A stretch of DNA of 64,000 bases, taken from the IMG/VR virus record IMGVR_UViG_3300037882_003354, positions 1 to 64,000 of that record; one strand, written 5' to 3'. Numbering within the stretch: position 1 is the first letter of the stretch; each line of letters begins with the position of its first letter. The stretch is from a virus. Of this stretch, positions 1 through 64,000 are shown piece by piece. Made by a program: the position numbers and the translations under genes. Below the pieces are notes generated by a model. It was not told the DNA's origin, made no database searches, and worked only from the letters and a program-made list of their open reading frames with translations.

Positions 1-381
1 GGCGGCAGCGGTCAATTGTTTGCCACCATTGGATTCAAGCGATCGTTCGGGTATTCTGCTGCACAAGATGCAGCCAGGGCAGTGGGCACCCAGACGGCAG
101 TATTGATGAATGAACAGCAGAATGGTTACACACAGACCATGCTCAGGCAACGCGACACACTCAGACAGTTGGTCAAGGCAGAAACGTTGGAAATGAGTTC
201 CATCAGATGGAACATTACACAACTCAGACAGACTCGTGTGAGTGTTCAGGGAATCGATACTGCGCTGGCGCAGAACACCCTGAGATCGGTCAATCTACAA
301 CTTTCAGTCATGCAAGCACAACTGGCCGGCACTCTGACCCGGCTGGACGGATACAAAAATCTGTTGTTGACCCTGTTGTAA
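1..381 (+). CDS. C-terminal part of an unidentified phage protein (5' end outside window)
   Basis: The frame is open from base 1 to TAA at 379-381 (126 residues visible). The TTG at 16 is unlikely to be the true start because the frame continues to the edge. The visible part is rich in Gln, Leu, Thr and Arg with long predicted helices, which suits a coiled-coil structural protein. No catalytic motif or family is recognised. It ends just before the strong promoter at 395-423, so it belongs to an upstream transcription unit. Confidence 0.6.
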   Translation, partial: GGSGQLFATIGFKRSFGYSAAQDAARAVGTQTAVLMNEQQNGYTQTMLRQRDTLRQLVKAETLEMSSIRWNITQLRQTRVSVQGIDTALAQNTLRSVNLQLSVMQAQLAGTLTRLDGYKNLLLTLL

Positions 382-394
382 TACACCCAGTAGA

Positions 395-423
395 TTGACT
401 TCATCATGTGATCATGCTATAAT
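395..423 (+). promoter_or_regulatory. Sigma70-type promoter, probable early promoter of the left-end gene cluster
   Basis: TTGACT (395-400), a 17-base spacer, then TATAAT (418-423). It stands 30 bases before the first gene of a tightly coupled cluster, so it probably drives the run from 454 onward using host RNA polymerase. Confidence 0.85.
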
Positions 424-453
424 AGTAGCATGTTTATGCATGATTGGAGTTGA

Positions 454-1248
454 ATGATGAGCGAATTACGGAAAGCAGCGCAAGAGGCGCTGGAGGCGCT
501 GGAGTACCACGTTGAGCAGACGCGGCCCATACATCGCACCACAGACGCAATAACCGAACTCCGCGCTGCCCTCGCGCAGCCTGAGCAGGATTTGCAGTTG
601 GTTGCCAATTTTTTGAAAGAGTATGGATTGGAGGTTCTGGAGGTTATTGCTGCACTTAAAACACAGCCCGAGCCTGAACCCGTTGGTTGGCTGTACGAAT
701 CCCGAGCAGGAGTTCGCATCTTTCATCCGGCATCCGATGACAAGAGATTCCAAGCAGATTGGGAGGCTGCCCAGCAACACCCAGAGGCACACAAGATGAC
801 GCCCCTCTATACCCAGTCACCCCAGCACTTGCAGAGTTTTGCTCAAGACTGGGATGCCCCGGGCATGGAGGCATACGATGATCCGCCACTCGCGCCACCT
901 GAGCCGACACGCTCTCAGCAAATGCGCGATGCAGGATACACGCGCCGTCCACGGCAGTTGCCGAAAGAAGATGAGCCTGAGCCTGTGGCGTGGGGGTGTT
1001 TTAGGAACGGCGTTTTGCTAGACGACCTTGTTAGTGATGAAGCGTCGGTGGATTACTGGTGTGAATCTGATGAGCCAGAGATGCAGAAACTGGTCAAACG
1101 TGCGCTCTACACCGCCCCACCCCAGCGCAAGCCGCTGACGGATGAGGAAATCGTAAAGATTTGCATGGATTGTTGGCGGGTGACGCCGAGCGACATCTAC
1201 TTTGCCCGTGCCATTGAACGGGCGCATGGGATTGGGGGTGATGTATGA
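454..1248 (+). CDS. Conserved phage hypothetical protein, modular
   Basis: 264 residues. The layout is modular: an N-terminal helical part with an LRAALAQPE motif, two repeats of the pattern EPEPVxW followed by a TPLYT or LYTAPP motif, and a C-terminal segment (RKPLTDEEI...FARAIERAHGI). I recall this architecture from proteins of unknown function in Burkholderiales phages. ATG codons at 454 and 457 follow GGAG in the recurring context GGAGTTGAATGATG. It is the first gene after the promoter at 395-423. Function unknown. Confidence 0.85.
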   Translation: MMSELRKAAQEALEALEYHVEQTRPIHRTTDAITELRAALAQPEQDLQLVANFLKEYGLEVLEVIAALKTQPEPEPVGWLYESRAGVRIFHPASDDKRFQADWEAAQQHPEAHKMTPLYTQSPQHLQSFAQDWDAPGMEAYDDPPLAPPEPTRSQQMRDAGYTRRPRQLPKEDEPEPVAWGCFRNGVLLDDLVSDEASVDYWCESDEPEMQKLVKRALYTAPPQRKPLTDEEIVKICMDCWRVTPSDIYFARAIERAHGIGGDV

Positions 1249-1319
1249 GTACTTCTGATTGGATTCTCCTATATTGCACTGTAGTTGCTTTTGGCTTGGG
1301 GATTTGGATAGCAAAATGA
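1245..1319 (+). CDS. Tiny membrane protein, 24 residues
   Basis: ATG at 1245 overlaps the preceding stop (GTATGA), and the stop at 1317-1319 overlaps the next ATG (AAAATGA), so it is coupled on both sides. The product is almost one hydrophobic helix (WILLYCTVVAFGLGIWIA) with a single Lys at the end. The double overlap and membrane-helix composition support translation, but its size makes proof from sequence impossible. Confidence 0.55.
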   Translation: MSTSDWILLYCTVVAFGLGIWIAK

Positions 1320-1561
1320 AACCACTTTACAAAACAGTCAAAGTAGTGTATGATGCCCATAATGCAGAGTACAAAGTATATTATCGTAATTGGTTTCGTT
1401 GGCGTTTTGATCGTGGATATAATGTTAGCAAGTATATGTCTCCTAAGAGCGCAAGAGAGATGGCAATTGAACGTGCTGAGGCACTTTTGAATACCGTTGA
1501 AGTATTCCGTAAATCTTATTCTCTGCCATGGAAGCATATGAGGTCTTATGAATCAGAATGA
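1316..1561 (+). CDS. Small basic hypothetical protein
   Basis: 81 residues, starting at the ATG that overlaps the stop of the tiny membrane gene. Rich in Tyr, Trp, Arg and Lys (YYRNWFRWRFDRGYN), ending in a helix (SAREMAIERAEALL). No family recognised. It overlaps the next gene by 14 bases. Confidence 0.7.
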   Translation: MKPLYKTVKVVYDAHNAEYKVYYRNWFRWRFDRGYNVSKYMSPKSAREMAIERAEALLNTVEVFRKSYSLPWKHMRSYESE

Positions 1562-1811
1562 ATTAAGGCCAACAGAATCTGAAGTAATTATCGGCAGACT
1601 TCGAAAGAAGATTGTTAAGTTGATGGAACAGCGTGATAGGTACAAGAATGAACTGGTTCATTATCGTGAGGTACTTGACCATCATACTTTCCGTGAACGA
1701 GAATATAAAGATTATAATGCTAGAATCAAAGAACGTGAACGAGTTAAAGCATTGGAAACAAGAGTCAAAGAGCAGGAAGAACTTATTAAGTTGCTGAGGA
1801 AAGAACAATGA
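1548..1811 (+). CDS. Coiled-coil hypothetical protein
   Basis: 87 residues. Nearly the whole chain is charged helix with heptad-like spacing (GRLRKKIVKLMEQRDRYKNE; ALETRVKEQEELIKLLRKEQ). No catalytic residues. It overlaps genes on both sides (ATGA junction at its end). Probably a small oligomeric accessory protein; function unknown. Confidence 0.75.
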   Translation: MNQNELRPTESEVIIGRLRKKIVKLMEQRDRYKNELVHYREVLDHHTFREREYKDYNARIKERERVKALETRVKEQEELIKLLRKEQ

Positions 1812-2011
1812 GTAAAACTACCCATAAACAACAAATAATTGATGCTGCTTTGGAAGGTCTACATCAGGGCGGATTCAGTCAAGAATATGCATACCTGTTT
1901 GCGAAATTACTTGACAGAGTGTACACTTCGGGATATAATGAAGGTAAGTGGTCGGGTCAACAAGAACAATACCTAGTGAACCTTGGCTCACAGATTTATA
2001 CGAGAGGTTGA
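1808..2011 (+). CDS. Small hypothetical protein
   Basis: 67 residues with an ATGA overlap to the gene before. It reads as a helical protein with a YTSGYNEGKWSGQQEQ segment. No recognised family. Position in the coupled cluster and normal codon use support it. Confidence 0.7.
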   Translation: MSKTTHKQQIIDAALEGLHQGGFSQEYAYLFAKLLDRVYTSGYNEGKWSGQQEQYLVNLGSQIYTRG

Positions 2012-2012
2012 A

Positions 2013-2195
2013 ATGAATGAAGTATTTGTTGTTTTCTATGATGAGGTTTATTATGGCTACGGCGAGCGTGGTACCGAACAGCGTAGAATTGAAGGTGTTT
2101 TTGACACTGATGAAAAGGCACGTGCCAAGGTGCGAGAGTTAGAGAAACTACCACAGATCGCTTATGCTGACTTTGATGTTTTTGAGGTGTTGTGA
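2013..2195 (+). CDS. Small hypothetical phage protein
   Basis: 60 residues from the ATG at 2013, chosen over an upstream in-frame start because GAGAGG lies just before it. The sequence VFVVFYDEVYYGYGERG followed by a VFDTDEKARAKVRELE helix suggests a compact alpha/beta fold. I have seen similar short proteins in phages but know no function. It ends TGATG, overlapping the next start. Confidence 0.75.
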   Translation: MNEVFVVFYDEVYYGYGERGTEQRRIEGVFDTDEKARAKVRELEKLPQIAYADFDVFEVL

Positions 2196-2422
2196 TGAAC
2201 GAACGAATTCGAGAACTTGCTGAACAGGCAATCATACCATTTCAAGATGAAAATCTCATGAAGTGTTATCATTTTTCAAAAGAAAAGTTTGCCGAACTGA
2301 TTGTGAAGGAAACGATTAATGAAATGGTTTCCCAGCTGTGGAATTATGGTATAGATGAATCAAATAATCCATCGTTTTATAAAGCAATAGACAGGACCAA
2401 ACAACATTTCGGAGTTGAATGA
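2195..2422 (+). CDS. MNER/FGVE family small protein (member 1)
   Basis: 75 residues. First of about ten paralogues in the window sharing a start MNERI(R/L/K)ELA, a central (E/K)FAELIVK(E)C helix and an end (E/Q)HFGVE. The middle between these blocks varies in length and sequence. The terminal codons GGA GTT GAA place GGAG 7-8 bases before the next ATG. Function unknown; no catalytic residues are constant. Confidence 0.8.
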   Translation: MNERIRELAEQAIIPFQDENLMKCYHFSKEKFAELIVKETINEMVSQLWNYGIDESNNPSFYKAIDRTKQHFGVE

Positions 2423-2766
2423 TGAAGGTCGGTGAACTTTACGAACACATTGGCAGGATTGTAACTTACGGTGATGCTGATGCCGAAGTGGTAATTCAGA
2501 TCAAACTTCCATATAATACTGTAGGCGGCAGTCCAGTAGTCAAGGTCAAGCAAGTTCAGATGGGATTTGACTGGGATAGCGGTAAATTCATCATTGTTCC
2601 TGAAGAAGACCTAACTCCAAGCGACCGAGACTTTGCCAAGCAGATGAAAGAGATGCAAGATCGGGCTGGCTGGGCAGACTATGAGAATCGCAATCTCAAG
2701 GCAGAAGTCAAGCAACTAAGAAAGAAACTAAAGGTGGAAAATGGATCCAATTCGCAAAGCGTTTGA
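2419..2766 (+). CDS. Conserved phage hypothetical protein with coiled-coil tail
   Basis: 115 residues (114 if the second ATG at 2422 is used). The N-terminal half (KVGELYEHIGR, DADAEVVIQI) resembles small phage proteins beginning MKVxEL with a DAEV strand. The C-terminal third is charged coiled coil. It follows the GGAGTTGAATGATG junction and overlaps the next gene by 26 bases. Confidence 0.75.
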   Translation: MMKVGELYEHIGRIVTYGDADAEVVIQIKLPYNTVGGSPVVKVKQVQMGFDWDSGKFIIVPEEDLTPSDRDFAKQMKEMQDRAGWADYENRNLKAEVKQLRKKLKVENGSNSQSV

Positions 2767-2995
2767 AGACGTAACTGCCCAGGCTTTCATGGGCGATGAT
2801 TGTGTGTATGATTATCAACGACTTAAAAAATTGTATCCACGAAAGCCCAGCGGCGAATACAACAACAGTGTCGTTGAAGATCATTGGCAGACTTTCCAAG
2901 AGGGTTGGGAAGAAGCTGTCAAATACTTGACAAATAGAGACAATCCATGCTATACTGATGTTGTTAGCAATGGTGGAATGGATCCTAGGAGTTGA
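2741..2995 (+). CDS. Small hypothetical protein
   Basis: 84 residues. Contains an HWQTFQEGWEEAVKYL helix, typical of small phage proteins with an aromatic W-x-F-x-x-GW pattern. Its last codons (AGG AGT TGA) supply the ribosome-binding site of the next gene. No family recognised. Confidence 0.7.
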   Translation: MDPIRKAFEDVTAQAFMGDDCVYDYQRLKKLYPRKPSGEYNNSVVEDHWQTFQEGWEEAVKYLTNRDNPCYTDVVSNGGMDPRS

Positions 2996-3328
2996 ATGAT
3001 GGGAACTAATATCAATCTCAAGCAAGAATTCAGGAATTACTTTGATGGACTAGAAGGATTCGCACTTCGTTCAGAAAGATTCTATGATGAATTCGAGTCT
3101 GGTGTTATGCGTGAGAAGCGTATTCTGGAATGGCTAGAAGCAGCATATATTGCTGGTGCTAGGAAAATGGCGCAGGATACTCTGGACACACTCGGTGATT
3201 ATGCCTGTGCCCTGTCTGGACTTAAGCCAGAGCTTATCAAGCCAGAAGAAATATACGATCGCGCACATAGCAATCTTATGGTGTATTATACCAAGGTATT
3301 GGATGATGCAGAAAGGATTGAAGAATGA
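2996..3328 (+). CDS. Hypothetical protein, helical
   Basis: 110 residues from tandem ATGs at 2996 and 2999, preceded by GGAGTTGA. The chain is mainly acidic helix (EKRILEWLEAAYIAGARKMAQ). It overlaps the next start by ATGA. Not recognised; supported by operon position and codon pattern. Confidence 0.7.
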   Translation: MMGTNINLKQEFRNYFDGLEGFALRSERFYDEFESGVMREKRILEWLEAAYIAGARKMAQDTLDTLGDYACALSGLKPELIKPEEIYDRAHSNLMVYYTKVLDDAERIEE

Positions 3329-3630
3329 GTAACCAACCAGAAGCCCTGCGGCTGGCTGATGCCATTGATCCGCTGATCCGCAATCGGCTCGACAACCTGA
3401 CCTGCGCTACTGCCGCCACCGAACTGCGGCGCCTACATCAGTCTGAGAGGGAAGGCTGGCGATATGCTGCGGAGCTTGAACAAGAACGCATCCACTTGAA
3501 CGCGGTGAATCAAGAACTGCTAAATGCACTACACTGCATCAGTCTCGCGTCACAAGATTCTGGTAGCACAAGGGAGGGCATGGGGTTATATGCCCGTGCC
3601 GCCATCGCCAAAGCGGAGGAGCAAGCATGA
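3325..3630 (+). CDS. Conserved phage hypothetical protein (LADA...AAIAKAE type)
   Basis: 101 residues: EALRLADAID near the start, ATELRRLHQSE in the middle and ARAAIAKAE at the end. This layout is common in proteins of unknown function in phages and prophages of Burkholderiales. Composition is clearly more GC-rich than the neighbours, suggesting recent exchange with other phages. ATGA overlaps at both ends. Confidence 0.8.
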   Translation: MSNQPEALRLADAIDPLIRNRLDNLTCATAATELRRLHQSEREGWRYAAELEQERIHLNAVNQELLNALHCISLASQDSGSTREGMGLYARAAIAKAEEQA

Positions 3631-3893
3631 ATAGGGAAGAACTGATCCGCATGGCGCGGGAGGCTGACCAATACGCTGACGACCACGCCCCGGCATGGAC
3701 TCAAACTCCGCAAGAATGGCAGGAGTTGCGCGATCACCGCTTTGCCACATTGGTCGCCGCTGCCGAGCGCGAAGCGTGTGCGAAGGTGTGTGATGAGTTT
3801 GCCGCGCATTACTGGGCTAAAGACGATGCTGTGGAGTCGGTGATCTACGAAGAATGCGCCGCCGCCATCCGCGCAAGGAGCAACAATGTTTAA
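3627..3893 (+). CDS. Conserved phage hypothetical protein (AAAEREACAKVC motif)
   Basis: 88 residues. The pattern MNREELIRMAREA, then FATLVAAAEREACAKVCDE, then AIRARSNN recurs in many phages and prophages of Gram-negative hosts. GC-rich like the gene before it. Overlaps the next gene by 8 bases. Function unknown. Confidence 0.8.
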   Translation: MNREELIRMAREADQYADDHAPAWTQTPQEWQELRDHRFATLVAAAEREACAKVCDEFAAHYWAKDDAVESVIYEECAAAIRARSNNV

Positions 3894-4716
3894 GCTGAAA
3901 GAATACCACAAAGACCAGCATTGGAGCCGTTATGCGCTCAATGTGTCTAATCCACATGAGTATTATGAATCTGGGCATTGTGCTACTCGCTATTGTATGT
4001 TAAATATCGCACTAGGCAAACACTCTTGGTGGTGGCAGATTCCCGAGTTCTTCAAGCCGCGCAAGAAGTGGGTTGATCTTTCTAAAGAATCTTGGTGCAA
4101 GTCTGAACAAAAGGGATATTGGGAACATATTCGCCGAGAGTACGGATTCACAATCTCTGACGACAACATTCACGTTCACTACGGCATTCAACCTGGATCT
4201 TGGTCTTCACGTGACAAGAAGAACTCTGACCATACCAAGCTGTTTGGAATTCCCTGGCTGCAGAAGCGATACGTTCATGAGAAGTTCTATAGGCCAGACT
4301 GGAAAGAGTTTGGTGTCTGTGAGCCCATGAAGAGTAGCAGGCTGGACTTTGATTTACTGCACAAAATCAAAGATATGGTTCCCAAGATCAAGTTTAGGTT
4401 CAATGACTACGATGGCGAAGAGATTGTTGCTACTTGCTACATCAGCGAAATGCGTCATGAACACGGCACTGGTTGGTTCAAGTGGTTGAAGTATTTTGTC
4501 GAGCCTCTAATTACTCGCCGTCTTGATCTTGAGTTCAGCAAAGAGATTGGATATGAAAAAGGTAGCTGGAAAGGCGGCACATTGGGTCACTCTGTTGAGA
4601 TTGCGTACGGAGAAGATCCACTGCAAGCATTCATTCGCTATGGTACCGCCGATGATCGCTACAAGAATCATGGAACAAAGAATCGTGGATTCACTAACAT
4701 CCAGAGAATTGAGTGA
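3886..4716 (+). CDS. Conserved phage hypothetical protein, 276 residues
   Basis: Tryptophan- and charge-rich protein with the blocks HSWWWQIPE, GFTISDDNIHVHYGIQ, GTGWFKWLKYF and KGSWKGGTLGHSVEI. I recall these blocks from an unassigned protein family of podoviruses and other proteobacterial phages. No signal peptide or membrane helix. Its stop overlaps the next start (TGATG). Likely a soluble early protein of unknown role. Confidence 0.8.
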   Translation: MFKLKEYHKDQHWSRYALNVSNPHEYYESGHCATRYCMLNIALGKHSWWWQIPEFFKPRKKWVDLSKESWCKSEQKGYWEHIRREYGFTISDDNIHVHYGIQPGSWSSRDKKNSDHTKLFGIPWLQKRYVHEKFYRPDWKEFGVCEPMKSSRLDFDLLHKIKDMVPKIKFRFNDYDGEEIVATCYISEMRHEHGTGWFKWLKYFVEPLITRRLDLEFSKEIGYEKGSWKGGTLGHSVEIAYGEDPLQAFIRYGTADDRYKNHGTKNRGFTNIQRIE

Positions 4717-4991
4717 TGGCTAAAACATTGTTTGTATGCTCGACATATGAACGAGCAAGATACCATTTCAACAAACTCTTGAAGTTATATGAGGATAATA
4801 ACATTTTGGGTATTGCATCCCCCTCACGCTTACGCATTGAAGTGAATTCTAATACTTACGAATTTATTTGGTCAGATGGCATTCGTGATAAGGTTGTGGG
4901 AAGAACATGTAGTAGTATAATCATTGATGAATATGCGACGATAACACCAGAACAATATTCACTTCTGCAATCACGAAAGAGGACGGAATGA
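4716..4991 (+). CDS. Hypothetical protein with a Walker B-like strand
   Basis: 91 residues, starting at ATG 4716 in a TGATG junction. The IIIDEYA segment near residue 70 looks like a Walker B strand of a helicase or terminase ATPase, preceded by a STYERARYHFNKLL helix. There is no Walker A loop and the protein is far too short for a full ATPase. It may be a degenerate remnant or an unrelated small fold. Confidence 0.65.
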   Translation: MAKTLFVCSTYERARYHFNKLLKLYEDNNILGIASPSRLRIEVNSNTYEFIWSDGIRDKVVGRTCSSIIIDEYATITPEQYSLLQSRKRTE

Positions 4992-5182
4992 TGTTAGTAA
5001 AACTTACAGATCAAGACTATGTGAATCCAGAAGATGTTTCAAGTGTCTATGTTCGTGAATACAATGAGCACGCCTTTGTGAAAATGCGTGATGGAACAGA
5101 ATACTCAGTCTATCCTCTTTATGGAATGATGAAACACGAGAATCTTAATAGAATTGTAAAATTAATAAATGGAGTTGACTAA
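4988..5182 (+). CDS. Small hypothetical protein
   Basis: 64 residues with tandem ATGs at 4988 and 4991 overlapping the preceding stop. Strand-rich (LVKLTDQDYVN, SVYVREYNEHAFVKMRDG), suggesting a small beta-barrel or SH3-like fold. Its last codons GGA GTT GAC supply the GGAG for the next gene. Confidence 0.7.
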   Translation: MMLVKLTDQDYVNPEDVSSVYVREYNEHAFVKMRDGTEYSVYPLYGMMKHENLNRIVKLINGVD

Positions 5183-5557
5183 ATGAGCAAGCTATCAGAT
5201 CAATTTACCACACAAGTTCAAGACTTCTACAGAGTTCCGAGGACTAAACCTACGCTTTCTAATTTCAGTGCCAAGACCGTGATCGATGGTTCTTCGCATG
5301 AATACTACCGTCAGCGTCAAGTCAAGGTTATTGCCAAGTTTGAATACACTGGGTGGATCAACGAAACAAAGACTCCCGGAGATGAGAACCAGAACTACTC
5401 TGCGTTCTTGAACACTGTCCGTCGACAAGTCATTGAAGAAGTATTCGGTGAGTTCCGACCATTCATTTATGAAATGAACACTGCGCTCTATGACGAGGAT
5501 CTAACTCGGATTAGGACTCTGCTAGCTAATTTAGAACAACAAATGTTTACGGTGTAA
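5183..5557 (+). CDS. Hypothetical protein
   Basis: 124 residues. Start at 5183 follows GGAGTTGACTAA. Middle part has strand-like stretches (VKVIAKFEYTGW), and the end is helical (RRQVIEEVFGEFRPFIYEM). No recognised family. Well supported by length and coupling. Confidence 0.75.
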   Translation: MSKLSDQFTTQVQDFYRVPRTKPTLSNFSAKTVIDGSSHEYYRQRQVKVIAKFEYTGWINETKTPGDENQNYSAFLNTVRRQVIEEVFGEFRPFIYEMNTALYDEDLTRIRTLLANLEQQMFTV

Positions 5558-5581
5558 GGAATAGATAATGAGGAATAAGAA

Positions 5582-5839
5582 ATGAACGAACGAATCCTAG
5601 CAATATATCGTCAAAGCCATACTGAAGGTTATTTGGGTAAAGCATTTGATCCAGAAAAATTTGTTGAACTCATCAAGCAAGCAATTTATGATGATGTAAA
5701 ACAAGACCTGATCGAAGATTCTGAGATTAACATAGAGCCGGACAGTCCACAGCGTCAATATCTTAAAGGCTGCAATGGTGGAGTAACCGATGCTTTGTAT
5801 CGAATCAAAATGTTCGGGGTAGATGAGGAAGAACAATGA
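5582..5839 (+). CDS. MNER/FGVE family small protein (divergent member)
   Basis: 85 residues. Starts MNERILAIYRQ, has PEKFVELIKQAI in place of FAELIVRECA, and ends MFGVDEEEQ. It is the most divergent member, with an extra EEQ tail. The stop overlaps the start of the next paralogue (ATGA). Confidence 0.75.
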   Translation: MNERILAIYRQSHTEGYLGKAFDPEKFVELIKQAIYDDVKQDLIEDSEINIEPDSPQRQYLKGCNGGVTDALYRIKMFGVDEEEQ

Positions 5840-6117
5840 ACGAACGTATCCTAGAACTCGCCAAGCAAGCAGGTCTCAAGAAAGAACACGGTGCTGATCG
5901 TGAGTATATGGGTGACTTTGATTGGCGACAGTTCGCCGAGTTGATTGTTAGGGAATGTATTGAACAACTGGTCAAAGAAGGCGATGCTTGGGAACAATTC
6001 AGTCGCAATCCTCCCCAAGGTCAAGAGACCAATGCCAGTGCCGCATTGTTTGCCGCATACAGGTTGAAGGAAGATGCGGTATCTAGATTAGAAGAACATT
6101 TCGGAGTTGAAGAATGA
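5836..6117 (+). CDS. MNER/FGVE family small protein
   Basis: 93 residues, the longest member. It shares a KK(E/A)HGADREY block and a GDFDWR(Q/H)FAELIV(R/K)EC block with the paralogue at 6508, so these two are recent duplicates. Ends EEHFGVEE; the codons for GV carry the GGAG used by the next gene. Confidence 0.82.
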   Translation: MNERILELAKQAGLKKEHGADREYMGDFDWRQFAELIVRECIEQLVKEGDAWEQFSRNPPQGQETNASAALFAAYRLKEDAVSRLEEHFGVEE

Positions 6118-6272
6118 ACAATACTGATATTGTAGGTATAAAAACATACAATCCCAAATATGACGATAATCTAGTGCTGATCCAGCGAGATGGTGTATGT
6201 ATTAGTTTGGAAGAGTATGTATCTCAAAAAGTTGCCGAACAGATTAAAGAACATTTTGGAGTTGAAACATGA
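6114..6272 (+). CDS. Short MNER/FGVE-type protein lacking the central block
   Basis: 52 residues: MNNTDIVGIK..., then KVAEQIKEHFGVET. It keeps the EHFGVE end but not the MNER start or the FAELIV block. ATGA overlaps on both sides (6114 and 6269). The shared tail suggests either a shrunken family member or a different gene that acquired the tail/ribosome-binding cassette. Confidence 0.7.
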   Translation: MNNTDIVGIKTYNPKYDDNLVLIQRDGVCISLEEYVSQKVAEQIKEHFGVET

Positions 6273-6511
6273 ACGATTATGATATGAATATACACACAAA
6301 TCCTGATGCAAGAGCCTGGGCTAAATTCTTTACTGAAAAGTATAAAGTATGGTCGGAAGATGGTGTTGAATCTGATAGTGAGGCTTTAATGACTACATGG
6401 TTCGCCAATGCCATGATGGCGATGCACGATTATTTGGTATTGAAAGATAATCCAATCAATGGAGATCATGCTCAATATCTATTAGATAAAGAAAACGGAG
6501 TTGAAGAATGA
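6269..6511 (+). CDS. Conserved small phage protein with WFANAMMAMHD motif
   Basis: 80 residues. The blocks INTNPDARAWAKFF-like (here IHTNPDARAWAKFF) and TWFANAMMAMHDYL resemble a small protein I recall from other large phages. It is unrelated to the MNER family except that it ends GVEE, again placing GGAG before the next ATG. Function unknown. Confidence 0.75.
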   Translation: MNDYDMNIHTNPDARAWAKFFTEKYKVWSEDGVESDSEALMTTWFANAMMAMHDYLVLKDNPINGDHAQYLLDKENGVEE

Positions 6512-6768
6512 ATGAACGAACGCTAGAACTTGCCCTGCTGGCAGGTCTCAAGAAGGCGCACGGTGCTGACCGTGAGTATATCGGCGATTTTGATTGGCGA
6601 CATTTTGCTGAGTTGATTGTGAAAGAATGTGCTGAATTGTTTGTAGACCAAAGATACATGATCCTAAGTCCACATGAGCCATTTGCCAATGAAAGAGTTC
6701 GTGCGTTGAAAGAACACGACAAGGATACTGTTAAAAAGATTAAAGAACATTTCGGAGTTAAAGAATGA
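6508..6768 (+). CDS. MNER/FGVE family small protein
   Basis: 86 residues. Close relative of the member at 5836: LGLKKAHGADREY-type block, GDFDWRHFAELIV, ending KEHFGVKE. The middle segment (DQRYMILSPHEPFANERV) differs. Coupled to both neighbours by ATGA. Confidence 0.8.
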   Translation: MNERTLELALLAGLKKAHGADREYIGDFDWRHFAELIVKECAELFVDQRYMILSPHEPFANERVRALKEHDKDTVKKIKEHFGVKE

Positions 6769-6908
6769 AACGCAATTATCGTGGTTGGAGTATCTATATG
6801 TGTTCCGCCAGTAGATATTTTGCAGTTCGTCATGGTGTCCGTATGAATGCCAACACTGAGGAATTGTTGATTACCATGATTGATCTACGTCCAGTTTGGG
6901 GGAAATAA
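6765..6908 (+). CDS. Small hypothetical protein, 47 residues
   Basis: ATG at 6765 overlaps the preceding stop and follows GGAGTTAAAGA; TAA at 6906-6908 overlaps the next ATG. Sequence begins MKRNYRGWSIYMCSASRYF and is basic with two Cys-free strands before LLITMIDLRP. No family recognised; context supports translation. Confidence 0.6.
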   Translation: MKRNYRGWSIYMCSASRYFAVRHGVRMNANTEELLITMIDLRPVWGK

Positions 6909-7111
6909 TGAACGAACGAATTAAAGAAATTGCTGCACAGGCTGGACTAAGATTTACTCAACTAATGAGCAATCCAATGGTTCCTGTTGTAGATGGTAAA
7001 GAAACAGATTTGGAAAAGTTCGCCGAGTTGATCGTCAGGCAGTGTGCTGAGATTTGTTTGGAAGCAAACGACCATGATAATATCCTAAGATATTTTGGAG
7101 TTGACGAATGA
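6908..7111 (+). CDS. MNER/FGVE family small protein
   Basis: 67 residues from ATG 6908 (TAATG overlap), preferred to an upstream in-frame start. Starts MNERIKEIAAQAGL, has LEKFAELIVRQCAEIC, and ends RYFGVDE. Confidence 0.8.
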   Translation: MNERIKEIAAQAGLRFTQLMSNPMVPVVDGKETDLEKFAELIVRQCAEICLEANDHDNILRYFGVDE

Positions 7112-7326
7112 ATTCCCGAATGCAAGATTTGATGTATGAATCGGGACTGACAGCACAGGGTTGTTGGGATCAAATGGATGAGTATGATCGAGCGGCAATT
7201 GAAAAATTTGCTCAGTTGATTGTTCGGGCGTGTGCCGACGTGGCTGCTACGGTTGTTGTCGAACACGAAGGGGTGGATTTTGGTCTGACGGCCGCCTGTC
7301 ATGAACATTTCGGAGTTGAAGAATGA
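7108..7326 (+). CDS. MNER/FGVE family small protein
   Basis: 72 residues. N-terminus MNSRMQDLMYESGL replaces MNERI; core IEKFAQLIVRACADV; end HEHFGVEE. Coupled by ATGA on both sides. Confidence 0.8.
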   Translation: MNSRMQDLMYESGLTAQGCWDQMDEYDRAAIEKFAQLIVRACADVAATVVVEHEGVDFGLTAACHEHFGVEE

Positions 7327-7703
7327 TTTCTGAACAACTTAGAAAATATATTGACATGGTCATTAAAGAAGAACAAGATGACGTGCTTCACGAAATGGCC
7401 AATTTGGGCAGTCATAATCACGGAATACCAGATGTTGTCATCTGGGTGGGAAAAGCAAATAAACAACATGGGTTGAGAATCAAAGTTTCCAATCTAAAAA
7501 ATCGTTGGAGCAACGATGACAATTTTGTAATTCAATTGCCACAGTTGGATCATGATCCCGATCAAGTTGCTCGATGGATCACAGTTGATGTGATGAAAAA
7601 AATCATGGACTGGGTCAAGTTGAATCAGCAAGTGTTACATGATTTTGAAACTGACAAGATCATGTATACAGACCAATTTATCAGTCAAATTTCCAAGGTA
7701 TAA
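7323..7703 (+). CDS. Hypothetical protein, 126 residues
   Basis: Not part of the repeated family. Has strand-rich segments around PDVVIWVGKANKQHGLRIKV and a helical C-terminus. The SHNHGIPDV segment has two His but no clear metal motif. It uses the FGVEE-encoded ribosome-binding site of the preceding paralogue. Confidence 0.75.
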   Translation: MISEQLRKYIDMVIKEEQDDVLHEMANLGSHNHGIPDVVIWVGKANKQHGLRIKVSNLKNRWSNDDNFVIQLPQLDHDPDQVARWITVDVMKKIMDWVKLNQQVLHDFETDKIMYTDQFISQISKV

Positions 7704-7704
7704 A

Positions 7705-7893
7705 ATGCACGAACGAATGCGAGAATTTGAGAAACAATGCTGGAATCATCAAGCCAATTGTTTGGATGCGAAAAAGTTCGCCCAGTTGATTGTGAAAGAA
7801 TGTGTTGGCATTGTAGCAGATGCTGTTGATCATCGTGAACCCGCAAGCACTTATGTAGGCAAAATTAAACAACATTTTGGAGTTGAAGAATGA
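7705..7893 (+). CDS. MNER/FGVE family small protein
   Basis: 62 residues from ATG 7705, one base after the preceding TAA. An in-frame upstream start at 7639 would add 22 residues unlike the family. Starts MHERMREFEKQ, core AKKFAQLIVKECVGI, end KQHFGVEE. Confidence 0.8.
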   Translation: MHERMREFEKQCWNHQANCLDAKKFAQLIVKECVGIVADAVDHREPASTYVGKIKQHFGVEE

Positions 7894-8123
7894 ACGAACA
7901 AATTCGATCACTTGCCATGCAGTCTGGTGCACGGGAAGCGAAAACCGTGCTCAACTCACCACCGGCGCTATCATTGAACGGGGATGAGATTGCAGAGTTC
8001 GCTCAGTTGATTGTGCGGGCATGTGCCCAGATCGGTGAATTAAAAGAACAAGGCCATGAAGATTATGACCCTGACATGTCAGTTGGCTGGTACATGCGGC
8101 AGCATTTTGGAGTTGAAGAATGA
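7890..8123 (+). CDS. MNER/FGVE family small protein
   Basis: 77 residues. Starts MNEQIRSLAMQSGA, core IAEFAQLIVRACAQI, end RQHFGVEE. ATGA overlaps both neighbours. Confidence 0.8.
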   Translation: MNEQIRSLAMQSGAREAKTVLNSPPALSLNGDEIAEFAQLIVRACAQIGELKEQGHEDYDPDMSVGWYMRQHFGVEE

Positions 8124-8302
8124 ACTATCCACAACTTGACCGTGACACACCGGAACAATGCCAAATGTTCGACCAGTATCTGAATGACACCGAAGAACTG
8201 GAAGATCGCAGCCGACGAGGTCGGGGATTGAGTTATGATGAAGCAGAATGGGAAGCATTTCAGTATGGGTGGAATGCTGCTCGTGCCCATTTTGGAATTT
8301 AA
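8120..8302 (+). CDS. Small hypothetical protein ending in a degenerate FGV tail
   Basis: 60 residues. Starts MNYPQLDRDTPEQ, contains an EWEAFQYGWNAARAHFGI end. The tail resembles HFGVE but stops at I, with TTTGGAATT in place of TTTGGAGTT, and it is the last gene of the cluster. The WEAFQYGWNAAR helix is common in small phage proteins. Confidence 0.7.
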   Translation: MNYPQLDRDTPEQCQMFDQYLNDTEELEDRSRRGRGLSYDEAEWEAFQYGWNAARAHFGI

Positions 8303-8318
8303 AAATAATTGGTAATAT

Positions 8319-8333
8319 TAGTATTAAATACTA
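8319..8333 (+). terminator. AT-rich palindrome followed by T5, possible weak terminator
   Basis: A 15-base palindrome (TAGTATTAAATACTA) is followed by TTTTT and ends the run of coupled small genes. The stem is short and A/T-only, so termination would be weak; it could also be an operator. Confidence 0.35.
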
Positions 8334-8348
8334 TTTTTGGAGAACCAC

Positions 8349-8570
8349 ATGCGATATTGGACCATAGCCACACCACATCCAGAGACAGACGAACCTGTCT
8401 ACGAAACATTAAGTGAAGATGAAATACTTGAGCAGTATTATCCTTACTGGTCTGGTAAGATGATCGAGAAGTATGGTCTAGAAGAATTCAACAAGACTTG
8501 GTCAAAGAAGGAATGTATAGAAGATTGGGTAACAATTCATTGGGCATGGAAGAGTTCTGAAAGTCATTGA
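8349..8570 (+). CDS. Conserved T4-like phage small protein
   Basis: 73 residues from ATG 8349, with GGAG about 8 bases upstream. The pattern MRYWTIATPHPETDEPVYETLSE, then GKMIEKYG and CIEDWVTIHWAW resembles a conserved short protein of large T4-like phages. Function unknown. Confidence 0.8.
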   Translation: MRYWTIATPHPETDEPVYETLSEDEILEQYYPYWSGKMIEKYGLEEFNKTWSKKECIEDWVTIHWAWKSSESH

Positions 8571-8595
8571 CACCGCCCTGTTTCTAGTGTATAAT
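8567..8595 (+). promoter_or_regulatory. Consensus sigma70 promoter
   Basis: TTGACA (8567-8572), a 17-base spacer and TATAAT (8590-8595), a full consensus match. The expected transcription start is at about 8602-8603, on the first ATG of the next gene. The mRNA would be leaderless unless an internal start (8615 or 8621) is used. Confidence 0.88.
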
Positions 8596-8602
8596 ATATC
8601 AC

Positions 8603-9103
8603 ATGAGGTGGGCAATGTGCATGGCGGTGTTGGTGGCAGTCGCTGCATGTGCGTCGTATGGTAGTTCGTATGTCTTGGCTGATGTAACTGACGTGAACAA
8701 TCATGTCAATGACGCCATTGAATTTGGCACTGACCAGGACAATTGGGGTGTGCGAGATTATTGGACCAGTCCAGACGAGTTATTTGCCCTGGGCTCTGGT
8801 GATTGTGAAGACTATGCCATTGCCAAGTATTTTATTTTGTTAAAGCATGGAATAGATGCCCACCGTTTGAAATTATGGTATGTCCAAGCACCTGTTGGTG
8901 CACACATGGTGCTGGCATATGATTGGTATCCGGTATCGTCGACATATGATCCCTTGATTTTAGACAACATGGTACCAGTCATACTGCCATTGTCACAACG
9001 TAACGACCTAGTACTAATTTTTAGTTTCGATCAAGACACTCGAAACATAAAAAGATGGAACAATGTTTTAATCAAAGCAAGATCAGAAGGGTACATCCAA
9101 TGA
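8603..9103 (+). CDS. Transglutaminase-like cysteine peptidase, putative lipoprotein
   Basis: 166 residues. The N-terminus (MRWAMCMAVLVAVAAC) reads as a lipoprotein signal with a VAAC lipobox at residues 13-16. The body has a transglutaminase-fold triad: Cys68 in GSGDCEDYA, His101 in GAHMVLAY, Asp121 in ILDNM. This matches the bacterial transglutaminase-like cysteine protease family (LapG type). Substrate unknown; a cell-surface protein or peptidoglycan-associated target is possible. The start is uncertain: ATG 8603 coincides with the predicted transcription start, while AGGTGG at 8606-8611 could serve ATG 8615. Confidence 0.75.
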   Translation: MRWAMCMAVLVAVAACASYGSSYVLADVTDVNNHVNDAIEFGTDQDNWGVRDYWTSPDELFALGSGDCEDYAIAKYFILLKHGIDAHRLKLWYVQAPVGAHMVLAYDWYPVSSTYDPLILDNMVPVILPLSQRNDLVLIFSFDQDTRNIKRWNNVLIKARSEGYIQ

Positions 9104-9555
9104 AAAAGATTTACTACGAAAAAGTTGGCCGCCGGTATGTGCCCGTGGCAGAGTACGACAGCGATTTTTATGACAGTTTTAGACGTGGCAACCACCTGGT
9201 CATGTGCTACCCTGGTGGTACCAGCCGTCGATTTGACGTTGATCCAGACCATGCCGCCATGGTTGCTGCTGGGCGTGTGGCAGAAGATGCAATCAGTCAT
9301 GCATTGATAAAAGCCAGCGAGATGCGGCCGGCCCGAACACCCATCACAGAAGGCCAGCGAAAAGCATGGAAGAAGTTGGCACGGGAATTCGGTGACGATC
9401 TGGCCACATTAAATGTGGCCAGTGCCCGAGACATTGCCGAAGCAGGAGTCCAGGCTTTACAAACCCAGGCAGATGTGCTATTATCTAATCCAGCAGTTCG
9501 TAAAGCCTACGATCACTTTATGTTAATGTGTGAACTTACCAAGGAAAACAAATGA
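9100..9555 (+). CDS. Conserved phage hypothetical protein
   Basis: 151 residues from ATG 9100, overlapping the previous stop (ATGA). Starts MKKIYYEKVGRRYVPV; a basic ITEGQRKAWKKLAREFG helix follows near residue 80. No enzyme motif. Coupled to the next gene by ATGA. The pattern resembles conserved genes of large T4-like phages with no assigned role. Confidence 0.78.
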   Translation: MKKIYYEKVGRRYVPVAEYDSDFYDSFRRGNHLVMCYPGGTSRRFDVDPDHAAMVAAGRVAEDAISHALIKASEMRPARTPITEGQRKAWKKLAREFGDDLATLNVASARDIAEAGVQALQTQADVLLSNPAVRKAYDHFMLMCELTKENK

Positions 9556-10079
9556 TCACTCTGAAAACTTTCATGGAAACTGTGGACTATCGGATCACTG
9601 AAGGTTCGGCCTATGGCTGGTCCTGCTATGGCGAGAACCCTTTCGGCCTGGATTCCTGGAAAGACCATTGGGAAAATAACTCACTGTCCATCGTGTTTGA
9701 CACCAAGACACAGACGGTGTACGAGGTCACGGCCTGCGATTACAAGAATAACCGCGCCTACCGGTTGGTGAACCCTGATCATGTTCAGGCAATTGAACAA
9801 GAAGCCCAGCGTCGTGGTGTGAATTATAAGTCGGCCTGGGACGATGTCAATTGGGTGGACCTGGACACTGATGAAGATTTCCTGGAAAAAGCCCAGGCCA
9901 TCTTCCGGGGCGAGGACTATGACACTCGTGTACAGGTTCCCCTGGATCTAGACGACAAAACGCTGTTCCAACTCATGCACATGGCACATGAATCGGATGT
10001 CACTCTGAACCAGAAGGTGGAAGAGATCCTGCGGGACGTCATTGAGCAACATAACAACACCATTGATTGGGTGATTTGA
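9552..10079 (+). CDS. Conserved T4-like phage protein of unknown function
   Basis: 175 residues. The blocks FMETVDYRITEGSAYGW, VFDTKTQTVYEV, ACDYKNNRAYRLVNP and FRGEDYDTRV are ones I recall in a protein family restricted to T4-like and jumbo phages. Probably soluble alpha/beta. No known function. Confidence 0.82.
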   Translation: MITLKTFMETVDYRITEGSAYGWSCYGENPFGLDSWKDHWENNSLSIVFDTKTQTVYEVTACDYKNNRAYRLVNPDHVQAIEQEAQRRGVNYKSAWDDVNWVDLDTDEDFLEKAQAIFRGEDYDTRVQVPLDLDDKTLFQLMHMAHESDVTLNQKVEEILRDVIEQHNNTIDWVI

Positions 10080-10080
10080 C

Positions 10081-10506
10081 ATGAAAATTGGACTGAGTTT
10101 TTCCAGGTGTGTGCTGGACATTGTGGAGGAGCGTGTGGACATCAACGATGTGTTGATTGTCATTGCACGTACCAACTTTGATCCCAATGTTGACACAGAA
10201 TGGACAGACATTTGGAACGGATACCGACAGGCTGATCCATTTAGTTCGTCAGCCCCTGAATGGGAGCACCATGCAGAAGAAGATCAGGACAAGTTTCGTG
10301 CTGTGGCCATGATGTTGTATAATGATGGCAAGATGCATCAACCCAGGAAATTTGGTGCTCGTGCGGCCCGTCGGAGTGAATTTTGGCTGGAAACAGTATT
10401 ACCCAGTTCTGAACTGGAGCGAAATCCCATGGCCCGGCGGGCCTGGGAGACATTTCAGACTGTTGCTGGATTGGCCAGCGTCAGTCTCGATAAAGATTAT
10501 CAATAA
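10081..10506 (+). CDS. Conserved T4-like phage protein of unknown function
   Basis: 141 residues. The blocks [29 protein letters not shown]-like (here [14 protein letters not shown]), HQPRKFG and [10 protein letters not shown] resemble a gene common in marine and freshwater T4-like phages. It sits immediately before clpP with an 8-base gap, so it is probably co-transcribed with the protease. Confidence 0.82.
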
Positions 10507-10514
10507 GGAAAACG

Positions 10515-11108
10515 ATGTATTCAAATCTTGTACCCATGGTGGTAGAGCAATCGGCTCGCGGTGAGCGCGCCTTCGACATCTTCTCACGTCTGTTGAGCGA
10601 ACGAATTGTGTTCCTCAACGGGCAGGTGGACGAACAGTCGGCCAATCTGGTGGTGGCACAGATCTTGCACTTGGAGAGTTCAGATTCCGAGAAGGACATA
10701 CATTTGTACATCAACTCACCAGGCGGGGTCATCACGGCTGGCATGGCCATCTATGACGTCATGCAGTTTGTCAAGCCCGATGTGTGCACTTATGTCATGG
10801 GTCAGGCTTGTTCCATGGGCTCGTTCCTGGCGCAGGCTGGCACTCCGGGCAAGCGTTTTGTACTACCCAACTCCAGAACCATGATTCATCAGCCGTCGGG
10901 TGGTGCTCGTGGCATGGCCAGTGATATTGAAATTTCCTACAACGAAATCATGTACTGGAAGAAACGGCTGACTGAACTGTATGTCAAGCACAATACCCAG
11001 GGCAAGACCTACGAAGAATTTGAACGTAACATGGATCGTGACACCTTCCTGAGTGCCCAAGAGGCCCTGGACTTTGGGTTGTGCGACAAAATCATTCAGC
11101 AACGGTGA
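10515..11108 (+). CDS. clpP: ATP-dependent Clp protease proteolytic subunit ClpP
   Basis: 197 residues, near full bacterial length. Catalytic triad Ser100 (GQACSMGS), His125 (MIHQPSGG) and Asp176 (MDRDTFLSA) is intact, and the INSPGG strand is present. ClpP forms a 14-subunit barrel that degrades proteins fed by ClpX or ClpA. A phage-encoded ClpX lies at 37319-38548, so the phage can make a complete ClpXP. AAGGAAAA precedes the ATG. T4-like cyanophages and some other phages also carry clpP, where it is suggested to act in head maturation or host protein turnover. Confidence 0.96.
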
Positions 11109-11166
11109 TGGGCTGGGGATTAAATTATGGTCGTTTAATGATTAAATAGCCCACAGGGGCTGGACC

Positions 11167-11343
11167 ATGTTATTGTACGTTTGGATACTCATGATTCTTT
11201 TGACCATATCGGTGATTGGCTGGGTCTGGGTATTTTTTACCATTCGCAGATTGATGATTGCCAACCATTGCGGTGCAGAAATAGTCACAGAAATCAAAGA
11301 AGACATCCAATCAATAAAAACTTCCTTGAAAGAACTAGAATAG
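11167..11343 (+). CDS. Small single-pass membrane protein, 58 residues
   Basis: ATG 11167 to TAG 11341-11343. Residues 1-26 form one strongly hydrophobic helix (MLLYVWILMILLTISVIGWV), followed by a charged helix (IKEDIQSIKTSLKELE). An AGGGGCT stretch precedes the start and an ATTAAATA late-promoter-like box lies near 11143. Size and topology suit a small phage inner-membrane protein (holin-like or spanin-like), without specific evidence. Confidence 0.6.
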   Translation: MLLYVWILMILLTISVIGWVWVFFTIRRLMIANHCGAEIVTEIKEDIQSIKTSLKELE

Positions 11344-11346
11344 TTA

Positions 11347-11375
11347 TTGATATTTCCTGTACAGTGCCGTAAAAT
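11347..11375 (+). promoter_or_regulatory. Sigma70-like promoter of the queD-like gene
   Basis: TTGATA (11347-11352), 17 bases, TAAAAT (11370-11375), ending 26 bases before ATG 11402. One mismatch in each hexamer. Confidence 0.55.
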
Positions 11376-11401
11376 AAAAGAATTACACAAGGTATTAACA
11401 A

Positions 11402-11914
11402 ATGACAACACAGCCAGTGACTTATAAATTTACATCTACCAAAGAATACATTGATGCGTTTCCAGTAGCCTATCGACAGTGGCGTGCTGACAGCCATTGC
11501 AATTTGATTCATGGATACTCCTTCAGTATGAAGTTCTTCTTTGGTACGAATGATCTTGATGTTCGTAACTGGTCTGCGGATTACGGCGGATTGAAGGAAT
11601 TGAAGAATGTGTTGCAAGATAAGTTTGATCATTGTCTCTTAGTCAGTTCCGATGATCCAGAACTCGAAACATATAAACTCCTACAAGAAAAGAAGATGGC
11701 TAAACTAACCATTTTACCTAAACTTGGATGCGAAGGTTTAGCTGATATGTTATACAAATACATTAATGCTGTTTATATCCCAGATATGTGGGGACCGAGC
11801 GAAGCCGAAAGACTTTGGTGTTACCGTGTAGAAGTGAGAGAAACACAATCTAATATGGCTTTTAGAGAAGGCCACCGAGAGTGGAACGAAGATTTATTTG
11901 AAGGATTTGACTGA
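11402..11914 (+). CDS. QueD/6-pyruvoyl-tetrahydropterin synthase-like protein
   Basis: 170 residues. Family pattern: DAFPVAYRQWRADSHCNLIHGYSF (in two parts: FPVAYR and SHCNLIHGYSF), ADYGGLKEL, KFDHCLL, a KLGCEGLADML helix, and VEVRETQSN. QueD makes 6-carboxy-tetrahydropterin in 7-deazaguanine synthesis, which some phages use to modify DNA. The catalytic Cys (Cys33) and the FDH His are kept, but two positions that bind zinc in QueD are Tyr here (Tyr24 for AAH, Tyr39 for HGH). It may have lost or changed activity. The last 25 residues are nearly repeated at 13060-13155. Confidence 0.75.
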   Translation: MTTQPVTYKFTSTKEYIDAFPVAYRQWRADSHCNLIHGYSFSMKFFFGTNDLDVRNWSADYGGLKELKNVLQDKFDHCLLVSSDDPELETYKLLQEKKMAKLTILPKLGCEGLADMLYKYINAVYIPDMWGPSEAERLWCYRVEVRETQSNMAFREGHREWNEDLFEGFD

Positions 11915-11919
11915 TTTCA

Positions 11920-11927
11920 TATAAATA
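11920..11927 (+). promoter_or_regulatory. T4-type late promoter box TATAAATA
   Basis: Exact TATAAATA 27 bases before the GIY-YIG gene at 11955, which also has an AAAGGA ribosome-binding site. Matches the T4 late promoter consensus recognised by gp55-type sigma factors. Confidence 0.65.
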
Positions 11928-11954
11928 AACATAGTTAGTAGCAAAGGACGAACT

Positions 11955-12815
11955 ATGTATTATGGATTTATTTATGAATGGACTAATGATCTTAATGGTA
12001 AAAAATATATTGGTTCACACGCAGGAACAATAGATGACGGTTATATCGGTTCGGGAAAAGTTTTCATAAGGGCTATAAAAAAGCATGGCATTGAAAATTT
12101 TACAAGAACCATCATTGAATATGTTGAAGTAAAAGATAGACAATATCTTTTAGAGCGTGAAAAGTTTCATTTAGATAAAGTGAATGCTTATTACTCTAAC
12201 GACTATTACAATGTTGCTAAAGATGTCATAGGTGGCGATACCAAAGCAGGATGGACTAACGAACGCCGTCAAGAGTTTAGCAATCAAATCAAGCAAGTTT
12301 GGGCCAAAAGAACGGAAGAAGAAAAAAAGACATTGTTTGATACCATTCGTAGTAAAACTAAAGAATGGTATCAAACTGAAGAAGGTGACCGATTTAAAGA
12401 AAAGTTGCGTTCCAATGTTCCTCGAATGGTCGAGGGTATCAAAGCCCGCGAGCCAGAAGATAGAAAGCGCAGTGCCCGTTTGGGCAAAGAGCGAATGGGT
12501 GCTGAACGTAGAAAAGAAGTTGCCCGCAAAGGCGTAGAAAATCGTAATCCCGAAACCGAAGCATTGGCAAGACAAAAGGCATTAGAAACCAGAGCAAATT
12601 GGTCAGAAGAAAAGCGTAAAGAAGTTTTCGAGAATAGCAGTAAAGGTAGAAAAGGTAAATGTATTGGTGCCAAAAATGGCAGGGCACGAAAGATTTACGC
12701 TGAGTCTAGAACATTTGACACATTGAAGGATGCCATGCTACAATTGAACATATCTGAATACAAACTGCAAAGTAGATTAAAAGATCCAAACAACAAAGAA
12801 TATTATTATCTATGA
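11955..12815 (+). CDS. GIY-YIG homing endonuclease
   Basis: 286 residues. The GIY-YIG domain occupies residues 1-75: GFIYEWTN, KKYIGSHAG, GSGKVFIRAIKKHG (candidate catalytic Arg) and LEREKFHLD (catalytic Glu). The long Lys/Arg/Glu-rich remainder is probably DNA-binding, ending with an SRTFDTLKDAMLQLNI helix-turn-helix-like tail (IENR1-type). AT-rich relative to its surroundings. It lies between two copies of the queD-like 3' end, which marks it as a mobile insertion. Its stop overlaps the next start (ATGA). Confidence 0.88.
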   Translation: MYYGFIYEWTNDLNGKKYIGSHAGTIDDGYIGSGKVFIRAIKKHGIENFTRTIIEYVEVKDRQYLLEREKFHLDKVNAYYSNDYYNVAKDVIGGDTKAGWTNERRQEFSNQIKQVWAKRTEEEKKTLFDTIRSKTKEWYQTEEGDRFKEKLRSNVPRMVEGIKAREPEDRKRSARLGKERMGAERRKEVARKGVENRNPETEALARQKALETRANWSEEKRKEVFENSSKGRKGKCIGAKNGRARKIYAESRTFDTLKDAMLQLNISEYKLQSRLKDPNNKEYYYL

Positions 12816-13063
12816 ATGAACGAATTAAAGCACTTGCCGAACAGGCTTGGGATGCCACAGCGGTGAGCCCAGACTTTAATCATCCTGTTTCATTTGCTGA
12901 AAAATTATCCGAGTTGATTGTGCAGGAATGTATCGACAAGATTGAAACATATCAGATTCCTGTTGGTAACAGTACCGCTGGTGAAATGGCCTGTGAATGG
13001 ACCTATGACGCATTGAAAGAAATTAGGGACGATATTAAAGAACATTTCGGAGTTAAAGTATGA
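12812..13063 (+). CDS. MNER/FGVE family small protein (isolated member)
   Basis: 83 residues. Starts MNERIKALAEQAW, core EKLSELIVQECIDKI, end KEHFGVKV. It is 4.5 kb away from the other members and sits between the homing endonuclease and the queD fragment, so it probably moved with them. GGAGTTAAAGT before the next ATG keeps the shared tail/ribosome-binding pattern. Confidence 0.8.
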   Translation: MNERIKALAEQAWDATAVSPDFNHPVSFAEKLSELIVQECIDKIETYQIPVGNSTAGEMACEWTYDALKEIRDDIKEHFGVKV

Positions 13064-13155
13064 GATACAAATTTAAGGTAGAAGTAAGAGAAACTCAATC
13101 AAACATGGCTTTCAGAGAAGGCCACAGAGAGTGGAACGAGGATTTGTTTGCGTGA
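13060..13155 (+). pseudogene. Duplicated 3' fragment of the queD-like gene
   Basis: Open frame of 31 codons (MRYKFKVEVRETQSN...EWNEDLFA). About 25 codons match the end of the gene at 11402-11914 at roughly 85 percent of bases, with mostly silent changes. It lacks all active-site residues. ATGA and GTGA overlaps suggest it can still be translated and may couple the oxidoreductase downstream. Best read as the remnant of an insertion or recombination event. Confidence 0.8.
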
Positions 13156-14330
13156 AAAAACATACGGCAGTTGTGGGAGCAGGTATCACTGGCATGACCG
13201 CAGCCTATTATTTGGCTCGAGCAGGACATCAGGTGACCGTATACGAGCAAGAACGATATCCTGCCATGCGAACCAGTTTTGCCAACGGTGGACAGATCAG
13301 CGTCAGTAACAGTGAAGTATGGAACACTTGGAGCAATGTTAAAAAGGGCTTCAAATGGATGCTGAAAAAAGACGCGCCATTGTTGGTCCGTCCTCGTCTG
13401 GATTGGGCACAGTGGGAATGGATGTTTAAATTTTTGTATTACACCGTGACCGGTGCTTATGAAAAGAACACCAGGGAAACCATACGACTGGGTCTGGATT
13501 CCAGGGACTTGTACCAGCAGATGATTAAAGACGAACTGCTGGAGTTTGATCAAAGTCGCAGTGGAATTTTACATTTTTATCGAGATCCACTGTATTTCCA
13601 GCATGCAATCAATGTAAAAGATCTCTATAACAGCAGCGGCGTAGAGTGGGACATATTGGAACCACTGCAGACCAAAAGCCTTGATCCTGCTCTGTGTGAT
13701 CTAACAGGCGTAGTAGGAGGTGCCTGGACTCCTGAAGATTGGACCGGTGACATACACAAATTTTGTGTGCAACTGGCACAAGTCTTAGAAGAAAAATATG
13801 GTGTTAGTTTTGTATATGGCTCAAATACTGATCTAGAGCAACTTGCTGTTGACCATGATCATGTGGTGGTTTCTGCAGGTGTGGGCAGCGTAAAATTAGC
13901 AGCCAGCATTGGGGATCATTTGCCCATCTATCCCATCAAGGGATATAGTATCACAATCCAGGTACGTGATCAAGATCTCATACATCTACCACGAGTGAGT
14001 TTGCTGGACGATCAGGCCAAGATTGTGACCTCCACACTGGGCAATAAATTTCGTGTGGCGGGCACTGCTGAGTTGGCTGGCGAGAATTATGACATCAGGG
14101 CAGACCGGATTGCTCCTCTGCTAAAATGGGTGCATGACAATTTCCCTGGTATAAACACTAGTGAATATTCCAGCTGGGCATGTCTTCGGCCCATGACTCC
14201 CAACATGCTGCCCATAGTAGAGCAGAGCCAGACCAATCACAAAGTATACTATCATACTGGTCACGGCCACTTGGGCTGGACCCTTAGTCCGGCCACGGCC
14301 AAACAACTGGTAGATAAGATGTCCAACTGA
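13152..14330 (+). CDS. FAD-dependent D-amino-acid dehydrogenase-like oxidoreductase (DadA/DAO family)
   Basis: 392 residues from GTG 13152, overlapping the previous stop (GTGA). The N-terminal dinucleotide fold reads VVGAGITGMTAAYYLARAG, followed by the acidic residue of YEQE. NGGQISVSNSEVW and the C-terminal LRPMTPNMLPI and GHGHLGWTLSPA blocks match the DadA-type DAO family. DadA oxidises D-amino acids, often D-Ala, and feeds electrons to the respiratory chain. In a phage it would be an auxiliary metabolic gene. Substrate cannot be fixed by eye; glycine oxidase-like relatives are an alternative. Confidence 0.88.
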   Translation: MKKHTAVVGAGITGMTAAYYLARAGHQVTVYEQERYPAMRTSFANGGQISVSNSEVWNTWSNVKKGFKWMLKKDAPLLVRPRLDWAQWEWMFKFLYYTVTGAYEKNTRETIRLGLDSRDLYQQMIKDELLEFDQSRSGILHFYRDPLYFQHAINVKDLYNSSGVEWDILEPLQTKSLDPALCDLTGVVGGAWTPEDWTGDIHKFCVQLAQVLEEKYGVSFVYGSNTDLEQLAVDHDHVVVSAGVGSVKLAASIGDHLPIYPIKGYSITIQVRDQDLIHLPRVSLLDDQAKIVTSTLGNKFRVAGTAELAGENYDIRADRIAPLLKWVHDNFPGINTSEYSSWACLRPMTPNMLPIVEQSQTNHKVYYHTGHGHLGWTLSPATAKQLVDKMSN

Positions 14331-14331
14331 C

Positions 14332-14541
14332 ATGAAGAAAATTTTAATGGCGGGTGGTGCAGGATTTTTTTGGGATAATCCAGGAAAATGCATCATGCTA
14401 GGGTTGATGCAGAAAGTCATTGACTTTGCGTCGTCTTCAAGTATAATAGTATACAAGCACTTGCCCATACAGGGTTACAATATACTACTAACTACTTTCC
14501 CACTAAAAAGAGAATTATGGAAATCCAACCCAAACAACTAA
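14332..14541 (+). CDS. Doubtful small reading frame
   Basis: 69 codons starting one base after the dadA-like stop. It contains the promoter at 14420-14447 and overlaps the start of the next gene by 25 bases. The first residues (MKKILMAGGAGFF) look protein-like, but the later part reads like translated promoter DNA. Listed because it would otherwise leave a 186-base gap. Confidence 0.3.
   Translation: MKKILMAGGAGFFWDNPGKCIMLGLMQKVIDFASSSSIIVYKHLPIQGYNILLTTFPLKRELWKSNPNN
14420..14447 (+). promoter_or_regulatory. Sigma70 promoter
   Basis: TTGACT (14420-14425), 16-base spacer, TATAAT (14442-14447), 69 bases before ATG 14517. Probably starts the unit that includes uvdE. Confidence 0.75.
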
Positions 14542-14987
14542 ATTTTGCCAATTGTGAAGCCGGTACAGAATATAGGTATAATGCCATCACAGCCCTGTTG
14601 CATGAGCATCAGTGCACTGTTGATTTTGTTAAACTTGACGGCGAGACTCGTACCATGCCCTGTACCCTGCGTTCCGATCTCATGCCAGTGGCCACACAGA
14701 TGATCAAAGAAGACATGGTGAACAAACCTGTAAACTATGAAACCATCACAGTCTGGTGCACTGACAAGCAGGCCTGGCGCGCCATGAAGACCATGAACGT
14801 GACCTCCATCAGGGTCGCACCCACTTCCTGGACGGTGACAGTAGAGCAAGATCCTGCAACTGGTGACATCCTGCTGCCCTTGCCACCTGATGTGCTGACC
14901 ATGCGTGGTTGGAACGAGGGAGACACCCTGGAATGGTCGGACAACGGCGACGGATCTTGGAGCCTGTCCAAAGTCCATGAACTGTAA
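14517..14987 (+). CDS. DUF2693-like SH3-fold protein fused to an AbrB-like C-terminus
   Basis: 156 residues. Residues 20-95 (VDFVKLDGETRTMPCTL, TVWCTDKQAWRAMKTMNVTSI) match the DUF2693/WYL_2 small beta-barrel found in T4-like phages. Residues 115-152 (LLPLPPDVLTMRGWNEGDTLEW) look like an AbrB/MazE-type swapped-hairpin DNA-binding module. The pair suggests a DNA-binding regulator. Seen: both motifs. Inferred: the regulatory role. Confidence 0.7.
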   Translation: MEIQPKQLNFANCEAGTEYRYNAITALLHEHQCTVDFVKLDGETRTMPCTLRSDLMPVATQMIKEDMVNKPVNYETITVWCTDKQAWRAMKTMNVTSIRVAPTSWTVTVEQDPATGDILLPLPPDVLTMRGWNEGDTLEWSDNGDGSWSLSKVHEL

Positions 14988-15243
14988 TACTTGTCACAAA
15001 GAATACACCGTCCGGTGTGCACTAAAACAGGGCCGATGCCCACATCATGCACCATTAATTGAGGTAAAAAATATGATACAAATTTTTAAACCACTGCGAG
15101 AACGCATCAGCTATATCAAGAGTTTCACCGGCATTGTATGTGGAATCATACTATGTGTGAGCGGCTGGGGACTATTGGCTTACGTGCTGGGCGTCATGCT
15201 GATTCTAGCAGAGATCATCATTCTTTTGGAGAAATTGGATTGA
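14977..15243 (+). CDS. Small zinc-ribbon plus membrane-hairpin protein
   Basis: 88 residues from ATG 14977 (overlaps the preceding gene by 11 bases). Begins CNTCHKEYTVRCALKQGRC (CxxC...C...C pattern, possible metal site), then two closely spaced hydrophobic segments (residues 50-82). An internal ATG at 15073 has its own GAGG site and would give a 56-residue membrane-only product, so two forms are possible. Confidence 0.6.
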   Translation: MNCNTCHKEYTVRCALKQGRCPHHAPLIEVKNMIQIFKPLRERISYIKSFTGIVCGIILCVSGWGLLAYVLGVMLILAEIIILLEKLD

Positions 15244-15422
15244 ACTCAGTACAACAACGCATGGCAGAATTGATGGAGCCCATCAACCGTCAGATTATGA
15301 TGTGTGATTCCACACAAGAAATGCTCATGATTGCCAGTGCCATGATGGTCAGTGCCAAGGAAATTTTCGATAATCATATTGGTGTGCAGGGTCGTAAACA
15401 AATGTTCAAAGATCTGTCATGA
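15240..15422 (+). CDS. Conserved small phage protein
   Basis: 60 residues from TTG 15240, overlapping the preceding TGA (TTGA), with GGAG upstream; ATG 15261 is the alternative. Blocks AELMEPINRQIMMCDST and MLMIASAMMVSAKEIFD, ending GRKQMFKDL, resemble a short conserved protein of T4-like phages. Overlaps uvdE by 4 bases. Confidence 0.7.
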   Translation: MNSVQQRMAELMEPINRQIMMCDSTQEMLMIASAMMVSAKEIFDNHIGVQGRKQMFKDLS

Positions 15423-16453
15423 AAAACATCAAGCGTCTGGCTTTTGCCTGCAAGTGGATTGACTCCATGGACCAGGTGGACGCAATCAAGCCCACTGACG
15501 ACTGCAGAAAATACAACACCAGTACCACCACGGTGGCCTGGTTGAATCGGCAGCCACGGGATGTGGCAGTACAAAAACTCTGGGACCTGATGGTGAGCAA
15601 CATTGAGTCTGTTCGACTGTTGGTGGAGCGAGTGGGATTCCTGCAGCCGCACCTGCGCATGGTCCGACTGGGCTCAGATCTACTGCCAGTGTACACACAG
15701 GCAGATTGGTCCTGGTTTTGGAAGCGGCCGGATGTAATCGCATATTGTGAACAGCAGTTTGCCAGGATTGGCGCAATCGCTCGTGATCGTGATGTCAGGC
15801 TGTCCATGCATCCTGGACAATTTGTGGTGCTGGCCAGTGAAACTCCTGCCATTGTGGAACGCAGTATAGAAGAATTTGAGTATCATGCGGACATGGCACG
15901 TTGGATGGGTTTCGGTCGTGAGTTTCAGGACTTCAAGATCAATGTGCACATCTCAGGACGGCTGGGTCCTGCAGGTATTCGCACCGTATATCAACGCCTC
16001 ACTCCCGAGGCACGCAACTGTTTGGCTATTGAAAATGAGGAAATGACCCATGGATTGGATGATTGTCTCGCTATTTCTGATCTGGTGGCTATCACACTGG
16101 ACATACATCATAATTGGATTAAAACAGGAGAGTACATCTCCCCAACCGACCCTAGGATCGATCGTGTTATTCAGTCTTGGCGCGGTCGCCGGCCTACTAT
16201 GCATTATAGTATCAGCCGTGAAAATGTTCTCCTGGATCACAGCACTACTGTGATGCCTGATCTGGCCAGCCTGCTGGCATCAGGACACAACCGTCAGAAA
16301 CTCAGGGCGCACAGTGATACCTATTGGAATACCACGGCAAACGACTGGGCGCTGAGTTTCCTGGATCGATTCGATCTCATGTGTGAAAGTAAATCCAAGA
16401 ATCTTGCCAGCTTTGCACTGGCCAGTCGAGCCCAAGAATTAAACCTTCTTTGA
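15419..16453 (+). CDS. uvdE: UV damage endonuclease UvdE
   Basis: 344 residues, typical length. TIM-barrel metal-site motifs appear in order: RLSMHPGQF, KINVHISG, LAIENEE, ITLDIHHNW and MHYSISRE. UvdE nicks DNA 5' of UV photoproducts and other lesions to start an alternative excision repair. In a phage of sunlit water it would repair the genome during infection, in place of T4 DenV. Converges on the minus-strand gene at 16439 with a 15-base overlap. Confidence 0.93.
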   Translation: MKNIKRLAFACKWIDSMDQVDAIKPTDDCRKYNTSTTTVAWLNRQPRDVAVQKLWDLMVSNIESVRLLVERVGFLQPHLRMVRLGSDLLPVYTQADWSWFWKRPDVIAYCEQQFARIGAIARDRDVRLSMHPGQFVVLASETPAIVERSIEEFEYHADMARWMGFGREFQDFKINVHISGRLGPAGIRTVYQRLTPEARNCLAIENEEMTHGLDDCLAISDLVAITLDIHHNWIKTGEYISPTDPRIDRVIQSWRGRRPTMHYSISRENVLLDHSTTVMPDLASLLASGHNRQKLRAHSDTYWNTTANDWALSFLDRFDLMCESKSKNLASFALASRAQELNLL

Positions 16454-16747
16454 AGGTGCCTTGACTTTCTTTGCAGCCGGGGCCTTGACTCGGGCTGTAG
16501 TTGCTTTTGTGGTCTTCACTGGCGTTTTTGCCACAACCACTGGTGCCGACTTGGCTGTTCTGGGCTTGCGTGGTTTCTTGGCAGGCGCCACTTCCACCAC
16601 AGCTTCAGCAACTGGTGTTTCGATCTTGTAAGGGGCCTGGTCCCAGATCTCATCTAGGGTGGGCGCTGTTTGCTTGTACCTGTGGCCCACCCAGGCGGCG
16701 GCGCCTGCTGCCAGGGCAAGAATGGCGAGAATGATAATGATTTCCAT
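16439..16747 (-). CDS. Membrane-anchored protein with a histone-H1-like Lys/Ala/Pro tail
   Basis: 102 residues. One N-terminal hydrophobic helix (MEIIIILAILALAAGAAAW), then an acidic linker and a tail of about 50 residues of Lys, Ala, Pro, Thr and Val repeats (KKPRKPRTAKSAP; APAAKKVKAPSKKV). The tail could bind nucleic acid or the cell envelope. AAAGGAAA precedes the ATG. It is the only minus-strand gene within the first 32 kb. Confidence 0.75.
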   Translation of the reverse strand: MEIIIILAILALAAGAAAWVGHRYKQTAPTLDEIWDQAPYKIETPVAEAVVEVAPAKKPRKPRTAKSAPVVVAKTPVKTTKATTARVKAPAAKKVKAPSKKV

Positions 16748-16790
16748 TTGGGGTTTCCTTTAAAGAAGTTTATGTGTTTATTTAACTCCG

Positions 16791-16798
16791 AATAAATA
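16791..16798 (+). promoter_or_regulatory. Late promoter-like box AATAAATA directly before the SOD start
   Basis: The box ends 4 bases before GTG 16803 and there is no Shine-Dalgarno sequence. A transcript starting at the usual distance would begin at the start codon. Confidence 0.5.
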
Positions 16799-16802
16799 CC
16801 AT

Positions 16803-17372
16803 GTGGAAAAAACATTACATGAGTTGAGCAAGATCATAACACTGGCTGAATCAACTAAAGAACAGTTGGTTCTGGCACCGTTACCCTATGCTCGCGATGA
16901 TCTTGACCCTGTATTGAGTGCGGAGTCCTTGGTCAACCACCATGACAAACTGGCACAAGCCTATGTCACCAGATATAACAATGGTGAGGGGGATGCAGAG
17001 TTCAATCAGGCCGGCGCATTTCTGCACAATATCTTTTTCCCACAACTACAGGCACCCATGGGCGGCAACAAACCACATGGCGCCAGTGCTGAGTTTATCG
17101 AGCGACATCACAGCAGTTTTGACCAATTGAAAAGCCATGTGGAGACCCAGGCCATGGGCATACAAGGCAGCGGGTGGGTTTACCTGGCTCGCAATGGTGA
17201 AGTAAAAACCATTAAAAATCATCAAATACGGCAGGACATCGTGCTGCTAATAGACTGGTGGGAGCATGCTTTTATCTTGGACTACGGCACTGACAAGGCA
17301 AAATACTTAAAAAACATATGGAGGATCATCAACTGGTCGGTTATCAACGACAGAATACACTTGAACAAGTGA
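16803..17372 (+). CDS. Fe/Mn-type superoxide dismutase
   Basis: 189 residues from GTG 16803. Family blocks: LPYARDDLDPVLSAES, NHHDKL with ligand His46, GAFLHNIFF with His75, and DWWEHAFILDY with Asp151 and His155; all four metal ligands are present. The N-terminus is extended by about 25 residues compared with host enzymes. It would convert superoxide to peroxide and oxygen in the infected cell. No Shine-Dalgarno is visible; TTG 16822 is a possible alternative start. Confidence 0.9.
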   Translation: MEKTLHELSKIITLAESTKEQLVLAPLPYARDDLDPVLSAESLVNHHDKLAQAYVTRYNNGEGDAEFNQAGAFLHNIFFPQLQAPMGGNKPHGASAEFIERHHSSFDQLKSHVETQAMGIQGSGWVYLARNGEVKTIKNHQIRQDIVLLIDWWEHAFILDYGTDKAKYLKNIWRIINWSVINDRIHLNK

Positions 17373-17407
17373 TTCTGTAATACTGTTAAAATTATTGGAG
17401 TAATAAG

Positions 17408-17632
17408 ATGTCTAACCACGAAATAGGCGATGTTTCCCAAGTTGAAGACGTTGAAGAAGATGATGCATATGCCAAAGACGACTTTGGATTTATCATCGGA
17501 GCCGACGGAGATTTAAAGAGTATCATGTATCCCGAGCACTTGATGGGCGAACCTCCTGAAGAAATCAAGATGATTCTGGAGATTTTTGGCATTGACGACC
17601 TAGATCAGGTGGAAAACAGAGTGTTGCATTGA
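17408..17632 (+). CDS. Small acidic hypothetical protein
   Basis: 74 residues, strongly acidic N-terminus (QVEDVEEDDAYAKDDFG) then MGEPPEEIKMILEIFG. GGAG lies 9 bases before the ATG. Function unknown. Confidence 0.72.
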   Translation: MSNHEIGDVSQVEDVEEDDAYAKDDFGFIIGADGDLKSIMYPEHLMGEPPEEIKMILEIFGIDDLDQVENRVLH

Positions 17633-17640
17633 TGCGTTTT

Positions 17641-17667
17641 GGGTAAATATCGGATAACCATTTACCC
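17641..17667. promoter_or_regulatory. Inverted repeat ending 2 bases before the adhesin gene start
   Basis: GGGTAAAT (17641-17648) pairs with ATTTACCC (17660-17667), loop 11 bases. ATG follows at 17670 and no Shine-Dalgarno is visible. The hairpin may block or control initiation, or act with the TAAATA box inside it. Confidence 0.4.
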
Positions 17668-17669
17668 CA

Positions 17670-18824
17670 ATGACCTCACCCACTTGGATTACCCCGGCAG
17701 GATTTTTATTCACTGCCACTGAATTATTGATCACCGCCACCACGGTGATGGCCGTGGGCACACCCACATACACTCTGATAAGTGGTGCCCTGCCCCTGGG
17801 TCTGACATTATCCACTGCCGGCGTGATCTCGGGCATACCGTCGGGTGTGTTGGATGTCGGTCGCAGTGAATTCGTCATCCGAGCAGCCAACTCATCGGGC
17901 AAGACTGATCGCACATTTTATGTTGATGTTGCAGGGCCTGATGCACCCATCTGGCTAATACCCGCAGATTATTATCTGCCCGTGGGCATACGTGGCGAAT
18001 CATATGCTCTGAACAAGCAATGGGTAGATTATCAGCTGACCGCCCAGCCGGTGCAGGCCCCAATCAACACTCCGTTGAAGTATTACATAGCCAGGGGCGA
18101 TGGACTATTACCACCAGGTCTGACACTGAGTCAGACCGGCAGAATAACCGGCTACGTCAACGACCAGTTGTCCTACGAAGCTGACATTTCTGTACTGGGT
18201 GGATACGATGACGAGGCTTATGATAAATTTCCCTACGATCATGGTGGCAGTTACCTGGGATCCATCACCGATGCCAGCATGGCAGGCTTGCCCAAGATCT
18301 ATCAATTCATAGTCACTGCAAGTGACGGTGTGGCGCAAGAAAAAAGATTATTCAAGATTGTGGTCACTGACACTATCATTCTGACTTTCAATTTAAAGTC
18401 CATGCCTGAAGAGCTGACAACGTCAACCAGCGTGTTGTACGTACCATTGTCCACCAGCACAATATATGCACCATTACCGCAGTGGATCAATGGCTCAGAC
18501 CTAGGCACTGTGCGCGCTAACAACAACGTCAGCATCGATGTGTCGGCTTATGATCCATATAACTTGGTATTACGAGACAATCAAAATTTTACATCTGTTC
18601 CTGATGTGATCGTGGACATCGTAACACCTCCACCGCCACCGCCACCACCGCCTCCCCCACCGCCTCCCCCACCGCCACCGCCTCCTCCACCGCCTGTGAC
18701 CACGCTGGGTGTCTATGATGTCGGCATTTACGAACCGGGCATATACAATCAGACTGTGGTCTCAAGCGATGTGGTGTTCGAGGCTGGCATATACGAACCA
18801 GGCATCTACTACGATGCTGCATAA
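17670..18824 (+). CDS. Virion adhesin with Ig-like domains and a polyproline hinge
   Basis: 384 residues. Two putative-Ig (He_PIG, cadherin-like) modules are marked by LPLGLTLSTAGVISG (residues 41-55) and LPPGLTLSQTGRITG. Near residues 320-342 there are 23 consecutive prolines, then a C-terminus with two copies of GIYEPGIY. No signal peptide, so it is probably assembled into the virion rather than secreted. It opens the plus-strand structural block. Likely a fibre or decoration protein with a stiff proline spacer. Confidence 0.75.
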   Translation: MTSPTWITPAGFLFTATELLITATTVMAVGTPTYTLISGALPLGLTLSTAGVISGIPSGVLDVGRSEFVIRAANSSGKTDRTFYVDVAGPDAPIWLIPADYYLPVGIRGESYALNKQWVDYQLTAQPVQAPINTPLKYYIARGDGLLPPGLTLSQTGRITGYVNDQLSYEADISVLGGYDDEAYDKFPYDHGGSYLGSITDASMAGLPKIYQFIVTASDGVAQEKRLFKIVVTDTIILTFNLKSMPEELTTSTSVLYVPLSTSTIYAPLPQWINGSDLGTVRANNNVSIDVSAYDPYNLVLRDNQNFTSVPDVIVDIVTPPPPPPPPPPPPPPPPPPPPPPPVTTLGVYDVGIYEPGIYNQTVVSSDVVFEAGIYEPGIYYDAA

Positions 18825-18827
18825 ATA
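18820..18827 (+). promoter_or_regulatory. Late promoter-like box CATAAATA
   Basis: Lies 19 bases before ATG 18847, which has an AAGGAAA ribosome-binding site. One mismatch from TATAAATA. Confidence 0.55.
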
Positions 18828-18846
18828 CATAGAATAAGGAAATAAC

Positions 18847-19230
18847 ATGGGATATCTTTCACGAACTGAAAAAGGCAGCGCACTCAACATAAGTGAGCAC
18901 GATACCAATCTGGAATTGCTGGCCAAGGGTCGGGCACTTGATCCTGTGATCATTACTACTAGCACCACGTTAACAGCCACCCTGCATGAAAGTCGAGAAC
19001 TGTTTTGCAACAGTGACGACCCCATCACACTGACCATTGCGCTGGAAGCCAGCGGCGGCCCCACTGCGCTGGGTGCAAGATTTTTTGGTACCAACATCGG
19101 GGTGGGCGAGGTGACATTGCTGGCTGCTGGCACACTAAATGGCGATGCGCTGCTACCAGCCACCATCAGCCAATGGTCACCATTCGAAGCCATTAGAATT
19201 GACCCAGACATTTATGTGCGGAGAGCATGA
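18847..19230 (+). CDS. Hypothetical virion protein
   Basis: 127 residues, beta-rich and low in charge (TTLTATLHESRELFC; VGEVTLLAAGTLNGDALLP). N-terminus SRTEKGSALNISEHDTNLE resembles tail fibre attachment segments. Located between the Ig-like adhesin and the DUF1800 gene, so probably structural. Confidence 0.65.
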   Translation: MGYLSRTEKGSALNISEHDTNLELLAKGRALDPVIITTSTTLTATLHESRELFCNSDDPITLTIALEASGGPTALGARFFGTNIGVGEVTLLAAGTLNGDALLPATISQWSPFEAIRIDPDIYVRRA

Positions 19231-19233
19231 TCC

Positions 19234-22200
19234 ATGCGCTCCCTATTTTTTAGAAGATCAGTTGCCCGAGCAAAGCAAGCCCCCACACTGAGGGAAGCGG
19301 CCAGGTTTTTACGCAATGCCACCCTGGCACCCAGCTATGCTGAAATACGCGCCCTGGTCAACAATCCCAGTGGTCTTGAGGCCACACTGACTTCCGGAAC
19401 CAACACTGTGGTGTTGACTGCGGGCACCACCAACGACTTGTATATAGGACAATTGTTGAAGAAAACCAGTGGCACTGGCGAATTTAACACCGACTGTTTC
19501 GTTGTTTTGATCAGTGATGCAAACACCTCCACATTCACAGTGAGTAATCCGCATGTGGCGTCAGGTGACATAGTGTTTAGTGGGGCCAACGATTTTACCA
19601 CTGATCATTTTTCCCGGTGGATAGACGCTCAGATGGCACTGTCATTCCCCAGAATCACCGCCACACAGCCGGCCAGGAGTGGCTGGGACGATGACTTCGT
19701 AGCATGTAGAGTCAATCCACTAGCTTTAGGTAGCACAGATGTTCTGTTGGCATCGGGCAATACCAGTCTGATGCGGGTGGGTGATTATTTATACTATACA
19801 CTTGGACAGGACAATTCCCATCTGGGCAGGTTTGGTGCTGGCGCTCGAGTTGCGTCGATAACTGACAACACCCGATTCACCACCACCGTGCCGCATGCGG
19901 CGTCAGGACAACTTGAGTTTTGGCACGGTAGTGGCATACAACAAACCATACGCATGCGTGAAACTTGCGGTGTCTTGGCACTAAACCGTGGAAACCTGGG
20001 AAGAACACTGAATTGGACCCAGTATCAAGAAGGCAGGAGACTAGCCGAAGCCTATAGATTTTACTTGCACCCTGATAAACTACGCATGCGTGTGATACGT
20101 GCTCTGTCGGAATTGTATTCTGTAGGTCCCACTATTCTTGACGGTGCAGAGGCCGCCAGGGGAACTGATTTTACTGACATGCTGTCAGCATCTGCATTTG
20201 GCAATTACGAAGATTTGATTTACAATGTGACCAAAAGTCTCATCATGGGACGATGGCTCAACCATGAAGGCAACAGGAAGGCCAGTGCGGCCAGCGAACC
20301 TGACGAAAATTATGCGCGAGAAATCATGCAACTGTACACCATTGGTCTATGGGAATTACATCTCAACGGTTCTAGAAAACTGGCCAGTGAGCTATCTCCC
20401 AATGACAGTCGTTATATTGCCCAGCCTGACCCGGGATGGGATGCACAAGTGCCCACCTACGGCTATGATGACATACGAGCCATGGCCAGAATACTCACCG
20501 GATATGTGAGTGCAAGTAGAAATCAAGTTTATTATCTGGGCAACCTTGACGACTCAGTCACGGTGACCATGGCCAGCACCACCACCTCACATGGATTGTT
20601 GCCTGGGGATGGAGTATACATTAGTTTCCCACCTTATGACGATGTCCGTTGGAAGGCCACGTTTACCAACAGCAGCACCACATGCACAGTGATCGATACT
20701 ATAGGTTACGGATCCATCCACGGTTTAAGTGCGAATATGGACATCCTGGATATGGACGCCAATCCTGACCGGGAATATACCATTACCTCAGTCAATACAT
20801 TGACAAATACGTTCACTGTTAACACTGCCAGCAATGTGACTGGTGCCCGCGTCATACAGCAAAAAACACCCCCTAATACGGGGTCGTATCTTCCAACATC
20901 AGCTATATTTTCAGTAGTCAGTACATCCAGCGATCGGGTGTTCACCTTTGATTATTCCACACTGCCAATTAAAGCGTCCAACATAAAAACTAGAATCAAA
21001 GGCCGTGGCGGCTACGCTTATATATCGTCAGAGATCATTGGTGGTATTGATCGGGGCATGATCATAGACCAGGACAGACACGAATATGCGTTGCCCAAGG
21101 TGGCCCTCAAGTGGATCACCAATGATCCGGACCAGATCGAGAATGATGCAGCCCTGGCTGGCTCATTATACATTCCCTCCAGAACAATATCATTGAATGC
21201 CACACTGGCAGCCAACACCAACACCGTTTTACTCAGAGATGTGTCATTCCGCGCCCCTGGTACGACCAACTTCGATGTAAATCGTGTCAACACCACAGAC
21301 GTGTTGTATGTGGGACAGCCACTGTACAAGATTAGTAATACTGGCGTATTTGGCACTGGCACTTTTGTAACCAGTATCAACAGCTCTTACGAATTCACAG
21401 TGAGCGTCAATCATAGAACTTCCGGTAACGTGACATTTACAGGCACCAGTACTGGATTCCAGGCCACGCTGGAGCAGGGTAGCAATACTGTTGTATTGAC
21501 ACCTGGTAAAGGCATACCACAAGGCCTGTATGTGGGGCAGGCCCTGTCCAAGATCAGCGGCACCGGCGTGTTTGGAACAGGCACAGTGGTCAGCTCCATA
21601 ATGATGGGCAGCACCACCACATTCCAGGTGAGTGTGCCGCATGAGACCTCGGGTGTTATATCTTTTCAAGGTCTAAACCCCCGCACCATGGTGGGACTGA
21701 CCGATCCAACACTTCTACAAAATTTAGCCGAACAAGAAGTCAGATGGGCCATGCGAGCACTAACCCGTCATCCCAGCACAGCACCCTATTTTGCCACCCG
21801 AATGATTCGCATGATGGTCACCAGTAATCCGTCTCCAGGCTACATTGCTCGAGTGGCATCTGTGTTTAGGAATGATGGACAGGGCGTGGTGGGCAATCTG
21901 GCAGCCGTGTTCAAGGCCATGTTGCTGGATCAAGAAGCTCGCGCACCAGCATCGAAAAATTTAATTGCCAGGGGTACCGACCCACATGACCTGGGCGCCA
22001 CTCTGGTGGGCGCCACACGCCGCCGCCCAGACCGCCTGGGCGGCAGGCTGGATGGTTATAACAGGCAGCATGGCACTGGCACTAGTCAATACACCCAGGC
22101 CTTTACCTACGCCACCGCGCTAAATCACGGTGTTAATTTTGGTCTGTTCACCACTGGTTCGGTATTTGGTCGGTATCCTGCAATATATTCACCAGCGGGG

Positions 22201-22566
22201 CCAGTTCAAGATGCAGGTAAAATTGCACCAGAATTATTCCTATATGATGAAAATGGCACCAGTCGTATCTACAATAGTTCTGAGGATTTCAATGTTATTA
22301 TAGTAGACATCATGGACCGAGAACAGGAGCATCTGCAATTGGCAACGTCCAATCCTAGTGCTGAGGCCAACATCGATGCTCTGATAGAAAAATATAACAT
22401 TCTGTTCACAGGTGGCACTGCTTCGCCTGCATATATAGCAGCATTGTCCAGTTTTATTAAAAATACCACCAATTTCAGTCGCAGCACGGTGTCCAGCCAA
22501 AAAAAGGCACTTCAAATGATCATGCACAGTCTGTACATCAGCCCTTATTCAGTAATCAGGACCTAA
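19234..22566 (+). CDS. Giant DUF1800 protein with inserted beta-repeat modules
   Basis: 1110 residues, about twice the usual DUF1800 length. DUF1800 signatures are split: EPDENYAREIMQLYTIGLWEL near residue 350 and RWAMRALTRHPSTAPYFATR plus TSNPSPGYIARVASVF near 835-870. Between and before them are about five copies of a 70-residue module (ATL..GTNTVVLT, LYVGQ.L.K.SGTGVFGTGT, T.F.VS..H..SG.I.F). No signal peptide, unlike cellular DUF1800 proteins. It precedes a DUF1501 gene by 4 bases, the pairing seen in bacteria. Function unknown; here probably a large virion surface protein. Confidence 0.85.
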   Translation: MRSLFFRRSVARAKQAPTLREAARFLRNATLAPSYAEIRALVNNPSGLEATLTSGTNTVVLTAGTTNDLYIGQLLKKTSGTGEFNTDCFVVLISDANTSTFTVSNPHVASGDIVFSGANDFTTDHFSRWIDAQMALSFPRITATQPARSGWDDDFVACRVNPLALGSTDVLLASGNTSLMRVGDYLYYTLGQDNSHLGRFGAGARVASITDNTRFTTTVPHAASGQLEFWHGSGIQQTIRMRETCGVLALNRGNLGRTLNWTQYQEGRRLAEAYRFYLHPDKLRMRVIRALSELYSVGPTILDGAEAARGTDFTDMLSASAFGNYEDLIYNVTKSLIMGRWLNHEGNRKASAASEPDENYAREIMQLYTIGLWELHLNGSRKLASELSPNDSRYIAQPDPGWDAQVPTYGYDDIRAMARILTGYVSASRNQVYYLGNLDDSVTVTMASTTTSHGLLPGDGVYISFPPYDDVRWKATFTNSSTTCTVIDTIGYGSIHGLSANMDILDMDANPDREYTITSVNTLTNTFTVNTASNVTGARVIQQKTPPNTGSYLPTSAIFSVVSTSSDRVFTFDYSTLPIKASNIKTRIKGRGGYAYISSEIIGGIDRGMIIDQDRHEYALPKVALKWITNDPDQIENDAALAGSLYIPSRTISLNATLAANTNTVLLRDVSFRAPGTTNFDVNRVNTTDVLYVGQPLYKISNTGVFGTGTFVTSINSSYEFTVSVNHRTSGNVTFTGTSTGFQATLEQGSNTVVLTPGKGIPQGLYVGQALSKISGTGVFGTGTVVSSIMMGSTTTFQVSVPHETSGVISFQGLNPRTMVGLTDPTLLQNLAEQEVRWAMRALTRHPSTAPYFATRMIRMMVTSNPSPGYIARVASVFRNDGQGVVGNLAAVFKAMLLDQEARAPASKNLIARGTDPHDLGATLVGATRRRPDRLGGRLDGYNRQHGTGTSQYTQAFTYATALNHGVNFGLFTTGSVFGRYPAIYSPAGPVQDAGKIAPELFLYDENGTSRIYNSSEDFNVIIVDIMDREQEHLQLATSNPSAEANIDALIEKYNILFTGGTASPAYIAALSSFIKNTTNFSRSTVSSQKKALQMIMHSLYISPYSVIRT

Positions 22567-22570
22567 TCAA

Positions 22571-24373
22571 ATGGCATTATTACCAGCAGAGTTTACGCAA
22601 GCAATAAAAGCAGTTGACAAGCAAAAGTCAAACAACAAACGTGCCCTGGTGATTGTGTACCTGGGTGGTGGGTCGGATAACTTTAATTTTGTCAGCCCCA
22701 CCACTGGAACCAATCGCGTGAATTACGAAGCCGCTCGTGCAGAAACAAATAGAATTCCTGTTGATGCCACAGGCAATACCCAATTGATGCCCGGCTGGCA
22801 AATGCACCCGCAATGTTTCAAGCCGGTGTTAACTGGGGGATCGTACGCTTACCATTCACCCACCACAACAGTTGTCACATCCAACGCAGTGGCTCAGTTG
22901 ACCTCCAATCTTCGATTGGACACTGGGGATCAGGTGTACATTGATTTTAAAACTGTGAATACTGGAACGATTGCCACTAGCGGGGTGTTCACGGCCACGG
23001 TATTAACTTCCAGTACATTCATAATCGATAGATCGGTGGATGTTGATCAAACAGGTACGGCTGACATCACCATAAGAAAGAACACCTTCATGCGTTTGAT
23101 TGACCAGGGCAAGGCAGCAGTAATCATGAATGTGGGACCCTTGATGGAACCCACCAGTCGGGCAAATGTAGGCGGTGCTTATTATGGCCAACCGGCCTCA
23201 GTAAAATTGCCAGTGCAAATCGCCAGTCATTCAGATCAAAATGCTTTATGGCAGACCGGTGTTGCGCAAAACCCACAGTACACCACCGGTTGGGCAGGTC
23301 GGGCCATGGATTTGTTAAACCCAGTGTACAACTCCACGCTGACCAACGGAGAACCCACGGTGCTATATCCGTCATCCATCTCTTTCAGTGGAGTGGGTGT
23401 GGCATTTCGAGCCAATGATCAACACGCCGCTGGCATGTCCCCCACCGGATTGACCGGTCGCACGGGCAAAATTTTATCTAATGTAGCAAACACTGGTACC
23501 ATCAACTCATTTGGTTCCGGCACCCAGGGACAACTGTTGACTAATTTTAACAATGTGTTGTACACTGACACCACCTCATCCAATGCATTGATTAAAGAAT
23601 ATTTGGCGGCTCAACAGCGAAGTGATGTGGCGACCCAGGTGATATCAGCGGTATTGGCTACAACGAATACATTTAATACTGTACCGAGCGACAGATTTAG
23701 CGCAGGTGAGTCGATATATTCTTCATTAAAAACCACTACTCGATTGATCAAGGGCATGTTTGACACAACACCGTCGAGAGATTTACAACAAAACCGTCAG
23801 ATTTTCTTCATGACGCACGGCGGATTTGACCAACACGATGATTTGATTTTTGACCAAGACAAGCGACTGGCGCCACTCATGTCGGCATTAAGACAATTCT
23901 ATGATGCAACTGTGGATTTGGGCGTGCAAGATAATGTCACCCTGCTGGTGTATAGTGAATTCGGCAGAACATTATTGCAGAACGATGATGGAACTGACCA
24001 TGGTTGGGGAGGGCATGTGCTGGTCATGGGTGGCGCGGTGCAAGGTGTCAATGGAGTGGGCGGTCTCCCAGTATTTGGCACTCCCCCCACCATTGGCACT
24101 CGATCTGATCGATGGGGACCAGACTTCACAAATGATTTCCGAGGGCTACTATTACCATCCATGCCCACTGAAACATTGTATTCAACACTAATACAATGGA
24201 TGGGTATACCGGATGGTTGGTATGATTTGAATGGTGATCCCACAGTCAAGGGCGCACAAAATGCTGTCAACCCTGTGGAAGTAGTGTTACCCAACATGCC
24301 TAACTTTGACACGGCAGTGGACGGGTCGGGCAATCCCAGACTGAGAAAAATCACAGGACTCTTGAGTCCCTAA
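22571..24373 (+). CDS. DUF1501 protein without export signal
   Basis: 600 residues. Core blocks: RALVIVYLGGGSDNFNFV (residues 24-41), SHSDQNALWQTG, FFMTHGGFDQHDDL, YSEFGRT and DGTDHGWGGHVLVMGGAV. These match DUF1501, a family of the alkaline phosphatase/sulfatase-like superfamily. Residues about 95-160 hold an inserted beta module like those in the preceding DUF1800 protein. Cellular members usually start with a Tat signal; this one does not. Likely acts with the DUF1800 protein. Confidence 0.85.
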   Translation: MALLPAEFTQAIKAVDKQKSNNKRALVIVYLGGGSDNFNFVSPTTGTNRVNYEAARAETNRIPVDATGNTQLMPGWQMHPQCFKPVLTGGSYAYHSPTTTVVTSNAVAQLTSNLRLDTGDQVYIDFKTVNTGTIATSGVFTATVLTSSTFIIDRSVDVDQTGTADITIRKNTFMRLIDQGKAAVIMNVGPLMEPTSRANVGGAYYGQPASVKLPVQIASHSDQNALWQTGVAQNPQYTTGWAGRAMDLLNPVYNSTLTNGEPTVLYPSSISFSGVGVAFRANDQHAAGMSPTGLTGRTGKILSNVANTGTINSFGSGTQGQLLTNFNNVLYTDTTSSNALIKEYLAAQQRSDVATQVISAVLATTNTFNTVPSDRFSAGESIYSSLKTTTRLIKGMFDTTPSRDLQQNRQIFFMTHGGFDQHDDLIFDQDKRLAPLMSALRQFYDATVDLGVQDNVTLLVYSEFGRTLLQNDDGTDHGWGGHVLVMGGAVQGVNGVGGLPVFGTPPTIGTRSDRWGPDFTNDFRGLLLPSMPTETLYSTLIQWMGIPDGWYDLNGDPTVKGAQNAVNPVEVVLPNMPNFDTAVDGSGNPRLRKITGLLSP

Positions 24374-24376
24374 ATC

Positions 24377-25729
24377 ATGGCCAATGTGACCACCAATCAG
24401 GGCGTGACTGTGTATACAGTCACAAGTTCCACAGACTCGGCCACCCGTATACCCGACAACCTGGTGTTGGATCCCCTGAAGGGCGTCATACACGGCAACA
24501 TACCCTATCAGCCGGCCTACGTCAAGAATTATGAACTGACGGTCAATGCCACCAAGTACATCACCACCTCGTCAGGCGCACCTCTTTACGTTGTCACCAC
24601 CACCAACACATTTACCCTGGCCATCAAGGGCGAAGTTGAAAGCACCATCGAATGGGTCACTGGCACTGATTTGGGATCCATTGAAACTGGCATCACCAGT
24701 GAACTGGCCGTGGCAGCCCGCCAGATAAATTCAGATTACACCATCAAATATCAGCTGGCCAGTGGCACACTTCCACCGGGGCTGGCCTTGGAAAGAGATG
24801 GCAGTCTGTCCGGCCGTGTGAATACTGGATCCACCACTGGCACCTACACATTCTCCGTCACAGCCAGCGATGTTTACCAGTTGAGTGCCGTACAACGAAC
24901 ATTCACAGTCAATGTCATACAACTAGATAACCGTGTGTACACTGAAGTTTACATGCGCCCGTTTCTGTCCCGACAAAAACGCGATGTCTACAGAGAATTT
25001 ATATCCAACGAGTTTACATTTCCACCCAACATGATGTATCGATATTTTGATGCCAACTTTGGGGTGAGACATGATCTCAGGATCACACTGGAATTTGGCA
25101 TAGAGAAGATAAACTTGCGTGATTATGTGCCAGCACTCAGGGAGAACTTCTATCGTAGGAGGTTTTATTTTGGCGACGTCAAAACGGCGGTGGCCAAGGA
25201 CACACACGGCAGGGTGTTATACGAACTGGTGTATGTGGATGTGGCCGACAGCCTGGTGAACAATTCTGGAGACAGTGTGTCATCCATGATCACATACAAT
25301 CATGGTGGCATGTATTACCCTGGCAGCGTGGCCAACATGAGACAACGATTACAAGGACTGGTACTTCCAGATGATCAATACATTGGTATCAACTACTTTA
25401 ATTTGCCACGATTCATGCAAACACCGCAAGTGGGCAGTTATCGCCCAGTGGAGTACATCAGTGTGATACCGCTTTGTTATGCGCTGCCCGGACAAGCAAG
25501 TAAAATCGTCAGCAGAATTCGACTGAGCAAGTTTGATTTTAAGTTGATAGATTTTGAAGTTGACCGATTGATTGTACAGAGCAGTGCTGATAACAACTCA
25601 GCTAAATATTTGATGTTCGACAGAGAGGATTTAGCCAATTCCATCAGCGACGATTATATTGTATACGGCGCTGACGCCGTGAGTATAAGCACCGTGCAGG
25701 ATGCGGTGCCATTAACCAGAGAAGAATAA
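24377..25729 (+). CDS. T4-like phage structural protein with Ig-like N-terminus
   Basis: 450 residues. Residues 1-185 include an Ig-like module (LPPGLALERDGSLSG). The rest (YMRPFLSRQKRDVYREFI, NFGVRHDLRITLEFGIEKI, PALRENFYRRRFYFG, FNLPRFMQTPQVGSYRPV, PLCYALPGQASKIVSRI) resembles a conserved structural protein of marine and freshwater T4-like phages, perhaps tail or baseplate. Coupled to the next gene by TAATG. Confidence 0.8.
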   Translation: MANVTTNQGVTVYTVTSSTDSATRIPDNLVLDPLKGVIHGNIPYQPAYVKNYELTVNATKYITTSSGAPLYVVTTTNTFTLAIKGEVESTIEWVTGTDLGSIETGITSELAVAARQINSDYTIKYQLASGTLPPGLALERDGSLSGRVNTGSTTGTYTFSVTASDVYQLSAVQRTFTVNVIQLDNRVYTEVYMRPFLSRQKRDVYREFISNEFTFPPNMMYRYFDANFGVRHDLRITLEFGIEKINLRDYVPALRENFYRRRFYFGDVKTAVAKDTHGRVLYELVYVDVADSLVNNSGDSVSSMITYNHGGMYYPGSVANMRQRLQGLVLPDDQYIGINYFNLPRFMQTPQVGSYRPVEYISVIPLCYALPGQASKIVSRIRLSKFDFKLIDFEVDRLIVQSSADNNSAKYLMFDREDLANSISDDYIVYGADAVSISTVQDAVPLTREE

Positions 25730-27306
25730 TGACACAAATCACCAACTTGCCAGCATTGACCACCATAACCAATGCCATTGTGCTCCCCATTCAGGATCTC
25801 TCCTCACTACCCAACATCACCAAGAAGATGACCATACCACAGCTCAAACAGGCGCTGAGTGGTGCACAGGGATACAGCGGTTCATCAGGATATACAGGTT
25901 CTGCCAGCAATGTAATAGGACCACTAGGGTACACTGGCAGTCGAGGTTACACTGGCAGCACGGGTTATACTGGCAGCACAGGATATGCTGGCAGTCTGGG
26001 ATACACCGGCAGCATAGGTTACACGGGCAGCACGGGTTATACTGGCAGCCGGGGATACGCAGGTAGTCGTGGCAATCTGGGTTATACCGGATCCATAGGC
26101 TATACCGGAAGTTCAGGATATGTGGGATCGCAAGGAGAACCAGGATTAATAGGCGACGTGGGATACGACGGATCCCGGGGTGATCAGGGATACCAGGGCA
26201 GTCGTGGTGACCTGGGCTACACTGGCAGCATGGGATATACCGGATCAATTGGTTATACCGGCAGTCGGGGTGACTCTGGATATGACGGATCCAGGGGTGA
26301 CCTGGGCTACACTGGGTCAATTGGATATACTGGCAGTCAGGGCGATACAGGTTACGCAGGCAGTGCGGGGATTGACGGTGATGATGGTCTACCTGGTGCG
26401 CGCGGTCCGCAGGGGTACACCGGCAGTTATGGTTACACAGGTTCCAGTATAACTGGATATGCTGGCAGCCGTGGATATGCTGGCAGCCGTGGATATGCTG
26501 GCAGCCGTGGATATGCTGGATCAATAGGATATACTGGCAGTAGCGGCTATACTGGCAGTCGGGGATACACTGGATCAACGGGAGCAGGATACACCGGCAG
26601 TCGAGGCCTGGATGGAGCAGCAGTGGCCAGGGGTGACACTGGGTATACCGGCAGCCTGGGCAAATTTATCAGTAGCGACATTGATTGCGGGACACCCTAC
26701 GATGTCAGCAACACCAGAGTCCAACTGCGTCGTGGCACCGCCCAGCAGTGGACCACACTGCCGTCGCCAAATTCAGTTTTACGATCAGGTGAAATCGGAA
26801 TCGAAACCGACACTGGGGCAATCAAGGCTGGCAATGGCACAGCCTCCTGGAATACCTTGCCCTACACCAACAATGCACAGAACAGTCTGGCCACGCCCAG
26901 CAGCACCCGACCACCCACTGTGGACGCTGTGAATGCGGCGTTGGCGGTGCTGGCAACACCGGGTCAACTGTACATGGATTCAAACAACGACATCACTGAA
27001 ATTCGTACTCTTAGTGCATCGGATTTTGACGGGTATATTCGTCGTATCAATAGTGAGTATCCCATCACAGTCACCGTGCCCACAGTGGCTGACATGGGTC
27101 TTGAATCAGATCCAAATATCCTGCGCACCATTGTATTCCTGCACATGGCTCTTGGTGATTTGGAATTTTACGCCAGTGAGGGTGTTACAATCAATGGAGT
27201 GGCTGGTCCCAGTGTGGTCAACCCAGTGGGCGGTGCCGCTGTGGGCTATAAGTTTTATACACTCACACAGATGTCTGTGAATGGTGATGAATGGGCGCTA
27301 TCATGA
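25729..27306 (+). CDS. Collagen-like fibre protein with GYTGS repeats (first)
   Basis: 525 residues. Residues 1-42 are a capping domain; residues 43-310 are Gly-X-Y-like five-residue units, mainly GYTGS, GYAGS and GDxGY, about 50 copies. The C-terminus (VQLRRGTAQQWTTL, GEIGIETDTGAIKAGNGTASW) is the fold used by phage receptor-binding proteins such as the major tropism determinant N-domain. Likely a trimeric tail fibre. It ends overlapping the next gene (ATGA). Confidence 0.85.
   Translation: MTQITNLPALTTITNAIVLPIQDLSSLPNITKKMTIPQLKQALSGAQGYSGSSGYTGSASNVIGPLGYTGSRGYTGSTGYTGSTGYAGSLGYTGSIGYTGSTGYTGSRGYAGSRGNLGYTGSIGYTGSSGYVGSQGEPGLIGDVGYDGSRGDQGYQGSRGDLGYTGSMGYTGSIGYTGSRGDSGYDGSRGDLGYTGSIGYTGSQGDTGYAGSAGIDGDDGLPGARGPQGYTGSYGYTGSSITGYAGSRGYAGSRGYAGSRGYAGSIGYTGSSGYTGSRGYTGSTGAGYTGSRGLDGAAVARGDTGYTGSLGKFISSDIDCGTPYDVSNTRVQLRRGTAQQWTTLPSPNSVLRSGEIGIETDTGAIKAGNGTASWNTLPYTNNAQNSLATPSSTRPPTVDAVNAALAVLATPGQLYMDSNNDITEIRTLSASDFDGYIRRINSEYPITVTVPTVADMGLESDPNILRTIVFLHMALGDLEFYASEGVTINGVAGPSVVNPVGGAAVGYKFYTLTQMSVNGDEWALS
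26457..26516 (+). repeat. Perfect 18-base tandem repeat within the first collagen-like gene
   Basis: The unit TATGCTGGCAGCCGTGGA occurs three times in succession without a mismatch, encoding GYAGSR. Elsewhere in the gene repeats differ at silent positions, so this stretch is a recent expansion. Confidence 0.75.
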
Positions 27307-29873
27307 ATTTAGGTTCAGCAGCAGGGGATTTTACACCCCCCAACGTCATGCAATTTTCATTCACCACCACAGCCAGCTGTTCAACCAGTGCTGGCGTGTA
27401 TGATGCAAATGATCGATTGATTCGAACCCTGTGGAGCGGTGCAGCAGTGGGGGCAGGGCTGGTAACTAGATCCTGGGATGGACTGGATGATCAGGGGGAA
27501 TTTGTATCCAACACCGCCACCTACACCATTAAAGTTTTACAAAATAATGTACAGCATGTATACGACGGCGTGGTGGGCAATAGTTCCTGGCGGGACGACG
27601 ATCATCAAAACATGCACAGCCTTTTCGGCGGTGCCCCCTCATGTCTAGATGCAAATGGCAACCAGGTATTTTACACCGCCGCTTATAATGAAGGCCAAAG
27701 AATATTTGGTAGTTTTGACAGCACCCAATCTCAAATCAATACATACAGAGTTGCCTTCCAGGATTTCCTTACCAGTCCCTATAATTTTGCAGTTGACGAT
27801 CAACGGCTGTATTTTATAACTGCTGGCGGATTAGCTCTGGAAGGACAACTCAGTTACCCGCCGAAAACATTCATTTATGCAGTGGCCCTGGATGTCCCTG
27901 ACAATAATCAATCAAGAACTGGATTCTCATCCGGCACCTACCAGTGCCTGTATTATTATCCAGGACCCGAAACCTGTGCTAATCCTTTTCCCGGAATGAT
28001 CAACCTTGACGAGTATTACCCCACCGATCTTGAATCAGTGGGAACACCTGTGGACGTGCCGTCTGGTATTGCTGTGCAAAAAAATGGAACAGTATTGGCC
28101 GTGGCCTACCCCACTAGGGGAAAAATTCAGTTGTTTGACAAAATTACCGGAGTTGAATTACCCAGCATACTCACTCAATTGATTCCACAGGTATTGATTG
28201 ATCGAGTGTGGGACGGCAGCCGAGTGATACCCTGGATGCCCTATCAATTCCGTATGAATCAACTGGCCATGACCACCGCAGGTGATCTGTGGGTCATCAC
28301 TGGACCCACCACGGTGGCCAAATACACCAACCTCTCCACCACCGCCACCATGGTTACATCGTTTTCCATGAACACGCAGGATCCCGTGGCCATTGCAGTG
28401 GATCCAACCAATGGATCCATCTGGGTGATAGACGGTGGCACCAATCAACAGATTAAGAATTTCAGTGCTGCAGGGGTGCTGCTGAGAACCCTGGGAGTAG
28501 CTGGCGGTTCAATTGGCACCCCCAACTTAAATGATGATCAATTTAATTTCACCGTCCTTCAAACACGTCGAAATGCCGATACCCGTGATACAGAAATCTT
28601 GCTCTATCCCAAGGGCGCCCTAACGGTTGATGCAGGTGGCAATGTGTGGGTGTCAGATCCTGGCAACATACGCACTTTGAAATTTAGAAAGGGCACCTCC
28701 ACCGTCATAGACCGAATAACATATCTTGGTGCAACTTATCATGCTCATGTTGATGCTGGCAATCCCAGCCGAGTATTTTCCAGATTCACAGAGTATGCCG
28801 TGAAGTATGACAAACCATTGACCAATCCTGATTCATGGCGCGTCAGGTTAAATTGGTTGGGGGCTATCCCGCCAGAATGGATAAATCCATTAAGTTATGG
28901 TAGCTTCTATGGTTTTGCCGCTGGGTTTAAAAATGTTGTGACCTTGCGTAATGGTAGAACCTATGCACAATTGGGCTTGGGACAACCCCCGCAAGAACCG
29001 TACGGGAATAATCTTTATGTGATAGTAGAACTCCTGGGTAACGGGACCATCAGGCAGGTGCCTAACATAGTGGGTTCACCACTACGTACCAGTTCCACAG
29101 GCATCGGCCAATATCATCCCACGGCTCTCTTTGAATTACATGATTTGTGTAATGATGGCAGCATTGTATATGCAATAACTGAAGAAAACATCAGGCAAAC
29201 CGTCTACCGGCTACAATTGCAAGGCTTTGACAATTCAAATAACCCTGTATGGAATACCGTCCCCGAGGTAATTGCAACTGCTCCTCTGAATGTTACAGGC
29301 TGGGAGTTGGGGGCGCGAACACAGTTTGGGAATGTTCTTTTTCCAATCACATCCGGTGGTAAAGTGATATTTTATAATGCCATTCCTGACTACGCAGGCA
29401 TGCATCTGGGTGCGGTCAACCTGGGAGACACTGAATGGTCCTGGATGACCAGTCCCACTGGTGAAATCGATTTCAAGGGAACATTCGGTGGACGATTGAC
29501 GAATGGCAGGCCCAATGGTTTAAATTACACCGGCATTTATGCAAAAACATGGGAATCAAGTGTAATTTATGGATATCATGGTGAGGGATATAATAATTCT
29601 CAAGCTAACCAGTTTTACCATTTCCATGAATCAGGACTATTTATAAGTCAGTTTGGCGTGCCCGGCTATGTCGCACCACATGGTCGGAGAACCCCAGGTT
29701 GCATTGGCAATGCATTCAGCTGGAATCTGGCACATGTGGCTGGTTCACTGTATCTGTACAGCAATGACGAAAGCATGTTTGGGGGCATCAGCAGGTGGCG
29801 AATTGACCATCTGAACTCGGTGGTCATGCAAACTGGATCGGGTGGTCTGGGCAGCCGCATTAGCCTGACATAA
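27303..29873 (+). CDS. Virion beta-propeller protein with FlgD-type Ig domain
   Basis: 856 residues from ATG 27303 (overlaps the previous stop). Residues 12-90 look like a FlgD Ig-like domain (SAGVYDANDRLIRTLWSG, TRSWDGLDDQGEF). From about 250 onward NHL-type blades appear (VAIAVDPTNGSIWVIDGG, ALTVDAGGNVWVSDPGN). No signal peptide. Located between two collagen-like fibres, so probably a fibre tip or host-recognition protein. Tail enzyme activity cannot be excluded. Confidence 0.75.
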   Translation: MNLGSAAGDFTPPNVMQFSFTTTASCSTSAGVYDANDRLIRTLWSGAAVGAGLVTRSWDGLDDQGEFVSNTATYTIKVLQNNVQHVYDGVVGNSSWRDDDHQNMHSLFGGAPSCLDANGNQVFYTAAYNEGQRIFGSFDSTQSQINTYRVAFQDFLTSPYNFAVDDQRLYFITAGGLALEGQLSYPPKTFIYAVALDVPDNNQSRTGFSSGTYQCLYYYPGPETCANPFPGMINLDEYYPTDLESVGTPVDVPSGIAVQKNGTVLAVAYPTRGKIQLFDKITGVELPSILTQLIPQVLIDRVWDGSRVIPWMPYQFRMNQLAMTTAGDLWVITGPTTVAKYTNLSTTATMVTSFSMNTQDPVAIAVDPTNGSIWVIDGGTNQQIKNFSAAGVLLRTLGVAGGSIGTPNLNDDQFNFTVLQTRRNADTRDTEILLYPKGALTVDAGGNVWVSDPGNIRTLKFRKGTSTVIDRITYLGATYHAHVDAGNPSRVFSRFTEYAVKYDKPLTNPDSWRVRLNWLGAIPPEWINPLSYGSFYGFAAGFKNVVTLRNGRTYAQLGLGQPPQEPYGNNLYVIVELLGNGTIRQVPNIVGSPLRTSSTGIGQYHPTALFELHDLCNDGSIVYAITEENIRQTVYRLQLQGFDNSNNPVWNTVPEVIATAPLNVTGWELGARTQFGNVLFPITSGGKVIFYNAIPDYAGMHLGAVNLGDTEWSWMTSPTGEIDFKGTFGGRLTNGRPNGLNYTGIYAKTWESSVIYGYHGEGYNNSQANQFYHFHESGLFISQFGVPGYVAPHGRRTPGCIGNAFSWNLAHVAGSLYLYSNDESMFGGISRWRIDHLNSVVMQTGSGGLGSRISLT

Positions 29874-29899
29874 ATTTACTTCAAACAACCTGAAGAAAT

Positions 29900-29907
29900 A
29901 ATAAATA
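29900..29907 (+). promoter_or_regulatory. Late promoter-like box AATAAATA
   Basis: Located 32 bases before ATG 29940, which has AGGGATA as ribosome-binding site. A small hairpin CTTCA/TGAAG (about 29880-29896) precedes it. Confidence 0.5.
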
Positions 29908-29939
29908 CATTATCGAACTTTTGACAGGGATATAACCAA

Positions 29940-31829
29940 ATGGCCATTAGACCAGACCTTACACTATTACCAATACTATCCGACCCCACCGAGGGCGGGA
30001 CAGTGTTCATTGTTCAGGATGCTGGCGTTAATCAGACATTGACTGTGGCAAGAACACGAGCGTTACTGTCCACTGTGGGACCCGCTGGGCCACGTGGGCC
30101 ACAGGGATACAGTGGATCAAGGGGTTACACAGGGTCAATTGGATACACTGGCAGTTCAGGCGGCAGCGGCACCGCTGGTTATACTGGCAGCATAGGCTAC
30201 GCCGGCAGCAGTGGCTATGTGGGCAGTCGTGGCAGTGAAGGGTATACTGGCAGTATAGGTTATACTGGCAGTCGTGGTTATACTGGCAGCAGTGGCTATG
30301 TGGGCAGCCAGGGTGAGGAAGGTCCCGAGGGACGCCCGGGTGAGAGAGGTTATTCAGGATCAGTAGGATACACCGGATCAGCGAGTGATGTGGCAGGCCC
30401 ATTAGGATACGCCGGCAGTATAGGCTACACTGGCAGTCGAGGCGACACCGGATATGTCGGATCCAGGGGGGACCTGGGTTACACTGGTAGTATAGGATAC
30501 ACTGGTAGTATAGGTTACACTGGTAGTCAAGGTTACACTGGTAGTCAAGGATACACTGGCAGTATAGGATACACTGGTTCAACTGGTGCTGGCTACGTGG
30601 GCAGCTCGGGATATGCAGGTAGCCAGGGCAGTCTGGGCTATACTGGCTCAATTGGTTACACTGGCAGTCGAGGAGACACTGGATATGACGGATCCAGGGG
30701 TGAACAGGGTTACGCAGGGTCCATTGGTTACACCGGCAGTTCAGGATATACAGGCAGTCAGGGTGATCTGGGATATACTGGCAGTATAGGCTACACTGGC
30801 AGTCAGGGTATACCAGGTGAAGCAGCCGCTCAGGGATACACAGGATCAATTGGTTATACAGGGTCAATTGGCTACACTGGATCAGAAGGTGTTGGGTACA
30901 CAGGATCGGGAGTACGAGGTTACACTGGATCAATTGGCTACACCGGCAGCATTGGCTACACAGGATCGGCCAGTACTGTGCGTGGGTACTTGGGCAGTGT
31001 GGGATATGCGGGATCAATTGGTACTGTGGGATACACTGGCAGCCGTGGCGATTCGGGATACATAGGTTCAGCAAGCATTGTTTCAGGTCCCAGGGGCCCA
31101 CAGGGCCCATCAGGATATGCGGGCAGTCGAGGTGATGTTGGATACGTGGGCAGCCGGGGATACACTGGCAGCATAGGTTATACTGGCAGTCAGGGATACA
31201 CTGGTTCGGTGGGAGCGGTGGGGTCCAGGGGCGATCAGGGATACTATGGATCAAAGGGTTACACTGGCAGTCAAGGATACACCGGCAGCAGAGGATACGA
31301 CGGCAGTCGGGGATACACTGGAAGCATAGGTTATACCGGCAGTGCAGGAAACGACGGGGAAGATGGACTTACTGTTCGTGGTCCGCAGGGATACACCGGC
31401 AGTGTAGGCTATACTGGCAGCATAGGTTACACAGGATCCAGGGGTGCGCAGGGAGCGCAGGGTGTTCAGGGTGTTCAGGGAGCGCAAGGTGCTCAGGGAG
31501 CGCAGGGTGCTCGCGGAGCCTCACCGTATGGATACGCTAATATAGCAGTAACATCTGGTAGAATTGGTATAGCTAATTACTCCAACAACGCGGGATTCCC
31601 CAACGACCGAAATTTCTTTGATGTACTGCCGCCTGGGGGCTATACCATGGCAGGCATCATAGGATTTACACTCAGCATTGGGGCGATTTATTTTAATGGC
31701 GATGTCGATGATAATGATGCCATACGGGCGGAATATTCTTATTTGAGTGATCGTGTTCGCTGTTGGGTCCAAGGTACTGAACAAGATGGGGCGCCAGTTG
31801 GTAATTGGTTCGCAATGTGGGGAGCATAG
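29940..31829 (+). CDS. Collagen-like fibre protein with GYTGS repeats (second)
   Basis: 629 residues. Short N-terminal cap similar to the first fibre (LPILSDPTEGGTVFIVQDAG), then about 80 GYTGS-type units from residue 50 to 500, a QGVQGAQGAQGA stretch, and a globular C-terminal domain (FFDVLPPGGYTMAG, NWFAMWGA). The C-terminal domain differs from that of the first fibre, so the two probably bind different receptors. Confidence 0.85.
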   Translation: MAIRPDLTLLPILSDPTEGGTVFIVQDAGVNQTLTVARTRALLSTVGPAGPRGPQGYSGSRGYTGSIGYTGSSGGSGTAGYTGSIGYAGSSGYVGSRGSEGYTGSIGYTGSRGYTGSSGYVGSQGEEGPEGRPGERGYSGSVGYTGSASDVAGPLGYAGSIGYTGSRGDTGYVGSRGDLGYTGSIGYTGSIGYTGSQGYTGSQGYTGSIGYTGSTGAGYVGSSGYAGSQGSLGYTGSIGYTGSRGDTGYDGSRGEQGYAGSIGYTGSSGYTGSQGDLGYTGSIGYTGSQGIPGEAAAQGYTGSIGYTGSIGYTGSEGVGYTGSGVRGYTGSIGYTGSIGYTGSASTVRGYLGSVGYAGSIGTVGYTGSRGDSGYIGSASIVSGPRGPQGPSGYAGSRGDVGYVGSRGYTGSIGYTGSQGYTGSVGAVGSRGDQGYYGSKGYTGSQGYTGSRGYDGSRGYTGSIGYTGSAGNDGEDGLTVRGPQGYTGSVGYTGSIGYTGSRGAQGAQGVQGVQGAQGAQGAQGARGASPYGYANIAVTSGRIGIANYSNNAGFPNDRNFFDVLPPGGYTMAGIIGFTLSIGAIYFNGDVDDNDAIRAEYSYLSDRVRCWVQGTEQDGAPVGNWFAMWGA

Positions 31830-31835
31830 AAATTA

Positions 31836-32219
31836 ATGACAACATACAACTTATTACACGATACACTGACAGGGGTCATCAGTATTATAAACTATGAACC
31901 CAATGCACCTGCAGAATTCAATGTTTATCCAATCACTGAAGCAGAAAAACTTGGTATGGATACAGGTACACACTACTTTGATTTAACTACCAACACCATA
32001 CAGGCAAAACCCGCGGAAGTACTGCAGGCAGAACAAGATATAAAAGCCATTAAAATTGCCAATGCAGGATATAGAACATTTTTAGGATCTACCGATTGGC
32101 AAGTGTTACGTCACATCAGACAACAGTCGCTGGGCATGGCGACTTCGCTGACACAGCAAGAATATCTGGACCTGGAAAATCAAAGACACCAAGCAGCACT
32201 CAGTGTCATTCCAGAATAG
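31836..32219 (+). CDS. Tail-fibre assembly-like protein
   Basis: 127 residues following the fibre gene by 6 bases. The last half (LGSTDWQVLRHIRQQSLGMATSLTQQEYLDLENQRHQAA, read in parts) matches the C-terminal segment common to phage fibre-attached or fibre-chaperone proteins (DWxVLRHxxQ...LxxxEYxxLxxxRQ). It ends the plus-strand structural block. Confidence 0.7.
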   Translation: MTTYNLLHDTLTGVISIINYEPNAPAEFNVYPITEAEKLGMDTGTHYFDLTTNTIQAKPAEVLQAEQDIKAIKIANAGYRTFLGSTDWQVLRHIRQQSLGMATSLTQQEYLDLENQRHQAALSVIPE

Positions 32220-32225
32220 CAGGTA

Positions 32226-32897
32226 TTACACAGATTCTGGAAACAGGATGTCTTGTACAAACTTGGTTATCTGAGCCTCAGGTACACCCATGCTGACCAT
32301 GCTGCGAACCACATGCGGGTTCTGCTTCTGGTAGTGGCAATACCTGTTCTGAGCCTGATGGAAGTCGGCACCGCTCTCCTGTGTCAGACCCACATGTTCC
32401 AGATAATAATCCAGGCTGTCCAAGGCCAGATCGCATAATGCAGTAATTTCGCTCTCTGTGCTGATGTTACCTGCTGCCACCATGGCAGGGCTGAATATGC
32501 TTCGTGCCCAGACGGGCAGTTCACGAGGTTTATTCCATGCATAGTCAGCAGTTTTATTAGCGAACCATTGCATCATCACATGCGAACTATCACCTGCCGA
32601 ACTGAAGTCGTGAAATGCACCAGTTATCTTATGGGCACCACACACTGCATCGAATCCCCAGATGGGGCTGGCATCATTAAAGTGTGGAAATATGGTGCAA
32701 TGTAGTATGTAGGTCTTGTGTGACTCTCGATGGTCCACCACCTCAATGTGCGCCCTGCGATACCTGTTGCTGGTGTACAGACTGTTATGCCATGCATACT
32801 CGTCAGTGGCCACTGGCAGTACATCGCCAGTGTCTTTGAATCTTTGTTCTATGTGACTGGCCAGTGCACTGATATGTGACCAGACGTCAACAGTCAT
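32226..32897 (-). CDS. Ferredoxin-dependent bilin reductase (PcyA/PebS/PcyX-like)
   Basis: 223 residues from ATG 32897, which overlaps the heme oxygenase end by 11 bases. Family blocks: WHNSLYTSNRYRRAHIEVVD, LHCTIFPHFNDASPIWGFD (Asp83) and KITGAFHDFS (Asp97). The two Asp are candidates for the proton donors of this family. These enzymes reduce biliverdin to phycobilins using ferredoxin. The upstream partner makes biliverdin, so the two genes form a short bilin pathway. Product (phycocyanobilin, phycoerythrobilin or another bilin) cannot be told from sequence alone. Confidence 0.85.
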   Translation of the reverse strand: MTVDVWSHISALASHIEQRFKDTGDVLPVATDEYAWHNSLYTSNRYRRAHIEVVDHRESHKTYILHCTIFPHFNDASPIWGFDAVCGAHKITGAFHDFSSAGDSSHVMMQWFANKTADYAWNKPRELPVWARSIFSPAMVAAGNISTESEITALCDLALDSLDYYLEHVGLTQESGADFHQAQNRYCHYQKQNPHVVRSMVSMGVPEAQITKFVQDILFPESV

Positions 32898-33414
32898 ATT
32901 CGCGCAGTATTCTGATGGCCCAGTCAAATGCCACATTGGCTTCATCAGCCATGTCATCCGACAGCATGCCACGCATGGTCATCATGAGCGTCTGGACATT
33001 ATCAAAATCCAGATGTCTGTGTGGTGCATCTATAAGTTTCTTGATCATCTGTCCGCCAAACATGTCACCCATGTGCCAGGTGTACAAGTGCGCCAGCACT
33101 CTTTTGGCATCATCAAGACCATTGATATATTGTACGTATTCCCCAGTGATGGGACGAAAGAAATATGTGTCCTGACTGCCACTGATCATGTCATAAAAGT
33201 CGTCTCTGATCAGGTGGGCTCTGGCAATTCCCGGCAATTGATCCAAAAGTCCCATTTTACCAGCCTGGTCTTCAATGGCGTAATACCATTGAAATTTTTG
33301 ATAGGTGTAATCAGTCCATGTGTCTGGTCGCATGGTGCCCGCAAACACTGATCGCATGAAGGCAGTATTCTCAGCCAGGGCATGCCGCTCCTGGGTCAAT
33401 TCTTTTAGGCTCAT
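32887..33414 (-). CDS. Heme oxygenase
   Basis: 175 residues, shorter than cyanobacterial HO1 (about 240). Proximal heme ligand His11 lies in TQERHALAENTAFM, and the distal-helix motif reads WHMGDMFGGQMIKKL (GDxxGGQ). It cleaves heme to biliverdin, CO and iron. The downstream gene is a bilin reductase. Similar short heme oxygenases occur in T4-like phages of marine picocyanobacteria and other hosts. An iron or redox role is the alternative to pigment synthesis. Confidence 0.9.
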   Translation of the reverse strand: MSLKELTQERHALAENTAFMRSVFAGTMRPDTWTDYTYQKFQWYYAIEDQAGKMGLLDQLPGIARAHLIRDDFYDMISGSQDTYFFRPITGEYVQYINGLDDAKRVLAHLYTWHMGDMFGGQMIKKLIDAPHRHLDFDNVQTLMMTMRGMLSDDMADEANVAFDWAIRILREYDC

Positions 33415-33419
33415 TTATA

Positions 33420-33722
33420 TCACTCCGGCACCACTTGAATGAGCAGGGGAAACTCGTGTGCTCGGGCCATTTGTGTGCCGTCCAGTGCCTTTTGTTCGGC
33501 AATCTCACAACTATAAACACCCACCACTGCATTACCCTGATTGTGAATTTGCAATGTTAATGCAACCGCGGCTTCCGCAGAGTGTTTGAACACCTGCACC
33601 AGCATGGCCACCACAAATTCCACAGTGGTAAAATCATCGTTGCACACAATGACCTTGTACTTAATGGGTTCTTTAACACGTGAGACTGTGTGTGATTTCT
33701 TTTCTATTACGATGTCTGTCAT
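33420..33722 (-). CDS. clpS: ClpS, N-degron adaptor for Clp protease
   Basis: 100 residues from ATG 33722; an upstream TTG at 33758 lies in the terminator and is not credible. ClpS core: YKVIVCNDDFTTVEFVVAML, VFKHSAEAAVALTLQIHNQG, and VVGVYSCEIAEQKA. ClpS hands substrates with N-terminal aromatic or Leu residues to ClpA; no ClpA is in this window, so it may use host ClpAP or redirect the protease. No Shine-Dalgarno; a TTAAATA box ends 5-6 bases before the ATG. Confidence 0.93.
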   Translation of the reverse strand: MTDIVIEKKSHTVSRVKEPIKYKVIVCNDDFTTVEFVVAMLVQVFKHSAEAAVALTLQIHNQGNAVVGVYSCEIAEQKALDGTQMARAHEFPLLIQVVPE

Positions 33723-33756
33723 AATTTTATTTAAGTGTGTGTTTGACTCTTGGTTC

Positions 33757-33781
33757 AAAAAGGGAGCAGTCTCCTGCTCCC
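33757..33781 (-). terminator. Rho-independent terminator after hsp20
   Basis: Perfect 8-bp stem GGGAGCAG/CTGCTCCC (33762-33781) with a 4-base loop, followed on the minus strand by TTTTT. It separates hsp20 from clpS. Confidence 0.88.
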
Positions 33782-33788
33782 TGGTTGC

Positions 33789-34223
33789 TTACTCCGATTT
33801 CAACTGGAGTTGTCGCGGCTTCAGAGACTCCGGAATCCTGCGATAGAGTGTGATGCTGAGCACGCCGTTCTTCACAGTGCCCTCACCCACCTCCATGTGC
33901 TCTGCCAGTGTCCAACTACGGGTAAAATCCCGTGTGGATAGTCCACGATGCAGATACTGGATGGACTCATCGTCAGGTTTGGTCCGTTGTCCTTTGACCA
34001 CCAATTGATTTTGATCAATCTCAACAGTGATCTCATCTGGCAAAAATCCCGTCACAGCGATTTCCAACTCGTAAGAATCTTCATCGTGTTTGAGAATGTT
34101 GTAGGGTGGATAACTGTTGTTGGCTTGAGTTGCGTGACGATTCTGAAAATCGTCAAACAAGGTGTCAAAACCCAGCAGGGCTCGGTTGAGCGAATTGGTG
34201 TCAAATCTAACTAATTGTGTCAT
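33789..34223 (-). CDS. Small heat-shock protein (Hsp20/IbpA family)
   Basis: 144 residues. Alpha-crystallin domain: YPPYNILKHDEDSYELEIAV, EITVEIDQNQLVVKGQR, HRGLSTRDFTRSWTL, and VKNGVLSITLYR. It holds unfolding proteins for refolding or degradation and fits the phage Clp set. AATAAGGAAA precedes the ATG and a consensus promoter lies at 34307-34335. T4-like cyanophages also encode Hsp20. Confidence 0.94.
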   Translation of the reverse strand: MTQLVRFDTNSLNRALLGFDTLFDDFQNRHATQANNSYPPYNILKHDEDSYELEIAVTGFLPDEITVEIDQNQLVVKGQRTKPDDESIQYLHRGLSTRDFTRSWTLAEHMEVGEGTVKNGVLSITLYRRIPESLKPRQLQLKSE

Positions 34224-34306
34224 GATATTTTTCCTTATTAAGTGTTATCATTGTTTTGGGCCCTATGCCCTATGCAGAAGCCATTAGGTCTTCCACACAT
34301 TTATTT

Positions 34307-34335
34307 ATTATAATTAACTACTAGGTATATGTCAA
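34307..34335 (-). promoter_or_regulatory. Consensus sigma70 promoter of hsp20
   Basis: On the minus strand TTGACA (34335-34330), 17 bases, TATAAT (34312-34307): an exact consensus. The 80-base leader contains TAATAAATAAATG (late-like) and a GC-rich repeat GGGCATAGGGC. A terminator-bounded single gene behind a full-strength promoter implies very high expression. Confidence 0.85.
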
Positions 34336-34348
34336 ATGGTTTAAAATA

Positions 34349-34627
34349 TTAATCTTTTGTCACATGATCAGCAATGGGGGACAGTTTGTCCAGATATTCT
34401 TCACGGTAGACACGCTGACTCTCCACGGGATCATATGTGACTTTGTGCTGTTCCTTCATCACACCAAGGATATGATGCTTGAGTTTGTCCACAATACGCC
34501 TGCCCATGTCTTCCATGACCAAGTTTATATCCATGCCAGTGGCAACTTTTTTTAGTGCCACGCCGTATTCGTATATACGCACCCGGTGGGCCCAGGATTC
34601 AAAAGTTTCGTCAGGCAACCTCTTCAC
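34349..34627 (-). CDS. Conserved small phage protein
   Basis: 92 residues from GTG 34627. Helical: KRLPDETFESWAHRVRIYE, MEDMGRRIVDKLKHHIL. This resembles a short protein conserved in T4-like phages whose role is unknown. Probably co-transcribed with the phosphoesterase upstream (22-base gap). Confidence 0.72.
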   Translation of the reverse strand: MKRLPDETFESWAHRVRIYEYGVALKKVATGMDINLVMEDMGRRIVDKLKHHILGVMKEQHKVTYDPVESQRVYREEYLDKLSPIADHVTKD

Positions 34628-34649
34628 TGTATGAACATCTCAATTGTGG

Positions 34650-35459
34650 TTAAATTTCAAACGTGCACCCTGAATTGAAGCCACTGGTATCTTCGTGACC
34701 CACATACCCGCGTGGGTTACTCAGCACCCTGGTGGTACCAATCATATAATCCACGGGATCATGCATGTGGCCGTGGATCCAGTTCTTGATGTTGCCATGA
34801 TCCAGGATCAGTTCACTCAGATCGCTGACATAACCACCGTTCATCAAATGATCGCCCTTGTACTTTTCATGGGTGCTCATGTGACTGGGCCCATGATGCG
34901 TGATGATGACAAACGGCTTGTCTGCATGTTCTTTGAGCATGAGCCGGAAATATTGCAGAGTCTTATAGTGAACACCAGCAGTATGCTCCGGAGTCAGTTT
35001 ATGATAGACGTCTTTACCCACATAGTGGTTTTGAATGACTTTGTAATCACTCATGCAACCCCTCAGATGGTATGCAGTCAAACTGTCATTCTTGTTCAAG
35101 TCAGTCCACAAGGTGCTGCCCATGAACATGACGCCCTGATACTCCACCACTTGATTTTCCAGTATGGTGACGTTCCGGGGCATGATGCTCTTGAGTTGAT
35201 CGTGGGTCTTGTCCAACCGACCGTGGTAATGTTCATGATTTCCTAAAACATAGAACACCTGGTCATACTTGGCACACTCCCACTCAAAAAAGTCCCAGCA
35301 GGATTTGCCTGGCACAGGAGGATAAGGTCGAGTGCTGTGGAATGCCTTGGTGATGCTGCGGGCTTCGGCGATATCGCCAGCCAGAATCAACACCTCTCCA
35401 CCAGGGAGTTCCTGGTATTGAAATTCCAGGTGGAGGTCTGAGCAAACTGAAACTTTCAT
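34650..35459 (-). CDS. Calcineurin-like metallophosphoesterase
   Basis: 269 residues. All motifs of the fold are present: SDLHLE (residues 7-12), LAGDIAE, LGNHEHYHG, ITHHGPS and GHMHDP. These bind two metal ions. Related phage enzymes act on nucleotides, RNA ends or phosphoproteins; substrate unknown. An AAAGGA site and a strong promoter (35480-35508) lie upstream. Confidence 0.9.
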   Translation of the reverse strand: MKVSVCSDLHLEFQYQELPGGEVLILAGDIAEARSITKAFHSTRPYPPVPGKSCWDFFEWECAKYDQVFYVLGNHEHYHGRLDKTHDQLKSIMPRNVTILENQVVEYQGVMFMGSTLWTDLNKNDSLTAYHLRGCMSDYKVIQNHYVGKDVYHKLTPEHTAGVHYKTLQYFRLMLKEHADKPFVIITHHGPSHMSTHEKYKGDHLMNGGYVSDLSELILDHGNIKNWIHGHMHDPVDYMIGTTRVLSNPRGYVGHEDTSGFNSGCTFEI

Positions 35460-35479
35460 GATAATCCTTTCTATACACT

Positions 35480-35508
35480 AGTATAGTTGATTTATCCCGA
35501 AATGTCAA
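35480..35508 (-). promoter_or_regulatory. Sigma70 promoter of the phosphoesterase gene
   Basis: On the minus strand TTGACA (35508-35503), 17 bases, TATACT (35485-35480), 21 bases before the start codon. Confidence 0.82.
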
Positions 35509-35517
35509 TCAGTGCGA

Positions 35518-36048
35518 TTATCTGGGTCGGATCTTGAGTTTGGCATAGATGTTCTGCACACCCACACTCTGACGGATGGCATCTTGTAGTGCATCATGCT
35601 TGCTGTTCTTGGGCATGTCAGGATCGTAACCCAGATCAAACAGCGTACGAGTGTCTCGCAATTGCCAGAAATTCCAGGGCAGGGGCTTGCCCAATTGACG
35701 GTAGATGTTTTCGATGATCACCAGGTCAAAAGTTGCACCGTGTGACCAGAAGGCATCGCAGCCCCAGGCAAATTTATGGAACCGATCCATGGCATCCACC
35801 AGACTGATGCGATCGTCAGGACTGAATGCTTCATCCTGAATGTCGGCAGCTTGCCGACCCCACCAATCCAGAGTGTCGGGATCCACCTCTCTGCCCAGCG
35901 CATCTTGATCGTCTATGCTGATACGGAAATAAATTTTATCACTGTATCCGTTGCCATAGGGGTTGAAATGTACTGCGCCTAAACTCAAGACCACAGCGTT
36001 GGGGGAAACTGCCAAGGTTTCCATATCTAGCATCAAATGTTTGGCCAT
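35518..36048 (-). CDS. DEDDh 3'-5' exonuclease (DexA/Rv2179c-like)
   Basis: 176 residues. Exo motifs: LDMETL (Asp8, Glu10), FWSHGATFD and SKHDALQDAIRQ (HxxxxD). This is the RNase T-like fold with the sequence style of the Rv2179c/T4 DexA group. Probably trims DNA or RNA 3' ends during replication or host degradation. Confidence 0.85.
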   Translation of the reverse strand: MAKHLMLDMETLAVSPNAVVLSLGAVHFNPYGNGYSDKIYFRISIDDQDALGREVDPDTLDWWGRQAADIQDEAFSPDDRISLVDAMDRFHKFAWGCDAFWSHGATFDLVIIENIYRQLGKPLPWNFWQLRDTRTLFDLGYDPDMPKNSKHDALQDAIRQSVGVQNIYAKLKIRPR

Positions 36049-36084
36049 GCTGGCTTTCTATTAAAAATATAGTCTAATTAACAA

Positions 36085-37047
36085 TTAGTCTGTTGTCGAC
36101 TGCTTCTTTTTCATTGCCATCTTATATCTACGTTGCGCTAGTGCTTCAGGAGACAATTTACTACCCAATTTTCGCTTGCTCATAGCTTGTTTCTCCTCAA
36201 CAGTCCACTTTTTTCCATAATTGGGATTTTTTTCGCCATCCATGTCAGTACGCCCTTTAAATCTCAAACCCACTAATTTTTTAAAATTTTCACCTTTGGG
36301 ACGTTGACCATTCTTTCTTGCTGTTTCAATCTGACGTTGTTTTCCTTCTGGCGTGTATTCTTTATTTTTGTTAGCCTCGTGCATTCTTTGAATTTGCTCG
36401 GGAGTATAGAGTTCTTCCCAAGTCTTTCCTCGTTTTTTAGCTGCACATTTTTCTATAATTGCTGGATCTCGTTTAATCCCACGCAGCGCATCAGATGCGG
36501 CTTTTCGTTTGACGATCACTTCAGGTCGTTGATTGGCGATTCTTCTATTTTCTAATGTTTTAGCTTTACGAACCGGGTCATTCCAGAGTTCATCAACACT
36601 TTTTTTCCGATTAAGTTTACCCTCTTCAGAAATATTTTGTTTCTTACCCCATGCTGGACTCAGTGGACCTTTTAGGGTTTGGAGATGCGCCACTCTTTCC
36701 AATCTTACTGATTCGAACAATCTACTGTTAAGTTTATATCCAGGTTTGTTGTATGAACCGTCCTTCATAATACACATAGCATTAAATGCATGCACCATTT
36801 TATTATGATAACCTATGCTCACATTCATTTTCCATAATATAGCATGTGCTACATAATGTTCTCTTGCAGTAAGACGAACGATATTATTTCTCGTATCTGC
36901 TCCTCCCCAACTTTTAGGTATTATATGATGCCCTTCTGTGTAAACATCTTTGGGTAACGTACGAGTCTGTGCTTTTTTGATAAGCGACTCATACCATCTA
37001 CTATGCTTGGTATCTCTCAATTTTACTTTAAGCGGCCAATTGATCAT
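36085..37047 (-). CDS. HNH homing endonuclease with NUMOD3 repeats
   Basis: 320 residues. HNH core: TEGHHIIPKSWGGADTRNNI with REHYVAH. The rest holds several NUMOD3-type DNA-binding units (SPAWGKKQNISEEGK; NPNYGKKWTVEEKQAMS; GLRFKGRTDMDGEK) and is Lys-rich. More AT-rich than neighbours. A free-standing mobile gene inserted between the exonuclease and rpsU, with its own promoter. Confidence 0.9.
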   Translation of the reverse strand: MINWPLKVKLRDTKHSRWYESLIKKAQTRTLPKDVYTEGHHIIPKSWGGADTRNNIVRLTAREHYVAHAILWKMNVSIGYHNKMVHAFNAMCIMKDGSYNKPGYKLNSRLFESVRLERVAHLQTLKGPLSPAWGKKQNISEEGKLNRKKSVDELWNDPVRKAKTLENRRIANQRPEVIVKRKAASDALRGIKRDPAIIEKCAAKKRGKTWEELYTPEQIQRMHEANKNKEYTPEGKQRQIETARKNGQRPKGENFKKLVGLRFKGRTDMDGEKNPNYGKKWTVEEKQAMSKRKLGSKLSPEALAQRRYKMAMKKKQSTTD

Positions 37048-37071
37048 GATATTTTTAATAATTTAAGTCTT

Positions 37072-37099
37072 ATTATAGCATCAATCTCCATCATGTCAA
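37072..37099 (-). promoter_or_regulatory. Sigma70 promoter of the HNH gene
   Basis: On the minus strand TTGACA (37099-37094), 16 bases, TATAAT (37077-37072). It overlaps the stop region of rpsU and would fire into the HNH gene. Confidence 0.78.
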
Positions 37100-37332
37100 T
37101 ATAATTTTTTAGGCAGCTCTTGTTCCCGCAATTGTTTGAGCCAGCGGGCTCGGGCAGCACCCTTTTTACGTTTACGTTCAGTGGTGGGCTTCTCATAGAA
37201 CATGCCGGATCTGACCACCTCCAGGGTGCCGTTGTCTTCAATCAATTGCTTGAATTTACGCATGGCCACCGTGAGTGGTAGATCCCCCACCGTTATGCTT
37301 GATCCGCGTGTGTTGATTTTATTCCGCTTCAT
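37096..37332 (-). CDS. rpsU: Ribosomal protein bS21
   Basis: 78 residues. bS21 pattern: [40 protein letters not shown], then a Lys/Arg-rich helix. bS21 sits near the anti-Shine-Dalgarno site of the 30S subunit and affects initiation on mRNAs. Phage copies are known in aquatic phages and may steer host ribosomes to phage messages. The ATG lies 14 bases inside the end of clpX, so the two are translationally coupled. Confidence 0.92.
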
Positions 37333-38548
37333 CGTCTGAATTTTCTTCGAATGTCATGGCAGCTGGCTGGCCAGTCACAGTGTCTTTGTTTACACAGATG
37401 CTTTTAAGACCCCGCTCCACTAGATTGACGGCATCAAATTGATAGGGCAACAGCGCACGCTCTATGATGTTCTTCAGGCCACGAGCATTGGTCTTCAATT
37501 CCTTGGCACGTTCTGCTATGTGAGTCAAGGCTGACTCTTCAAAAATTAGATCAATACCATCCAGCTCAAACATGTATTGATACTGGCGGATCAGACTGTT
37601 CTTGGGTTCTTTCAGCACGGTCACCAGATCGTCCACAGACAGTTCATCCACATTGGTTATCAGACCAAAACGTCCAACAAATTCTGGAATGAAACCAAAC
37701 TGTATGATGTCCTTGGTGGTCACCTGCTGATAAACTTTACTGTTGTTTTCCAAGTTGGCCACTGATGCATGAAAACCAATGCTGCGACTTTCCAGACGCT
37801 TGCTGATGATTTTGTCCAGGCCCACAAATGCACCACCACAGATGAACAGCATGTTGCGAGTGTCAATTTCTTGCATGTCACCACCGGGATGTTTGCGCTT
37901 GCCCGAATGCGGTACTCTGACAATGCCTCCCTCGATCATTTTAAGCAGGGCCTGCTGTACACCCTCTCCACTGACGTCGCGAGTGATGCTCATGTTTTCA
38001 CCCTTGCGAGCAATCTTGTCGATTTCGTCGATGTAAACAATGCCTCGGCTGGCCCTTTCAACGTCACCGTCGGCAGCGTTGATCAATCTGAGTATGATGC
38101 TTTCCACATCGTCGCCCACATAGCCGGCTTCTGTGATGCCAGTGGCGTCGCAGATGGCGAATGGTAGATCCAGGTAGTCGGCTATCTTTCTGGCCATGAG
38201 AGTTTTCCCGCAGCCAGTGGGCCCCAACAGCAACACGTTGGTTTTTTCCAACTCAATGTCCTTGCTGGGATTGTTGATGCGTTTGAAATGCTGGCTCACA
38301 GCCACACTGAGCACTGTCTTGGCATCTTCTTGGCCCACCACATAGTCGTCCAGGTAGTCCTTGATGGCAGTGGGATTCAGGGTCCGTTTCTCTGTGGGGT
38401 CGGCTTTACCTTTTTCATCATCCAGGATGCCCACACACAGACTGATACAATCGTTACAAATGGCGGCGTGCTCGCCCACGATTAGTTTTTCCACGTCTTC
38501 TTTGCTTTTTCCGCAAAAATCACACACATGATTAAGTTGTTTAGCCAC
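37319..38548 (-). CDS. clpX: ATP-dependent Clp protease ATP-binding subunit ClpX
   Basis: 409 residues, near full length. Zinc-binding Cys9, Cys12, Cys31, Cys34; Walker A GPTGCGKT (109-116); pore loop GYVG (142-145); Walker B IVYIDE (170-175); the IGF tripeptide used to dock on ClpP is kept (SIGFHAS). It unfolds tagged proteins, including those ending in an ssrA-type tag, and feeds them to ClpP (10515-11108). Its zinc domain normally binds adaptors such as SspB. Overlaps rpsU and the upstream gene. Confidence 0.96.
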
Positions 38549-38930
38549 CTAGTACTGTCTCCAAAAAACCCTCGATACTGCTCACTCGATTTTGACTGAT
38601 GTGACTGTATATCTCAGCCACCTGATCATTCTCTGTGTGATAATAAAAATCCTGTCGGCCCAGCAGGTAACCACTCAAGGATTGTGTGATTAAATTCAAG
38701 CTGTCCAGGTTCAAGTACTTGTGTTCACAGCGAGCGGCTGCATACAAAAACCATGATATATTGTGTTCACCGTCATATACATAGATGTTTAAATCCTGGT
38801 CAAAATTGGATTTAGCCAACCATTGACTGGCTGCATCTTGTTCTTGATCGCTCAGATGAACCAGTAGTATGCTGAGATCCCCTGTCTCAAAAAAATCAGG
38901 AGGCGTGATTAGTTTTATTGTTCCCTGCAT
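38541..38930 (-). CDS. Conserved phage hypothetical protein upstream of clpX
   Basis: 129 residues, overlapping clpX by 8 bases and the membrane gene region by a 1-base gap. Alpha/beta character (DLSILLVHLSDQEQDAASQWL; NIYVYDGEHNISWFLYAAARC). No motif known. Strict coupling to clpX makes a Clp-related role worth testing. Confidence 0.78.
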   Translation of the reverse strand: MQGTIKLITPPDFFETGDLSILLVHLSDQEQDAASQWLAKSNFDQDLNIYVYDGEHNISWFLYAAARCEHKYLNLDSLNLITQSLSGYLLGRQDFYYHTENDQVAEIYSHISQNRVSSIEGFLETVLGG

Positions 38931-38931
38931 G

Positions 38932-40227
38932 TCATATCCTTGATTTCACGGACTGTTGCAGCGATCGCGGCACTTCGTCCAGTTCTAAATGTCCTGACTT
39001 TACAAGTTCCACGATTTCGTCAATGTAATCTTCCAGTTTGGAAAGACTGATGTCCTGATAATGTTCCCTGCTGATGGATTCCATGGTGTTGGTCCATTGG
39101 TTGCTTTGTTGTTGTTCTTCATTTTGTACATAATCGTGCGTCAAAGGTTCTGTGCCAGTGGATTCAGAAACCACATCTCCTGCCTGCTCAGGGCGGTCAT
39201 CTTCCCGAACTTCAGGTGGGCATACCTGTGGGCCGGCATGTACCCAACCAGCAGGCATCTTCCAAAAACTATCTCCTTGAAAAAGATAGGGATGACGCTC
39301 CACCAGGGTGAGTTCTGGTTCAACCACAGGTGTCGCCACCGGGCCAGCATCTGCCAGAGTGGCATCTGGTTCAACCTCTTGATCTGTGACAGTGAGCGGC
39401 TGTGGGTCTATGACTGCTTGGGTCTCTGCAGGGCTGTCACCCTCCTCAATTCTTTTCTTGAAGTTCTGAAAACTCACCTGGCTGGCCAACAGCAATATTA
39501 TAGCCAGTGGGTCAAATACCACAATCAGAGTGATGATGATCCAGGTCACTGACTTTTCCATGATGGCTGTATCAGTGGCACCATAAAAGAATGCCGCGAT
39601 GTAACGAATGGGCCCCACTTCTGCATCAACTGCACGTACTTCGGCGGCAATGGGTGCCCGTTGCTGATTCAGTTCCTGTATGATCTGTTGTGAGCTAGTG
39701 ATTTCGGACATCAGTCTGCTGCGTTCCTTGGACTGTGATTTTCTCACAACCACAGCACGATTGGCACCTGTTTCAGTAGTACTACGAGACATCACTTGGT
39801 CCACTGCTGTGTCCATTTGCTGGAGTGCTCGTCGATTGGCATCAATATTTTCTTTTTCAGTCTGGATCTTTTCATCGTAGATGGCAATCCTGGACATGAC
39901 ATCTCCTGACACCAGACTCTGATCACTGTGTGCCTTGCTCAGGAATCCAAAAATGCCCAGACTGGTGATCAGCATCAATACTATGATGGCAATGATCAGG
40001 TATGCCTTGATGGTGTAGTGCGTAATGGACCAGTTTTGCTTGAGCCAGACTGTGGCAATGAGTTTGCTGATCTCCAGGGTGACACCCATGATGATGATGG
40101 GTATCACGGCGGCAGAGAAGATGGCAGTGAGCCCAGACACTGAATAATAGACTGCCACTGCGGATATGGATAGCCCACTCAACAGGGCCAGGTATGCAAT
40201 CAGTCTTTCATTAAATGTTGGTTTCAT
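38932..40227 (-). CDS. Multi-pass membrane protein with cytoplasmic coiled coil
   Basis: 431 residues. Two hydrophobic segments near residues 10-55 (SGLSISAVAVYYSVSGLTAI; SAAVIPIIIMGVTLE), one at 70-98, then a long coiled coil (100-215), another membrane segment (225-252, WIIITLIVVFDPLAIILLL), and an acidic, Pro/Val-rich soluble tail. Similar proteins occur in T4-like phages. Function unknown. No Shine-Dalgarno, but a late-type box lies at 40232-40239. Confidence 0.8.
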   Translation of the reverse strand: MKPTFNERLIAYLALLSGLSISAVAVYYSVSGLTAIFSAAVIPIIIMGVTLEISKLIATVWLKQNWSITHYTIKAYLIIAIIVLMLITSLGIFGFLSKAHSDQSLVSGDVMSRIAIYDEKIQTEKENIDANRRALQQMDTAVDQVMSRSTTETGANRAVVVRKSQSKERSRLMSEITSSQQIIQELNQQRAPIAAEVRAVDAEVGPIRYIAAFFYGATDTAIMEKSVTWIIITLIVVFDPLAIILLLASQVSFQNFKKRIEEGDSPAETQAVIDPQPLTVTDQEVEPDATLADAGPVATPVVEPELTLVERHPYLFQGDSFWKMPAGWVHAGPQVCPPEVREDDRPEQAGDVVSESTGTEPLTHDYVQNEEQQQSNQWTNTMESISREHYQDISLSKLEDYIDEIVELVKSGHLELDEVPRSLQQSVKSRI

Positions 40228-40231
40228 AGTG

Positions 40232-40239
40232 TATTTATT
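40232..40239 (-). promoter_or_regulatory. Late promoter-like box AATAAATA directly before the membrane protein start
   Basis: On the minus strand the box ends 4 bases before ATG 40227. As with the SOD gene, the transcript would be leaderless. Confidence 0.5.
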
Positions 40240-40248
40240 ACAAGCAAT

Positions 40249-40626
40249 TTATCGACGCATTTTACTAATGTCGATGGCATCTTGACGGGAGAATACAGGT
40301 ACTGCATTACTTTTATGAAGTGTGGAAATGCCAATGATCTTGTCACCAGTGTACACAGGTGCGGCTTTCTTGGTACAAGGCACCCAACCAGTATTCAGGC
40401 TGGGGATCTTGGGTTCTGCCAGGCGGCGGTTGGGTTCAGTCACCCAGACTTCAGCAGACATGGCGCGGCGTCGCCGCTTGTCTTCAGCCTCCACACCCCA
40501 CTTCTTTTGCAGAGCTTGCCACTCTCGATCCAATTGTGCTGCTCGTTGTTTGTCTGCAGACGATGCAAACTTGTGTTTGCCCTTTTTTTTACCCGTGGTA
40601 TTCAATGCTGGATGTGCTAGGCTCAT
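40249..40626 (-). CDS. Conserved T4-like phage basic protein
   Basis: 125 residues from ATG 40626. Starts MSLAHPALNTTGKKKGKHKF; later SLNTGWVPCTKKAAPVYTG and ISTLHKSNAVPVF. I recall this pattern as a conserved protein of T4-like phages from aquatic hosts. Function unknown. Preceded by a strong promoter. Confidence 0.82.
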   Translation of the reverse strand: MSLAHPALNTTGKKKGKHKFASSADKQRAAQLDREWQALQKKWGVEAEDKRRRRAMSAEVWVTEPNRRLAEPKIPSLNTGWVPCTKKAAPVYTGDKIIGISTLHKSNAVPVFSRQDAIDISKMRR

Positions 40627-40654
40627 GTGCGGTGTCTCGGTTGATTGTTGTACT

Positions 40655-40683
40655 ATTATACTGGATACTGGACACTGGGTCAA
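40655..40683 (-). promoter_or_regulatory. Sigma70 promoter
   Basis: On the minus strand TTGACC (40683-40678), 17 bases, TATAAT (40660-40655), 29 bases before ATG 40626. Confidence 0.82.
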
Positions 40684-40710
40684 TGTGTCACCAGGCGTAG
40701 CTCACAGGTA

Positions 40711-40736
40711 AAAATAGGACCCGAAGGTCCTATTTT
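40711..40736 (-). terminator. Rho-independent terminator after the outer-membrane protein gene
   Basis: AAAATAGGACC-CGAA-GGTCCTATTTT: an 11-bp stem with a GNRA-like loop and T tracts on both strands. It follows the gene at 40757 on the minus strand. Confidence 0.9.
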
Positions 40737-40756
40737 ATTATTTCACCCGACTATTC

Positions 40757-41203
40757 TCAGAAAGAATATTTAAGACCAGCGGTGATTCGATTGCCGTTAA
40801 AATCACGCACTCGTGATTGGCCACGCTGATAGGAATAATCCAAAGTGGCTTTGACTTGGTCAAACACTGGAATTTCAGCACCAACACCCACCAGTGCAGC
40901 GCCACCATCAGACACGATGCCGTTTTCAAGATATGCAAAACCCGCCTTGACCGACAGTTCAACTGGTCCAACTTTTGTCACCTGGTAACTGCCCAGCAGG
41001 CTCCAGCGACTCTGATCATTGTCACCAGTGGTGCTACGATCAAAACCACCAGTTACGCCAAATGCACCGAACCGCTCACCCAGAGTGACACCGACGGAAT
41101 TGCGTTCACTACCAAAATCTCGAGCAGCAGTCACGCCCATTTCCAGTGCGCTGGCAGCAGTTGCCGACAGTGCGATTAACGATGCAATTACAATTTTCTT
41201 CAT
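40757..41203 (-). CDS. Outer-membrane beta-barrel protein with signal peptide
   Basis: 148 residues. Signal peptide MKKIVIASLIALSATAASA, then alternating strands (RNSVGVTLGERFGAFGVTGGFD; ATLDYSYQRGQ) and a C-terminal GLKYSF ending in Phe, the outer-membrane insertion signal. Size suits an eight-stranded OmpX/OmpA-like barrel. Phage-encoded barrels can block superinfection or alter receptors. It is isolated between its own promoter and terminator, suggesting strong independent expression. Confidence 0.82.
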   Translation of the reverse strand: MKKIVIASLIALSATAASALEMGVTAARDFGSERNSVGVTLGERFGAFGVTGGFDRSTTGDNDQSRWSLLGSYQVTKVGPVELSVKAGFAYLENGIVSDGGAALVGVGAEIPVFDQVKATLDYSYQRGQSRVRDFNGNRITAGLKYSF

Positions 41204-41241
41204 GTTTAAGTTTCCTTTGAAATAATGATCTCAATGATCAT

Positions 41242-41269
41242 TGTATATTATGTATCCTTTTGCTGACAA
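41242..41269 (-). promoter_or_regulatory. Promoter of the outer-membrane protein gene
   Basis: On the minus strand TTGTCA (41269-41264), 16 bases, TATACA (41247-41242). Just downstream, ATGATC is repeated (AATGATCATTGAGATCATT, 41222-41242), possibly an operator. Confidence 0.55.
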
Positions 41270-41372
41270 TAGCAAGCGGAATCGGAAAAAACTGGTTACG
41301 GGTTCCAGCGCAGCCCAATTAGTTGCTGCCGATTTGACATGACTATAATAACATGCAGTTGTTACACCATTG

Positions 41373-42368
41373 TTAAACGAGATTTTCCTTGAAGATGTTC
41401 CAGCAATGGTCCCAACTCCATTGCCGACTGTGCCGCTCCACCTGCTGTCTGTCCAGGGTCAGGCACTGATTGATGGCCCTGCGGAGATCCTGGTCTAGAC
41501 ATCCAGTGACACCTGACTCAATGATGTCCAGAGGGCCAGGCACAGGATATGCAGCCACCGGTGTACCCACTGCAAGTGCCTCGATGATCACCACCCCAAA
41601 CGTATCGTGGCGGCTGGTGAACACAAATACATCTGCCTGTGCGTAATACCGTGCCAGGCTGGTGCCTGTTTTTGCTCCGGTAAAAATAACATCGGGGTAA
41701 CGACTTTTCAGCTGGTTCAAGTATGGACCATCGCCCACCACTATCTTGGTGGCACCCGGATAGTACAGATTGCAGAAGTCATCCAGACCCTTCTCCTTGC
41801 TGATGCGGCCCACGCTGAGTAATATGGGACGGCCAGCCACTGTGGTGCCGCGCAGACTACTCTGAAATACATCACGATCCACACCCCGCGTCCAGGGAAT
41901 GATGTCACCGTCAAATCCGTGAGATCTGAGATCATTGACCATGGTCTGGGTGGTGGTCAGTACCCGTCCACTATGCTTGTGAAACCAGCGCACATACCAA
42001 TAGGTCATGAACATGGGAATGCCATAGATCTTTTTTAGGAATTCGGGAAATTTAGTATGATAGGAAGTGTTATAGCGCCGGCCACACAGATCCATCCAGC
42101 AACGTGCCGCCAGGCCAATAGGCCCCTCCGTAGCAATATGTATGTGATCAGCCCCCACCGCCGCAATCTTCTTGCCAATGCGCCAGGGCCAACTGAGTTT
42201 AACTTCAGGATAACCAGGGGTACTAATATGAGGGAACTGCCGGGGATCAAGATAAACAATATCGTACCCGTCATGACCTGCGCATATCTCAATGTTTTTG
42301 AACGTGGTGACAACGCCATTTAGTTGGTCAGGTAGATTGTCTGTTATTACTAGTATCTTTTTTCTCAT
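41373..42368 (-). CDS. Glycosyltransferase family 4 (GT-B fold)
   Basis: 331 residues. N-terminal NGVVTTFKNIE (donor-side loop), SYHTKFPEFLKK, the GRISKEKGLD motif near 195, and the EX7E-type motif FTSRHDTFGVVIIEALAVGTPV. This resembles MgtA/SqdX-like enzymes acting on lipids or lipopolysaccharide. It overlaps the LpxH-like gene by 41 bases. Together they suggest envelope lipid or LPS modification during infection. Confidence 0.88.
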   Translation of the reverse strand: MRKKILVITDNLPDQLNGVVTTFKNIEICAGHDGYDIVYLDPRQFPHISTPGYPEVKLSWPWRIGKKIAAVGADHIHIATEGPIGLAARCWMDLCGRRYNTSYHTKFPEFLKKIYGIPMFMTYWYVRWFHKHSGRVLTTTQTMVNDLRSHGFDGDIIPWTRGVDRDVFQSSLRGTTVAGRPILLSVGRISKEKGLDDFCNLYYPGATKIVVGDGPYLNQLKSRYPDVIFTGAKTGTSLARYYAQADVFVFTSRHDTFGVVIIEALAVGTPVAAYPVPGPLDIIESGVTGCLDQDLRRAINQCLTLDRQQVERHSRQWSWDHCWNIFKENLV

Positions 42369-43125
42369 CTTGTTCTGTTGTCCAAGTTATGATTTCCCAT
42401 GTGCCGTCATGATGTTCCACCAGGGCTGTGCATGATTCCACCCAGTCGCCATCATTCATGTAGGTGACGCCGTCTATTTCTTTTATTTCAGCATGGTGTA
42501 TGTGACCACAGATGACCCCATCATATCCACGCTTCTTGCAGTAGGCAGCCAGATTTTTTTCAAATCGGAATATGAAATCCACTGCCTTCTTCACACGTTG
42601 CTTGAGATACTGGCTCAGGCTCCAGTAACCAAATCCCAGGCGATGACGCAGCCAATTGAATTTGGTATTGAAACTCAGCATGAAATCGTAGGCTTTGTCG
42701 CCCAGGAACACCAGCCAGGGCGCCAGTCTGGTGATGCCATCAAATAAATCTCCGTGGGTCACCAGATAATGCTTGCCGTCCAGTCCAATATGCTCCACTT
42801 GGTTGGCTATTTCGATATTGCCAAATCCAATGTCATAGGGCATGAGCGGTCTTAAGAATTCATCGTGGTTACCGGCAATATAAATTACTCGGGTGCCGCG
42901 CTTGGAATGTCCAAGTATGCGTCGAACCACATTGGTGTGGCTTTGTTTCCATCGCCATTTGTTTTGTTGAATCTTCCAAATGTCCAGGATGTCGCCCACC
43001 AGATAAAGCGTTTCGCAGGTGTTGTGTTTGAGAAAGTTGTTGAGTTTGTCTGCTTGACAATCTCTTGTACCTAAGTGCACATCACTGATTGCTATTGTCC
43101 TATATTTTTTTTTATTTTTTGGCAT
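42328..43125 (-). CDS. LpxH-like metallophosphoesterase (UDP-2,3-diacylglucosamine hydrolase family)
   Basis: 265 residues. Metal-site motifs: ISDVHLGT (14-21), LVGDILDIW, AGNHDEF, VTHGDLFD and CGHIHHAEI. The sequence style matches the UDP-2,3-diacylglucosamine pyrophosphatase family of lipid A synthesis. Bacterial paralogues are often paired with a GT4 glycosyltransferase, as here. Probably acts on a membrane lipid sugar; exact substrate unknown. Confidence 0.87.
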   Translation of the reverse strand: MPKNKKKYRTIAISDVHLGTRDCQADKLNNFLKHNTCETLYLVGDILDIWKIQQNKWRWKQSHTNVVRRILGHSKRGTRVIYIAGNHDEFLRPLMPYDIGFGNIEIANQVEHIGLDGKHYLVTHGDLFDGITRLAPWLVFLGDKAYDFMLSFNTKFNWLRHRLGFGYWSLSQYLKQRVKKAVDFIFRFEKNLAAYCKKRGYDGVICGHIHHAEIKEIDGVTYMNDGDWVESCTALVEHHDGTWEIITWTTEQDEKKDTSNNRQST

Positions 43126-43130
43126 AAATA
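43123..43130 (+). promoter_or_regulatory. Late promoter-like box CATAAATA
   Basis: 63 bases before ATG 43193, pointing at the GIY-YIG gene. An imperfect inverted repeat GTAGTT/AACTAC follows. Confidence 0.4.
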
Positions 43131-43192
43131 AAGTTGTAGTTCGCGATACTGGAAATATCCAACTACCCTAATGCTTGAAAGGAGCAGTCAGC

Positions 43193-43879
43193 ATGAGTAT
43201 TTATAAAGAAGTTCGTTACAGGAATATTACAACTAACGGACATTATATCTATGCCTATTTAAGAGAAGACGGCACACCTTATTATATAGGTAAAGGGCAA
43301 CGATATAGAGCCTGGATGAATCATCGAGTGAATAACAAGGGTGTTCATACACCCACCGATTTATTTCGTGTAGTTATTATGGAAGAAAATCTAACCGACC
43401 TTGGAGCATCTGCTTTAGAAAGATTTTACATAAGATGGTATGGTCGTAAAGATTTAGGAACAGGAACACTACACAATAGGACCGATGGTGGTGATGGCGG
43501 TAGCAATGACTCGGAGGAAACTCGTCGCAAAAAAGCAAGGCCAGGAAAACTAAACGGAATGTATGGTAAGAAGCGTCCGCCAGAACTCATTGCCAAATTA
43601 GTTGCTGCAAGTGTTGCTAATTCAAAAGGTAAAACTTACGAAGAAATATACGGAGAAGAGCGGGCGCAGGAAATAAAACAGGCTCGTTCAGTAGCACTAC
43701 AAAAACCTAAGTCTGATGCTCACAAAGAAAAGTGTAGAGAAAACGGTATGAAGGGTGCCTTAAAGATTGGCGCCACACGTAAAGGAAAAACGGCAGAAGA
43801 AATCTACGGCCCAGAAAAAGCACGTTCTATGGTTGAAAAAAGATTAGCAACATTAGCCAAGAAAAGTACTACTAAATGA
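43193..43879 (+). CDS. GIY-YIG homing endonuclease
   Basis: 228 residues from ATG 43193 with AAAGGAG 10 bases upstream. GIY-YIG domain: [24 protein letters not shown] (catalytic Arg) and [11 protein letters not shown] (Glu). NUMOD3-like units follow ([14 protein letters not shown]). Opposite strand to its neighbours and overlapping the 3' end of the gene at 43872 by 8 bases, as expected for a mobile insertion. Confidence 0.9.
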
Positions 43880-44054
43880 ACCAGTTGCATGTCTTGAGTA
43901 TTTTGATGATCCTGTCTTCACTAGTGTGATGCATTCTGGCAGCCATGGTGATGAATTCAGCACCGCGCGACCTATACTCATCGTTACCCTGCTGCCAGCA
44001 TTGGTACATGTTTTTTAATTCATCCGCAGTCATGCTACAATGAGTTTTCTGCAT
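43872..44054 (-). CDS. Small hypothetical protein
   Basis: 60 residues if it starts at ATG 44054, 53 if at ATG 44033. Helical: [35 protein letters not shown]. No Shine-Dalgarno at either start; a GATAAATA box lies 5 bases before the first ATG. Confidence 0.65.
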
Positions 44055-44059
44055 AGCAG

Positions 44060-44067
44060 TATTTATC
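44060..44067 (-). promoter_or_regulatory. Late promoter-like box GATAAATA
   Basis: On the minus strand it ends 5 bases before ATG 44054; a leaderless arrangement like those at 16791 and 40232. Confidence 0.45.
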
Positions 44068-44076
44068 GCTCTAGAG

Positions 44077-44108
44077 TGTATGTAATGTTACAGTTGGGTT
44101 AAATCTGT
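44077..44108. repeat. 32-base direct repeat, copy 1
   Basis: 30 of 32 bases identical to 44797-44828, exactly 720 bases away. It spans the last codons and stop of the gene at 44099. Confidence 0.85.
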
Positions 44109-44734
44109 GTCACAGTGATTACCGCACTAGGAATAGCAGGTCTCACATACGGTACAGTCTGTGCGGCGGTAAATTCAAGTTTTATGTCATCAACACGACT
44201 TAGAGCAAACTTCAGTTGAATATAGTCGTTGGCGTTGATGTTGTGAAGTAACCACGGTTTATTAAAAGTCTGATATACTGGATTAACCCCCTGTCTCAGC
44301 GAAATCTTTACAGCAGATTCTGCGATATCATTGCCATTCCTTGCCAACCAAAGAAACACATTTCTTTCAGCATTGCCGGTTATTTTTACTATCATTTCCA
44401 ACATAACCAAATAATCACCAGCAGTGTCAATGTTTAATCGAGTGGGTTGACCTGATATTACAGTGACGCCCGAATCCCCAACATGTTGCGTGACATCTGT
44501 AAACCAATCAAACTCATATATAGTATCAGCGGCCACAGCCGTGACATCTGCCATTTTGTGAAAACAACCGTGAACACCTTGAACATTGCTACCAATTGGT
44601 AGGCCGCCGGCAGTAGATCCATTAGAAATTCTTAAATTTGTTGCGGCCGGATCATAAAATATCTCGCCTGTTCGGCCCACATAAGCACCTGCGGTGCCCG
44701 ATACTGCTTTATTTACGAGTTTCCTTACAGTCAT
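44099..44734 (-). CDS. Virion decoration or fibre-tip protein
   Basis: 211 residues. N-terminal GAYVGRTGEIFYDPAATNLRISNGSTAGGLPI (read in parts) is the segment that begins many phage fibre proteins; the remainder (DYLVMLEMIVKITG, NVFLWLARNGNDI, YIQLKFAL) is jelly-roll-like, resembling C1q/TNF-type tips. AAAAGGATAG precedes the ATG. Flanked by a 32-base direct repeat, so it may be an inserted cassette. Confidence 0.75.
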   Translation of the reverse strand: MTVRKLVNKAVSGTAGAYVGRTGEIFYDPAATNLRISNGSTAGGLPIGSNVQGVHGCFHKMADVTAVAADTIYEFDWFTDVTQHVGDSGVTVISGQPTRLNIDTAGDYLVMLEMIVKITGNAERNVFLWLARNGNDIAESAVKISLRQGVNPVYQTFNKPWLLHNINANDYIQLKFALSRVDDIKLEFTAAQTVPYVRPAIPSAVITVTQI

Positions 44735-44774
44735 ATACTATCCTTTTATTCTATAATATATTTAGTCAAAAGAA

Positions 44775-44794
44775 AGGGCTACCGAAGTAGCCCT
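44775..44794 (-). terminator. Rho-independent terminator after the 52-residue gene
   Basis: AGGGCTAC-CGAA-GTAGCCCT, 8-bp stem, followed on the minus strand by TTCTTTTG. Confidence 0.8.
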
Positions 44795-44796
44795 AC

Positions 44797-44828
44797 TGTG
44801 TGTAATGTTACAGTTGCGTTAAATCTGT
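44797..44828. repeat. 32-base direct repeat, copy 2
   Basis: See 44077-44108. This copy spans the end of the small gene at 44819. Both genes end with codons for QI and a TAA inside the repeat. Confidence 0.85.
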
Positions 44829-44977
44829 ACCAAAGTCCAGTTGACTGTAAATGGCTTGCCCTTGGCTTTGCGTTTTAAGATTTTTTCAAACTCAAGTTTC
44901 TTGAGTTGAGCAATCCGGTCGGCATTGTGTTCGAGACAGGCTTGATACAGTTTTTTTATCAGTTTACGTTGTTTCAT
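44819..44977 (-). CDS. Small basic hypothetical protein, 52 residues
   Basis: ATG 44977 has AAGGGG 7 bases upstream and a late promoter box at 45005-45012. Sequence [18 protein letters not shown], then [17 protein letters not shown]: Lys-rich amphipathic helices. Promoter, ribosome-binding site and terminator all frame it. Function unknown; perhaps nucleic-acid binding. Confidence 0.75.
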
Positions 44978-45004
44978 GATTTGCCCCTTCGCTATAGTAT
45001 AAAC

Positions 45005-45012
45005 TATTTATA
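45005..45012 (-). promoter_or_regulatory. T4-type late promoter box TATAAATA
   Basis: Exact match on the minus strand, 27 bases before ATG 44977. Confidence 0.7.
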
Positions 45013-45032
45013 TAGAAGGAGCAAATTATTCA

Positions 45033-45182
45033 TCAAACCTTGGCAGGTTCGCTGGCAACAGGTGCTGCAGGTACTGTAGGCACCTCAAAGGCTGGTGCAG
45101 GTGCGGCCTCAGGTGCCTTGCCACAAGCGACAAGAGCAGCAGCGGCGATCAGGGTGGCGATAGTAGTTACAATTGATTTCAT
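45033..45182 (-). CDS. Small lipoprotein, 49 residues
   Basis: MKSIVTTIATLIAAAALVAC: signal with lipobox LVAC (residues 17-20), then GKAPEAAPAPAFEVP, an Ala/Pro/Glu-rich tail. TGGAGAAAAC precedes the ATG at 45182. Size and composition suit an entericidin-like or outer-membrane spanin (Rz1-like) lipoprotein. Confidence 0.75.
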   Translation of the reverse strand: MKSIVTTIATLIAAAALVACGKAPEAAPAPAFEVPTVPAAPVASEPAKV

Positions 45183-45267
45183 GTTTTCTCCAGGGTTATG
45201 AAATGTCACATGTATAATGTAGCATGATGTCATGATTAATGCTAGTGTTTTTTAAAATATTTTCATC

Positions 45268-45295
45268 AAAAGAATGGGCCCCGAGGAACCCATTC
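45268..45295 (-). terminator. Rho-independent terminator of the tmRNA gene
   Basis: GAATGGG/CCCATTC stem with inner CC/GG pairs (45272-45295), followed on the minus strand by TTTT (45271-45268). Confidence 0.85.
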
Positions 45296-45592
45296 ACTAT
45301 TTCCTGTTTCTAGGGATAGTTCCCCAATGATGGTTTAAGCGGCCATCAAATATGCATCATCATTAGCTGCATTTAAAGGTTTTGCTTGATTGACAGTCAT
45401 CGCCTACTGTGTTGCCTGCTCCACTATCTCGCGCAATCGAAAACCTGGTCATCCCCATCAAAAGCACTCCCACGGTTTATCTGTCCGTTGCCAGCATACT
45501 ATGTACCTGGATGAAAATGCTTTTGGTGGAGATGGGCGGAATCGAACCGCCGTCTTGCCCGCCTTTGTTTTGCCGGAATTACAACAATTAAG
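45296..45592 (-). ncRNA. ssrA: Circularly permuted two-piece tmRNA (transfer-messenger RNA)
   Basis: tmRNA frees stalled ribosomes and tags the unfinished protein. On the minus strand the acceptor piece comes first: T-arm GGCGG-TTCGATT-CCGCC (45551-45535), CATCTCC (45534-45528), A and CCA (45526-45524). About 67 bases later the coding piece starts GGGGATGACCAGG (from 45456). GGGGATG pairs with CATCTCC over 7 bp, with G3-U70 as the one wobble, the alanine identity signal. UGUUG...UUCC of the acceptor piece can pair with GGAG...CAACA of the coding piece as helix P2. The frame ending at 45335 reads AANDDAYLMAA (E. coli: AANDENYALAA). Such permuted genes are known in alphaproteobacteria, cyanobacteria and some betaproteobacteria. 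Confidence 0.93.
45335..45370 (-). other. tmRNA tag reading frame: AANDDAYLMAA
   Basis: GCA GCT AAT GAT GAT GCA TAT TTG ATG GCC GCT TAA. The GCA at 45370 has A at -4 (UAAAU-GCA), like the E. coli resume context. An in-frame GCA at 45385 would add AKPLN in front. AAND...Y matches the SspB contact and the terminal AA fits ClpX recognition. Confidence 0.85.
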
Positions 45593-45599
45593 AATATTT

Positions 45600-45628
45600 A
45601 GTCTACACTGGTTTGCCGTCTGCGTCAA
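45600..45628 (-). promoter_or_regulatory. Probable tmRNA promoter
   Basis: On the minus strand TTGACG (45628-45623), 17 bases, TAGACT (45605-45600), inside the end of the DUF2452 gene. The predicted start near 45592 matches the 5' end needed for helix P2 of the acceptor piece. Confidence 0.55.
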
Positions 45629-46094
45629 CTTCCACCCAGGTGTAATCTCCCAACCACATGACTCGGGCAATGTACTCATATTCGTCAGGAATGAACCAAT
45701 GGTCAGGATCAGTGATCACCAGCCGAGTAATGTTTTTCCTGGAATCAAAAACCAACCAGTAGGGTCGGCCGTGGCACACCTGAAACTGGTATTCAGCAGC
45801 ATGCACCTGATCTGTGATCATCAAGCGACGCTGAATGGCCTGCGCCTGTCGTTCCAGCACCCGTACCATGTCCATGATTCTGTCATACTCTTGCTGTGCG
45901 TACATCCTGGCCACATTGAGCATGACGTCCTTCTGCTGGGTCACTGGCACCAGATCAAACTTAGGACCACCTGCTTCAGTGGGGTAGGGACTCACATTCC
46001 TGTTGAAGAACGTCACCATGGCACCGTCGATTCGGGCGTCGTAACTGGTCCGGCCCTTGGCCAGATTGGATTTTTCTTCAGGATCAGGGTTCAT
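45603..46094 (-). CDS. DUF2452 family phage protein
   Basis: 163 residues from ATG 46094. LNVARMYAQQEYDRIMDMVRVLERQAQAIQ helix (read in two parts) followed by AAEYQFQVCHGRPYWLV, and ending YEYIARVMWLGDYTW, matches DUF2452. Function unknown. The frame is open upstream as far as a TGA near 46160 and reads protein-like (GGGPSRPRESANRIEQF), but contains no usual start codon, so a longer or frameshifted form is possible. Confidence 0.8.
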   Translation of the reverse strand: MNPDPEEKSNLAKGRTSYDARIDGAMVTFFNRNVSPYPTEAGGPKFDLVPVTQQKDVMLNVARMYAQQEYDRIMDMVRVLERQAQAIQRRLMITDQVHAAEYQFQVCHGRPYWLVFDSRKNITRLVITDPDHWFIPDEYEYIARVMWLGDYTWVEVDADGKPV

Positions 46095-46209
46095 GAATTG
46101 TTCTATTCGGTTGGCGGACTCCCTGGGGCGGCTGGGTCCTCCGCCTAGACAAGTAGCCTCTCACTACCACAATTGGCTATGCCAATTTACCCCCAAAGAT
46201 CTAGTTTAT
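46095..46209 (-). other. Structured intergenic region
   Basis: 115 bases between the peptidase stop and the DUF2452 start. On the minus strand it holds TTGGC-ATA-GCCAA, GTAG...CTAC and a long GC-rich hairpin GGCGGA...TCCGCC with internal CCC/GGG pairs. No T-loop or CCA end, so not a tRNA. May be an attenuator or an mRNA stabiliser, or partly coding (see the DUF2452 entry). Confidence 0.4.
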
Positions 46210-47106
46210 TTACGCATTGGCGAGATCGTACAATCCCGCAACACCAGGGCCCTTGCAGTTTTTATCATTCATGAATGTAAACACCTGCTTCCTGTTGCCA
46301 TCTTTGTTAAAACTAATATGGTGCCAGGGGTTTTTACTTCCGGTGGTTTTATATTCTAACAAGAACTGATCGAAGGCGATGTTATCCTTGATCCATTGTG
46401 CTCTGATGAAATAATCTGCCTTGGTGGCCTTGGAATATTGAATGTCGCAAGCCATGCCCAAGGGATGTTGACTGGTACCGTTGCCCTTGCGTAATCGAAA
46501 AGAGTTAGTCATAAAGGCATCGGGATACTCTGCTTTGATGGGGTCATAACAGTTGATCACCAGTAGTCTCAAGTTGTCCACCACTGATTGAACTGTGACA
46601 CCATTTTGTATGGCCACAGTGGCCACATCGTAGGGAAATGTCACACCCGGTGCCTTGGTCACAGTTTTGACGTAATACGTGATTCCAGTTGCTTCGCTGA
46701 TATATAGTACTGTGTCATCAACTGACGTGGCCAATGTCACACTGCCTGTGGTGGTGGCAGTGGTGGTGGCTGTGGAGGCCGGAGTGGTATCCACGTTGGT
46801 GGCACTGACGGCGGCATTGTCACCTGCACTGAGGTCAGCCTGAGTTATAGTACCAGCGGCAATCAATTTCTGTTGTTGTACTTGTACCTCTGCTTCATTG
46901 GTTTCCCCGTCTAATTCAGCAGTGGCTGCATCAACTTTGTATGATGGACTGTTGATCAATGCCAATGATGCGGCCTCTGAACCCTGCGGATCGTTCCATA
47001 ATGCCACAGGCACAAAGTTAGCGTATACATTGTCACTGTGATAGACATCGCTGACGGCCGGCAATCCGCTGTTTTTTTGCGCACCACCACCTTTAATATA
47101 GGGCAT
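46210..47106 (-). CDS. Virion protein with C-terminal M15-type peptidoglycan peptidase
   Basis: 298 residues. N-terminus PYIKGGGAQKNSGLPAVSD resembles baseplate-associated phage proteins; a Thr/Ala-rich linker (residues 105-130) follows. The C-terminal domain has the M15 D-Ala-D-Ala peptidase pattern: SQHPLGMACDIQ (His, Asp) and NPWHHISF (His). It probably cuts peptidoglycan during injection. Confidence 0.78.
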   Translation of the reverse strand: MPYIKGGGAQKNSGLPAVSDVYHSDNVYANFVPVALWNDPQGSEAASLALINSPSYKVDAATAELDGETNEAEVQVQQQKLIAAGTITQADLSAGDNAAVSATNVDTTPASTATTTATTTGSVTLATSVDDTVLYISEATGITYYVKTVTKAPGVTFPYDVATVAIQNGVTVQSVVDNLRLLVINCYDPIKAEYPDAFMTNSFRLRKGNGTSQHPLGMACDIQYSKATKADYFIRAQWIKDNIAFDQFLLEYKTTGSKNPWHHISFNKDGNRKQVFTFMNDKNCKGPGVAGLYDLANA

Positions 47107-47118
47107 GTTGTTATCCTG

Positions 47119-47412
47119 TTATCTCAGGGCAATGCCTGTGGTGCCGGTCAGGTACTGATCTGCGGCTTCTTTCTTGCTTATGACCATGACGAACACATGC
47201 TCTCGCTTGAGAGAAAATGTTTCAGTGTCACCCAGGAACAACCAGGGAATCATGCCCAGTCCATTGGCGCCCATGGTCAATGCCAGGGGGCGATTGATGG
47301 TGATGGTACCATCATCTTCACTCTCGTAACGTGCAATGATTTCATCACCATTGACCAATTTCATGCTGACCACCGATCCCGGTGTAATTTGCTTTTGTAA
47401 TAACATGTTCAT
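47119..47412 (-). CDS. Sm-like beta-barrel phage protein
   Basis: 97 residues. PGSVVSMKLVNGDEIIARYE and ITINRPLALTM form an Sm/SH3-like pattern that I recall from T4-like phages; C-terminus KKEAADQYLTGTTGIAL. May form rings or bind RNA; role untested. Overlaps the next upstream gene by 4 bases. Confidence 0.75.
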   Translation of the reverse strand: MNMLLQKQITPGSVVSMKLVNGDEIIARYESEDDGTITINRPLALTMGANGLGMIPWLFLGDTETFSLKREHVFVMVISKKEAADQYLTGTTGIALR

Positions 47413-47567
47413 CCTTTGTTGTTGGCTATTCTTACTATCTCGTTTCTACGTCGACCGTTCTCTCTTTCCAAGAAATCGGTTCGTTGAATTAATTTACTGC
47501 ACAGGTCCATCAATTGCCGGACCTGTTGTTCAAGTTTTGCAATTTTTTGATCACGTGGATCAGTCAT
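47409..47567 (-). CDS. Small coiled-coil protein, 52 residues
   Basis: ATG 47567, overlapping the end of the upstream gene by 8 bases. QKIAKLEQQVRQLMDLCSKL is a clear heptad repeat. A longer frame to 47729 would lie inside the upstream gene and is not likely. Possibly a small tail or baseplate trimer component. Confidence 0.68.
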   Translation of the reverse strand: MTDPRDQKIAKLEQQVRQLMDLCSKLIQRTDFLERENGRRRNEIVRIANNKG

Positions 47568-47958
47568 GTTTCTGATCCGTGGGAATTTCGCACAGTGCTT
47601 CCAGTGTCTTGTAGTGTGCGTATGCTTTCTGCAGACTCTGGAAGTGTTCCAGTTTCTTGGGGTCGGGTACCAGGATGGCCATTCTTTTTTCCATGCTTTC
47701 CATGAAATCTCGCATGCTGCGTCCATCAATGATCACATCCCGGTCTGCGCGGATTACGCCGTAATCTTTATTGAATGAGTTCGTATCAAAATAACCGTCG
47801 TACCCCAGCCCACCTGAACCACTGGAACCACCAGTGCCCAATGTGTTGATGGTAACATGACCACCAGCACCCACTGCTCCAGTGTTGGCAGCATAATTGC
47901 TTGATGAAGTACATGCACCAGGCGGATAAAAGACGTCTGTATTAATAATGGTGTTCAT
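47560..47958 (-). CDS. Conserved T4-like phage protein
   Basis: 132 residues. Gly/Ser/Thr-rich first half (GAVGAGGHVTINTLGTGGSS) then DRDVIIDGRSMRDFMESME and AYAHYKTLEALC. I recall the second half from T4-like phages of aquatic bacteria, near structural genes. Function unknown. Confidence 0.75.
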   Translation of the reverse strand: MNTIINTDVFYPPGACTSSSNYAANTGAVGAGGHVTINTLGTGGSSGSGGLGYDGYFDTNSFNKDYGVIRADRDVIIDGRSMRDFMESMEKRMAILVPDPKKLEHFQSLQKAYAHYKTLEALCEIPTDQKHD

Positions 47959-48011
47959 GTGTATATTTTAGTTTAAAGCACATTGCCTAGTCAATTAATA
48001 ACCAAGCATTC

Positions 48012-49382
48012 CTATACTAAGAACCCCAAATTAGGTTTCGAGAATCTTCCAATGTTGGGCACGACGGTGGACAAGTCTGAGGCAGGCACGCCAAACCAGG
48101 ATGCGAGGGTGGCCGCATATTCATCCACAGAGGTGGTGGGGATCAATCGACCCTGTCCAGCGTCCTCCGGACTACCTATAGCAACTGTTGGGAAATTACC
48201 GTAGATTCTATTTCCTAGAACTGCACCACCCATAATGAAGTGATGACTACCCCATCCGTGATCTGATCCTTGACCATTGCCCTGCAGGGCACGACCAAAC
48301 TCCGATGCTGTAAAGCTGGTCACACTTTCAGATATGCCCATGGCAACGGTCGCCTGATAGAACGCTGTCATGGCGTCGGAAAGTTCCTTCATTCTGACTG
48401 CATGATCATTTACGAGATTAGCGTGTAAATCGTTACCACCCATGTTAACAAAAAATATCTGTCTCTTTTGCGACAATCCACCTCTGGCACCAATCAAACG
48501 AGCCACCATCCTCAATTGCCTACCAAGATTTGTATCAGGGAATAGTGTACTTGCGGGTACATTAGATAAAGCATTAGTAACCAAGACCTCTGTGGAAATA
48601 GCTCTGGTTGACACTTTATTCAGCTCGTTTTCTAGTAGGCTACTTCGTGGATCCGTGATAAGTTTTCTCATAGCAGGACCAATAGATGGAGCATGATATG
48701 CTCCATTTGCTAAAGCATATACTTTGATCGCACCTCCCACGGAACACTGATACTGGATGGTGTTATTTCCGATTTGCATAGTATTATTACCAGCAACGGA
48801 TATTGCAATAGACACTCCACTGCCTGGATTGAATGCACTGTTGGTTAAGTCTCCGATACGTCCCAACCATCCCGTACTGGAGGCACGGTCTGGCAAGCCA
48901 GTTTGCCAGGCGCGAGTTTGATCTGAGTGGGAGAACAGTTGAAATGGTAGATCTACGCTGCCATTTTTGTACTGTGTTTTTGTTGTTGGAACGCAAAGTG
49001 GCCCAACATTGGCAAGTACGGCGAGATTTTCCTGATCGAATACGGATTTTAGGCCGCCCATCGATCCGTTGAATGCTAGAGTAGGACCATTCCATCCAGA
49101 AGGACTGATCTGCTGGAGACCAGAGACGGGCAGGGCAAGAGCTCCTCTGCCTTTGGCGTAGAGGTCGTACTCTGCCGCGCTGACGGGGACGATGGTGTTT
49201 GACTGATCGTTGCCGCCACCGAGGTAGATGCAAACCAGAGCCTTGTAGTCGCTGGCCTGCTGTGCGCTGGCTGCACCCATGGCAAGCAGGTTGGCCGCGA
49301 ATGGCGTCCCGGCCAGAGCACTAATTTTTGAAAATTTCTGGAGGAATTGACGGCGATTGGCTGCATTGAATGTGTTTGTCAT
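48012..49382 (-). CDS. DUF1501 protein with Tat signal
   Basis: 456 residues, the length of cellular members. Twin-arginine signal: NRRQFLQKF, then SALAGTPFAANLLAMGAASA. Core blocks ALVCIYLGGGNDQSN, FSHSDQTRAWQTG, FFVNMGGNDLHANL, ASEFGRAL and GSDHGWGSHHFIMGGAV. Exported and probably folded in the cytoplasm first. Paired with the DUF1800 gene upstream (8-base gap), as in bacteria. Very different from the phage's other DUF1501 protein. Confidence 0.9.
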   Translation of the reverse strand: MTNTFNAANRRQFLQKFSKISALAGTPFAANLLAMGAASAQQASDYKALVCIYLGGGNDQSNTIVPVSAAEYDLYAKGRGALALPVSGLQQISPSGWNGPTLAFNGSMGGLKSVFDQENLAVLANVGPLCVPTTKTQYKNGSVDLPFQLFSHSDQTRAWQTGLPDRASSTGWLGRIGDLTNSAFNPGSGVSIAISVAGNNTMQIGNNTIQYQCSVGGAIKVYALANGAYHAPSIGPAMRKLITDPRSSLLENELNKVSTRAISTEVLVTNALSNVPASTLFPDTNLGRQLRMVARLIGARGGLSQKRQIFFVNMGGNDLHANLVNDHAVRMKELSDAMTAFYQATVAMGISESVTSFTASEFGRALQGNGQGSDHGWGSHHFIMGGAVLGNRIYGNFPTVAIGSPEDAGQGRLIPTTSVDEYAATLASWFGVPASDLSTVVPNIGRFSKPNLGFLV

Positions 49383-49390
49383 GGTGTCTC

Positions 49391-51571
49391 CTATTTTTGT
49401 GTGATAAATTCTGGTGACACCATAGTCAGCAACACAGCAGCGGCAACTCTAGTGTGACCTGAATCCCTAGTTGCCGGAATGGTGTTTATTACATTGATGA
49501 TCGTTTGTTTGGTGGAACTACTCATTCGACCTGCAGTGAGAAGCAAGTTCAAACGATCTACAAGTGCCACTGGGTTCGAGGCTAGGGCCATTTCCACGCT
49601 GTAGTCAGCACCGAGATAGTGATCAACCGAGCCATATTTAATGGCGACGTTATCTCTCCACCAATTGGTTTGCCGTTCCGCTATGTTAGTAATAAAGTTG
49701 TCATAGCCTGTTACTGTGGTTTCATGGGTTATAGCGAACTCCGGTGCTACCAGACCTCTATTCATGATTTCACCTGGTGGTGAATAAGTAGGGCTAAACC
49801 AGTTGAAAACGCTTGGGGCTCTTAGAGGGTTTTGGCCTATGCTTGATACAGGATCTTCGAGATTCCAGATCTTGTAATACCCACTGGTGGCCTTGACATC
49901 AAAGGCGCGCATGAAGTTAGCATATCTGATCATCGGCTCGCGAAGTTTCCCCCACAACGGATCCGACACCTTGGAGGTATCTCGAGCCTCTGGGTCGAGC
50001 AACACGGCCTTGATCACCGCTTTCATGTCACCGCGCACGCCTTGGCCATTGTTGTTGAAGGCTGCTGTCACCCTCGAAACATAGGCTGGGCTCGGATTGC
50101 TGGTGACGAAACGCTTGATCAACTGGCTGCCAATGAAGGGCCCCACGTTGGGGTGGTTGAACAGGGTGTCCAGCGCGATCTTCAGACTTTGCTCTCCAGT
50201 GGTGCCTGCCGGGATGACGACACCCCTGATGATATTCTTTTCACTGGTGCTATGGTACTGTGGGTAATTGATCATTTGCTTACTCCAACTGTTATAGGTC
50301 ACGCTGCTCCAACCATTCCAGTCACTAGCCCAACTCCAGCCCGTGAAAACCTTGGCCATACCCATCACGTCGATCTGGTCGTAGGTGGGTATGTCCTTAC
50401 CATACGCATCTTTTTTTCTTGATCCGTCTGGGTTCAGTTCCCACAGACCTATTGAAAATAACTGCATCATCTCACGTGCAAAATTTTCATCAGGAATTCT
50501 GCCTGTTATTGGATCTTCTTTTATGTTCTTAAAATGAGACAAATAATGGCCCATTGTTGGGTGAGTTGCCACTTGTTCCAGCAGGGTGCGATAATTACCA
50601 AATGCATTACGAGACAGCATATCAAGATAGCTAGCGTGTGCGTCCTTTTGTACCTCTACTGCACTATTGACCGTGCTGACAACGAAGATCTCGCTGAGCG
50701 CAAAGACTAAACGCTGACGCAATTGGTCAGGTCCGACAACAGCTTGTCGCCAGAAACTTTCCATTACTGCGTTGATGTGCTCAGAATTACAAGGGTTGCA
50801 TCCTGGTGGCCCCTTGCGCTCCATCACATAGGTCCAGTGGGTTTCCAGGCTGGGTGTCACAAACTGGTTTTCAATCCACGCGGCCGGGCCGGACTGGGCC
50901 ACCGATGAAATGCTGCTCATGTTGGGACCGAAACTCGCCTGCACGAGAAAGCGCGCCGCTTCAGCTGGAGTTACAGAAGGAGGAGCAGGTGCTGGTTCTG
51001 GCGCAGGTGCTGGAGCAGGTGCTGGAGCAGGTGCTGGAGCAGGTGCTGGAGCAGGTGCTGGAGATGTACCTGGAACAAATCCCACTGGGTAATAACAGGC
51101 TTTTACTGTTCCAACAATTGGGTCTCCAAACACCCAGTTATTACAGCCAACTATAGGTGTTGTGAAGGTCTTGGTGACAAATTTACCAGCAGCACCATAC
51201 GAAATACTAACGGGTGCGCCAGGTGAGCAGATTCCATTTTCAGTAGCACACGGAGTTGTTGAGAATCCTGTGGGAGCTGTAGTTAGCACCGTTACTTCTG
51301 TGTAGCAGGATTTAGTTTTCGTGGTGGTTAAACGACCAAACGTCTGGTCGCTGCAAACGAACGTGGCTTCCCGCATTGACTTCAGGCGAAATTTGCCAGC
51401 AGCTCCGTAAAGTACCCTCGAGGCCTTTGGAAGCGTGCAAGTCTGACCCTCGACCGCGCAGGGGGTAGACGAAAACGTCATGCCTGCAAGCCTGAATGTT
51501 TCCGCAGATACTACTGGTGCCGCGTATCCAGCCAACACCAGAGATAATGTTAAAAGTATTTTAAGTTTCAT
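49391..51571 (-). CDS. Secreted DUF1800 protein with two Cys-rich N-terminal domains
   Basis: 726 residues. Signal peptide (1-23, MKLKILLTLSLVLAGYAAPV...), then two copies of a roughly 70-residue Cys module (ETFRLAGMTFSSTPCAVEG; PTGFSTTPCATENGICSPG), an Ala-Pro repeat linker, and the DUF1800 domain (FARFLVQASFGP-like start, DENFAREMMQLFSIGLWEL, TSNPSPAYVSRVTAAF). The Cys module also starts the neighbouring DUF1996 protein. Probably periplasmic or surface-exposed; function unknown. Confidence 0.9.
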   Translation of the reverse strand: MKLKILLTLSLVLAGYAAPVVSAETFRLAGMTFSSTPCAVEGQTCTLPKASRVLYGAAGKFRLKSMREATFVCSDQTFGRLTTTKTKSCYTEVTVLTTAPTGFSTTPCATENGICSPGAPVSISYGAAGKFVTKTFTTPIVGCNNWVFGDPIVGTVKACYYPVGFVPGTSPAPAPAPAPAPAPAPAPAPAPEPAPAPPSVTPAEAARFLVQASFGPNMSSISSVAQSGPAAWIENQFVTPSLETHWTYVMERKGPPGCNPCNSEHINAVMESFWRQAVVGPDQLRQRLVFALSEIFVVSTVNSAVEVQKDAHASYLDMLSRNAFGNYRTLLEQVATHPTMGHYLSHFKNIKEDPITGRIPDENFAREMMQLFSIGLWELNPDGSRKKDAYGKDIPTYDQIDVMGMAKVFTGWSWASDWNGWSSVTYNSWSKQMINYPQYHSTSEKNIIRGVVIPAGTTGEQSLKIALDTLFNHPNVGPFIGSQLIKRFVTSNPSPAYVSRVTAAFNNNGQGVRGDMKAVIKAVLLDPEARDTSKVSDPLWGKLREPMIRYANFMRAFDVKATSGYYKIWNLEDPVSSIGQNPLRAPSVFNWFSPTYSPPGEIMNRGLVAPEFAITHETTVTGYDNFITNIAERQTNWWRDNVAIKYGSVDHYLGADYSVEMALASNPVALVDRLNLLLTAGRMSSSTKQTIINVINTIPATRDSGHTRVAAAVLLTMVSPEFITQK

Positions 51572-51583
51572 GATTTAATATCC

Positions 51584-53413
51584 TTAATAACCAAGCATCT
51601 GATTTCCATCACCCAGATTGTTAGTATGACAATCTCTGCTGCGTTGATTGCAGTTCAACATCCAAGTATTTATCAAACCACTCCAACCATTCCACCAGTC
51701 TCCATGACCACTAAATCCACCAGGAGTTCCCATGGGATAGTTGTCTGAACTCAGTCTCCAGTAGGTGTCAATGCCAGGTTCTTTTACGGGGTAGTAGATA
51801 TTGAAAGCTATCTCAGTAAGAGGTACTGGATGTGTTGCTGGACAGCCAAAAGCAGGATAGGCCATGTGTGCCTTGTGGTCTGGACTGTCTAGATTAACTC
51901 CATCCCAACACTGTGGAAATTGCACACCCATTACCATTGTGCTTCCAACTGGACAATTGGGTATTGACTTGCCACGAGGTGGTGCAGTCATACCAGCGGG
52001 AACACCCTGACACTCATAGGTAACTTTTGACGAAGTGGCAGAATCCACAGCCTTCATGTTACCAGCAATCATTCTTAATCCTACTGGCAGTGGCTGAATT
52101 AAACTAGGTGGAATATAGCTATATCCAGTCTTGTAGTAAATTTGATTGCCCCTTGCCTGGATCGGAGTATTAGTACGAGTATCGATCATGGTGGGAACCC
52201 AATACGAACTACGATTGGCGATACCACCACCACAGGTGGAATTGCCTGTGTTGGTCAGACTGTCAGTGGTACTGAACGCATCTGCTCCGGTATTTCCAAA
52301 GAAGGTGTGGAGATGTGATGCTCCGTTCTGGCCAGGGTATATGATGGGATCGTTAAATCCCATGTGGCTGTAACCACACATCATTCTGAAAGCACCAATG
52401 TTACTAGTGGTAATATCGTCCGTTGCGTGAAATTTCAAACGTAAATCGCTAAAGCCAGAGGCTCTTTTGGGCACTTGATTGATGTCTACAACGGGCATAT
52501 CGCCCATTTTCATGCTGAGATTTTGTGCAGTGCTGGCTGGCGTAAACACCTGGCATTCCTTCAGGTCATTATGCCAATAACCCAAATAACCATGAGAGCA
52601 GGTTCCACCCAGTGTGTCCTGACGATAGAACCACTTGCCGAGTCCATCACCCCAACGGACCATTTTGGTGCCTTCAAATGAGTATGGTTGGTTAAGCAAA
52701 GCAACACGGCTCCAAGTGCCTGGTGGGATATCTGGCAGTACATTATGCGACATCATTGACATGGGTACCTCTGGCATGACAAGTGGTACCACAACAGGTA
52801 ATGCCGCTACTGGAATATAGCAATGCTTTATCTTGCCAGGGGCGGGATCACCACCAAAAGTAGTGTTGTTACAAGTGACAACTTGACCAGCTAGGAAAGT
52901 TTTGATCGTATACGGACCTGCAGGTACCAGATCAAATGCTACAACAGGGCCATATGCAATAATGGTATCAATACTAGGAGTACATTTACGACCCCATTCA
53001 TCACCACAACTAGCAATGGAAAACTCATGACCACCGTAACTAAACGTTGGTTTAACTGGAGCAGGTGCGGGAGCAGGTGCGGGAGCAGGTGCGGGAGCAG
53101 GTGCGGGAGCAGGTGCGGGAGCCTCTATATAACAGGCTTTCTCTGATTTTGTTGTAGTCCTACCAAACGTCTTGTCGCTGCAAATGAAGGTACCTACCGG
53201 AATAGACTTCAGGCGAAACCTGCCAGCCACTCCGTAAAGCACCCTAGATTTATACGGAACAGTACATTGTTCACCCTCCACAGCACAAGGTGTAGATAAG
53301 AATGTCATCCCAGCTAACCTGAATGTTTCCGCAGATGCTGCGGGCATCGAGTAAGTCGCTAGCAGCAGAGGGATAGTTGATAAGATTGTTCTTAGTTTCA
53401 TGTTAGTCCTCAT
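51584..53413 (-). CDS. Secreted DUF1996 protein with Cys-rich module
   Basis: 609 residues. Signal peptide (about 1-28), a Cys module nearly identical in pattern to that of the DUF1800 protein (ETFRLAGMTFLSTPCAVEG), an Ala-Pro repeat, a second distant Cys module, then DUF1996 from about residue 300 (GASHLHTFFGNTGADAF; RSSYWVPTMI; FPQCWDGVNLDSPDH). Such domains are found in secreted bacterial and fungal proteins, sometimes near carbohydrate-binding modules. Probably acts outside the cytoplasm with its neighbours. Confidence 0.88.
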   Translation of the reverse strand: MRTNMKLRTILSTIPLLLATYSMPAASAETFRLAGMTFLSTPCAVEGEQCTVPYKSRVLYGVAGRFRLKSIPVGTFICSDKTFGRTTTKSEKACYIEAPAPAPAPAPAPAPAPAPAPAPVKPTFSYGGHEFSIASCGDEWGRKCTPSIDTIIAYGPVVAFDLVPAGPYTIKTFLAGQVVTCNNTTFGGDPAPGKIKHCYIPVAALPVVVPLVMPEVPMSMMSHNVLPDIPPGTWSRVALLNQPYSFEGTKMVRWGDGLGKWFYRQDTLGGTCSHGYLGYWHNDLKECQVFTPASTAQNLSMKMGDMPVVDINQVPKRASGFSDLRLKFHATDDITTSNIGAFRMMCGYSHMGFNDPIIYPGQNGASHLHTFFGNTGADAFSTTDSLTNTGNSTCGGGIANRSSYWVPTMIDTRTNTPIQARGNQIYYKTGYSYIPPSLIQPLPVGLRMIAGNMKAVDSATSSKVTYECQGVPAGMTAPPRGKSIPNCPVGSTMVMGVQFPQCWDGVNLDSPDHKAHMAYPAFGCPATHPVPLTEIAFNIYYPVKEPGIDTYWRLSSDNYPMGTPGGFSGHGDWWNGWSGLINTWMLNCNQRSRDCHTNNLGDGNQMLGY

Positions 53414-53754
53414 TAGGGCATGGTCTTTGATACTTCGTTTGAATAAGCACTTTCCATACCAGCACGATCAATGGCAGTCACAGCGAAGTAATATGTATAT
53501 CCTGTGGTGAGACCCACAACGGTATAATTAACCTTTCGAGAATACATACCACTGCCCGACGGCTGGTCATATGTGCCTGGTTTTGTTCCGTAGTACACAC
53601 GGTATCCACTGATTGCTTCAGCAGGTGCCACCCAGGTCAATGCAGCAGTATTAGGCGCATGGGGTCGTCGACGATGAGCATGGCTGGGGTCAGTGACCAT
53701 CAAACTGGTACTGACCAAAACCAGGCTTGCCATCAATCGTGTCCAGGATCTCAA
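53413..53754 (-). CDS. Secreted fibronectin type III domain protein
   Basis: 113 residues. Signal peptide MRSWTRLMASLVLVSTSLMV, then one FN3 domain: AALTWVAPAEAISGYRVYYG, YTVVGLTTGYTYYFAVTAID, SAYSNEVSKT. Overlaps the DUF1996 start by one base (51584-53413 gene) and the glutaredoxin by 4 bases, so the secreted block continues the nrd operon. Confidence 0.85.
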   Translation of the reverse strand: MRSWTRLMASLVLVSTSLMVTDPSHAHRRRPHAPNTAALTWVAPAEAISGYRVYYGTKPGTYDQPSGSGMYSRKVNYTVVGLTTGYTYYFAVTAIDRAGMESAYSNEVSKTMP

Positions 53755-54002
53755 GGTGTGCTCTTGTTAACCACAGGATGGGACCGCAGGTGATGCTTTA
53801 ATTCGTTGTACCCACCAATCAACTGATCGCCCAGAAAAATTTGTGGCACTGAGCGTGCACCGGGTACCAGTTCCAAGAGTTCCTCTCGTGTGTGCCCACG
53901 ACCAATCACTCGCTCGTCAAATGGTATACCATGCTGTTCGAGTAAAAATTTAGCTTGGTCGCAAAAAACACATTGTTCTCGACTGTAAATTACGGCTTTC
54001 AT
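53751..54002 (-). CDS. Glutaredoxin
   Basis: 83 residues. Active site CVFC (Cys11, Cys14) in IYSREQCVFCDQAKFLL, cis-Pro in RSVPQIFLGDQLIGGYNEL. It supplies electrons to ribonucleotide reductase; the nrdB gene lies 15 bases upstream in the same direction. Confidence 0.93.
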   Translation of the reverse strand: MKAVIYSREQCVFCDQAKFLLEQHGIPFDERVIGRGHTREELLELVPGARSVPQIFLGDQLIGGYNELKHHLRSHPVVNKSTP

Positions 54003-54017
54003 TTGTATTCCTTAAAG

Positions 54018-55106
54018 TCATAGATCCGGCAATTGGGCAAGATCAATTTCTGAACTCATGGCTCCGATGACATATGATGTACTTTCTGTTTCCTGCAGAG
54101 CCGATTGTTTTTTCCCCAGATTCAAATGTTTGTTAAACCAGGGAATGGGGCTGGATTTGGGATATTCCTCAGTGTATTTAATACCAATATCTTTCAGGCG
54201 AGTAAAAGCGGTATAGTCCACAAAGTCTTTGAGAATGGCGGCATTGAGACCGATCACAGGTCCTTTCTTGAACAAATAGTCAGCCCAGGCCTTTTCTTCT
54301 TGAATAACTTCCATGTACATAGCATATACTTCTTCACGGCATTCTTCAACTAAATTGGCAAAATCTTCATCATCTTTGGTGACATTGTTGATCAACCAGG
54401 CGGTCCATTCTGCATGCAGAATTTCGTCCTGCAAGATCAAACTGATGATGTTGCCATTACCAATGTAGATCTTGTTTTCCACCATGGCCAGGCTGGTGGC
54501 AAAGCTCACCATGAATCGGAAGGCTTCCAGTGCATAACTTGCATGCAGTGCCAGCCAGATGGCCCGTTTGTGATCATGCATGGAGATGTCTTGTCCCATG
54601 GCCCGGCGGCAGTTGAGATCGTGTAGTGCATCGTAATAACGGCCAATGTTGGCGGCCATGTCCACGATTTCCTTGGTGTCATGAATCTTGTTGAATTCTT
54701 CCTTGGGCACCGAGTACACGTTGCGAATGATGTGGCTGTAACTCTTGCTGTGGATGTTGGTCTCAAACATGCTCCAGATGAGCACCAGTGATTCCAGTTC
54801 TGGTATGCTGATCACTGGACTGAAGATCTGTACAGGTGCACGACCCTGAATGCTGTCCAGGGCAGTCTGTCGCAGCAGGTTGCTGGTGAAGATGTGTTTG
54901 ATGGCAGGTGTGGCATCCTTGTGATCCATCTTGTCCTTGGTCAGGCTGATTTCTTCGGGCACCCAGAAAAATCCTCGTTGTAATTCTTCGTACTTGGCAA
55001 TCTTGGGTTGACGGAATTCTTCATATCGTTGTACTGTGACCTCACCGTCCAGAAACATTTTACGCTTGAGGTAATTGGTGGGTTTAGATATATCGTAAGT
55101 GCTCAT
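54018..55106 (-). CDS. nrdB: Ribonucleotide reductase class Ia, beta subunit
   Basis: 362 residues. Di-iron and radical site residues: Asp84, Glu115, His119 and radical Tyr123 (FETNIHSKSYSHIIRNV). Later ligands lie in ALEAFRFMVSF and LQDEILHAEWT. It generates the tyrosyl radical for NrdA. Forms an operon with glutaredoxin; NrdA lies 2 kb upstream. Confidence 0.96.
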   Translation of the reverse strand: MSTYDISKPTNYLKRKMFLDGEVTVQRYEEFRQPKIAKYEELQRGFFWVPEEISLTKDKMDHKDATPAIKHIFTSNLLRQTALDSIQGRAPVQIFSPVISIPELESLVLIWSMFETNIHSKSYSHIIRNVYSVPKEEFNKIHDTKEIVDMAANIGRYYDALHDLNCRRAMGQDISMHDHKRAIWLALHASYALEAFRFMVSFATSLAMVENKIYIGNGNIISLILQDEILHAEWTAWLINNVTKDDEDFANLVEECREEVYAMYMEVIQEEKAWADYLFKKGPVIGLNAAILKDFVDYTAFTRLKDIGIKYTEEYPKSSPIPWFNKHLNLGKKQSALQETESTSYVIGAMSSEIDLAQLPDL

Positions 55107-55170
55107 ATTTTATCCTGTTTTGTTAATGTTGTATCGTTCCAAAAATTTCTAGTTTGTATTAAACTACCGG

Positions 55171-55806
55171 TCAGCAGTCTCCGGATTTTCCTGGGGAGGG
55201 GTCTCTAGTCCAAAAACCCAGTCTATCCTGCATGGGACTGGCATACCATGCCCAGTTGGGTGGAGGTGTTGTGTCTTGACCTGTCCAGACTGGAATGATT
55301 TCGTCTGCAGTATGATTGGCAAAGTCATCATTGTATCTAAAGTGTACTTCAATCACTTGATGGCCTATTACTTCTACATTGAACCAAGGATATCTGTCTG
55401 CCACACATTGTAATACCTGGGGCAATTTAAAATCTAGGTCAATTTTTGTCCAACGACTGAATCTGTCCAGGCGTGTGGGATCTGTTCTAAATCCTTCAAC
55501 TGCCAGTGTTTGCTTGCCCCAGTTGTAATCAAAACTCATGTGTGGTCCAGTGAACAGTTGACACCAGAAATAACCATCTGGAATTGAATCCGAGTCCAGA
55601 TATTGAATGGTAGCACCCACACTCATGGATTTTAGATTCATAATGGGACGCACCACATACTGCCCAGGCACTGCTGGTGGTATGCCTGCGGGCCCACACT
55701 CATGCCCCAATTTTTTTGATAAGATCAATTTATCCACACACCACAGATCATCTGAGTGTATGCTGTCAAATACATCTGCATCGCCAATCTGAGGTACTAT
55801 GATCAT
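55171..55806 (-). CDS. Conserved phage protein of unknown function
   Basis: 211 residues. Starts MIIVPQIGDADVFDSI; then KLILSKKLGHECGPAGI, QYVVRPIMNL, GKQTLAVEGFRTD, and VIEVHFRYNDDF. This pattern occurs in T4-like phages and has an ATP-grasp-like feel (VVRPIMNL; IEVHFR), without a full motif set. Confidence 0.78.
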   Translation of the reverse strand: MIIVPQIGDADVFDSIHSDDLWCVDKLILSKKLGHECGPAGIPPAVPGQYVVRPIMNLKSMSVGATIQYLDSDSIPDGYFWCQLFTGPHMSFDYNWGKQTLAVEGFRTDPTRLDRFSRWTKIDLDFKLPQVLQCVADRYPWFNVEVIGHQVIEVHFRYNDDFANHTADEIIPVWTGQDTTPPPNWAWYASPMQDRLGFWTRDPSPGKSGDC

Positions 55807-55810
55807 TTGA

Positions 55811-56461
55811 TTAGTATTTCCCGCTGGCTAAAATGATCTTGCAAATATGTGATAGGCGTTCAATATGCTCATAAGCACGCCAGGGGCTGGTGTCAATGGC
55901 CACAACTCCGTGCCCTTTAATACCAACTATGTCGTAGGCAATGTTGCCATTTTTATCCAACTGTAGATTTTCGTGGCAACGATCAGCAAGCTCTTGGCTG
56001 ATGGGAGGCACATCTCCCACGTTGGGAGCCACCCTGGTATAGCGATTGAGTTCTGGAAATGCACGACTGATGGTGCTCAAATCAATACCGGCATGCATGG
56101 CCGCAATACAGTAAGTGGGGTGAACATGCACCACCACCCTGACATCCTTTGCATATTGCCCCAATTCCCTTTGCAGTCCAAAGTGCAAGGGTAGTTCTCC
56201 ACTGGGCCGTAGATTTTTACTGATTTCAGTGTACTCCAGCTCCCTGCAGGAATAATGCAATCGAGGCGGCTGGTCGTAGAAACCCTGCTCAATGCCAATC
56301 TTCTTGAACTGATCAGGTTGTAGCGTTTGCTTGCGAACACCGCTGGGAGTAATGTAAAAGTGATCACGGTCGTGATGTCGTATGCTCACATTACCATCAC
56401 GGCTGGTGATCCAATTACGCTTGTATGCGTCTACTAATATATCACATATGGTTTCTAACAT
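55811..56461 (-). CDS. Class II aldolase/adducin family protein
   Basis: 216 residues. SRDGNVSIR (20-28), YITPSGVRK, PSGELPLHFGLQR (Glu89), VVHVHPTY (His112, His114), IKGHGVV (His184): the metal site of L-fuculose/ribulose-phosphate aldolases and MtnB is complete. Expected chemistry is aldol cleavage, epimerisation or dehydration of a sugar phosphate. A phage metabolic gene; substrate unknown. Confidence 0.88.
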   Translation of the reverse strand: MLETICDILVDAYKRNWITSRDGNVSIRHHDRDHFYITPSGVRKQTLQPDQFKKIGIEQGFYDQPPRLHYSCRELEYTEISKNLRPSGELPLHFGLQRELGQYAKDVRVVVHVHPTYCIAAMHAGIDLSTISRAFPELNRYTRVAPNVGDVPPISQELADRCHENLQLDKNGNIAYDIVGIKGHGVVAIDTSPWRAYEHIERLSHICKIILASGKY

Positions 56462-56479
56462 TAGAGTTTGTATAATTGT

Positions 56480-57109
56480 TTATGATATGCAATTTAATAA
56501 CTGCTCTTTTGACCAAAGACACATTTCTCGCTTGGGGTGCGGCCACATGGTATCATCAAATCTATACAATGGTTCAGGAAAGTTGTAGGGAGCGGCAAAC
56601 AGATTTAACAAATCAAAATGACCGTTAGGAATGCTGCGGTTTTCGCTCCACATAAATCCATCGTAGTTTATAGTATTAAAGTTATGTGAAGTAGTCAGTA
56701 TATACTTTACATCCGACTTTTTAAAGTTTAATAGCACTTTTTTAATATTTTCAGGCGTCAGGTGAAACAGTATATCTCTAACAATCCAAAGATCAGCAGA
56801 AGGAATAGGGTCTTCAGTTATATCTAAATGTACAAATGATCTTCCGCCCACATCTTTAAAGTTTTCGTTATGTCTATCAATTAGTCCTCTGACTATATCC
56901 CCACCTGTATATTTTATGTTAGGTTGGCCTTTTAGCAATGGGGTCATCCATACCATATCCCCACACGGTGCATCTAATACAGTTTTGATATCAAACTGGT
57001 CAAATATTACTGGTAGATTTTGACAAACGTTTAACGTATATTCAATAGTGGACCCTGGTCCACTTGATTCTATGTATCCTTGAAAAATCTGTTCTAATTC
57101 TTGATTCAT
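56480..57109 (-). CDS. Class I SAM-dependent methyltransferase
   Basis: 209 residues. Motif I TVLDAPCGDMVWM (residues 42-54), acidic residue in YTGGDIV, and DLWIVRDILFHLTPENI. SAM-dependent methyltransferase fold. AT-rich compared with neighbours, suggesting acquisition. Target unknown. AAAGGAAA upstream. Confidence 0.85.
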   Translation of the reverse strand: MNQELEQIFQGYIESSGPGSTIEYTLNVCQNLPVIFDQFDIKTVLDAPCGDMVWMTPLLKGQPNIKYTGGDIVRGLIDRHNENFKDVGGRSFVHLDITEDPIPSADLWIVRDILFHLTPENIKKVLLNFKKSDVKYILTTSHNFNTINYDGFMWSENRSIPNGHFDLLNLFAAPYNFPEPLYRFDDTMWPHPKREMCLWSKEQLLNCIS

Positions 57110-57127
57110 TATTTTATTTTTCCTTTA

Positions 57128-59449
57128 TTATAATTTACAGGCGTCACAATCCGACTCATCATTTGCTGTAACTGGTTCAGATTCTGATGTATTCTTTGTG
57201 GTGGTTAAAACATGTTTAGAGTCGGTTTTAGAAAGAAGACTATAGTACATGGTTTTTAGCCCCCACTTGTAAGCCAACATGAGATTTCTGGCAATCAGAG
57301 TGCCTGGAACCTTGCCGTCTGCGAAGTGTTTGGGTGAATAGAACGTGTTGGTGCTCAGGCTCTGATCAATGTATGCAGCCAGCACAGCAGCAGTCTTCAG
57401 ATATCCCACGCAGTCTGTCTGATCCCACATGAGTTGGTATTTGTTCTTTAACTTCCGATATTCCGGAACAACCTGTACAAAACTACCAGCCTTGGATTCC
57501 TTGACTGAAATTAATTCCATGGGCATCTCAATGCCATTGGTGCTGTTCAATACTACGCTGGAACTTTCAACTGGAGCCACGGCCATCAATGTAGCATTAC
57601 GAATGCCATGCTGTTTCATTCGTGCTCGCAAGGGTTCCCAGTCCAGGCTGGGTGTGAAGTCGGTGAGTTCGTTGACTCCAGCGGCCCGTCGCTCCCAGGG
57701 AAATACTCCACGCCCGTAGTAAGTGTACTGACTGCGCTGGCATGACCCACGTTCCTGGGCCAGTTCCACACTGGCTTCGGTCAGGTAATAGGCCTGATGC
57801 TCCATCCAACGACGAACTTCTGCCAGTGCTTCAGGTGCACCGTACTTGAGACCACGCTTGGCATGCCAGTAGGCCAGATTGGTGATGCCCACGCCCAGGG
57901 GCTCAAAATCTTGATTGGCCAGTCGACTCTGAATGGACAGGAAATCCTGATAGTTCAACAAGTTGCTCAGGCTGCGCACCAGCACACGGCAGGCCTTGCG
58001 CATTTGTTGAGGGTTGGTAAACGACCCCCAATTCACACTGCCCAAAGTGCACAGGGCGATCCGGCCCTTAGGGTCTTCAATACGCTGAAATGGTCTGGTG
58101 GGAAGAAGTATTTCCTGGCAGAGGTTGCTCTGGTAGATGGGATCAGTGGTGGCATCAAATGGGCCTTGATTGATCACATTGTCAATGTTCACCAGATAGA
58201 TACGGCCAGTATCAGTCCGTTCTTTAAGAATACCGTTCTTGAAGATTTCTGCTGCTGGCAGTACTTTTTTCTTGATGTCTGTTCTGGCTTCGTATGCCAC
58301 ATACAGTTTTTCAAATTCGGCTGAATCACGATAGTATGCTTCGTACAAGTCAGGCACTTGATGCGGGTCAAACAATGTGATGTCGCCGCTATGCTTGTAT
58401 CGACGCCAGAACATGGCACTGACCACCACTGAGTAATCCATCTGACGCACACGAGTTTCGTCAGTGCCCTGATTGTTCTTGAGCACAATTAGATCTTCGA
58501 ATTGGTAGTGCCAGATGGGAAATGTCACCGTGCAACTGGCGTTGCGAATGCCACCCTGACTGCAACTGCGTAGATCACTGAACCACTTCTTCAAGAAGGG
58601 TATCATGCCCGTGTGTTTGATCTCTCCGTTGCGAATTGGGGCACCTAATGGGCGTAAACGGCCGATTTCCAGGCCGATTCCGGCTCGTTTGCTTGCATAT
58701 TTTGCCATCATTTCACCACTGGCAAAGATACTGTCCAGAGTATCGTCGCTGGTGATCAGCACACAACTGCTAAACTGCTTGGTGGTGGTGCCCAGGCCTG
58801 CCAGCACAGGGGTGGCCAGAGTAAAGTGCCCATCGCTGGCACATTCATAATATTCCTTGACCAATTTCAATCTGCTGTCCCGGGGCTCTGCATGAAAGGC
58901 AGTGGCAGCAGCCATGGCATATCTCACCTGCGGAGTTTCATAGATCTGTCCAGTGGCGCGATTTTGCACCAGGTATTTTTCTGATAGTTGTGCGATGGCA
59001 GCGTAGGTGTAAGTTTCATCTTTGTCATGATCAATGAACAGATCAATGATGTCCCATTCTGCTTCAGTGTACCAATCCAGCAGTTCGGGCGTGTACATGC
59101 CAGCCTCTACGTTTTTCTTCACAATGCTGTAAAGATTTGGTGGAGTGTATCCGCCGTACACCTCCTTGCGCAACATGCTGATGCGCTGTCTGCCGGCCAC
59201 ATACTGATAGTTGACATTGTTGATTTCTGGATTCTCTGACTCATCGATCAGATTGACCATGGCCTTGAGCAACAGCTCGTCAATGGTCTTGGTGGTCATG
59301 CCATCATGTATTTCGATCTGAGCTTTGATCTCAATCATGCTGGGGCTTACACCGTCTATACCACAGCAGGCGTTGGCCACCTGTCTTTGTATTTTACTAA
59401 TATCCAGTGGGACTCGTCCACCGTCACGCTTAACTACTGTAATTGTCAT
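57128..59449 (-). CDS. nrdA: Ribonucleotide reductase class Ia, alpha subunit
   Basis: 773 residues. ATP-cone at the N-terminus (VVKRDGGRVPLDISKIQRQV), redox Cys in FSSCVLITSDD, active-site loop SNLCQEILLPT (Asn, Cys, Glu), partner Cys in IALCTLGSVNWG, radical-path tyrosines in TMYYSLLSKTDS, and C-terminal CDACKL. Makes deoxyribonucleotides for phage DNA. AATAAGG upstream. Confidence 0.96.
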   Translation of the reverse strand: MTITVVKRDGGRVPLDISKIQRQVANACCGIDGVSPSMIEIKAQIEIHDGMTTKTIDELLLKAMVNLIDESENPEINNVNYQYVAGRQRISMLRKEVYGGYTPPNLYSIVKKNVEAGMYTPELLDWYTEAEWDIIDLFIDHDKDETYTYAAIAQLSEKYLVQNRATGQIYETPQVRYAMAAATAFHAEPRDSRLKLVKEYYECASDGHFTLATPVLAGLGTTTKQFSSCVLITSDDTLDSIFASGEMMAKYASKRAGIGLEIGRLRPLGAPIRNGEIKHTGMIPFLKKWFSDLRSCSQGGIRNASCTVTFPIWHYQFEDLIVLKNNQGTDETRVRQMDYSVVVSAMFWRRYKHSGDITLFDPHQVPDLYEAYYRDSAEFEKLYVAYEARTDIKKKVLPAAEIFKNGILKERTDTGRIYLVNIDNVINQGPFDATTDPIYQSNLCQEILLPTRPFQRIEDPKGRIALCTLGSVNWGSFTNPQQMRKACRVLVRSLSNLLNYQDFLSIQSRLANQDFEPLGVGITNLAYWHAKRGLKYGAPEALAEVRRWMEHQAYYLTEASVELAQERGSCQRSQYTYYGRGVFPWERRAAGVNELTDFTPSLDWEPLRARMKQHGIRNATLMAVAPVESSSVVLNSTNGIEMPMELISVKESKAGSFVQVVPEYRKLKNKYQLMWDQTDCVGYLKTAAVLAAYIDQSLSTNTFYSPKHFADGKVPGTLIARNLMLAYKWGLKTMYYSLLSKTDSKHVLTTTKNTSESEPVTANDESDCDACKL

Positions 59450-59482
59450 TTAACGACCTTATTTTATATGCTGAGCATCTAT

Positions 59483-59917
59483 TTACCCAGGTTTTTTGAT
59501 TTCTATAAGATTCTCAAGTAAAAAAGTCGGTGGCAAGAGATCCATGGCAAGTGGCCCATCGTCATTGAAATTTATAACCCATTGATCATCAACACAAATT
59601 ATATTATACTGTCTAGTTCGAGCATTGTCTACTAGTGTCCTAATTTCAATTTTGGAGTTTTGATATCGTTGAGACAATTTCAAGGTCCAAGCAATCATCA
59701 GGGCCTTGGTGAAATCATCGTATTTGTTCCCCACAATGATGTCCCAGGGCGTGGGCCAACTTCTTTCATGATAAGGATCAATTTTGTTATTATAGGGAAC
59801 AAAGGGAGCAGCTTTCCAGAACTCCCAGACCTCCCGGAGGGCATCAGGTGTTTCAGACAATTGGGAACGCAACCACATCCATGCCGACAGGCGGTCATCT
59901 ATGGATCTATCAAACAT
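59483..59917 (-). CDS. Conserved T4-like phage protein
   Basis: 144 residues. VWEFWKAAPFVPYNNKIDPY, SWPTPWDIIVGNKYDDFTKA and ALMIAWTLKLSQRY resemble a protein found in many aquatic T4-like phages. Function unknown. One base separates it from the tail spike gene. Confidence 0.8.
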   Translation of the reverse strand: MFDRSIDDRLSAWMWLRSQLSETPDALREVWEFWKAAPFVPYNNKIDPYHERSWPTPWDIIVGNKYDDFTKALMIAWTLKLSQRYQNSKIEIRTLVDNARTRQYNIICVDDQWVINFNDDGPLAMDLLPPTFLLENLIEIKKPG

Positions 59918-59918
59918 A

Positions 59919-61847
59919 TTAGAGCAGTGTGTCTATCTGAAATTCCAGCAAGGTCTCAGTCAAGGCCGAGCTGTTGCTGCAGGTCAACTCCACATAATTA
60001 TTTCTTGGTAACGACACATTAAAATCTTGTGAAGGCGAATCGGCTCGTAATAATTTCCAAGTTTCACCAGGTGTGCTGAAAACAAATTCAGGATCCGCTG
60101 AGTCAGTGTTGAAAGTGTATATGGTGGCACTGGTCTGTGCAACAGCTATGATGGTGGCTGCATAACCAGCATACTCATTGTCCCCAGTCATGAAATAGGT
60201 GCCAGCGGCTATATCGGTGACGATAGTGGGGTCGAATGAGGGGAACTCACTGACGTCAATGGCGAACTGAGTGTCATCCAGACCACCCACAGTGGCAGTG
60301 GTCACGTTGTCAGTAATGACATACAATCCCTGTGTGAAATTGTAGGTATCAGTTATCACAGAATACCCTTCAGTGCTCAGATTCAAACTCAGGGTACCCT
60401 TTCTTGACAGTCCAAAATCGCTGAGTTGATACTTGATGGTGATCAATTGCCCCACATCGTTAAGGCAAATCTTGGCCACTGGTTGGTTTATTGATTCTGT
60501 GGCCAGGGTGGCAGTAAAGGCAGCACCGCTTCTGATGGATGTTCTGCCTATGATCAAGGGATTGTAATAAAAGGTGGTGCTCGTGGTGGCATTGGCCAGC
60601 GCCTGTCTGTTGAAATAATCAGCATCAGATTCGTTACCAGTGGCCTGGAATACTATGACCGCAGTGGCGCCAGTGCTAGTGGTGACGAAGTCATCCAGGC
60701 CCAGGCCATTGCCCACTTGGACAAAATTGTTTTCTTTGCTGATGTGATTGCTGGAAATACCGTTGGGGTTGGCACCCACAAATATGCCTTCTTGCACAAT
60801 GTTTTCAAATCTGTTCTTGGATATGATGCCATTCATGGGACCTGGTTGAGTGTCTTCAGTATGGAAGTCCACACCACGATACAGGTTGCTGAATATGTTA
60901 CGATCTATGATGGGGCGCATGACTGTGCCAGTGGCCAATATGCCCACGTACATGCCGTCAAATTTACAATCAGTGATCATGGGGTTATAGCACAGTGTGA
61001 CATCACTGGAGCCTTGTGTGGTGCCTGAGCCACGTATGGCGATACCATGGCCGTATGTGGTCAATCCATAGGTCCAGGTGGATGCGGCATCGAATGAACT
61101 CTGAAAATGCACACGAGTTATCTTGGCATCCAGCACATTGTCCAGTGACAACAGGGGATATATTGAAGTGGTGCCAGTGCTGTCGTACTGCAATGTCATG
61201 TTGGACATACTGACTTCACGAGCCCTGTTGATGCCCGACTGCATGTTGCCAGATTCAAAAACATTCTCCTGTGCGTCCACTGTTTTAAACATGGTGGCAG
61301 TGTTGGAGACCATGGTCAAGGTGGTGATACCCGGGCCTTCTCCGCGCAACGATGTGTATGGTGGCAATTCTATGGTGTTATTGATATAATAATTGCCTGC
61401 CGGAATCATGAGTTCGCGTCTGGCATCAGTTCTATTGGTGGGATTGAGAAATATATTGTCTATGGCCGATTGTAATATAGAAGTGATGTCAGTGGGCGTA
61501 GAGCTGGCCCGGACCCCATAGTCAGTCAAACTCACCAGTGCGTCCAACTTGATGCCCACCGTGGACACCACTGAGTTAATGTAGCTGACTCCGTCTCGGT
61601 ACTTGTAGGTGCTGGTGCTGGACACGGCTTCACCACCATATATGAATGCGAAGATGTTGTCCAGGTCTTTTTCTGTCAGAATTCTGGAGTTGGCGTCGCT
61701 GACTGCACCGTCTACTATGCGTTTACCTATGTAGAGATTTTCTGTGTCCTGTGACCAGCCAAATTCACCAGGCTCCAGCTGTGGGACTCCTGTCTGGTTC
61801 TCGCGACCACGTCTAACTTGAACCCTGCTTATTTGAATTACCGCCAT
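59919..61847 (-). CDS. Tail spike or fibre with right-handed beta-helix
   Basis: 642 residues. N-terminus IQISRVQVRRGRENQTGVPQ and EPGEFGWSQDTENLYIGK is the attachment segment seen in phage receptor-binding proteins. Residues about 105-420 form a pectate-lyase-like beta-helix (LMIPAGNYYINNTIELPPYT; SLRGEGPGITTLTM; MITDCKFDGMYVG; IISKNRFENIV). C-terminal beta domain follows. May depolymerise surface polysaccharide. GAGGGGAT and a late box lie upstream. Confidence 0.87.
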   Translation of the reverse strand: MAVIQISRVQVRRGRENQTGVPQLEPGEFGWSQDTENLYIGKRIVDGAVSDANSRILTEKDLDNIFAFIYGGEAVSSTSTYKYRDGVSYINSVVSTVGIKLDALVSLTDYGVRASSTPTDITSILQSAIDNIFLNPTNRTDARRELMIPAGNYYINNTIELPPYTSLRGEGPGITTLTMVSNTATMFKTVDAQENVFESGNMQSGINRAREVSMSNMTLQYDSTGTTSIYPLLSLDNVLDAKITRVHFQSSFDAASTWTYGLTTYGHGIAIRGSGTTQGSSDVTLCYNPMITDCKFDGMYVGILATGTVMRPIIDRNIFSNLYRGVDFHTEDTQPGPMNGIISKNRFENIVQEGIFVGANPNGISSNHISKENNFVQVGNGLGLDDFVTTSTGATAVIVFQATGNESDADYFNRQALANATTSTTFYYNPLIIGRTSIRSGAAFTATLATESINQPVAKICLNDVGQLITIKYQLSDFGLSRKGTLSLNLSTEGYSVITDTYNFTQGLYVITDNVTTATVGGLDDTQFAIDVSEFPSFDPTIVTDIAAGTYFMTGDNEYAGYAATIIAVAQTSATIYTFNTDSADPEFVFSTPGETWKLLRADSPSQDFNVSLPRNNYVELTCSNSSALTETLLEFQIDTLL

Positions 61848-61871
61848 GACAATATCCCCTCAATATAAGGA

Positions 61872-61879
61872 TATTTATG
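61872..61879 (-). promoter_or_regulatory. Late promoter-like box CATAAATA
   Basis: Minus strand, 24 bases before ATG 61847 of the tail spike gene, which has a strong ribosome-binding site. Confidence 0.6.
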
Positions 61880-61912
61880 CGGATTGAGTGAGCAATTGCC
61901 AGTGACCTTGCG

Positions 61913-62605
61913 TCACATGGAGTAGTATTCTTCCACTTTTTTCAGCCACATGTCCTGATACTTGTTGTAGTTGGCCGGAGTCAGATCAAATTGTTGATAC
62001 TGAAGATCTCTGCTGCACATGAAGATCACACCACGACGTATGTTGGTTCCATACACTTCGTTATGTGCTTCTGCGTAGGCCACCAGTTGTACGTAGTAGT
62101 CTTCCACCCATTCTGCCTTCTTGGGTTTGTTGGTTTGTTTGTGGTCAGCAATGGCTGGCTCACCGTCATACACACCCACCAGGTCTGTGGTGCCGCTGTA
62201 CAAGCCGGGAAAGTACAGGCTCTGCTCCATGGCCCAGACTTCATTCATTTTGCTCAATCCATGTTCAATGATGACATCAGCCATGCGATTGGCCTGTACA
62301 TGCACTGGATTGTTCCCCGGTTGTCGCTGCTCACCGATTAGGAATCGTTCCAGATTGGCGTGCATGGCACTTCCTACTCCGGCCGCTTCTGTGGTGATTT
62401 GTTGAGCTTTTTCCACTCCCACACGCTTCCGCCATTCGTTGAGTGCTGTCATGTCCTTGGTGGCACTCAGTATGGTGGTCACCGAGGGCAGTCGTTCACC
62501 GTCGGGTGTCAGATACACTCGCTTGCGTGTCACAGGATCATTGATCTGTTGACATTTTTTATATTGGAATCTTTCGACGAACGGTGGAGGATTGTAAGTG
62601 GTCAT
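61913..62605 (-). CDS. PD-(D/E)XK nuclease (Cas4/MGME1-like exonuclease)
   Basis: 230 residues. LPSVTTILSAT (N-terminal helix start), GSAMHANLE, then the nuclease core YSGTTDLVGVYDGEPAIADHKQ (Asp, Asp-His-Lys) and YYVQLVAYA (Gln motif IV). Matches the RecB-like single-strand exonucleases found in phages. Role in recombination or DNA processing. The start lies at the predicted transcription start of its promoter. Confidence 0.85.
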   Translation of the reverse strand: MTTYNPPPFVERFQYKKCQQINDPVTRKRVYLTPDGERLPSVTTILSATKDMTALNEWRKRVGVEKAQQITTEAAGVGSAMHANLERFLIGEQRQPGNNPVHVQANRMADVIIEHGLSKMNEVWAMEQSLYFPGLYSGTTDLVGVYDGEPAIADHKQTNKPKKAEWVEDYYVQLVAYAEAHNEVYGTNIRRGVIFMCSRDLQYQQFDLTPANYNKYQDMWLKKVEEYYSM

Positions 62606-62611
62606 ATACTG

Positions 62612-62640
62612 ACTATAACATCAGTATTGGAATACTTCAA
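62612..62640 (-). promoter_or_regulatory. Sigma70-like promoter of the nuclease gene
   Basis: Minus strand TTGAAG (62640-62635), 17 bases, TATAGT (62617-62612). Expected start is at about 62605, on the ATG itself; no Shine-Dalgarno. Confidence 0.6.
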
Positions 62641-62979
62641 CTATTTTATTGCAGTTTTGGCGTTGCGGCTGGCCATTTGATCCACGCTGGGACCTGCTGG
62701 CGTTTGAGCAGCATCCGGCTTCTGATTGCTGGCAGTCTTGGTTTTCAGAACAACTGTGCCGTTGTCCAGTATGTCAGAGATGACATCACCTGCAGGATCC
62801 AGGGAGTTTTTCAGTGCTCTCAGGCCGTCAGGGGTGGATATGCCCAGTCCCAGTGGCTTGAGCATGTGCATGACCACTGGAAAGGGCAATTCAGAAGATT
62901 GGCCCTGCTGGTTGGCCTGGCCTTGAAGTACCGCCAGAACGTCTCTGGCGGACCCTTGATCTACTTCAAACAATCTCAT
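62641..62979 (-). CDS. Conserved T4-like phage protein
   Basis: 112 residues. MRLFEVDQGSARDVLAVLQG, FPVVMHMLKPLGLGISTPDG, then GTVVLKTKT and a Pro/Ala-rich tail. I recall this as conserved beside the next gene in T4-like phages. Function unknown. Overlaps the upstream gene by ATGA. Confidence 0.8.
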   Translation of the reverse strand: MRLFEVDQGSARDVLAVLQGQANQQGQSSELPFPVVMHMLKPLGLGISTPDGLRALKNSLDPAGDVISDILDNGTVVLKTKTASNQKPDAAQTPAGPSVDQMASRNAKTAIK

Positions 62980-64000
62980 CTGGCCAGTTTGCTCATGATG
63001 CTGTGACTTTCGGACAATTTTCTGGCGCGCTGCTGAGCCCGGCTTTCACGCATTTCGCGTCCACTGGTCTCATCGCCGCCAGCGGCAGCATCACTAGCAC
63101 CGAACTCATCGCCAGCTGGCGTTGGGTTCATCTCGTCTGGTGCACTCAGGTCCATGCCTGGCTCTTGACCACCCATGTCTGGTTCCATGCCCATGGGCTC
63201 TTCTGCGCCAGCCTCACCGGCCAGAGTGGCCACTGCGTTGCTGATGGCTTCACGTTGTTGTGTCAGTGTTTCCAGTGTGGCAGACAAGGCAGGTGCCACT
63301 GATTGTTTGAATGCCTCAGCTTCAGCAGCACCAAACTCTGAACGAATCTCGTCAGCCAATTCGATGATGGCCTTGGTCTGATACTGGCCCACACGTTGCA
63401 TCCAGCTGGTGAAGTCATTGACCATGTCACCGGCGGCGGTGATGGCTTTAGCCTTGGCTTCTTCATCTTCCATCAGGAAGAATTCAATACTTTCGTTGAC
63501 AAACTTGACGTTCTGCTTGAATACTGAACGTGATTCCTTGGCCTGCTGTTTCCACATGGCGGCGGCGGCCACTGCCTTGGGATCACGGGCACCGCTCTTG
63601 GCGGCTGCTTTCTCCACCTTGGCGAAACCCTTGCCTGGCTTGCCGATGTCGCCACCTGCCTTGGCCTTCTTGACCACAGCAGACTTTTCCTTGGCACTCA
63701 TACCAGCACTGGGCTTGGTTTCGGCAACGCTTTCACGTTCCATTCTGTCAGCATATGCCTGGTCGTCGGCTGCCTTTTCACGTGCCATTCTGGCCAGTGT
63801 GGCCTTGGCGCGCTCGTCACCTGCGGCGGCTTTCTTTTGCAATTCTTTTTCACGATGAGCCCTGAGCTCTCTGCCCTGCTGTGCATCTGGTGAGTTTGGA
63901 TTATATGCTTCCTTGACCTTCTTGGACTTCTTTTCTTCAGGCTCAGGTTGGTCTTTGGTGGCTTTCTTGGTGTAAACTGTGCCAGTAGTGGTGTTCTTCT
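62976..64000 (-). CDS. Virion or prohead-region protein (N-terminus outside window)
   Basis: The frame is open from 64000 to the stop at 62976, so the start lies beyond the edge. Visible part: Lys/Glu/Ala-rich segment (EEKKSKKVKEAYNPNSPDAQ), then a conserved helical domain (FVNESIEFFLMEDEEAKAKA; MVNDFTSWMQRVGQYQTKAI; ALSATLETLTQQREAISNAV) and an acidic Gly/Met-rich tail. Resembles conserved capsid-region proteins of T4-like phages; scaffold-like composition. Confidence 0.7.
   Translation of the reverse strand, partial: KNTTTGTVYTKKATKDQPEPEEKKSKKVKEAYNPNSPDAQQGRELRAHREKELQKKAAAGDERAKATLARMAREKAADDQAYADRMERESVAETKPSAGMSAKEKSAVVKKAKAGGDIGKPGKGFAKVEKAAAKSGARDPKAVAAAAMWKQQAKESRSVFKQNVKFVNESIEFFLMEDEEAKAKAITAAGDMVNDFTSWMQRVGQYQTKAIIELADEIRSEFGAAEAEAFKQSVAPALSATLETLTQQREAISNAVATLAGEAGAEEPMGMEPDMGGQEPGMDLSAPDEMNPTPAGDEFGASDAAAGGDETSGREMRESRAQQRARKLSESHSIMSKLAR

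Follow-up and report, generated by a model that had tools for sequence, protein, structure and literature searches.

A beta-type, circularly permuted tmRNA gene upstream of clpX on a phage contig

The window analyzed here (64,000 nucleotides, one part of the 322,512-bp virus record IMGVR_UViG_3300037882_003354 in IMG/VR) contains a circularly permuted tmRNA gene, found by ARAGORN and by two Rfam covariance models in agreement with a first-pass annotation made from the sequence. ARAGORN called a permuted tmRNA (tmRNA*) at 45244-45616 (-) with the tag AANDDAYLMAA, the sole RNA gene that it called in the window. The beta_tmRNA model (RF01850; cut-off 84 bits) matched 45271-45642 (-) with 139.5 bits (E 1.5e-42) and was the best-scoring model of its clan for this gene. 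The tmRNA_permuted model (RF04321; cut-off 47 bits) matched 45335-45586 (-) with 115.7 bits (E 7e-22). Both were full-model matches. A chance match is excluded by these E-values together with the covariation in relatives described below, and the locus is thus confirmed as a real permuted tmRNA gene. No riboswitch scored over the Rfam cut-off in the window. We consider it very probable that the gene provides a functional, phage-owned two-piece tmRNA (ssrA) of beta type, which would use host SmpB and deliver tagged products to host and/or phage ClpXP.

In the gene, the acceptor half lies upstream of the coding half, with an intervening segment between them. The elements, and the clp genes of the phage, are as follows:

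45600-45628 (-), promoter-like hexamers TTGACG-17-TAGACT, 9/12 consensus matches
45524-45586 (-), acceptor half
45555-45561 (-), 5' P2 strand of the acceptor half
45535-45551 (-), T-arm
45528-45534 (-), 3' acceptor strand CATCTCC
45524-45527 (-), encoded ACCA
45524-45534 (-), CATCTCC-ACCA element, CATCTCCACCA
45457-45523 (-), intervening segment of 67 nt, predicted to be removed; folds as a long helix
45296-45456 (-), coding half, with D-loop analogue and 3' hairpin
45450-45456 (-), 5' acceptor strand GGGGATG; the coding half begins at 45456
45430-45436 (-), 3' P2 strand of the coding half
45335-45370 (-), tag reading frame AANDDAYLMAA-stop, with resume codon GCA
45268-45295 (-), Rho-independent terminator, 10-bp stem then TTTT
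37319-38548 (-), clpX: zinc finger, Walker A GPTGCGKT, Walker B IDEID, pore loop GYVGDD, RKH loop and IGF ClpP-docking motif
10515-11108 (+), clpP: Ser-His-Asp catalytic motifs CSMGS, MIHQP and DRDTF, triad intact

Every part named in the first-pass annotation was recovered at its stated position. Its placement of an acceptor half with CATCTCC and CCA upstream of a coding half starting GGGGATG was exact to the base, and the RNA ends that it predicted, 45524 and 45456, agree to the base with the modeled element coordinates. The acceptor stem has the proposed seven pairs including G3.U70, with the 3' ACCA encoded, and the P2-like pairing of the halves was borne out, with 6 of 7 pairs in the window copy and covariation in relatives. 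ARAGORN returned the same tag frame, and the terminator expected after the gene is present. The promoter proposed before the gene fared less well: the hexamers exist, but their degree of match to consensus is no better than in shuffled sequence. They overlap the 3' end of the upstream ORF (45603-46094 (-)) and fall within the 5' part of the beta_tmRNA model match. In an unconstrained fold of the precursor, the acceptor stem joined the halves and the intervening-segment helix stacked on it (-51.6 kcal/mol; z -3.1; 0 of 200 shuffles as low).

The phage was also said to possess its own ClpXP, and both subunits are indeed encoded on the contig. E. coli ClpX carries motifs for ATP use, substrate grip, reading of AA tails (in which the RKH loop helps) and ClpP docking, and phage ClpX holds motifs for these roles. 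Judged by these motifs, phage ClpXP is a plausible destination of tagged proteins. SmpB gave no detectable match on the 322,512-bp contig, nor did an RF-1-domain rescue factor sought there. As separate observations, the window encodes a DUF1501 and DUF1800 pair at 48012-51571 (-), adjoining a DUF1996 protein (51584-53413), here in a phage. A protein at L015:14426-16693 (-) (genome 278426-280693) matches phrog_4871, a phage ATP-dependent protease family, over nearly its whole length, and is possibly a second proteolytic system beside ClpXP.

Relatives were found via ClpX (80 phage contigs, 62-77% identity; n = 81 with the window) and searched with profiles of both tmRNA halves. Both halves were present in 53 of the 81 contigs, in the same order, located a few kb upstream of clpX and sharing its strand; ~20 of these loci were missed by ARAGORN. 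About one third of the ClpX-bearing contigs, partly fragments, had no tmRNA in the flank covered. A less biased figure is given by the contigs longer than 150 kb, where tmRNA, ClpX and ClpP occurred together in 5 of 5. When whole records were searched, tmRNA_permuted scored over the cut-off in 32 of 35, a sample selected partly for having matches. The distance between tmRNA and clpX varies among relatives, with other genes in between, which makes a shared operon hypothetical. An acceptor-arm pattern matched at least 120 contigs in IMG/VR, and at least 81 had a permuted call by ARAGORN. DNA similarity searches with the tmRNA against phage and plasmid records were negative at the default threshold; at a loose threshold all matches were short and partial, mostly to the acceptor/T-arm part. 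A pattern for the 5' end of the coding half was discarded as a finder, as most contigs that it returned were unrelated and several of its matches were standard tmRNAs.

This recurrence of the tmRNA with phage ClpX and ClpP in the same neighborhood, together with the RKH loop kept in phage ClpX, argues against a tag addressed to host proteases only, with the phage ClpX and ClpP serving, for example, host protein turnover or replication control. Such a division of labor would be in keeping with the many substrates of ClpX other than ssrA-tagged proteins. In addition, Agrobacterium phage Atu_ph07 encodes ClpX and ClpP but gave no match in the permuted tmRNA search, and the authors describing jumbo phage AP-J-162 suggest a replication role for ClpX (PMC11242549). 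We regard exclusive use of host proteases as a serious possibility, though one to be held tentatively. Note that it is a sub-question of the preferred explanation, a working phage tmRNA, and not exclusive of it.

Of the 53 copies, 52 have a tag that could be read and that ends in AA or VA (that of L242 taken from ARAGORN), and nearly all tags end in (L/M/I/V)AA. The exception, L222 (4590-4930; tag ANDDTFLLAANA), ends in AANA; the two residues beyond LAA should alter protease recognition. The tag of the window gene ends in LMAA instead of LAA, a difference that might make the host protease recognize it less well. SmpB was found in 0 of 35 phage records, all possibly fragments, whereas the same search detected it in 10 of 14 control genomes. 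Reliance on host SmpB would fit this pattern; full independence from the host would require a phage SmpB. The lack of SmpB in these records would also suit an interfering RNA whose main effect is to titrate host SmpB and block host trans-translation, the role suggested for the tag-less molecule of phage DS6A; tag-less phage molecules with a tRNA-like domain can inhibit tmRNA (PMC4131195; PMC11915505). A decoy, however, would not need a tag frame, and here the frame, resume codon and stop are intact and are kept in nearly all relatives. We therefore consider interference very unlikely.

To assess pairing between the halves, we swapped halves between phages among 43 distinct copies (10,000 shuffles); this shuffling ignores relatedness, so the resulting figures are not probabilities. 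The acceptor stem, whose score is favored by construction because the best-pairing start was chosen and UCC at 70-72 and GG(G/A) at 1-3 were required, had 6.95 of 7 pairs as compared with a swapped mean of 5.71 (maximum 6.35). P2, which played no part in choosing that start, and whose observed score is lowered by four or five copies out of register (L195, L203, L206, L208, L222), had 6.33 pairs as compared with 4.62 (maximum 5.40). In neither helix did any of the 10,000 shuffles reach the observed pairing, and the excess also held on 27 distinct combinations. The acceptor stem types were GGGGATG/CATCTCC, GGGCCTG/CAGGTCC, GGGCCCG/CGGGTCC, GGGCCGG/CCGGTCC, GGGCCAG/CTGGTCC, GGGTCGG/CCGATCC and GGGGGTG/CACCTCC; by eye, the stem of L215, in which extraction slipped in register, is GGGGGAG/CTCCTCC. 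G3.U70, partly built in by the extraction rules, was retained in all 43 copies across several stem types, and no two-half locus failed these rules. The repeated two-sided changes are plain, and through such compensatory changes both inter-half helices are maintained.

The intervening segment ranges from 23 to 217 nt in relatives. Segments of 23 nt, apparently able to form a tight hairpin, were found in L186, L206, L207, L212, L222 and L228. These six copies have ACCU before the 23-nt segment, so that the final A of CCA would need post-transcriptional addition. In L260 (2500-2920), a tRNA-like 3' half (GAAGGTTCGATTCCTTC) lies within the intervening segment. Extra partial pieces, coding-only or acceptor-only, lie close to the main gene at L243:4240-4418, L194:5640-5736, L240:3648-3733, L223:5088-5141, L233:3051-3108, L222:3756-3803 and L215:5112-5195, as if halves had been duplicated or exchanged by recombination.

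The window tmRNA is 66% identical to its closest phage copy and at most 58% identical to the bacterial genes of a small sample. That it is nearer to phage than to bacterial tmRNAs is in keeping with a long history in phages and not with a recent capture from a host. An 80-row tree separated the phage rows and one bacterial beta-type gene from 36 other, mostly alpha-type, bacterial genes (support 99/99, with a long-branch warning). In a tree with three beta-type genes, most phage rows stayed with these and three phage rows went to the alpha side with weak support; the fork joining the window gene to the beta-type genes was weak (62/93) and the order was without resolution. Over the cut-off, a beta-type permuted gene was found in 1 of 399 Pseudomonadota genomes and in 3 of 70 genomes of one order. 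The permuted form had been taken to hint at a host lineage with two-piece tmRNA; this hint is weak, since the gene, although of beta type, has its nearest relatives in this sample among phage tmRNAs and not bacterial ones.

A captured or decaying host ssrA copy with no role in infection, arising for example from integration at ssrA, would account for the partial extra pieces beside the gene in some relatives, and ssrA is a common integration site with fragments known in prophages (PMC9004378). Given the complete gene, its conserved position, the compensatory changes in both inter-half helices and the greater closeness to other phage tmRNAs than to sampled bacterial ones, we find such an origin highly improbable. 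Misassembly of host DNA into the contig, conceivable for a metagenome assembly, is a negligible prospect, as the same gene lies in the same neighborhood in many other phage contigs and this contig bears terminase, portal, tail and DNA polymerase genes.

Tailed-phage marks on the contig further include ribonucleotide reductase, and its 11 tRNA genes all lie beyond the window. Among relatives, a GGCAGUG-type T-loop replaces UUCGANU in L186, L196, L202, L207, L211, L212, L216-L218, L221, L249, L260 and L263, and most genes of this kind were missed by ARAGORN. Its co-occurrence with different D-loop types among phage tmRNAs suggests convergence or that halves were exchanged. The loop is not in itself new, being common in bacterial alpha-type tmRNAs.

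Phage-encoded two-piece tmRNA as such is already known; the first-pass annotation was aware of no well-described permuted example in a phage with its own ClpXP. Buchholz et al. 2022 described one in phage Melnitz (Methylophilales) and counted 53 two-piece molecules among 133 unique phage tmRNA structures, 50 of them from marine or aquatic samples (PMC9004378); the tmRNA database holds 79 phage sequences (PMC11915505). Like these cases, the window gene is a complete permuted ssrA in an aquatic phage. The Melnitz gene, however, is alpha-related and accompanied by a glutamine riboswitch, whereas the window gene is beta-type and near phage clpX. With the Rfam families RF01850 and RF04321 it shares the order of halves, the G3.U70 acceptor stem, T-arm, P2 and tag ORF, differing in being phage-encoded with a 67-nt intervening segment, and it scores lower than cellular beta-type genes (139.5 versus 169-296 bits).

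Phage ClpX is likewise found in Sinorhizobium phage Phosso, AP-J-162 and Atu_ph07, with ClpP in Phosso and Atu_ph07; the ClpX of Phosso and Atu_ph07 is only 50-53% identical. One tmRNA, its form unstated, is reported for AP-J-162 (PMC11242549). The presumed novelty of a permuted tmRNA in a phage with its own Clp proteins does not hold: the cultured jumbo phage Phosso, which encodes them, has a permuted tmRNA (PV764938.1:349596-350198 (-), 113 bits) that is unannotated in its record. In Phosso, ~31 kb separate the tmRNA gene from clpX, and the tmRNA match covers 603 bp as compared with 252 bp in the window, indicating a far longer intervening segment. Huge phages with tmRNA and SmpB, thus likewise with ribosome-rescue parts, were reported by Al-Shayeb et al. 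2020 (PMC7162821); the passages concerned do not state a permuted form, and SmpB was not found on the window contig. No description of a clpX-linked group of beta-type tmRNAs was found in the open-access literature. What is new is the beta-type lineage, its syntenic position near phage ClpX and how broad the group is, and the clpX neighborhood, beta type and wide conservation lift the case above routine.

Ordinary trans-translation from a phage gene, using host SmpB and alanyl-tRNA synthetase, is the most likely mode of action; its expression, processing, charging, SmpB use and degradation route we infer as follows. A single precursor RNA would run from about 45600 down to 45268. Once tRNA-processing enzymes had excised the intervening segment, two RNAs would remain, an acceptor RNA with its CCA end at 45524 and a coding RNA starting at 45456, paired with each other in the acceptor stem and P2. 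Charging by host alanyl-tRNA synthetase would rely on G3.U70, and the charged tmRNA with host SmpB would enter ribosomes stalled on broken mRNA. AANDDAYLMAA would be added to the stalled peptide and the ribosome freed, and host and/or phage ClpXP would break down the tagged fragment ending in AA. Since host RNA is degraded by many phages, which also face RNA-cutting defenses, stalled ribosomes would be expected during infection. The benefit would be that ribosomes are kept available and junk peptides cleared during host RNA breakdown or under mRNA-cleaving defenses. During T4 infection host tRNAs are broken down but host SsrA remains stable; a need for SsrA throughout infection is a speculation of the authors (PMC9697503).

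It is conceivable, and we put it forward with reserve, that a largely undescribed group of huge phages carries a dedicated module consisting of its own beta-type tmRNA near clpX and its own ClpP, drawing on host SmpB and alanyl-tRNA synthetase and shaped by long evolution in phages with exchange of halves. Beta-type permuted genes are rare among the bacteria sampled and may have a reservoir in phages. The more than 40 diverged two-piece tmRNAs form a natural set for reading inter-half pairing directly. Should the phage tag be read by phage ClpXP, the infecting phage would have a quality-control pathway under its control at both ends.
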